From a virus: DNA of 27,603 nt. The stretch spans positions 7,957-35,559 of the IMG/VR virus record IMGVR_UViG_3300002514_000103. One strand, written 5' to 3'. The notes below the pieces were generated by a model. That model did no database searches. It was not told where the DNA came from and was given only the letters and a program-made list of their open reading frames with translations. The position numbers and the translations under genes were made by a program. Of this stretch, positions 1 to 27,603 are shown in pieces (the first letter of the stretch is position 1; each line of letters begins with the position of its first letter).

Positions 1-72
1 CATGCAAGAACGGCTCTTGAGGCCGTCGTTGATTTTGAGAAACTTACAGGTTTGAAATGGCCAATTAAGTAG
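1..72 (+). CDS. C-terminal 23 residues of an unidentified protein (partial)
   Basis: Frame 1 is open from the first base and ends in TAG at 70-72, giving the tail of a protein that ends ...LTGLKWPIK. The start lies outside the window. The next gene begins 12 bases later with a G-rich ribosome binding site just after this stop, so the two are probably co-transcribed. Its position directly before a tape measure gene would suit a tail assembly chaperone or another tail protein, but nothing in these 23 residues confirms that. Confidence 0.55.
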   Translation, partial: HARTALEAVVDFEKLTGLKWPIK

Positions 73-84
73 GGGTACTGAAAA

Positions 85-2268
85 ATGGCCGATACAATCA
101 CAGCTCTCGAAAATCAAATAAAAGCGTTAAGCAAGGCTATTAACAAACTTAGCAATCTGCAAAGCAGGTCTTTACCAGGTTCAGAGAGGCAACTTGCTGG
201 AATTCAACAAGAGCTTGAACTCAAAGAGCGTCTTTTGGAATTTTCTAGACTCGAAGGCCAAGCCTTGGCGGACGGGACATCTCAGCAGCAAGCGAGAATA
301 GAACTTTTAACGAACGAAATAAAAACTGCGCAACAAAAAGGTAGTTTATCGGTAGAGGAACTAAAGATCAAACAAGATCTCTTAGGGTTGTTCGAACGGA
401 TTAAAAATTCTGGCACCGCGACTAGAAAAGAGTTAGAAGATCAAGTCAGAATTGGTAAGCAGGCTAGAGACGTATTTCAACAATCTGCTAGAGAACTTGA
501 AGTGGGAAGGGACGCCGTTTCAAGCATGGGAAGTGAGTTTTTGAGAGTTTTGGGGGTTGGAAAGGATTTCAACGACACTGTTCTCGGAAAGATGACAAAC
601 AGTCTTGCATATGTCTTAACTGGCTACGATGATATTCTTGATAGAATAGGTAAGATGAGATTCAGCCTTCAGGGGATTGCAGACTCAGCACCCCTTCAGA
701 AACTCGGTGGCACTGTTGCAACGCTTTCAAAAGAACTATTCTTTTCTCAGGACAGGTTGAGATCAGAGTTTTATTCTTCAACAGGGGCCTTAGCAGATTT
801 TTATAACGAGGTCAGGTCTGTCGGAGAAGAAATGAGAAAAGCCGGTATCGGAATGGAGAGTTTCTATAGAGTTGCTCCCATTTTAGCAAGCAACGTTGCG
901 ACTTTCAGAACTAGCACAGCAGAAGCCAGAAAAGAAATGATAAGGTTTGTCGGCGGCCTCCAAGAAGCATATGGAGCGGCCCAACAGGGCGTATCTATGT
1001 TTAAGATATTAACAGACTCAATGGGTCAAAGTGCTGCCTCTGCAGCAGCGACCACAAGATCTTTTGCAGATCTTGCGTCTGCACTAAGACTAAATGTGCC
1101 ACAGGCGTTAGAAGATATTGCGGCCACAGCCCCGAGCATTATGATGTGGGGAAATCAAACTAATGATATTCTTAAAAGATTGATGGAGCAATCTGCTGCA
1201 ACAGGTGTTCCAATGCAAAGGCTAGTGCAAATCGCAGATCAATTTAGTACTTTTGAAGGAGCAGCGGATTCAGTAGGCAAGTTAAATGCAATTCTTGGCC
1301 AAACAGTGTTTAGTTCTATTGACATGATATATATGACTCAAGAAAAGAGGCTTGAACATGTTCATGGAATGTTAAGACAAGTCGGCATGTCTTTTGATGA
1401 ACTTGAAGGCTATCAAAGGCTTGCGCTTTCTCAAACACTGCAATTTAGAGATGTTGGAGAGGCAGCAAGTTTCTTTAATAATAGTTTAGAAGCAAATGCG
1501 GCCAAAGCAAGGTTAGCCAAAGCAGAGCAGAGGGATTTCAATGAAATGATCAAGAACACTCAAAGCCTGATGGTTCGACTTTCTCGGGAAATGCAAAGAC
1601 TCGCCGTTGATTTTGGCCCACTCCTTTCCGTGCTTCGTAACGTGGTTTCTGGGTTAGGACAGTTGCTATCAGCGGGAGATGGCTGGATCGGAATTACTGT
1701 TTTAATGGTGGCTGCCACAACTAGAATAATGTCCGGAATGATGGGGTTAGCAGTGAGGGTTGCTGCCGTCGGAGATGCGTTTAGCGTTGCGGGCAGCAAA
1801 GCAAGACTTTTTGGAAGTTTTGCACGAACCGCTATTGGCGCGGGATTATCAATCGGACTGATGGCTGGTTCAGAGGGCAAAGGAGGAAGAGTTGCGGGAG
1901 CCGCCCTCACAGGCGCAAGTCTTGGTGCCCCCTTTGGCCCCCATGCCGCTGGTATTGGTGCCGCTATAGGCGCTGGTGCTGGCCTTATAGGGTTCAGCAG
2001 AGGAGGTCGCATTCCTGTTGATACCATAATGTCAACTTCGGCGGGGAAACCATACGGAGTGGCACACGCTGGCGAGCAGATTATTCCTGTTGGCGGAGGC
2101 GGACCAAGTGCCGCTGAACTCGCAGGCGCTTTTGAATCAGCAGTTAGAAGGGTTAGAGCGGAAGAGCCAGCCCCTCAACCGATAAACGTAACCGTTGAAA
2201 TGGATGGAATTACTTTCGGATCGGCATTTGCCTCAGCACATAGAGAAGCACATAAGGGATTAGTATAA
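85..2268 (+). CDS. Phage tail tape measure protein
   Basis: This 727-residue protein probably sets tail length and is threaded through the tail tube during assembly and DNA ejection. The N-terminal 130 or so residues are charged and Leu/Gln/Glu-rich, as expected for a coiled coil. The middle is helical and Ala/Ser-rich. Residues about 530-640 hold hydrophobic Gly/Ala-rich stretches (GWIGITVLMVAATT and AGIGAAIGAGAGLIG). Residues 658-669 read GVAHAGEQIIPV, matching the Gly-Glu-x-x-hydrophobic-Pro pattern often found near the C-terminus of tape measure proteins. The start ATG follows a purine-rich AGGGG site. It is followed by LysM and hub-like genes, the usual tail order. The family call rests on composition, motif and synteny, because tape measure sequences diverge rapidly. 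Confidence 0.75.
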   Translation: MADTITALENQIKALSKAINKLSNLQSRSLPGSERQLAGIQQELELKERLLEFSRLEGQALADGTSQQQARIELLTNEIKTAQQKGSLSVEELKIKQDLLGLFERIKNSGTATRKELEDQVRIGKQARDVFQQSARELEVGRDAVSSMGSEFLRVLGVGKDFNDTVLGKMTNSLAYVLTGYDDILDRIGKMRFSLQGIADSAPLQKLGGTVATLSKELFFSQDRLRSEFYSSTGALADFYNEVRSVGEEMRKAGIGMESFYRVAPILASNVATFRTSTAEARKEMIRFVGGLQEAYGAAQQGVSMFKILTDSMGQSAASAAATTRSFADLASALRLNVPQALEDIAATAPSIMMWGNQTNDILKRLMEQSAATGVPMQRLVQIADQFSTFEGAADSVGKLNAILGQTVFSSIDMIYMTQEKRLEHVHGMLRQVGMSFDELEGYQRLALSQTLQFRDVGEAASFFNNSLEANAAKARLAKAEQRDFNEMIKNTQSLMVRLSREMQRLAVDFGPLLSVLRNVVSGLGQLLSAGDGWIGITVLMVAATTRIMSGMMGLAVRVAAVGDAFSVAGSKARLFGSFARTAIGAGLSIGLMAGSEGKGGRVAGAALTGASLGAPFGPHAAGIGAAIGAGAGLIGFSRGGRIPVDTIMSTSAGKPYGVAHAGEQIIPVGGGGPSAAELAGAFESAVRRVRAEEPAPQPINVTVEMDGITFGSAFASAHREAHKGLV

Positions 2269-2315
2269 TCATTTTTATGGATCGAGAGTAATTATATACG
2301 TGAGGATAAAAAAAG

Positions 2316-3179
2316 ATGGCGTCAAAGATTCCACCACAACATAGGGGTAGTTATGCTGCAATAAGAAGCATTTCTAACAAACAAAAGGGAACGATCTCTT
2401 TCTACAGCTATAACGCAAATAAGGTTGTGAGGTTTAAAGCCTTTATAACAGGCTTCAGAGACAGTTTCAGAACTTCGGTTGGAGACGAAACCTTCATTGG
2501 GCACGCAGAGCCCATAAGAAAGGTTAAATCAATCGCGAGAGTATTAAACATATCTTTTGACTGTCCAGCGTATGATACTTCAGAAGCAAGAAAGCATTTA
2601 GAAGATATAAAACTTTTAGTTCAGATGCTTTATCCCTCTGTGGTTAGAGAAACTGTGGCGAATGTTCCTCAACAATATGTTCGATCAGGCGGAGATCCTA
2701 TTTTTAGTTTAAAGTTTTTAAATTTTATTGGAGATCCGAAAAGAGAAAACGTCGGCACGCTTTCCGCTTATGAGGACTCAACAGAGGTGAACACCAAAGT
2801 TAATCAAGAGGTTATAAGTTCTGGTTTAAAGGGTTATGTTGACGGACTAACTTACGACTTCGACTTTTCCAACAGAGGAGGGTTCTTGAACAGGCCAGGG
2901 GAAACTCAATATTTATACCCAAAGATGATTAAAGTTTCTTTTGCGTTTCTGCCATTCCACGAGGTCACGCCCGGATGGCTTGGCCAAAGCGGAAAGAGAA
3001 CTTTTGCAAATGGTAAGGGAATGCCATATAAAATTGGAACAAATGTAGAAGGAGTGGCAGGCCCGTCAGCGGTCCCCTTCGATTCAGCAGCAGAAGCCAA
3101 TGCAAATGCAGGTGCTGTGCCCAACAGTGTTGAAGCACAGGCGTCAAAAAACAACAATGATACGATTTTAGGATCTTAA
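2316..3179 (+). CDS. Probable tail tube/baseplate junction protein
   Basis: A 287-residue protein starting at an ATG nine bases after TGAGGA. Residues about 30-60 read FKAFITGFRDSFR followed by a segment ending in GHAEPIRK. That is the kind of segment I associate with T4-like gp48/gp54 baseplate-tube proteins and gpU-like tail completion proteins. A mixed alpha/beta body follows, with an aromatic strand VSFAFLPFHEV near residue 210. The last 50 residues are Ala/Asn/Ser-rich and probably flexible. It lies between the tape measure and the LysM protein, where baseplate-tube connectors normally sit. A virion structural role is likely; the exact equivalent is an inference. Confidence 0.5.
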   Translation: MASKIPPQHRGSYAAIRSISNKQKGTISFYSYNANKVVRFKAFITGFRDSFRTSVGDETFIGHAEPIRKVKSIARVLNISFDCPAYDTSEARKHLEDIKLLVQMLYPSVVRETVANVPQQYVRSGGDPIFSLKFLNFIGDPKRENVGTLSAYEDSTEVNTKVNQEVISSGLKGYVDGLTYDFDFSNRGGFLNRPGETQYLYPKMIKVSFAFLPFHEVTPGWLGQSGKRTFANGKGMPYKIGTNVEGVAGPSAVPFDSAAEANANAGAVPNSVEAQASKNNNDTILGS

Positions 3180-3180
3180 A

Positions 3181-3510
3181 ATGCCGGATAAGAAAAAAAC
3201 AAAAATATTTAGGAACTCTAACGATCTTTATTCTTCGGTTTTTGACGATAGGAATGTCCCTTATATTATACAGCATGCAACTCCGAATTTATCTTATCCA
3301 AGTGAAGAAGTTTTTAAAAACTTAAGATTGGCAACTCATGTTTGGAAGCAAGGCGATAAGTTTTATAAACTTGCGCAGGAGTATTATGGCTCAACAAAGT
3401 ATTGGTGGGTAATCCCCTGGTTTAATCAAAAACTTTTAGAAGCTGATTATAAGTACGGAGACAAAGTTTTTGTTCCTCTTGACTTATATGACGTAATAGT
3501 TTATTTTTAG
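3181..3510 (+). CDS. LysM-type baseplate/tail protein (gp53, gpX or XkdP-like)
   Basis: A 109-residue protein whose second half fits a LysM fold: residues about 53-105 contain HVWKQGDKFYKLAQEYYG, then W, P, an N in WFNQK, and YGDKVFVPLD. This is the GD...L..A..YYG...N...G..L.VP pattern of LysM modules. In contractile tails, small LysM proteins (P2 gpX, T4 gp53, PBSX XkdP) sit in the baseplate. They contact the tube or hub and do not digest cell wall. The start codon is one base after the previous stop, with AGGAT upstream, so it is probably translated together with the preceding gene. The gene before the hub-like protein is the expected place for this family. Confidence 0.7.
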   Translation: MPDKKKTKIFRNSNDLYSSVFDDRNVPYIIQHATPNLSYPSEEVFKNLRLATHVWKQGDKFYKLAQEYYGSTKYWWVIPWFNQKLLEADYKYGDKVFVPLDLYDVIVYF

Positions 3511-3527
3511 TTATCGAGTGAGAAAGA

Positions 3528-6500
3528 ATGCCTTCAGACAATAATATATTTGAAATTAACGAGCAGTGTCTATTAATAGATTACATGACACACATTGCTA
3601 ATCTTAAGGGAAATTATCAGACAAGCAGAGATAGAGCAGCAGGGGGAAATTCTAACAATCTTACAAATTTCACCGAAGCCACGGGACCAGCGGGAGATAC
3701 TGCACAAGAGGCTTATTTACACATATTAAAAGTTCACCCTGATCAAACAAATTACGATTTTTTGGATAGAATAAACGTCCCATACAGTTCCGCGCCGTTA
3801 CTACATCAGTTGCCAAAAGAATTTATGTCTAGTCTTCAGCCTTATTTTAAAATGTACAAGGTTTTTTTTAGAGATGAAAACGATAGGCACGGAGTAAAGG
3901 TTCTTTTTCCTTTTAATAATTTTAAGGACCAATCTTTTCGCAATCGACCGGCCTGGTGGGCACCAGTTTCAGAAAGTCCAGGCTCTATGGCTGTTGGATT
4001 CAAGGGAATGACTTTGGATTATCTTGGGACAAACCCTGCTACAGTCGATGCTTTTGTCAATTGTGGTATGACACTGTATGCGTCTACAGTGCATGCTTTA
4101 TTTAAAGAATATCCCCTTCCATCGGAAGTATCAGATATATTGCGACAACGCGGTTTAGGTGGGGCGAACGCACCTGTGGAGCACTATTCTTTCATAGACT
4201 TAATTTCTCCCCCGCCAAGATTTCTAAGAGGGTCCGACGGACATCAACGCTGGAATCCCAGATACTTTAGAGTATTGATGGAGATTGGATACACACAACC
4301 AACCGATGAAATGCTAAATTCAGTTTTTAAAGGCGAAAACGCGAGACAGAAAAGGGAGGATTTTAGAACATTTCTAGAAGAGTCGAAAGTCGTGTTTTAT
4401 CTAACCTTGAAAAGGCATAAATTAAAGTTGATTCCTGATACACCATCAGCACCCGTAGAATTGGAAGTTTCGTTTAACGCATCTATAGAAGAAGCCACAA
4501 ACAGCGTTTATTGCGATCTATTAGAGGCTGCAGATAAAGCCGCCCCCAGAATCGCATCAGAGCTTGACCCCAATCCGGAATATATAAGAATAACAGAAAG
4601 CCGCTTCGGACCTTCGCAAGTTAATGTTTTAGTAAATACGAGCCCTGCCAGAATACTAAAAAACTGGTACACCCCGACGCGAACCACCCCAGTCACCCCA
4701 GCAGGCACCGCAACGGTAGAGCTTGATATTGCACCCTTCATACAGTTGAGTAGGCAACTTTTCCACAGTGATGATGCTAATCCATTTGAAAATTTAGATT
4801 TAGCAGCCACCTACCTCTTAGAGGCTGGCTTGAGCCCACAACAGCAAGATCAAAGGAGTGCAGTTGCGTTCTATCCGGACGGAACTCCAATGTTTGGGCC
4901 TTGGAGGGTTGCTGCCAGACCAGCGTTTTATTTGCAAGGCCTAAGCGACCAAGATATAAATCTTTTAGAAGATATTGTTAATTTTTATTTTTGGAGCGCT
5001 TTGGGAGCACAAGTTAGATTGGGTAAACTTTCTAGATCAGAAACGAGAAGGTATGTTTTGTTCAGAGAGTTGTTAGATAGATTAGTGGGGAGGCCATCGA
5101 CTGATCGCGGAGGCGTTTTGCTGACCGAATGGTATCAAGCCTTTAACGATCCTACCTTGGGGGCTTTCTTCCCATACAAATGTGACATATTTTCACAAAG
5201 AGTAAAAACCCTAAATATGGACAGTGACGTGCTCTTTAACTGGTCTACTCAGAGAAAGAGAATGAAGTTTGATGATGAAACTGTTATAGATATACAAAGA
5301 GCATTAAGAACGGGTGACCCACAAAGAGCACAAGATATAAAAGATACATTCGGAAGAAGAAATATTAATCCCGCGCAGCAGAGCTTGAATACGCGCACTA
5401 ATAATCCATTTCGAGAACCGTTTACCGCAGCAGGAACGTTGTTTGAAACATCAAATATCCCATTTCAGGAACTTGAAGAGAACGATAGTAGTAGTAATAA
5501 TCAAGAATACGCAGATCTTTATGAAGCGGCGGAAGATGAAATTCGAGCAGGGTCAGAATCATCTGAGGACAGGTCTGCTGCCGAGAGTCCGACTGCTTTT
5601 CCTAGATTTTCTGGCATGTCTGCTAGAGTGCCAAAGACAAATCCTAGCGATGGTTCTGGCCCTACCAACTTTGCAGTCCGATGGCTTTACTTTGGAGATA
5701 TAATTGACAATGCTATAGAATTTATCTCCACCCATGGCAGTTGGACATCTAAAGATGGGCCACAATTTCACCCGTCGACTCACTTAAAAGCGTGGAATCG
5801 AAAATTAAGAACCGACCAGAGTCATCAAAGTAATTTAAAGTTTGTCATGGGCAAAATGCCTTATGTAGATTACTTGACGGGCGAGACTCGTGCAAATAAG
5901 ACTGCAATGGATTTGGCTAGGTTTCCCGTTTCATTTAGGTCCTATACTGCGTTTTTGAAGAGATATCTTGTTGAAAGTAAAAGACTTACTTTCACTTTAG
6001 ACTTTTTTATTAAAAAAGCCCTGCAGGAGTTGGTTATTGATCCTATGAATAGAACTTGTAAAATAGATTCTATGATAGGGGATATTGTTTGGGAACCAAT
6101 TATAGAACATGCGACGATTCCACTTTCTAGAATAAACACAACAGAGATAATACCATCGATATTTAATAGTGCGACAAATGGACCGGCTAATTCAACTTTC
6201 CCTGGCGGAACAGTTAGTCCTCGAAGACACGGACCAGAAAACTGGTTTTCCCCTGAGCTTCCGTTTACAGACCCTTCTTTTAACGCTCGTCAAAATTGGA
6301 CTGGTGCTACACCGCCATCGGCAGCTCTTGCCAGAAACGAGCGCGCCAGGTTAAACTCAAGAAGTAGTTCTGCTATCCGAGCACTATCTCAGGCGAACTT
6401 TGAACTCTGTAATGATTTATCGTACTTGATAAGGGCGTCAGATAATCGAACACCTCTTCGTATGGATTCTCCATTCACCACAACAAACGGACAAAGCTTG

Positions 6501-7016
6501 GCCGAGGAAAATATATATTTTATAGGAGTCAGAGCAGAAACAGTTACGGGACCTGGCTTTAATGATCGGGAGAAAGATATTGATGCCGGTGTTGTTTATT
6601 TAGACGCCTACAGAGAGGGCTCCCCCATTTATACAGTTAATTTTGATAGAGTGGACCAGCCATTTGTTGCTGAGTCAAGAGCACAAATGAGCGGAATAGG
6701 GAGTGATGCCTTTTTTCAAAGAGAGTTTTATAATGCCACAGTTACTACTGTAGGAAATACAGTGTTAAAGGCGGGCAAGTATGCCCACATAACTATCCCT
6801 CACTTTGGAGACATAAACAAAGAAGCCGGCGCATCCGTCGGACCAGCACAGATTGCTGCTAACAATGCAACTCCTGCTCGTAAACTCGGCGTTGGAGGAT
6901 ATTATTTCATATACAAGACACAACATAACTTTAGAGCCGCTGGAGATCGACTTGAGTGGAAAACAGTGGCGTTTGCTCGTTGGAATGGTTTCGGCAGGCG
7001 AGTTATTTTGATATAA
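3528..7016 (+). CDS. Very large virion protein, probable baseplate hub
   Basis: A 1162-residue protein. Most of it is unrecognised. The final 80 residues contain HITIPHFGDINKE, then GVGGYYFIYKTQHNFRAAGD and LEWKTVAFAR. This resembles the end of gpD/gp27-like hub proteins, where a GGYYLI-type strand is followed by an H-x-F segment and a closing strand. An internal stretch near residue 830 reads FFIKKALQELVIDPMNRTC. A low-complexity acidic Ser/Asn/Glu region lies around residues 650-690 and probably links domains. Hub proteins are usually about 350-450 residues, so this would be a fusion or an expanded version. Its place after the LysM protein matches XkdQ in PBSX. The structural role is likely; the hub identity is tentative. 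Confidence 0.45.
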   Translation: MPSDNNIFEINEQCLLIDYMTHIANLKGNYQTSRDRAAGGNSNNLTNFTEATGPAGDTAQEAYLHILKVHPDQTNYDFLDRINVPYSSAPLLHQLPKEFMSSLQPYFKMYKVFFRDENDRHGVKVLFPFNNFKDQSFRNRPAWWAPVSESPGSMAVGFKGMTLDYLGTNPATVDAFVNCGMTLYASTVHALFKEYPLPSEVSDILRQRGLGGANAPVEHYSFIDLISPPPRFLRGSDGHQRWNPRYFRVLMEIGYTQPTDEMLNSVFKGENARQKREDFRTFLEESKVVFYLTLKRHKLKLIPDTPSAPVELEVSFNASIEEATNSVYCDLLEAADKAAPRIASELDPNPEYIRITESRFGPSQVNVLVNTSPARILKNWYTPTRTTPVTPAGTATVELDIAPFIQLSRQLFHSDDANPFENLDLAATYLLEAGLSPQQQDQRSAVAFYPDGTPMFGPWRVAARPAFYLQGLSDQDINLLEDIVNFYFWSALGAQVRLGKLSRSETRRYVLFRELLDRLVGRPSTDRGGVLLTEWYQAFNDPTLGAFFPYKCDIFSQRVKTLNMDSDVLFNWSTQRKRMKFDDETVIDIQRALRTGDPQRAQDIKDTFGRRNINPAQQSLNTRTNNPFREPFTAAGTLFETSNIPFQELEENDSSSNNQEYADLYEAAEDEIRAGSESSEDRSAAESPTAFPRFSGMSARVPKTNPSDGSGPTNFAVRWLYFGDIIDNAIEFISTHGSWTSKDGPQFHPSTHLKAWNRKLRTDQSHQSNLKFVMGKMPYVDYLTGETRANKTAMDLARFPVSFRSYTAFLKRYLVESKRLTFTLDFFIKKALQELVIDPMNRTCKIDSMIGDIVWEPIIEHATIPLSRINTTEIIPSIFNSATNGPANSTFPGGTVSPRRHGPENWFSPELPFTDPSFNARQNWTGATPPSAALARNERARLNSRSSSAIRALSQANFELCNDLSYLIRASDNRTPLRMDSPFTTTNGQSLAEENIYFIGVRAETVTGPGFNDREKDIDAGVVYLDAYREGSPIYTVNFDRVDQPFVAESRAQMSGIGSDAFFQREFYNATVTTVGNTVLKAGKYAHITIPHFGDINKEAGASVGPAQIAANNATPARKLGVGGYYFIYKTQHNFRAAGDRLEWKTVAFARWNGFGRRVILI

Positions 7017-7048
7017 AAGAAGCAAGAGGGGTATTTAAAGTATAGTTC

Positions 7049-8503
7049 ATGTCGACAATAGCAAAATATATTGATAAAGTGTTTTTTGACAGTTATTATC
7101 CTGTGTATGGTCCCGACCCCCTGGACCTACTTGGTGAGAAGTTTTATTATGGAAAAGTAGATACCCGCCTTAACTCAGTTTATATACCAGATTCACAAGC
7201 GCAGTTTCGTTTAGGTCAGTTATCCGCTAATGAAACTGTTTTTGCTGTAAACTTTGTAGCAGAGGCGTTTAACGCGATGAAGTCCTATTTCATTCGAGCA
7301 GCAGCCTCGCGGAGATTGTGCAGAGAGGGTCTTTATGTAAATTTGGAAGCCAAAAAGGGCTGGACAAGTTCAGACGAAAGGTTTCGTTTTCATCAAGAGA
7401 AGTATTTTCAGATATTTCATAATTTTATTAAAAGTTCTGGCAAGGTTTATGGGGTCAAAAACTTTGATGACTATTTAAGGCTCCTTTTAAGTTTTGCAGT
7501 TGAATTTGGCCACTCACTACCAATCACTAGAACTGGATTTATAAGATCGAAGTATTATTCGTTTTATTCGACAGGGCTTATAATCGACCTTGCAGTAGAA
7601 AACTATAACGACACAGGAAAGAGATTTAATTACATAAGTGACCCTAATTACAACTTTTTTAGGAAAGCCGCAAAAAGACACGGTTTTTTGGTTGATAAGT
7701 ATGCTCCTTGGAGGCTGATAGCAGATATCTCCTCTACTAGAATGCAAGAAGACTTTATGGTACCTGAGCCAATTTTCTACAATAAAGAGACAAGCCAGAT
7801 AGAGGCACTCGAAGAGGCTGTTGTTTCGCTAGAACCTGGCTCGACAGTTATCGCACCCGAAGGACAGCCTCTAGATTTTCCTGATTATGGACTAAAACTT
7901 GCTCCTGGCACTGCGTCAAACTATTTTGAAACATATTGTATAAAATCTCATATTCTTGATATCTTTGAGATGAAGAATGCGGTGATAAATTACTACAACC
8001 TCTTTGTTGGCCAAAACCCGACACAAAAGAAGAAAGAAGTCGGAACAAGTGACTGCAAGCCGGTGTTAACAGAACTTTTCACTCGAAGTCCCCTTGAGGG
8101 AGGGGATCTTGATCTTGCAAGCGGGTCTCAAGAATTTGAAAATTATAGTGATGCTTTTTGGGTGGACACTTACTTAAAAATCAGACTTGCAGAAGCGTCT
8201 GTTGTACTTCATAAGTCTAGATTAAGTCAAATGTTAAAAATGAACAGAATACTTTTAAAAAACTATGGGATGCAAAAGGCAATTGCTAATATTAATAGGT
8301 CAGTTATTATAGAGAAAGGAAGACAATCGAATCCAAAGTTTTGTCAAAACTATAATATTTGTGGGGACATAGACCTCCTGAAGAAAAAAGATATAGATTT
8401 TAGCTTGACAAGTCCGCAACAATACGGTTATACTACTACAACGATACCAACTATAACAGTTCCACCCCCCACCTCTGGAGGCGGAATGGGTGGCGGCTAT
8501 TAA
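7049..8503 (+). CDS. Unidentified virion/tail-associated protein
   Basis: A 484-residue protein that I do not recognise. It is rich in aromatic residues (many Tyr and Phe in residues 1-200), has no signal peptide or membrane segment, and ends in a flexible tail at about residues 455-484 with TTTT, a Pro run and GGGMGGGY. ATG 7049 is the first start after an in-frame TAG at 7043-7045. The only SD-like sequence (GAGGGG, 7026-7031) is unusually far upstream. It is the last gene of the tail block and follows the hub candidate, so a baseplate wedge, fibre-attachment or host-contact role is plausible. Nothing in the sequence proves it. Confidence 0.5.
   Translation: MSTIAKYIDKVFFDSYYPVYGPDPLDLLGEKFYYGKVDTRLNSVYIPDSQAQFRLGQLSANETVFAVNFVAEAFNAMKSYFIRAAASRRLCREGLYVNLEAKKGWTSSDERFRFHQEKYFQIFHNFIKSSGKVYGVKNFDDYLRLLLSFAVEFGHSLPITRTGFIRSKYYSFYSTGLIIDLAVENYNDTGKRFNYISDPNYNFFRKAAKRHGFLVDKYAPWRLIADISSTRMQEDFMVPEPIFYNKETSQIEALEEAVVSLEPGSTVIAPEGQPLDFPDYGLKLAPGTASNYFETYCIKSHILDIFEMKNAVINYYNLFVGQNPTQKKKEVGTSDCKPVLTELFTRSPLEGGDLDLASGSQEFENYSDAFWVDTYLKIRLAEASVVLHKSRLSQMLKMNRILLKNYGMQKAIANINRSVIIEKGRQSNPKFCQNYNICGDIDLLKKKDIDFSLTSPQQYGYTTTTIPTITVPPPTSGGGMGGGY
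8405..8434 (+). promoter_or_regulatory. Sigma70-like promoter at the tail/replication boundary
   Basis: TTGACA at 8405-8410, an 18-base spacer, then TATACT at 8429-8434. It lies inside the last 100 bases of the 484-residue tail gene and about 80 bases before the DNA polymerase start, so it could fire the replication block independently of the tail operon. Confidence 0.5.
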
Positions 8504-8517
8504 TTTTTGAGCGATAA

Positions 8518-9711
8518 TTGTATTTTCAGACATTAGACAATAAGAACGACTGCGTGGGCGTTTATTTAGAAGGAGAAATTTATTATGATGAAATCCCTAA
8601 AGGAATCAGCAAGACTTGGAGCTTTGTGCCTTATCTGGATGATCGAGGCGATAATGAAATTATTTGCGCCAATCTCTATGATCCCGGAATTACTCTTGAG
8701 TCCGCTTGCCCAACTTCGTTATCCGACGAGTTAAGGGAAATAAGCGATAGATTAGAGGCATATCGAAGCGCTTTTGAAGAAGCAAAGGTGGATATGAATG
8801 AGAACTGTTTTTTCTCTCTTGTACCAGAGAAGTTTCTTCTACAATTTTGTGAAATTAAAAACAAGATAACAAAGCATGTTATAGAAAACTACGAAAAGCC
8901 TGACAATTATAGTTTTTTACTTGATCTTGCTAGAATCATTGAGGAGATGGGGCAGAGAAAGTTAAATATCGACTTGGACCCAATTAAAAGCAAACTCCAT
9001 GAGTTTAAAGCAAGACAGTGGAGAGATAAGCTCAGAGATATCTCGCCTTATATATCTTATGATATATCAGGAACGATTACTGGTCGATTAACGACGAAGA
9101 GGGCTAGTTTTCCTATTTTGACGTTTCCTAAAGAATATCGTAGTGTTGTAAAGCCAGCAAACGATTGGTTTGTTGAGTTGGACTTCAACGCTGCTGAGTT
9201 GAGAACTCTCCTCGCTCTTTCTGGAAAAGAGCAGCCAGAGAAGGACATGCACCAGTGGAATATCGAAAATGTTTTTGGAGGAGGAATCACACGCGACGAA
9301 GCAAAGAAGAAGATCTTTGCTTGGCTGTATAACCCGAGAATGAAAGGCCCAGCCGGAAGAACTTATAATAGAGAGACTGTGAAAGATAAATTCTATTCAG
9401 GCGGCGTCGTTAAAAACTGTTTTGGTCGAGAGATGAAGTCTGATGATCATCATGCGCTAAACTATATTATTCAAAGCACAACGAGCGATATGTTTTTAAG
9501 ACAAATGGTGAAAGTGAATAATCTTCTAAAAGACAAAAAATCATTTATTTCCTTCTGCGTTCATGATAGTCTAGTGATTGACTTAGCCGAGCAGGAGAAA
9601 GAAATAATAATGCAGATTAAAGAGATCTTTGCAGATACAGAACTTGGAAAATACAAAGTAAACTTATCTGCAGGAAAGAATTATGGAAAACTAAAGGAGT
9701 TAAAAATATGA
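8518..9711 (+). CDS. Miniature family A DNA polymerase (PolA palm/fingers only)
   Basis: A 397-residue Pol I-family polymerase for phage DNA synthesis or repair. Conserved positions, with E. coli Pol I numbers in brackets: TGR R190 (R668), motif A D222 and E227 (D705, E710), O-helix R259, K263, F267 and Y271 (R754, K758, F762, Y766), Q319 (Q849), motif C H349-D350 (H881-D882). Motif C ends HDS, so the usual Glu883 is Ser351. The interval Y271 to Q319 is 48 residues against 83 in E. coli, so the fingers are strongly shortened. There is no 5' nuclease domain and no recognisable 3' exonuclease; residues 1-175 are unassigned. The start is TTG immediately after an in-frame TAA, with only a weak TGAGCG upstream. 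The Asn/Cys-rich N-terminus still reads as protein, so a far-upstream start is preferred to Met93. Confidence 0.8.
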   Translation: MYFQTLDNKNDCVGVYLEGEIYYDEIPKGISKTWSFVPYLDDRGDNEIICANLYDPGITLESACPTSLSDELREISDRLEAYRSAFEEAKVDMNENCFFSLVPEKFLLQFCEIKNKITKHVIENYEKPDNYSFLLDLARIIEEMGQRKLNIDLDPIKSKLHEFKARQWRDKLRDISPYISYDISGTITGRLTTKRASFPILTFPKEYRSVVKPANDWFVELDFNAAELRTLLALSGKEQPEKDMHQWNIENVFGGGITRDEAKKKIFAWLYNPRMKGPAGRTYNRETVKDKFYSGGVVKNCFGREMKSDDHHALNYIIQSTTSDMFLRQMVKVNNLLKDKKSFISFCVHDSLVIDLAEQEKEIIMQIKEIFADTELGKYKVNLSAGKNYGKLKELKI

Positions 9712-9758
9712 AATTACATAACAAAGTCGGGTTTGTGTTGGAGACGGTGGATAAATAA
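9708..9758 (+). CDS. Candidate 16-codon mini-ORF between polymerase and tubulin-like gene
   Basis: ATG at 9708 overlaps the polymerase TGA in an ATGA and is preceded by AAGGAG at 9694-9699, the best Shine-Dalgarno sequence in this neighbourhood. It encodes MKLHNKVGFVLETVDK and stops at 9756-9758, directly abutting the ATG of the next gene at 9759. It could be a real micropeptide or a translational bridge that delivers ribosomes to the tubulin-like gene. Its length gives no homology evidence. Confidence 0.35.
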   Translation: MKLHNKVGFVLETVDK

Positions 9759-10634
9759 ATGGATACTGTAATAGGATTAGGAAAAGCAGGCTGTGCAATT
9801 GCTGATCAGTTTTCCAAGTTTGATCAGTATAGGGTATATAAGGTTGATGTCGGTCTTGAAGGGCTCAAAAAAGATGGTATATATAATATGCCAAAGCAGA
9901 GCGGCCCTGAAATGTATGAACAGAACTGTCCAAACTTAAAAAACTTCTTTAAAGATGTAAGAGGGGAGGTTCTTTTTATTGTCGGAGGCTCGGGAGACAT
10001 AACCGGAGCAACTTTAAGAATATTAGAAAAGTTGAGTAACTGCGACATTAACATTCTTTACATAAGACCAGACGTCAATCTTTTGCCTGAAGCCAAGAAA
10101 AGACATGAGTGGGTAACTTTCAATGTTCTTCAAGAATACGCCCGCTCTGCAGTCTTTAAACGTTTGTGGCTTATTGATAATGTATACGTTGAGAAGATTA
10201 TTGGGGATGTGCCTATAAAGTCTTATTATGATACGATAAACCAGTTTATAGTTTCTACGATTCACATGGTCAATGTTTACAATCATATAGAATCTGTCGC
10301 AAACACGTTTTCGGAACCATTCGAGACACACAGGATCTCCACTATAGGTTTAGCGGCATTAGAAAAAAGTGAAATAAATTTGTTTTTTCCTCTTGACAAT
10401 GTGAAAGATATACGCTATTATTATGCAATAAATAATCAAAGAATTGAAGAAGACGGCAAATTGTTTACGAAAATAAAAGAACAGGTAAAAAATCAGACCA
10501 CTGATGAGATCAAAACAAGTTTTGGAGTATACTCCACCGATTATGACAGTGATTATGTTTACGTGGTTTGTAATACGCCTGTTATTCAAAGGCACCTTTC
10601 AAATGAAGAAAAACCTTTGGATCTTTTTGCTTGA
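9759..10634 (+). CDS. FtsZ/tubulin-superfamily protein (phage tubulin-like)
   Basis: A 291-residue protein with tubulin/FtsZ architecture. The N-terminus reads IGLGKAGCAIADQF (residues 5-18), comparable to the T1 nucleotide loop GxGxAGC of tubulin and FtsZ. Residues 75-86 read VGGSGDITGATL, a variant of the GGGTGSG tubulin signature (T4 loop), followed by a helix and strand as in the family. Residues 130-175 resemble the FtsZ stretch 'L..vD..ivi.N..L' plus the long H7 helix (LWLIDNVYVEKI, then INQFIVSTIHMV). A second domain ends with SFGVYSTDYDSDYVYVV. The catalytic T7 loop NxDxxD is not recognisable around residues 178-195. Phage tubulins such as PhuZ and TubZ form filaments that position DNA or a phage nucleus; that role here is an inference. 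The stop lies inside the next promoter's -35 box. Confidence 0.65.
   Translation: MDTVIGLGKAGCAIADQFSKFDQYRVYKVDVGLEGLKKDGIYNMPKQSGPEMYEQNCPNLKNFFKDVRGEVLFIVGGSGDITGATLRILEKLSNCDINILYIRPDVNLLPEAKKRHEWVTFNVLQEYARSAVFKRLWLIDNVYVEKIIGDVPIKSYYDTINQFIVSTIHMVNVYNHIESVANTFSEPFETHRISTIGLAALEKSEINLFFPLDNVKDIRYYYAINNQRIEEDGKLFTKIKEQVKNQTTDEIKTSFGVYSTDYDSDYVYVVCNTPVIQRHLSNEEKPLDLFA
10393..10421 (+). promoter_or_regulatory. Possible internal promoter within the tubulin-like gene
   Basis: TTGACA at 10393-10398 and TATTAT at 10416-10421 with a 17-base spacer. It would make a longer leader for the SSB transcript. It lies in AT-rich coding sequence and may be coincidental. Confidence 0.25.
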
Positions 10635-10659
10635 CAAAACGGAAATAATTTGATATATT
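10631..10659 (+). promoter_or_regulatory. Strong sigma70 promoter for the SSB gene
   Basis: TTGACA at 10631-10636, a 17-base spacer and TATATT at 10654-10659, with an extended -10 TGA at 10651-10653. The TGA of the tubulin-like gene (10632-10634) is part of the -35 box. Transcription should start near 10666, just before the 5' leader hairpin. Confidence 0.8.
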
Positions 10660-10667
10660 ATTTATAG

Positions 10668-10691
10668 CAAAATGAAAGATTTGTCATTTTG
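10668..10691 (+). promoter_or_regulatory. 5' leader hairpin of the SSB mRNA
   Basis: CAAAATGA (10668-10675) and TCATTTTG (10684-10691) form a perfect 8-bp stem around an 8-base loop at the predicted 5' end of the transcript. The 25 or so bases between it and the start codon are A/T-rich and unstructured. T4 gene 32 mRNA has a 5' structure followed by an unstructured operator, bound by gp32 for autoregulation; a similar role here is an inference. It might instead only stabilise the mRNA. Confidence 0.5.
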
Positions 10692-10717
10692 ACTTTAACT
10701 CAATTATAGGAGAAAAA

Positions 10718-11473
10718 ATGAGTATTGATTACAATAAAATTAAGCAACGGCTTACAAAACTTCAGAACAAAGGAGGCGGAGGTGATTCAACCTTCTGGCG
10801 ACCGAAGGATGGCGAAACAGTAATTCGCATTGTTCCGACGGTTGATGGCGATCCATTTAAGGATTTCTGGTTCCATTACAGTATCGGTAATGAGGCTCCG
10901 TTTCTAAGTCCAAAGAAAAACTTCGGTGAGGATGATCCAATTGATGCATTCGTCCGCAAGCTTTTCAATGAGGGCACTGAAGATAGTGTGAAGATGGCGA
11001 AGGCTCTTCTTCCACGCCAACGCTTCTTCACACCAGTTCTCGTTCGAGGCGAGGAGCATTTGGGAGTCCGTATTTGGGGATTCGGTAAGATGGCTTATGA
11101 AAAGCTTTTGAACCTTGTCCTCAACCCTGAATATGGGGATATTACGGATCCAGAGGAGGGGACAGATCTTGTCATTTCTTATGGCAAACCTGCGGGGGCA
11201 ACTTTCCCACAAACCTCTATCACTCCACGTCGTCAGTCATCGCCACTTTGCGCTGACGGACCAGAGAAGTGTCGGGAACTTATGGATAATATTCCAGATG
11301 TTAACACTCTCTTCGAGCGCAAGTCTGTAGAACAGGTCGAGCAAATTCTCGACAAGTTCTTAGCCGGCGATGATTCCGCAGAGGATCGCTCTTCTGAAGT
11401 CACAAAGTATAACAAGGAAACTGAAAATACTAGTGATGTAGAGACAGCATTCAAAGAACTTTTGAACGCTTAA
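10718..11473 (+). CDS. T4 gp32-like single-stranded DNA binding protein
   Basis: A 251-residue SSB that coats ssDNA during replication and recombination and works with UvsX and the helicase. The N-terminal basic helix (YNKIKQRLTKLQNKGGGGDS) leads into FWRPKDGETVIRIVP, the entry to the gp32 OB-fold. The C-terminal 45 residues form an acidic, Ser-rich tail as in gp32. The T4 zinc module (His64, Cys77, Cys87, Cys90) keeps only the His equivalent, H53 in WFHY. The cysteine positions read S64 in FLSPKK, D73 and D76 in DPID, so zinc binding is probably lost. AGGAG precedes the ATG. The FKBP and uvsX genes lie downstream. Confidence 0.85.
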   Translation: MSIDYNKIKQRLTKLQNKGGGGDSTFWRPKDGETVIRIVPTVDGDPFKDFWFHYSIGNEAPFLSPKKNFGEDDPIDAFVRKLFNEGTEDSVKMAKALLPRQRFFTPVLVRGEEHLGVRIWGFGKMAYEKLLNLVLNPEYGDITDPEEGTDLVISYGKPAGATFPQTSITPRRQSSPLCADGPEKCRELMDNIPDVNTLFERKSVEQVEQILDKFLAGDDSAEDRSSEVTKYNKETENTSDVETAFKELLNA

Positions 11474-11479
11474 TTTTAT

Positions 11480-11523
11480 ACCGCAGGGAGGCACGGGTTT
11501 ACAGGTGCCTCAAATTTACTAAC
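11480..11523 (+). repeat. Intercistronic RNA hairpin repeat, copy 1
   Basis: A 44-base element between the SSB and FKBP genes. It begins ACCGCAGG, has a 7-bp stem GAGGCAC (11488-11494) with GTGCCTC (11505-11511) around the 10-base loop GGGTTTACAG, and ends CAAAT...ACTAAC. The second copy shares its order and loop and has a compensatory base-pair change in the stem. No U-tract follows, so it is not a typical terminator. Confidence 0.75.
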
Positions 11524-11540
11524 TAAAAAGGATAATAAAA

Positions 11541-11972
11541 ATGAGTAAAGTAAAAAACGGAAACAACGTAAGAGTCCATTACAAGGGAACACTGGAAGAC
11601 GGGACTGTTTTCGATAATTCATACGACAGAGAACAAACTTTAGATTTTGAAGTTGGCTCTGGCAACATAATTCCAGGATTTGACAAGGCCGTCGTTGGTA
11701 TGGCCGAAGGTGAAACTAAAACCTTCAAGGTGCCATGTGCGGAAGCATACAAGGAACACAACCCTGAAGCGATCTTCAAGGTTCCGAAGGCGGCTTTTGA
11801 TGAGTCTGTGACTCTCATAGAGGGACAGGCAGTTCAGGGCACAAGCACAGATGGACGCCCAATTCAGGCGACTATCCACTCTTTTGATGAGGAGAATGTT
11901 ACACTAGATCACAATCATCCTCTTGCTGGAAAGGATCTCAATTTTGAAGTTGAGTTGGTAGAGATCCTTTAA
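11541..11972 (+). CDS. FKBP-type peptidyl-prolyl isomerase, SlyD-like
   Basis: A 143-residue cytoplasmic prolyl isomerase/chaperone. Residues 9-57 (VRVHYKGTLEDGTVFDNS through GNIIPGFDKAVVGMAEGE) are the FKBP core. About 50 residues follow that correspond to the insert-in-flap domain of SlyD. The fold closes with LDHNHPLAGKDLNFEVELVEI (residues 122-142). The Cys/His-rich metal-binding tail of bacterial SlyD is missing, and the protein ends right after the FKBP domain. The gene sits between SSB and uvsX and is flanked by the two hairpin repeats, which suggests insertion as a cassette. An AAGGAT site precedes the ATG. A role in folding phage or host proteins is likely, but the client is unknown. 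Confidence 0.88.
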   Translation: MSKVKNGNNVRVHYKGTLEDGTVFDNSYDREQTLDFEVGSGNIIPGFDKAVVGMAEGETKTFKVPCAEAYKEHNPEAIFKVPKAAFDESVTLIEGQAVQGTSTDGRPIQATIHSFDEENVTLDHNHPLAGKDLNFEVELVEIL

Positions 11973-11977
11973 TTAAA

Positions 11978-12023
11978 ACCGCAGGGAGGCATGGGTTTAC
12001 AGATGCCTCAAATCTAAACTAAC
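11978..12023 (+). repeat. Intercistronic RNA hairpin repeat, copy 2
   Basis: A 46-base element between the FKBP and uvsX genes. The stem is GAGGCAT (11986-11992) with ATGCCTC (12003-12009) and the same GGGTTTACAG loop as copy 1. The terminal C-G pair of copy 1 is T-A here, so both strands of the stem changed together. The conserved flanks (ACCGCAGG and ACTAAC) extend the similarity beyond the stem. Confidence 0.75.
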
Positions 12024-12034
12024 AAGGGAAAAAA

Positions 12035-13150
12035 ATGGCTAGATCAAAAAAAACAGGCGCAGGCAAACTATCGGTTGCTGATATGCGAAATATGATTAAT
12101 AAAAAAGCAGGGATATCGGTGGCTCATAGCTTGAACGAGGATAATCCAACCGAAGTTAAATCTTGGATTCAAACAGGTTCACGTTGGCTGGATTCTATTG
12201 TTTGTCGCGGCCAATTAGCCGGGATTCCAGTAGGAAAGGTAGTCGAGATTGCTGGACTGGAGGCCTCTGGAAAGAGTTATATGGCGGCACAGATTGCTGC
12301 GAATGCGCAGAAGCAGGGAATCGATGTTATTTATTTTGATTCAGAGTCCGCAATTGACCCCACTTTCTTAGAAAGAGCAGGCTGTGACTTAAGCACTCTG
12401 CTATATGTACAGGCTCAGAGCGTTGAGTTTGTTTTGGAAACAGTTGAAGATCTACTCGGAAGCAATGAGAACAGGATGTTGTTTATCTGGGATTCATTGG
12501 CCCTGACACCAGCAGTGAGCGATATTGAAGGAGACTTTAATCCTCTATCCTCTATGGCTGTAAAAGCAAGAATTTTGGCTAAAGGCATGTCTAAACTGAC
12601 TATTCCAATTGCCGATACTCAATCAACTTTTCTGGTTCTTAACCAGTTGAAAACAAACATAACTAGAAGCCCCTCTCAGGCCCTTGTAGAGCCCTATATG
12701 ACGCCGGGGGGGAAAGCAATGGTGTACGCCTACTCTTTGCGTATTTGGCTCACAGGGCGCAAAGCTAAGGCTTCTTTCATTACTGATGATAGAGGGTTTA
12801 GAGTCGGGTCTGAAGTGAAGGCCACACTGAAAAAGTCTCGTTTCGGAACACAAGGAAGACAGTGTACTTTTAAGATTCTTTGGGGCGACGATATTGGTGT
12901 TCAGGATGAAGAGAGCTGGTTTGAGGCTATTAAGGGCTCAAGACACATGACTTCCTCGGGAGCATGGTATACAATGGACATGGGAAATGGCGAATCGGTC
13001 AAGTTCCAGCCTTCAAAGTGGAAAGACAAGATTCAGGAAGAGGGCTTTAAAAAGAGGGTTCTAGAGATTATGGATGAGGAGGTTATCCTTAAGTTCGATA
13101 AACGTGAAGGCGAAGCCTCAGAATATTACAATATTGATGAAGGAGAATAA
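12035..13150 (+). CDS. uvsX: UvsX/RecA-family recombinase
   Basis: A 371-residue ATP-dependent strand-exchange protein, close in length to T4 UvsX (391). The Walker A motif is GLEASGKS at residues 74-81. The catalytic Glu is E104 in FDSESAID, and Walker B ends in D153 of MLFIWDSL. Next come the L1/L2 DNA-binding loop region and a conserved FLVLNQLKTN strand. It would load on gp32-coated ssDNA for recombination-dependent replication and repair. The start follows AAGGG and the second hairpin repeat. The C-terminus is acidic (EASEYYNIDEGE), a common regulatory feature in this family. Five bases separate its stop from the next ATG, and the next gene's SD overlaps the end of this one. Confidence 0.92.
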   Translation: MARSKKTGAGKLSVADMRNMINKKAGISVAHSLNEDNPTEVKSWIQTGSRWLDSIVCRGQLAGIPVGKVVEIAGLEASGKSYMAAQIAANAQKQGIDVIYFDSESAIDPTFLERAGCDLSTLLYVQAQSVEFVLETVEDLLGSNENRMLFIWDSLALTPAVSDIEGDFNPLSSMAVKARILAKGMSKLTIPIADTQSTFLVLNQLKTNITRSPSQALVEPYMTPGGKAMVYAYSLRIWLTGRKAKASFITDDRGFRVGSEVKATLKKSRFGTQGRQCTFKILWGDDIGVQDEESWFEAIKGSRHMTSSGAWYTMDMGNGESVKFQPSKWKDKIQEEGFKKRVLEIMDEEVILKFDKREGEASEYYNIDEGE

Positions 13151-13154
13151 TACA

Positions 13155-13412
13155 ATGTTATCAAGAGAACAAACAGAAATGAACTCTATCATAGAGGACG
13201 CAGAAACAGTTGTTTGTGCTGAGTGTGGCTCAAAGATGTTTACGGAGGTTTACTTTTTAAAAAGAGTCTCTGCTTTGATGTCGCCAACTGGACAAGAAGT
13301 TAAGATTCCGGTTGCAACATTTCGTTGTGCGGACTGTGGAAGTATTAATAAAGACTTTTTACCACCATCACTTAGTCAGGAACTACTTGATGAAGTGGCG
13401 AAAGAAACATAG
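13155..13412 (+). CDS. Small zinc-ribbon protein
   Basis: An 85-residue protein with two CxxC pairs, VCAEC near residue 21 and RCADC near residue 57, separated by about 35 residues. This is a typical zinc-ribbon layout. The start is ATG 13155, nine bases after AAGGAG (13140-13145). An upstream in-frame ATG at 13074 would lie within uvsX without a good ribosome site, so it is not preferred. It lies between uvsX and the RNase H-like nuclease, so a nucleic-acid binding role is plausible. The function is unknown. Confidence 0.75.
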   Translation: MLSREQTEMNSIIEDAETVVCAECGSKMFTEVYFLKRVSALMSPTGQEVKIPVATFRCADCGSINKDFLPPSLSQELLDEVAKET

Positions 13413-13427
13413 TTTAAGAGCGAGTTA

Positions 13428-14393
13428 ATGTCAAAAAGGTACTTGGTTATTGATGCCCTGAATATGTATTTTAGGGCGTATATTGTAGACCCCTCTCTAT
13501 CTTTAAACGGGCAGCCCATTGGAGGGATGAAGGGCTTCTTAAAAATTCTTCAAAAACTTATGCGCGAGACAAAACCCGATCACGTTGTGGTTGCATGGGA
13601 CGGACCAGGAGGGTCAACTCGAAAAAAGCTCGTTAATAAGAACTATAAAGAAGGCAGGAAACCTCTTCGGTTGAATAGAGGAATACAAGGTCTTATGAGC
13701 GAGAATGAAGAACTAGAAAATAAGTTATGGCAACAGACTAGGCTAATTGAGTATCTCAACATGATGCCGATTTCTCAGGTTATGCTACCAGAGGTTGAAG
13801 CCGATGATGTTATAGCACACGTTATTGGAATGAGCCACTTAAAAGGAAATCAGAAGATTATTGTTAGCAGTGACAAAGACTTTTATCAACTTTGCGATGA
13901 CGATACTGTTATTTTGAGGCCCATTCAGAAAGAGATCTTAAACAAGAGCCGCGTGATAGAGAAGTTTGATATTCATCCAACTAACTTTGCTCTTGCCCGT
14001 GCAATTGCCGGTGATAAGAGCGATAACTTGGATGGCGTTCCTGGGGTTGGACTTAAGTCTTTGGCAAAAAGGATGCCGTTTTTAGCAGAAGAAGAGTTTT
14101 GCGACATACCAACCATTGTTGATTACTGTAGAGAGGTTGAAAGTGATCTTAAGCTGTATTCCAGCATTGTAGAACACGAGGATCGCATTAAGCAAAATTA
14201 CAGGCTGATGCAACTATATTCCCCCAACCTATCCATTCAGGCGAAGCAGAAGATCAACAACGCAGTTCTCAATCTTGATTGCACCTATAATAAAACAGAG
14301 GTCATCAAGATGATGAACGAAGATGGTTTTGGAGCGTATGACTGGTCTACACTTTGGCAAACATGCAATAACATAATTTTTAAAAACTGTTGA
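13428..14393 (+). CDS. 5'-3' exonuclease / RNase H (FEN family)
   Basis: A 321-residue FEN-superfamily nuclease of T4 RNase H size, which should remove RNA primers and flaps from lagging strands. The metal ligands are visible: D9 in VIDALNMYFRA, D58 in VAWDG, E124, D126 and D127 in EVEADDVIA, D149 and D151 in SSDKDF, and D196 and D199 in GDKSDN. A helix-hairpin-helix follows (LDGVPGVGLKSLAKRM). It supplies the 5' nuclease activity that the phage PolA lacks. The gene ends in TGA at 14391-14393, inside the -35 box of the methyltransferase promoter. Confidence 0.9.
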   Translation: MSKRYLVIDALNMYFRAYIVDPSLSLNGQPIGGMKGFLKILQKLMRETKPDHVVVAWDGPGGSTRKKLVNKNYKEGRKPLRLNRGIQGLMSENEELENKLWQQTRLIEYLNMMPISQVMLPEVEADDVIAHVIGMSHLKGNQKIIVSSDKDFYQLCDDDTVILRPIQKEILNKSRVIEKFDIHPTNFALARAIAGDKSDNLDGVPGVGLKSLAKRMPFLAEEEFCDIPTIVDYCREVESDLKLYSSIVEHEDRIKQNYRLMQLYSPNLSIQAKQKINNAVLNLDCTYNKTEVIKMMNEDGFGAYDWSTLWQTCNNIIFKNC

Positions 14394-14406
14394 CATTGTC
14401 AGTAGT
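14386..14406. promoter_or_regulatory. Operator-like palindrome over the -35 box
   Basis: TGACA-T-TGTCA (14391-14401) is a perfect inverted repeat, flanked symmetrically by ACT (14386-14388) and AGT (14404-14406). It covers the -35 element of the methyltransferase promoter, where a dimeric repressor would block RNA polymerase. Regulation is an inference; the symmetry is seen directly. Confidence 0.4.
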
Positions 14407-14418
14407 TTTTGTTATGAT
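14390..14418 (+). promoter_or_regulatory. Sigma70 promoter for the methyltransferase, leaderless
   Basis: TTGACA at 14390-14395, a 17-base spacer and TATGAT at 14413-14418. The ATG lies at 14425, seven bases after the -10, which is where transcription normally begins. There is no room for a ribosome binding site on the mRNA, so a leaderless transcript is expected. Confidence 0.8.
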
Positions 14419-14424
14419 ACAGTC

Positions 14425-15483
14425 ATGCTAAAAATAAATACAGTAGCCTACAAAGGTAGCAAAAGAAAATTGTTGGAAAACATAGAACGCTTCGCTGAAG
14501 AAATTGAGGCAGAGACAGTGTTTGATGGGTTTTCTGGCACTGGCATAGTTAGTGCTTTTTTGAGATCGAAAGGGTACGTTGTTTGCGCCAATGATCTAAA
14601 TGAATCGTCGTATCTTTATGGGAAGGTCTTCTTAGAGGGCTTCGACATATATGTGGTTGAAGAACTCGTTAAGAAAATGAACGAGGTTACGCCCATCACT
14701 GGGTGGGTAACTGAAAACTACAGCGGTACAAAAGAAAGGCTGATACGAGGAACTGGAGGACAAGTAGAAGAGAGACCAAAAGCGTTTACTCGCAAGAATG
14801 CACAGAAGATAGATGCAGCCAGAGAATATTTGGAAACAGTCAATGTGCTTGAAAGAAATAAGAACGCTGCCATTTTTTCTATTATCTTAGCAGCCGATTC
14901 AGTTTTTAATAACGGGAACGATCAAAAGAGTTCACTTAAAGAGTGGCAGGCAAAAGCGAAAAGAGACATCGTATTTAAAGTTCCAACGCTTATATATGGT
15001 CCAACAGGAGTTCAGCATAGAGGCGACATAAAAAAGATGAATGTATCAAAAGTTGACTTTGTTTACCTAGACCCTCCCTACACGCATGGAGTACTTTATA
15101 GTGCTTGCTATCACTTGAACGACAGTCTGGCTACTTGGAAAAAGCCATCCCTTGACCATTCTTATGCACTTCCAAGACCGGAAGAGATTTGTTTTAGGAA
15201 GAACGGAGAGAGTGCGGGACCATTTTACAGTAGAAAGACAGCCTACGAGGACTTTGATAAGTTAATTGGCTCAGTTGACTGCAAAAGGCTAGTTCTTTCA
15301 TACAGTGATGCGCCTAGAAATGTTCTCAGCATAGACGAGTTGGTTGAAATATGTTCAAAGTATGGCGACTGCTCACTCGTTTCAAAAGAGCATAAGATTT
15401 GCACACAAGCAAAGAGTATGAAAAAGGTTTCTTCATCTCTTAAAGAGTTTTTTGTAGTTTTAGATAAGAAGGAATTAGATTGA
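14425..15483 (+). CDS. D12-class N6-adenine DNA methyltransferase (Dam-like)
   Basis: A 352-residue SAM-dependent DNA adenine methyltransferase. Its N-terminus YKGSKRKLLENI is typical of the D12 class. The SAM-binding motif I is DGFSGTG (residues 34-40), and the catalytic motif IV is DPPY (216-219) within VYLDPPY. It is longer than Dam (about 278), with an insert between motifs I and IV that may carry target recognition. It probably protects phage DNA from host restriction or marks it for replication control. The target sequence cannot be read from the protein. No partner restriction gene is present, so it is an orphan enzyme. The ATG is placed at the predicted transcription start. The TGA stop lies in the next promoter's -35 box. 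Confidence 0.88.
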   Translation: MLKINTVAYKGSKRKLLENIERFAEEIEAETVFDGFSGTGIVSAFLRSKGYVVCANDLNESSYLYGKVFLEGFDIYVVEELVKKMNEVTPITGWVTENYSGTKERLIRGTGGQVEERPKAFTRKNAQKIDAAREYLETVNVLERNKNAAIFSIILAADSVFNNGNDQKSSLKEWQAKAKRDIVFKVPTLIYGPTGVQHRGDIKKMNVSKVDFVYLDPPYTHGVLYSACYHLNDSLATWKKPSLDHSYALPRPEEICFRKNGESAGPFYSRKTAYEDFDKLIGSVDCKRLVLSYSDAPRNVLSIDELVEICSKYGDCSLVSKEHKICTQAKSMKKVSSSLKEFFVVLDKKELD

Positions 15484-15508
15484 CAAACGGGTGTTTATTT
15501 GATATAAA
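15480..15508 (+). promoter_or_regulatory. Strong sigma70 promoter for the tRNA pair
   Basis: TTGACA at 15480-15485, a 17-base spacer and TATAAA at 15503-15508, with an extended -10 TGA at 15500-15502. The methyltransferase TGA (15481-15483) is inside the -35. The start would be near 15515, two bases before the first tRNA. The -10 region also reads TATAAATA (15503-15510), which equals the T4 late promoter core; this may be coincidental. Confidence 0.8.
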
Positions 15509-15516
15509 TAAGTTAT

Positions 15517-15601
15517 GCGAAAGTGGTGGAAGAGGTATACACAGTAGACTTAAAATCTGCCGCCTCCGGGCTTGCGGGTTCGAGTCCCGCCTTTCGCACC
15601 A
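15517..15601 (+). tRNA. tRNA-Leu (anticodon UAA)
   Basis: An 85-base tRNA with perfect acceptor pairing, GCGAAAG (15517-15523) with CTTTCGC (15591-15597), discriminator A and encoded CCA. The anticodon stem GTAGA/TCTGC encloses the loop CTTAAAA, giving anticodon UAA. The variable arm is long, as in leucine tRNAs, and the T arm GCGGG-TTCGAGT-CCCGC is intact. It reads UUA and UUG, which are common in this AT-rich phage. Confidence 0.95.
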
Positions 15602-15602
15602 C

Positions 15603-15678
15603 ACGCCCTTAGCTCAATGGTTAGAGCGCTCGTCTTATAAGCGAGTCGTTCTGGGTTCAATCCCCAGAGGGCGTACCA
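15603..15678 (+). tRNA. tRNA-Ile (anticodon UAU)
   Basis: A 76-base tRNA starting one base after the leucine tRNA. The acceptor ACGCCCT pairs with AGGGCGT and is followed by A and an encoded CCA (15676-15678). The anticodon stem CTCGT/GCGAG encloses the loop CTTATAA, so the anticodon is UAU, which reads AUA directly without lysidine modification. The T arm CTGGG-TTCAATC-CCCAG is intact. It is transcribed together with the leucine tRNA. Confidence 0.95.
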
Positions 15679-15695
15679 CAGTTTAAGAGAGATAT

Positions 15696-17072
15696 ATGAA
15701 AGAGAATAAAATAAATTTTTCAAAATATGGCAAAAGTTTTCAAGAAAAACTTTGTCAATTAATACTTCAGGATCGCGGATTTTGCGATCAAATTAAAGAG
15801 GTTCTCGATATCGAGTTTCTGGAGTTACGCTACTTGAGAGTCTTCGTCAACAAGGTTTTCGAGTACAAGGAAAAGTACAAAGTACATCCGACACCAGATA
15901 CAATGATCACTATTCTGAGATCAGATCTGGATGATGAGAACAGTGCGGTACAGAAGTTGACGAGGGATTTCTTTGTTCGTATTTCCAAGTCAGAAGTTGA
16001 GATCTCAGACGAAGAATATATAAAAGACACTGCGCTTGATTTTTGCAGAAAGCAGAAGTTGAAAGAAGCGATGATTAAGAGCGCACGCATGATTCAGAAC
16101 TCTTCCTTCGATGATGTAATCGTGGTAATTAACGAGGCCATTAAGTTAGGTGCTGAAAACAACTTTGGTTATGATTACTTGGAAGACTTTGAAGAGCGAT
16201 TCAATATTAAAGCGCGGAATCCTATCACAACTGGCTGGAAGCATATAGATGAGATTTGCAGAGGCGGCATGGGAATTGGAGAGTTGGGCGTAGTTATAGC
16301 CCCAACAGGGGCAGGCAAGTCGATGGCACTTGTTCATCTTGGAGCGCAGGCAGTGAAAGCAGGCAAGACAGTTATACACTACACGCTGGAACTCGCCTCC
16401 ACCACGATTGCCTCTAGATATGACAGCTGCATAACTGGCATACCCTTGTCAGATCTTCACACTTTTAAAGACCACATTTATGAAAAAATTAAAGATATAG
16501 AGGGGAAATTAATTGTAAAAGAGTACCCTACAAAGTCCGCATCTCCTGGTACTCTCCGTAATCATTTAGAAAAGTTAAAACAGAGCAACATAAGCCCCGA
16601 CATGATCATCGTTGACTATGGAGATTTGTTGCGTCCAAACATAATAAGGAAAGAAAAAAGACATGATCTGGAGACTATTTATGAGGATCTGAGAGGGCTT
16701 GCTCAAGAGAATGAATGTTCAATTTGGACAGCCTCTCAGACAAACAGGTCTGGACTGAACGCAGAGGTTATAACTATGGAATCTATTTCTGAGGCTTTTA
16801 ATAAATGCTTTGTAGCAGATTTCATTTTCACAATCTCCAGAACAGTAAAAGATAAGAGCGCTGACACCGGAAGGATATTCGTTGCAAAGAACAGGAATGG
16901 TCCAGATGGAATAATTTATCCGATTTCCATGAAAACAAGTAATGTTTCATTTGAGGTGTACAGAAAATTAGATGAAACTGCGGACGAGCTTGTGGTAAAA
17001 TCAGCAAAGGACCAGCACGAGTTATTAAAGTCAAAGTATAGGAAGTTCAAAAAAGGAGAAGACAATGTTTGA
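15696..17072 (+). CDS. Replicative DNA helicase, DnaB/T4 gp41-like
   Basis: A 458-residue hexameric 5'-3' helicase that would unwind the fork and recruit primase. The N-terminal 150 residues form a helical domain of the DnaB/gp41 type. The RecA-like core begins at ITTGWKHIDEICRGGMGIGEL. Walker A is APTGAGKS (residues 202-209). Walker B has D307 in MIIVDYGDLL, and SIWTASQTNRSG carries the sensor-like Gln. The length matches T4 gp41 (475). Its only ribosome site is a weak AAGAGA before ATG 15696. It overlaps the RNR start by 8 bases. The first cistron after the tRNAs, it may share their transcript. Confidence 0.87.
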   Translation: MKENKINFSKYGKSFQEKLCQLILQDRGFCDQIKEVLDIEFLELRYLRVFVNKVFEYKEKYKVHPTPDTMITILRSDLDDENSAVQKLTRDFFVRISKSEVEISDEEYIKDTALDFCRKQKLKEAMIKSARMIQNSSFDDVIVVINEAIKLGAENNFGYDYLEDFEERFNIKARNPITTGWKHIDEICRGGMGIGELGVVIAPTGAGKSMALVHLGAQAVKAGKTVIHYTLELASTTIASRYDSCITGIPLSDLHTFKDHIYEKIKDIEGKLIVKEYPTKSASPGTLRNHLEKLKQSNISPDMIIVDYGDLLRPNIIRKEKRHDLETIYEDLRGLAQENECSIWTASQTNRSGLNAEVITMESISEAFNKCFVADFIFTISRTVKDKSADTGRIFVAKNRNGPDGIIYPISMKTSNVSFEVYRKLDETADELVVKSAKDQHELLKSKYRKFKKGEDNV

Positions 17073-19494
17073 TGAAGATGAAGTAAAAGAGGCGACATTG
17101 AATTATTTCAATGGCGATGATTTAGCAGCGAATGTATGGGTCACGAAATATGCCCTAAAAGATAAGAGCGGCAACTTTTTAGAAAAAACCCCCGATGACA
17201 TGCACAGAAGGATTGCAAAAGAATTTGCGAGAATTGAAGAAGTACTAGACGGCCCTCGCGCATTGTCTGAAGACTCTATATATGAGATGCTTAAAAACTT
17301 TGACTATATAGTGCCGCAAGGCTCGCCAATGATGGGCATTGGGAACAATCATGTGAATGTGTCTCTATCCAACTGTGTTGTTGTTCAGCCTCCTGACGAT
17401 AATATCTCCTCCATAATGGATAGTGGAAAAGAACTGGCAAATCTATTTAAGCGTCGATGCGGAGTTGGGATTGATGTTTCAACTCTTCGGCCTGAAGGGG
17501 CATCTGTAAGCAATTCTGCAGGCACAACAACAGGTGCATGGTCTTTTGCAGATTTTTATTCGTATGTCTGCAGGATGATTGGCCAGAATGGGCGACGAGG
17601 TGCTCTTATGGTCACTATGGACGTGCGCCATCCAGACATCGAACACTTTGTTACGATGAAACATGACCTAACAAAGGTTACAGGCGCGAACGTATCTGTT
17701 AAGATAAGCGATGGCTTCATGGAAGCAGTGGAGAGTAAAGAACCCTTCACACTACAATTTCCAGTTGATTCTGAAAATCCTACATACACGAAAGAAATCA
17801 ATGCAGAGGAATTGTGGACTTCCATCGTTGAGTCCGCAACAAAGACTGCGGAACCTGGATTAATGATGTGGGACAACATCTTAAATAACTTGCCCGCTCA
17901 GTCCTACAAGGACGATGGGTTTCAAACAGTCACCACCAATCCTTGTGGCGAGATACCTTTATCTGCGTATGATTCTTGTAGATTAATCTCTATAAACTTA
18001 AAAAACTTTGTTAAAAATAGGTTTACTGGGAAAGCCAAATTTGATTTCGAGCATTTTAGTAATGTTGTTAGTGTTGGGATGAGATTGTCAGATGACCTAG
18101 TAGAACTTGAAGTAGAGAAGCTCGAGAATATAATCAGTGTTTGCGACACCAAGAGTGAAAAGCAGATGTGGCAAAAGCTTCTGGCAGCGTGCAAGACAGG
18201 CCGAAGAACAGGACTGGGGACTCACGGATTGGCAGATGCGATGGCTAATCTGTGTCTGAGTTATGACGATGAGGAGGCAGAGGAAGTTATTAATAAAATT
18301 TATGCCACACTTAGGGATTCAGCATATTCTGAAAGTATTAACTTGGCTAAAGAAAGGGGAGCCTTTCCTATCTTCGACTGGAATAAGGAAAAGGATAACG
18401 GGTTCATTAAGAATTTACCAGATTATATACAAGAAGGGCTCAGAGAGTACGGAAGACGAAACATTTCCATCCTTACTAACGCCCCAACGGGGTCAGTATC
18501 CATTTTATCACAAACCAGTTCGGGACTGGAACCTGTGTTCCGAAACAGTTATATTCGTCGTCGTAAACTATCTCATAATGAAGAGGGCTTAGTCGCTGAC
18601 TTTGTGGACGATATGGGAGATAAGTGGCTAGAGTACGAAGTGTTTCACCATAATGCGCAAGAGTGGAAGGATTTAAACTCCAAAGAAGCGGGATTACCAG
18701 ACTTCTTTGTCACAAGCGATCAGATAGATTGGAAGAGAAGAATTGCCGTCCAGGCTGCTATTCAGAGGAATATCGACCACTCTATAAGTTCTACTATTAA
18801 TCTTCCGAAGGGGACAGACCCCTCTACAGTTGCAGAGTTGTATCTTTTGGGTTGGAAGTCCGGTCTCAAAGGGGTGACTGTGTACGTCGATGGCTCACGT
18901 TCAGGAGTTCTGGTTACTAAAAAAGGCGACAATGATGATAAATTTGTTTCATCGAAGGCAATGCCTAGACCAGAGGCCTTGAGTTGCGACATTCATCACA
19001 CAACAATCAAGGGAGAGAGTTGGACCATACTGGTTGGATGCTATGATGGCAAGCCTTATGAAGTTCTGGGTGGCCTTTCTAATCTAATTGAAATCCCCAA
19101 AAAGCTTGTAAAAGGTGAGTTAACAAAGGTTAAATTTAAAACTAAAAATAATCGTTATGATCTAACCGTTGGCAAGAATGGAGACGCAATGATTGTCCGT
19201 GATGTGGTAAAGATCTTTGACAACCCTAATAATTCGGCGTTCACGCGAATGATATCTTTGGCTCTGCGCCACGGCGCAAAGCCCAGTTTCCTTGTGGAGC
19301 AGTTGCAGAAGGACAAGGATAGTGACATGTTTAGTTTTGCTCGCTGTGTTGCTCGAATCCTTAAGAATTATATTGAAGACGGTGAAGAGGCCCATTCAGA
19401 CAAAGCGTGCTCATCTTGCAATGCAGAGAATGGGCTGATTTATCAGGATGGGTGCGTAACATGCAAGAATTGTGGTTACGCAAAATGTGGTTAA
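17065..19494 (+). CDS. nrdJ: Adenosylcobalamin-dependent ribonucleotide reductase (class II)
   Basis: An 809-residue class II RNR that makes deoxyribonucleotides without oxygen or a small subunit, using coenzyme B12. The active site NPCGE is at 292-296. C104 and C305 are the redox pair, and the C294 to C305 spacing of 11 equals that in Thermotoga NrdJ (C322, C333). The family hallmark KGVTVYVDGSRSGVL occurs near residue 610. The C-terminal zinc/redox tail CSSC...GCVTCKNCGYAKCG (about 780-809) is intact. It follows AAGGAG with 6-base spacing and overlaps the helicase stop. The host must supply or import cobalamin. No other RNR genes are in the window. Confidence 0.93.
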   Translation: MFDEDEVKEATLNYFNGDDLAANVWVTKYALKDKSGNFLEKTPDDMHRRIAKEFARIEEVLDGPRALSEDSIYEMLKNFDYIVPQGSPMMGIGNNHVNVSLSNCVVVQPPDDNISSIMDSGKELANLFKRRCGVGIDVSTLRPEGASVSNSAGTTTGAWSFADFYSYVCRMIGQNGRRGALMVTMDVRHPDIEHFVTMKHDLTKVTGANVSVKISDGFMEAVESKEPFTLQFPVDSENPTYTKEINAEELWTSIVESATKTAEPGLMMWDNILNNLPAQSYKDDGFQTVTTNPCGEIPLSAYDSCRLISINLKNFVKNRFTGKAKFDFEHFSNVVSVGMRLSDDLVELEVEKLENIISVCDTKSEKQMWQKLLAACKTGRRTGLGTHGLADAMANLCLSYDDEEAEEVINKIYATLRDSAYSESINLAKERGAFPIFDWNKEKDNGFIKNLPDYIQEGLREYGRRNISILTNAPTGSVSILSQTSSGLEPVFRNSYIRRRKLSHNEEGLVADFVDDMGDKWLEYEVFHHNAQEWKDLNSKEAGLPDFFVTSDQIDWKRRIAVQAAIQRNIDHSISSTINLPKGTDPSTVAELYLLGWKSGLKGVTVYVDGSRSGVLVTKKGDNDDKFVSSKAMPRPEALSCDIHHTTIKGESWTILVGCYDGKPYEVLGGLSNLIEIPKKLVKGELTKVKFKTKNNRYDLTVGKNGDAMIVRDVVKIFDNPNNSAFTRMISLALRHGAKPSFLVEQLQKDKDSDMFSFARCVARILKNYIEDGEEAHSDKACSSCNAENGLIYQDGCVTCKNCGYAKCG

Positions 19495-19519
19495 AATCAT
19501 TTTGATTTTGGTATATAAT
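19491..19519 (+). promoter_or_regulatory. Probable promoter for the GroES-like operon
   Basis: A consensus TATAAT at 19514-19519 with a weak -35, TTAAAA at 19491-19496, 17 bases upstream. The -35 again includes the preceding gene's stop codon (TAA 19492-19494). Confidence 0.5.
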
Positions 19520-19542
19520 ATTAACAAAAATAGGAGTATATA

Positions 19543-19839
19543 ATGAAGTTGAGTCCAAGAAATCGTTACCTTTTGATTGAGCCCGTAGAGGAACAACCAG
19601 AAGTTCAAGAAGAGGAGAAGTCTTTTTCAGGAGTGCTACTTCCGGACGATTACAAGCCGCAGAAACCCCCATACATGGCTGCTAAGGTCAGGGAGGTTTC
19701 TCCGAACTGTACAATCATGGTGTCTAAAGCAGACTTTATCGTTGTGCAACGTTCAATGGTTGAGGAAATAGAAGTAAAAGGTGAAGTGTTTCATACAATA
19801 CTGGAAAATCACGTCTTTGGGGTTTTGGAGAATAGATAA
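19543..19839 (+). CDS. GroES-like co-chaperonin (gp31 analogue)
   Basis: A 98-residue protein matching the GroES fold and length. It has PRNRYLLIEPVEE at the N-terminus, a charged mobile loop, SGVLLPDD (residues 29-36) corresponding to the GroES GIVLP hook that docks on GroEL, A-KVREVS, and DFIVVQRSMVEEIEV before the closing strand. T4 gp31 and related phage proteins replace GroES so that host GroEL can fold the major capsid protein; the same role is inferred here. AGGAG precedes the ATG, and it opens a chain of overlapping genes. Its TAA overlaps the next ATG by one base. Confidence 0.82.
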   Translation: MKLSPRNRYLLIEPVEEQPEVQEEEKSFSGVLLPDDYKPQKPPYMAAKVREVSPNCTIMVSKADFIVVQRSMVEEIEVKGEVFHTILENHVFGVLENR

Positions 19840-20318
19840 TGTCATACGTTGAAGTTTTATGTTCGATAGTAATTTCTCTAGGCATGCCCAATTCAGACGT
19901 GGCATGTAAACATATGGAGACCATCATTGATGCGTCTGATCATTATGACTTGGAGCCGGAACTCATGATCTCGCTTATTCATCACGAAAGTCGATGGACG
20001 CATGATGCGGTCAGTAGATCGGGAGCGTGTGGGTTGACACAGGTTCTTCCAAAGTATACTAAAAATCCAAAACTTACTTGCAATCAGTTGAAGAATCCCG
20101 AAACCAGCATTTGGGCTGGAGCGAAAGCGTTAAACTTCTGGTTGCATAAATATAAAAGGAATAGGGGTTCAATTAAGTTGGCCCTTTGCGGGTACAATGC
20201 AGGATTCAGATGTTTGGGGCCAAACCCGAATAGAAAAGGAATGCGCTATTCTAAAAAAATAAGAAGGTTGTACAGAAGAATTGTTAGGGAAGTGAGAAGA
20301 GAAGTTCCTGGCTGCTGA
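19839..20318 (+). CDS. Lytic transglycosylase-like peptidoglycan hydrolase (SLT family)
   Basis: A 159-residue cell-wall enzyme. The catalytic Glu is E50 in LIHHESRW (46-53), followed by GACGLTQVLP (62-71), and GYNAG lies at 118-122. These are the three landmark motifs of Slt/MltE-like transglycosylases, which cleave glycan strands to anhydro-muramic ends. Residues 5-16 are hydrophobic but lack a clear signal peptide. It could act as an endolysin with a holin or be a virion-associated lysin that opens the wall on entry. Neighbours do not settle which. It overlaps both neighbours by one base (TAATG and TGATG). Confidence 0.85.
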   Translation: MSYVEVLCSIVISLGMPNSDVACKHMETIIDASDHYDLEPELMISLIHHESRWTHDAVSRSGACGLTQVLPKYTKNPKLTCNQLKNPETSIWAGAKALNFWLHKYKRNRGSIKLALCGYNAGFRCLGPNPNRKGMRYSKKIRRLYRRIVREVRREVPGC

Positions 20319-21127
20319 TGAGAGATCATGTTTACGAGTGTGAGGAACTGATTGTCGGAGGCAGCGCGAACGCTTTCATGTATGCTTTCTTAAATTTAAA
20401 ACCAATCGTCTTCACATCAGTAAGTAGGCCATATTTTTTTGATGAAGATGACGGAGTTGATTGGGGCAAATTAGTTTTTGCACTCAGTCTATCAGGGCTA
20501 ATTCCCTGTTCGAGCGGTGTTACTAATTTAAGAGTCGAAGAAGGAAACGCATTGAAAGCAATAACACAGAATTCAAGATTAATAAAGTTTAGGTTTGACA
20601 AACTGAGAGTTTTTGATGACCAGGGAGTTGAAGGTTTACCAGTGCCCGTTAGAGAAGAACAACAATACCGTGTCTTAGATTGGATCAATGTTAAGTCTGG
20701 CATGACTCACGAGCACGATGTTCTTAAATCAAATGATGATTTTGTAAAAGAGTTATACTTTTACCCGTCTTCTAGGGACGGAATGTCAGAAGATAAAAAA
20801 GACGCAGTGGCGATATCTTTTTTAGACAAGAAACAGCTTAATAAGTTTGAATATTCAGATACTTATGCGCGTTTCAAAGTTTTGGATATGATGAAGAAAG
20901 CGGGTATTAGAGGCGCAAGAAATGGTCGAGATTCACGCAATCCTGAAAAGTACAAGTATTATGCTTTGAAGGCGGAAACCGCGCATAGAGAGATACAGAA
21001 AGTGAAAATGGATCTTTATAACGACACTGAGAGTATAATATTTGATTATCAAAACTATAAGGCGGGGACAACTGAAGATAAAACATATCTTGCGAAAGTT
21101 AATAGTTTATTAAGTGTTGGAATTTGA
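20318..21127 (+). CDS. Unrecognised 269-residue protein
   Basis: I do not recognise this protein. The N-terminus CEELIVGGSANAFMYAFLNL (residues 8-27) has a strand, a Gly-rich turn and a helix, which resembles a dinucleotide-binding start, but the full GxGxxG spacing is absent. The central part is mixed alpha/beta. The C-terminal 90 residues are Lys-, Tyr- and Asp-rich and mostly helical. It is translationally coupled to the transglycosylase by TGATG and overlaps the following gene by 14 bases, so the two unknown proteins probably act together. No signal peptide or membrane segment is seen. Confidence 0.7.
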   Translation: MRDHVYECEELIVGGSANAFMYAFLNLKPIVFTSVSRPYFFDEDDGVDWGKLVFALSLSGLIPCSSGVTNLRVEEGNALKAITQNSRLIKFRFDKLRVFDDQGVEGLPVPVREEQQYRVLDWINVKSGMTHEHDVLKSNDDFVKELYFYPSSRDGMSEDKKDAVAISFLDKKQLNKFEYSDTYARFKVLDMMKKAGIRGARNGRDSRNPEKYKYYALKAETAHREIQKVKMDLYNDTESIIFDYQNYKAGTTEDKTYLAKVNSLLSVGI

Positions 21128-22010
21128 AAAAAATATAGCCTCTTTTCATTTGGCTGGAATAGTCCCTATCGCTGGACAGCCTCTTGATTTTAATTTTCCC
21201 TGGCATGACTGTTGTATGCCTATTGGAAAAGACTATTTAGCGGTTGAGAGAGCGGTCTTAGAGTGTGCATATGCCGGATGCGAGACCATTTGGGTTGTTT
21301 GTAACGACGATATGCAGCCTTTAATAAGGCATCGATTAGGGGACTATGTTGCTGACCCTGTTTGGGCATTTCGCAAGCACGATAGACACCCGTCGGAGAG
21401 TAGAAAGGATATACCTATATTTTATGTACCTATTCACCCAAAAGACAGGGACAAGAGAGATTGTTTAGCGTGGAGTGTTTTGCATGGCGCAAACTCAGCG
21501 TTTAGTATCAGTTCCCAAATAAGCAAGTGGGTTACTCCGGACAAGTATTACACAGCATTTCCTTATGGGGTCTATCCTTTAGATTTTTTACGAGAAGAAA
21601 GAAGAAACATTTCTAGTGAAAACAACTTTATTGTAAGTTTTGGCAACAAGACAGTTAGAGACAATGAATATCTAGGTTTTACTTTTGGTCCGTCAGACTT
21701 TATAAGCATAAGAAAAGAGTTCAGACAAAATGCGACTGGAATATATAAAAGTTGCCCTGCTGGCGAGATACCTAAAGAAAAGCTTCCTCTAGAAGAAAGG
21801 TTATCTGCCAGGTTTTTTGACTTAAAAGATGTTTTTCAGTTTTTGAATGTTGAAGGTTCCCGCAAAGTTTCATGTTCGTGGTATTATAATATAGACAATT
21901 GGGAATCTTATAGTAACTATGTTGGGTCGAACCACCAGAAGTCTATGATAAAACCGCCCAAACAGATTTTAAATTATCATGAATGGAATCCGATGGGAAA
22001 AGATAATTAA
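21114..22010 (+). CDS. Possible nucleotidyltransferase-like protein
   Basis: A 298-residue protein with a GT-A-like opening. LAGIVPIAGQPL (13-24), MPIGKDYLAVERAV (35-48) and GCETIWVVCNDD (55-66) follow the order of sugar-nucleotidyltransferases ('AAG...P.K...l...i..l...G...i.vV'). The signature GxGxRL loop is not present, so catalysis is uncertain. The remainder includes a Cys/Trp/Tyr-rich C-terminus. The start is GTG 21114 or TTG 21117, and neither has a good ribosome site; coupling to the upstream gene (14-base overlap) may drive translation. It could modify nucleotides, sugars or DNA bases, but this is a structural guess. Confidence 0.5.
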   Translation: MLEFEKNIASFHLAGIVPIAGQPLDFNFPWHDCCMPIGKDYLAVERAVLECAYAGCETIWVVCNDDMQPLIRHRLGDYVADPVWAFRKHDRHPSESRKDIPIFYVPIHPKDRDKRDCLAWSVLHGANSAFSISSQISKWVTPDKYYTAFPYGVYPLDFLREERRNISSENNFIVSFGNKTVRDNEYLGFTFGPSDFISIRKEFRQNATGIYKSCPAGEIPKEKLPLEERLSARFFDLKDVFQFLNVEGSRKVSCSWYYNIDNWESYSNYVGSNHQKSMIKPPKQILNYHEWNPMGKDN

Positions 22011-22023
22011 GTTTATATTTTAC

Positions 22024-22052
22024 TTGACTGCGGGTATATTTTGTGTTACTGT
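22024..22052 (+). promoter_or_regulatory. Sigma70-like promoter for the DnaE polymerase
   Basis: TTGACT at 22024-22029, a 17-base spacer and TACTGT at 22047-22052, with a TGT extended -10. It lies in the 67-base gap before the polymerase gene and would give a leader of about 20 bases with AGGAG. Confidence 0.65.
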
Positions 22053-22077
22053 AGTTAGATATTAATAGGAGAAAGAT

Positions 22078-25000
22078 TTGTCTAAGAAGATACCCTTTAC
22101 AGGGCTGCACGCTCACAGTGGACTTAGCCTGAACGATGGGCTCGGCTATCCACAAGAGCACATGAAGTTCGCTTACGATAACGGAGCGGACGCTTTGGCG
22201 TTGACCGATCACGGACACATGAACGGTCTGCCATATCAAATTCTTTACACGAAAAAGTTGAGGGCTGATGGTAAGAACTTCAAGCCAATTTTTGGTGTTG
22301 AGGCATACTTCCTGCCGTCTCTTGATCTTTGGCGGGATGAGTATGAAAAGGCCAAACAGCAAAAGAAAAAGATGGGAAGCAATGAGGTGACTCTGAACAT
22401 TGAAGATGAGAGAGCCTCTAAACAAAAGGTGAAAGATATTCTCAAGAAGAGAAACCACCTTATCCTCCTTGCTCAGAACCAGCAAGGGTTGAATAATATT
22501 TTTAAATTAGTATCGGAGAGTTACAAAAGTGGTAATTTTTATAGGTATCCTCGCATTGATTACGATCTTCTTGGAAGTTATAACGAAGGCATCATTGCTT
22601 CTTCTGCTTGTCTTGGCGGTGTATATGCTGGGGATTACTGGGAAAATAGAGAGTCTGGCACAGATGCTGTTCTAGAGGCGATGCGAGACACTACTCGTCG
22701 GATGAAGGGCGTTTTCGGAGACAGGTGGTTTGGAGAGATCCAGTGGAACAACATCAAAGAACAACATGAACTGAATCAACATATCATACAGGTGTGTAAA
22801 GAGTTTGATGTTGATCTGATCTCTACCGCCGATAGTCACTATCCAAATCCTGACGCATGGAAGGACAGGGAACTCTACAAGCGAATCGGGTGGCTTGGCA
22901 AAGGTGGACTGCCATCTTACATGTCTTCTGAACTTCCTGACGGAGTTGAGGAGATCGGCTATGAACTGTATCCAAAGAATGGAGAGCAGATGGTAGAGTC
23001 CTATCACAAGTATTCGGATATGCTTAAGATGGACTATGATGACGAACTTGTTCTTGACTCTATCAAGCGCACTCACCATATCGCTCACGATCTGATTGAA
23101 GACTTCATGCCTGATAACGAAGTGCGGCTTCCAAAGTTTGTTGTACCAGAAGGGAAGACAGACATTCAGGCCTTGACCGAGAAGTGTATTGCGGGACTTA
23201 AAGAGTACGAACTTGATAAGAAGGAAGATTATGTTGATCGATTGAAAGAAGAACTGAGGGTTATTAAAGATCGTGGCTTTGCAAAGTATTTCTTGACTAT
23301 GAAGGCCATCGCAGACAAGGCAACGTCCGTTCAACTCACGGGACCAGGACGAGGATCTGCAGCGGGCTCGCTCGTTGCGTATGTGCTCAACATTACTCAG
23401 ATTGATCCTATAAAGTATGGGCTACTCTTCTCCAGGTTCTTAAGAAGGGATGCTGTTGACTATCCTGATATCGACTATGACGTTTCTAACCCGATGGAGT
23501 TGAAAGAGATGTTGATTGAGGAGTGGGGAGACTCGACGGTTGTTCCGATATCGAACTACAACACTCTGCAACTAAGATCCTTAATTAAGGATATTTCTAA
23601 GTTTTACGACATACCCTTCACTGAGGTGAACATTGTAACTGGCCGTATGATTCATGAGGCGACCCCCATTGCCAAGAAGAAGCACGGAATCAAGGCAGGT
23701 GTTTACTCTCCGACATTCGAAGAGGTGATGGAGTATTCTGAAAGCTTGAAGAAGTTTTTGGAAAAGTATCCTCACGTAAAGGTTCATGTCGAAGCCCTGT
23801 TGGGGCAGGTCCGATCTGTTTCTCGTCACGCTGGCGGCGTTGTGGTCGGTGAAGATCTCGACAAGTGGATGCCCCTCATGAACAGCGGAGGAGTAAGACA
23901 GACTCCTTGGAGTGAAGGACAGAACGTACGACATCTTGAGCCGCTTGGATTTATTAAATTTGATATTCTCGGATTAGCATCGCTCCGCATGATTGAGGGA
24001 GCGGTTCGACATATCTTAAAGAGACACCATAACAATCCAGATCCCACATTCGAGGATGTTAAGAGATACTATGAAGAACATCTGCATCCAGACAAGATAA
24101 ATCTAAATGATCAGAATGTCTATAAGAACATATTTCATGAGGGCAAGTGGGCAGGAGTATTCCAGTTTACAGAAAAGGGCGCACAAGACTTCTGCAAGCG
24201 AGCGAAGCCAAGAAGCATCATCGATATCTCTGCTATTACTTCGATTTATCGTCCAGGACCCTTGTCTGCCAAAGTAGACCAAAATTATGTAGACTCTAAG
24301 AATAACCCTGGTGGAATTGACTACAAGCACGGCGTTATCAAGGAAGTAACTAAAGAAACTTATGGGTACTTGATCTTTCAGGAACAGATTGCTCTTCTTG
24401 CACACAGGTTGGGAAAGAATGTCTCCCTCGATGAAGGTAACGCTCTCCGTAAGTTATTAACAAAGAAAGGTACAGGAGATCATGAAAAAAAGAAAACAAA
24501 AATCTACAAGAAGTTCGTCGAAGGTTGTCTATCTGAAGGACTTTCGCGAGGGGACGCCAACGAACTTTGGCAGAAGTTTGAATACTTCTCAGGGTATGGC
24601 TTTAATAAGTCCCACGCTGTTAGCTACAGCATTCTTAGTTATCAGTGTGCCTATCTTCTTAATTACTATCCCTCAGAGTGGATGGCAGCGTTTCTTGACA
24701 AGGAGCCAGAGAAGCGAAAAGAGAAAGCAATCAACATCGCCAAGTCCTTTGGATTTAATATTGAAAAGCTAAATGTCAATACGTCTGGGACTTTTTGGGA
24801 AATTTCGGAAGACGGCGAGACTTTAGTACAGCCGCTGACATCGATTAAGGGCTTAGGCAGCGCGGCTATTGAGCAGATTCTCAGCAACAGACCTTTTGAG
24901 AAGATAGACGATCTCTTGTTCAAAGAGGGCATTATTCATAGCAAGCTTAATAAGAAGGCTTTAGATGTCCTTTGTCGCGGCGGTGCGCTGGACAGTCTCT

Positions 25001-25488
25001 TTGATGAACGGTTCACAGGTATGAAACACTTATGGTCTGCTGCCATTGCAGATAGGCCGAAAACTGTTAAGAAGTTGGCTGAGAATATAGAAACATACGC
25101 AGAAGAAGGGGAGTTTTCCATAGATGAGAAGATCGCTTATTTATCTGACTTGACGGGCTTCTTCCCAATGCATCTTGTTCTGAAAGAGGAGACTCGAATG
25201 AAGTTGGAAGAGATGTTCGCGCCACCGATTTCAGAATATGATCCGGACTTACAACTTGTTTGGTTTATTCCAAGAGAGATAGTTAAGCGCAAGACGAAGA
25301 ATGGCAAGGACTATTGGGTCTTGAACGTGATTGATTCAAACAACATACAGACTCAGATTAAGTGTTGGGGAGTACGAGAGAAGGATCAAGTGTTCATCAA
25401 TCGACCCTATCTCGCTAAACTGGAATATGACGAGCAGTGGGGATTCTCTACTCGTTCGGTTTATTATAATCTAAAGTTGATAGGATGA
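22078..25488 (+). CDS. dnaE: DNA polymerase III alpha subunit, DnaE type (family C)
   Basis: A 1136-residue replicative polymerase. The PHP domain opens with LHAHSGLS (H11, H13) and LTDHGH (D44, H45, H47), so its metal site looks intact, unlike in E. coli. The palm contains GPGRGSAAGS and YPDIDYD (D464, D466), with the third Asp, D629, in IKFDILGL. Fingers, helix-hairpin-helix and an OB-fold (WFIPREIVKRKTKNG...WGVREKD) follow in normal order. The length is close to bacterial DnaE (about 1160). The start is TTG 22078, six bases after AGGAG. It is probably the main replicase alongside the small PolA. An active PHP domain could proofread, since no separate 3' exonuclease is seen. Confidence 0.93.
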   Translation: MSKKIPFTGLHAHSGLSLNDGLGYPQEHMKFAYDNGADALALTDHGHMNGLPYQILYTKKLRADGKNFKPIFGVEAYFLPSLDLWRDEYEKAKQQKKKMGSNEVTLNIEDERASKQKVKDILKKRNHLILLAQNQQGLNNIFKLVSESYKSGNFYRYPRIDYDLLGSYNEGIIASSACLGGVYAGDYWENRESGTDAVLEAMRDTTRRMKGVFGDRWFGEIQWNNIKEQHELNQHIIQVCKEFDVDLISTADSHYPNPDAWKDRELYKRIGWLGKGGLPSYMSSELPDGVEEIGYELYPKNGEQMVESYHKYSDMLKMDYDDELVLDSIKRTHHIAHDLIEDFMPDNEVRLPKFVVPEGKTDIQALTEKCIAGLKEYELDKKEDYVDRLKEELRVIKDRGFAKYFLTMKAIADKATSVQLTGPGRGSAAGSLVAYVLNITQIDPIKYGLLFSRFLRRDAVDYPDIDYDVSNPMELKEMLIEEWGDSTVVPISNYNTLQLRSLIKDISKFYDIPFTEVNIVTGRMIHEATPIAKKKHGIKAGVYSPTFEEVMEYSESLKKFLEKYPHVKVHVEALLGQVRSVSRHAGGVVVGEDLDKWMPLMNSGGVRQTPWSEGQNVRHLEPLGFIKFDILGLASLRMIEGAVRHILKRHHNNPDPTFEDVKRYYEEHLHPDKINLNDQNVYKNIFHEGKWAGVFQFTEKGAQDFCKRAKPRSIIDISAITSIYRPGPLSAKVDQNYVDSKNNPGGIDYKHGVIKEVTKETYGYLIFQEQIALLAHRLGKNVSLDEGNALRKLLTKKGTGDHEKKKTKIYKKFVEGCLSEGLSRGDANELWQKFEYFSGYGFNKSHAVSYSILSYQCAYLLNYYPSEWMAAFLDKEPEKRKEKAINIAKSFGFNIEKLNVNTSGTFWEISEDGETLVQPLTSIKGLGSAAIEQILSNRPFEKIDDLLFKEGIIHSKLNKKALDVLCRGGALDSLFDERFTGMKHLWSAAIADRPKTVKKLAENIETYAEEGEFSIDEKIAYLSDLTGFFPMHLVLKEETRMKLEEMFAPPISEYDPDLQLVWFIPREIVKRKTKNGKDYWVLNVIDSNNIQTQIKCWGVREKDQVFINRPYLAKLEYDEQWGFSTRSVYYNLKLIG

Positions 25489-25514
25489 GAGGCTAATTAT
25501 AATAACAATGGAGG

Positions 25515-25530
25515 GCTCATCGAAATGAGT
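25515..25530 (+). promoter_or_regulatory. Hairpin overlapping the start of a small membrane ORF
   Basis: CTCAT (25516-25520) pairs with ATGAG (25525-25529) around CGAA, with a G-T closing pair. The 3' arm is the ATG of the 32-residue ORF. It could hide that start codon. A T-rich stretch follows, so a weak terminator after dnaE is the other reading. Confidence 0.35.
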
Positions 25531-25623
25531 GGTTATTTTTGCACAGTCTCAATTGCTATGTTCTATGCGTTGATTTTTAGTTCAGCAATAGTTTTATACA
25601 AATGCTCAAGAAAAAAGAGGTGA
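25525..25623 (+). CDS. Small single-pass membrane protein
   Basis: A 32-residue ORF. Residues 3-24 form a hydrophobic segment (YFCTVSIAMFYALIFSSAIVL), followed by a basic tail ending KCSRKKR. This is a classic single-span layout with the C-terminus inside the cell. GGAGGG (25510-25515) is nine bases upstream. It fills the gap between dnaE and the zinc-ribbon gene and stops three bases before the next start. It might be a holin-like or membrane-modifying peptide. No homology can be claimed at this length. Confidence 0.5.
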   Translation: MSGYFCTVSIAMFYALIFSSAIVLYKCSRKKR

Positions 25624-25626
25624 TTA

Positions 25627-25908
25627 ATGAGTAATTCTTTAAGAAGAAAGATCGAGAGATCGAAGAAAAAACAAAAACAAAAAGATATCAAAGAAAAGAT
25701 GGGTCTTTTTGATAAGATTCCTGACTGTTGTTTAGTTTGTGAAAAAGCGTTTGACAAGAAGGACAAAGATATGGTATTCTCTTGGTACGTTATTGTACGA
25801 GAAGAGGAACAAAAAGTGAATCTTTATTGCCCAAAATGCTGGGAACGCGCAAAGCAGAAGATAGAAGATGTAAAGCAAGCATTAGCGGAGGCTGATAGTG
25901 ATAATTAA
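25627..25908 (+). CDS. Small basic zinc-ribbon protein
   Basis: A 93-residue protein. Residues 1-25 are strongly basic (LRRKIERSKKKQKQKD), which suggests nucleic-acid contact. CCLVC near residue 37 and CPKC near residue 75 give a zinc-ribbon pair. The C-terminal helix is acidic. GAGGTG lies just before the ATG. It overlaps the next gene by 11 bases. I associate this type of small protein with marine tailed phages, but its function is unknown. Confidence 0.7.
   Translation: MSNSLRRKIERSKKKQKQKDIKEKMGLFDKIPDCCLVCEKAFDKKDKDMVFSWYVIVREEEQKVNLYCPKCWERAKQKIEDVKQALAEADSDN
25751..25780 (+). promoter_or_regulatory. Possible internal promoter before the IMPDH-like gene
   Basis: TTGACA at 25751-25756, an 18-base spacer and TATTCT at 25775-25780, inside the zinc-ribbon gene and about 120 bases upstream of the IMPDH-like start. 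It may be a chance match in coding DNA. Confidence 0.25.
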
Positions 25909-26941
25909 TTCGGACGGTAGTCCACTAAACTTTAATAACAAGTCGGTTTGCTTCGATGATGTTCTTTTAGAGCCACAATACTCAGATATTAGAAGCAGAT
26001 CAGAGGTTGACATCGGAGGCAATCTCTCTAGACACCGCTTGGGCCTTCCGATACTTTCAAGTCCGATGGACACTGTGACTGAAGAAACAATGTGCAGAAC
26101 GATTAGAACTCATGGAGGACTAGGAATACTTCATAGATACAACTCAATCGACGATCAACAGAGAATGATCGAGAGTATGTATAATGATGTAGATGCTATC
26201 GGAGCAGCAGTTGGAGTCACAGGAGACTACCTTTTAAGAGCGCAGGCTGTCGTTGCAAGCGGCGCTTCAGTCTTATGTGTGGATATTGCTCACGGACACC
26301 ACGCTCTCATGGAGCATGCGTTAAAATCAATAAAAGATCGTTTTGGAGATACAGTTTGTGTCATTGCAGGCAACGTTGCCACCCTCAAAGGTTTTAATGA
26401 TTTATCCGACTGGGGTGCGGATGCTGTTAAGATTGGGATAGGAGGGGGTTCCATATGTTCGACGAGAATTCAGACTGGACACGGAATGCCAACTTTGCAG
26501 TCTATTATGGAGTGCTCTAAAAGCGATAGATCTGCAAAACTAATTGCTGATGGTGGAATAAAGAACAGCGGAGATATTGTAAAAGCTCTAGCGGCGGGAG
26601 CAGACTTTGTTATGCTCGGCTCTTTGTTGGCCGGCACAGATGAATCTCCAGGAGAACTTTTTGAAGATATAACAGGAAAGAAATATAAAGCCTATAGAGG
26701 AATGGCAAGTCGCGAAGCGCAGATGGACTGGAGGGGAACAGTTAGTTCTCTGGAAGGTGTAGCGACCACAATACCTTATAAAGGTTCTGTGAGCACATCC
26801 TTAAAGGATCTAGAAAAGGGAATAAGGTCTGGATTCTCTTATTCAGGAGCCAGAAACCTTGCAGAGCTTCAGGCAAGATGTAGGTTTTTGGAACAAACTT
26901 CTGCAGGTCAAGTTGAAAGCAGCACTCATATCTTAAGATGA
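25898..26941 (+). CDS. IMP dehydrogenase/GMP reductase family enzyme
   Basis: A 347-residue TIM-barrel purine enzyme without CBS domains. Visible motifs: SSPMDTVTE (54-62), GILHRYNS (76-83), CVDIAHGHH (127-135), AGNVAT (157-162), and the catalytic loop GGGSICSTR (182-190) with Cys187. A flap [10 protein letters not shown], then [13 protein letters not shown] and [14 protein letters not shown] follow. IMPDH converts IMP to XMP for GTP synthesis, while GMP reductase runs GMP back to IMP. The C-terminal segment looks IMPDH-like, whereas the length equals E. coli GuaC, so the choice is open. The start is GTG 25898, six bases after GGAGG. Its stop overlaps the next ATG (ATGA). Confidence 0.87.
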
Positions 26942-27252
26942 ATTACGGAAAGATTGAAAAGAAAGTAATCTTTGAGGACACAGATAAGAGGCACGCAGAT
27001 TTGAAGATCCGCCTCTATAACGATGGCCTAAAACAAGGAGAGTTTTTTAGAGCAATTGTGAGTGGATATCTCGAAAAGGATGAAGATCTGCTAAAATTTT
27101 TAGAAAAATATAAGAGTCAAAGTAAAACTAGAATGGAGAAAGTTAATAAAATGTTAAGGGAAGGAAATAAAACTAAAAAGATATTTTCGCTAGACCCGGA
27201 AGAGATAGAAAACATATTCGATATCATAGCGGAGGAAAATAAAGATTTATGA
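26938..27252 (+). CDS. Ribbon-helix-helix-like DNA binding protein
   Basis: A 104-residue protein. Residues 19-45 read HADLKIRLYNDGLKQGEFFRAIVSGYL: a short strand, then a helix-turn-helix-length pair, the layout of ribbon-helix-helix repressors. Basic residues follow (KYKSQSKTRMEKVNK), and the C-terminus is acidic. It is coupled to the IMPDH-like gene by ATGA and to the sigma-like gene by another ATGA, so the trio is one translational unit. A regulatory role is plausible. The target is unknown. Confidence 0.55.
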   Translation: MNYGKIEKKVIFEDTDKRHADLKIRLYNDGLKQGEFFRAIVSGYLEKDEDLLKFLEKYKSQSKTRMEKVNKMLREGNKTKKIFSLDPEEIENIFDIIAEENKDL

Positions 27253-27494
27253 AATGTTACAAATTATGTGAATTAAACAAGGTAGAGTGTCCAGTAGATG
27301 ATTGCAGATATTGGATAGATTATGATGAGGACTTAAACTGTACAATGATTGCGGCAGATAAACACGGACCCATGACATTACGAGAAGTTGCAAAAAGATT
27401 AAAGGTGAGCTTTGTCAGAATTAAACAGATTGAAACAAAAGCAAAGAGTAAGCTATTTAAGAAGTGTCTTAAAAAAAAGGACATTTTTAGGTAA
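27249..27494 (+). CDS. Tiny sigma70 region 4-like protein
   Basis: An 81-residue protein. Residues 42-69 (MTLREVAKRLKVSFVRIKQIETKAKSKL) match the sigma70 region 4 helix-turn-helix, including the RIKQIE recognition helix that reads -35 boxes (R-V-R-Q-I-E in bacterial sigma). Regions 2 and 3 are absent. The N-terminus has Cys3, Cys7, Cys14, Cys19 and Cys31, which could bind zinc. It could be a phage transcription modulator that competes with or recruits RNA polymerase. A -35 recognition role is an inference. The start overlaps the preceding stop in ATGA. Confidence 0.75.
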   Translation: MKCYKLCELNKVECPVDDCRYWIDYDEDLNCTMIAADKHGPMTLREVAKRLKVSFVRIKQIETKAKSKLFKKCLKKKDIFR

Positions 27495-27566
27495 GTAATA
27501 TGAGAACTTTCCATTTTACTAGACTACTTACTTGTGGAATTTATTAAATTTTAAGGAGAATAAACC

Positions 27567-27603
27567 ATGGACAATAATAAATCTCTCTTGAACGAGGCTA
27601 CTA
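27567..27603 (+). CDS. Start of the next gene (partial)
   Basis: ATG 27567 follows a strong AAGGAG (27553-27558) at 8-base spacing and encodes MDNNKSLLNEAT before the window ends. Function unknown. The 72 bases since the previous stop are AT-rich and hold no clear promoter or hairpin. Confidence 0.6.
   Translation, partial: MDNNKSLLNEAT

Follow-up and report, generated by a model that had tools for sequence, protein, structure and literature searches.

Does a protein encoded between a DNA polymerase gene and a single-strand DNA-binding protein gene of an uncultured phage belong to the tubulin/FtsZ superfamily, and if so, what may such a protein do in a replication module? The DNA analysed, hereafter the window, measures 27,603 nucleotides and corresponds to the right-hand 27.6 kb of a virus record of 35,559 bases. 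The gene starts with ATG, coincides exactly with the ORF at 9759-10634 on the + strand, and encodes a protein of 291 aa; the opposite strand is interrupted by stops. The protein and its relatives are called family A. The gene and its flanking genes are:

8518..9711, + strand, short DNA polymerase of the polymerase family A type (polA), adjacent upstream (PF00476, E 1.2e-14)
9759..10634, + strand, divergent protein of predicted tubulin/FtsZ fold, family A (ORF, AF2, Foldseek, hhalign)
10718..11473, + strand, gp32-like single-strand DNA-binding protein (SSB), adjacent downstream (PF08804, E 9.8e-13)

The initial annotation had set the gene between a small polymerase and an SSB gene, and both neighbours were confirmed by these profile matches. 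It had also described the block as T4-flavoured. This holds for gp32, UvsX/RecA and the DnaB/gp41-type helicase, but not for the polymerases, which are of the PolA and PolIII-alpha types and not gp43. The latter enzyme (22078-25488, DnaE-type with a PHP domain) is encoded alongside the short PolA, so that a single phage has two polymerases of replicative type. Directly upstream of polA, in the window as in most relatives, lies a gene (7049-8503) for a 484-aa protein without family match, possibly the missing N-terminal part of the short polymerase, or a partner of it. An FKBP-type prolyl isomerase gene (11541-11972; PF00254, E 1.2e-25) is found between the SSB and RecA genes, and occurs only in some relatives. 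ORF products of the first 8 kb of the record look like contractile-tail components.

Relatives of the window protein

Used alone, the window protein retrieved nothing significant from Pfam, PHROGs, PADLOC or PDB sequences. Profiles A1 and A3 gave no significant match to PDB sequences either, and tblastn searches with two family A members found no match in 50,697 INPHARED phage records. Relatives were identified in IMG/VR contigs, at least 591 and at least 597 in two scans; the matches listed include contigs of 155-204 kb. A deep alignment was made of 102 diverse natural members, the identity to the window protein being as low as 35%. Eight positions are invariant in the alignment, and about thirty more are conserved in >90% of the members. 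The dN/dS ratio is ~0.07 (91 close pairs), denoting strong purifying selection; judged from these substitutions, the gene is real and constrained.

The phages hosting family A are read as mostly marine from their relatives and replication module, rather than from habitat records. A chromosomal copy in a WOR-3 MAG (CP070664.1, locus L111) was considered as a clue to the host, and discarded as unreliable. The u7049-polA-A-gp32-RecA block is found there at about 2,249-2,254 kb, but it is flanked by 100-N gaps at which the record was joined, which makes the host assignment unsafe; the segment probably comes from a viral contig added to the bin by scaffolding. No published marine or replication-linked phage FtsZ was found in a literature search covering mainly open-access journal articles.

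Predicted fold

The AF2 model of the window protein, built with 102 natural relatives and no templates, has a mean pLDDT of 94.5 and a pTM of 0.91, and all five models reach a pLDDT of at least 94. With only 17 sequences the prediction was poor (pLDDT 56.4). The elements follow one another as in FtsZ: strand 1, T1, H1, strands 2 and 3, H3, strand 4, T4 and H4 are followed by strand 5, H5, strand 6, H6, a 22-residue H7, and a C-terminal sheet with one long helix. In Foldseek searches of the PDB, the best 50 rows all correspond to FtsZ, TubZ or tubulin, matched over the full length. The top match is FtsZ (E 1.2e-12, probability 1.00, TM 0.70/0.67), and TubZ is also matched (2xka_C, E 1.6e-12); identity to FtsZ in these alignments is 11-16%. 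Among viral proteins, a predicted FtsZ from an uncultured Caudovirales phage matches best (E 8e-13, TM 0.78).

Profile comparisons point to the same superfamily, weakly but with specificity. Aligned by hhalign to 25 FtsZ sequences, family A scored an E value of 2.2e-4 (probability 45%), and seven control families, unrelated and taken from the same phages, scored 0.066-0.53 (probability <1%). The alignment is co-linear over T1 (IGLGxAGCN in family A, IGVGGAGCN in FtsZ), T3 (PE, where H3 begins), T4, T5 and T6, the asparagines that end strand 6 and lie in H7 being among the aligned residues. Among NCBIfam models, TIGR00065 (ftsZ) is the one matched, weakly, by most members; the Pfam Tubulin model (PF00091) weakly matches 11 of 102.

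The most frequent weak Pfam match is TrkA_N, found in 20 of the 102 members (best E 4.6e-6). It would fit an NAD(P)-binding Rossmann oxidoreductase, resembling FtsZ in the glycine motif only. From the sequences, these matches are attributed to the shared GxGxxG motif. The TrkA_N reading leaves the long H7 helix and the C-terminal domain unexplained, and is disfavoured for this reason: the whole-length fold, these two elements included, is that of FtsZ/TubZ, and neither a dehydrogenase nor a TrkA_N fold occurs among the best 50 PDB matches. The conserved T4, N141 and N161 are moreover tubulin/FtsZ landmarks. An oxidoreductase is largely refuted by the AF2 model and the Foldseek matches, and is most improbable.

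Membership is not proven by sequence scores alone, and the predicted structure does most of the work. Taken together with an FtsZ profile match above the controls, the full-length fold match supports the tubulin/FtsZ call originally made from two motifs and from the order of the strand and helix segments, and the window protein very probably has the fold of the superfamily. A different fold, or assignment of residues 1-175 to another family, would have spoken against the call; both were looked for, and neither was observed.

Landmarks along the protein

Landmarks were positioned by AF2, Foldseek, hhalign and the alignment of the 102 members. All lie on the + strand:

9768..9803, + strand, T1 / glycine motif VIGLGKAGCAIA, residues 4-15, aligning with FtsZ IGVGGxGxN
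9984..10010, + strand, T4 / G-loop GGSGDITGA, residues 76-84, a reduced form of FtsZ GGGTGTG, co-linear in hhalign
10131..10148, + strand, QEYARS at the end of H5, residues 125-130, where conservation in the family peaks, no known tubulin signature
10179..10181, + strand, N141, after strand 6 (FtsZ IxNDKL position), conserved in 95% of 102 members, aligning with the FtsZ N in hhalign
10215..10280, + strand, H7 core helix, residues 153-174 (AF2 helix)
10281..10334, + strand, T7-position loop, residues 175-192, catalytic acid not conserved (alignment of 102)
10335..10577, + strand, C-terminal (activation-type) domain, strands S7-S10 and helix 235-246 (AF2, mostly pLDDT >90; full-length Foldseek)
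10602..10631, + strand, short unstructured C-terminal tail, residues 282-291, lineage-specific (pLDDT <50)

The two motifs from which the call had started, IGLGKAGC and GGSGDITG, were found as described at residues 5-12 and 76-83. In T1, G6 and G8 are conserved in 100% of the 102 members, G11 in 98%, C12 in 93% and N13 in 57%; in T4, G77 is conserved in 85%, G79 in 91%, S/T82 in 93% and G83 in 69%, and the nearby L86 in 100%. Conservation across 102 divergent members qualifies these glycine motifs as family motifs, and not as chance occurrences. The family-wide form of T4 is GSGx[IV]SG, at the expected place, and the canonical GGGTG is absent. The T5 landmark, a proline in FtsZ, is retained, unlike the glycine loop that FtsZ has at T3. 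Since this glycine loop is missing and T4 is devoid of the GGGTG core, nucleotide binding could be lost or altered. Still, a guanine nucleotide is probably bound in the T1-T6 pocket.

Conservation is highest in three segments: T1, the last residues of H5 (QEYxRS) and the last residues of H7 (HMxN). Residues Q125, R129 and S130 are found in all 102 members, and segment 121-131 ranks at the 82nd conservation percentile. In H7, N161, at the guanine-contact position of FtsZ/tubulin, is conserved in 95% of the members, H169 in 100%, and M170 and N172 in 96%. The conserved ends of H5 and H7 are not tubulin signatures, and may form a structural or binding site specific to the family.

C-terminal tails vary across family A, and most members stop shortly past the last strand. 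The terminus of the window protein, PLDLFA (10614-10631), resembles a sliding-clamp binding peptide. It is partly common only to the closest relative (ELFA, in L033) and, as tails are not conserved, a sliding-clamp motif was rejected at the family level.

T7-position loop and catalysis

FtsZ, TubZ and PhuZ share a catalytic acid in the T7 loop, and family A does not conserve it. No NxDxxD loop is recognisable in the window protein, as the initial annotation had pointed out, and the T7-position loop ranks at the 29th conservation percentile, the lowest of the segments tested. The same loop ranks at the 69th percentile in FtsZ and at the 63rd in family B, a second group of phage tubulins described below. 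Acids are present at both aligned T7 positions in 33 of the 102 members, DxxD in six. The conserved T7 acid seems to have been lost in family A, as far as can be read from the alignment, and with it, we infer, canonical inter-subunit catalysis.

The T7 loop and H10 of FtsZ help form the lower longitudinal interface. H10 of family A ranks at the 41st percentile, and poor conservation of both elements argues against a canonical protofilament. As the elements of the lower interface are poorly conserved, filament formation is uncertain, and on balance doubtful.

Filaments are central to one alternative, by which family A would be a PhuZ-like cytomotive filament, centring or segregating the replicating phage genome, and turning GTP over by alternative loop residues, as the DxxE of one clade. 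The fold is the same, PhuZ and C-st TubZ do position or partition phage DNA (PMC4244570, PMC7950403), and one third of the members (33/102) carry both acids. The loop is however the least conserved segment, and DxxD is confined to the six members mentioned. The long C-terminal tail of TubZ, needed for its assembly dynamics (PMC5322520), is missing in family A. We regard a cytomotive filament of this type as unlikely.

Gene order

Where the flanking DNA was long enough, polA was the first conserved gene upstream of A in 118 of 118 loci, and the SSB gene the first one downstream in 127 of 128, some contigs being counted repeatedly, so that in both counts the loci are not fully independent. In the single downstream exception, family A is followed by the next gene of the module. 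Past A, the order of the genes is SSB-RecA-exonuclease-DnaB helicase. The gap from polA to A has a median of -1 nt (146 loci), a spacing typical of translational coupling, and measures 47 nt in the window. By its spacing, A appears to be usually coupled to polA at translation. The polA-A-gp32 order shows co-expression, not physical contact in the replisome.

The initial annotation had suggested that the protein may position replicating DNA, form filaments without normal GTP turnover, or regulate host FtsZ. Since the gene is linked so tightly to polA and ssb, a role in replication is favoured over a role against host FtsZ, and a replication-linked function of A is probable. As an antagonist, A would be a pseudo-subunit capping the FtsZ filaments of the host, and blocking division during infection. 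The fold matches FtsZ, and a subunit lacking T7 might, in principle, attach to just one of the two ends of a filament. Yet the gene resides in the replication core in essentially all the relatives checked, unlike typical accessory genes for host takeover, and the 11-16% identity to FtsZ makes co-assembly unlikely. Such an antagonist is accordingly improbable.

The main rival of the reading proposed below is a subunit of the replisome which does not polymerise, an exapted monomer or dimer which senses nucleotide as a partner of the polymerase or of SSB, and in which Q125, R129, S130 and H169 make up a protein-binding site. The strict gene order and the translational coupling are consistent with it, as are conservation peaks located at the ends of H5 and H7 rather than at T7 and H10, and the lack of a long tail in most members, which end soon past the last strand. 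The invariant residues may, on the other hand, be structural, and the well-studied relatives of the tubulin/FtsZ fold do polymerise. We consider this subunit possible, but rather unlikely.

The cultured Flavobacterium phage immuto has a module like that of the window (polA - x - gp32 - RecA - exonuclease - DnaB - RNR), with two small genes in the polA/gp32 slot which do not match family A. No diverged copy of A was found in this slot in immuto, nor in Microcystis phage Mel-JY01, which carries the same module. The slot genes of the two phages are dissimilar to A, which is therefore a fixed component of the replication operon, yet one specific to certain lineages.

A second family of phage tubulins

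A Pfam Tubulin search of long relatives of family A uncovered family B (loci L114-L193). Two examples, tubulin/FtsZ proteins of about 364 aa, are:

L112:1030-2121, - strand, family B
L113:991-2028, - strand, family B

Family B features a canonical T4 (GGGGGTGS) and an invariant DxxD in T7, and is clearly FtsZ-like (FtsZ PDB match, E 8e-10). One IMG/VR scan confirmed 107 relatives; none was found in the 50,697 INPHARED phage records at the sensitivity used. Profile similarity between families A and B is only weak.

Families A and B coexist in seven large contigs (G002, G004, G021, G022, G023, G025, G036), at separate loci far apart from each other. Co-occurrence, and the invariant DxxD of B, could suggest that A is an obligate heterodimer partner of B, one T7 being active and one inactive, as in alpha/beta-tubulin. 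Even by profile search, however, B was not found in seven A contigs of 155-204 kb (L035, L068, L096, L201, L217, L223, L249), and ten large B-bearing contigs are devoid of A, though contigs of either set may be incomplete. Many large contigs with only A or only B make it reasonable to think that A does not need B. These searches, along with the distance between the genes, led us to largely reject an obligate heterodimer, which is highly improbable.

Comparison with known tubulins

FtsZ (PF00091, TIGR00065) is both the best PDB fold match and the best profile match of family A. They share the two-domain fold, the T1 glycine loop, the T5 proline, and the asparagines at the end of strand 6 and in H7. 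In contrast to FtsZ, family A has no T3 glycine loop, a reduced T4 (GSGxISG), no conserved T7 acid and no conserved C-terminal tail, and is located in a phage replication operon.

PhuZ, or phiKZ TubZ, comes from nucleus-forming jumbo phages, and is associated with replicating DNA. Like A, it is a phage-encoded protein of the tubulin superfamily. The hhalign comparison of A with a single PhuZ sequence was not significant (E 0.11). The phiKZ PhuZ gene, unlike A, is not found between polymerase and SSB genes, and phages hosting A differ from PhuZ phages in carrying the gp32/RecA/DnaB module. TubZ of Bacillus plasmids and of phage C-st makes a DNA partition system with TubR (PMC7950403), and its C-terminal tail is functional (PMC7950403, PMC5322520). 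TubZ shares the fold with A, which in contrast is flanked by polA and gp32 in essentially all the loci checked, with no adjacent TubR. Reviews describe two groups of phage tubulins, C-st TubZ and PhuZ (PMC7950403, PMC7824862). Family A has the fold and the link to phage DNA but lacks the conserved T7 acid, and has been therefore filed as a new divergent branch, distinct from TubZ, PhuZ and FtsZ.

Proposed role and significance

In our preferred reading, to which we give a probability of roughly 0.55, family A is a previously unnamed, deeply divergent tubulin/FtsZ branch residing in the replication module of a sizeable group of uncultured phages, and functions as a nucleotide-binding scaffold or positioning element without canonical hydrolysis. 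The protein would be made together with the polymerase, would bind a guanine nucleotide in the T1-T6 pocket, and would not use the canonical inter-subunit mechanism to hydrolyse it. As canonical hydrolysis would be missing, assemblies, if formed, would be stable or gated by the nucleotide, without dynamic turnover. On replicating phage DNA, A would provide the replication complex with a scaffold, or would position it. A stronger version, by which A is a dedicated component of the viral replisome, a catalytically inactive FtsZ-fold subunit co-translated with the polymerase, binding both polymerase and SSB as a nucleotide-gated scaffold at the fork, is more speculative, and we hold it as rather improbable.

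Family A adds to phage tubulins a group present in hundreds of uncultured viral contigs, and missed by ordinary sequence searches, which denotes that viral dark matter contains more tubulin relatives than have been counted. It provides a test of what the tubulin fold does without hydrolysis, and of whether the replication of DNA, rather than its movement, can be the task of a tubulin.
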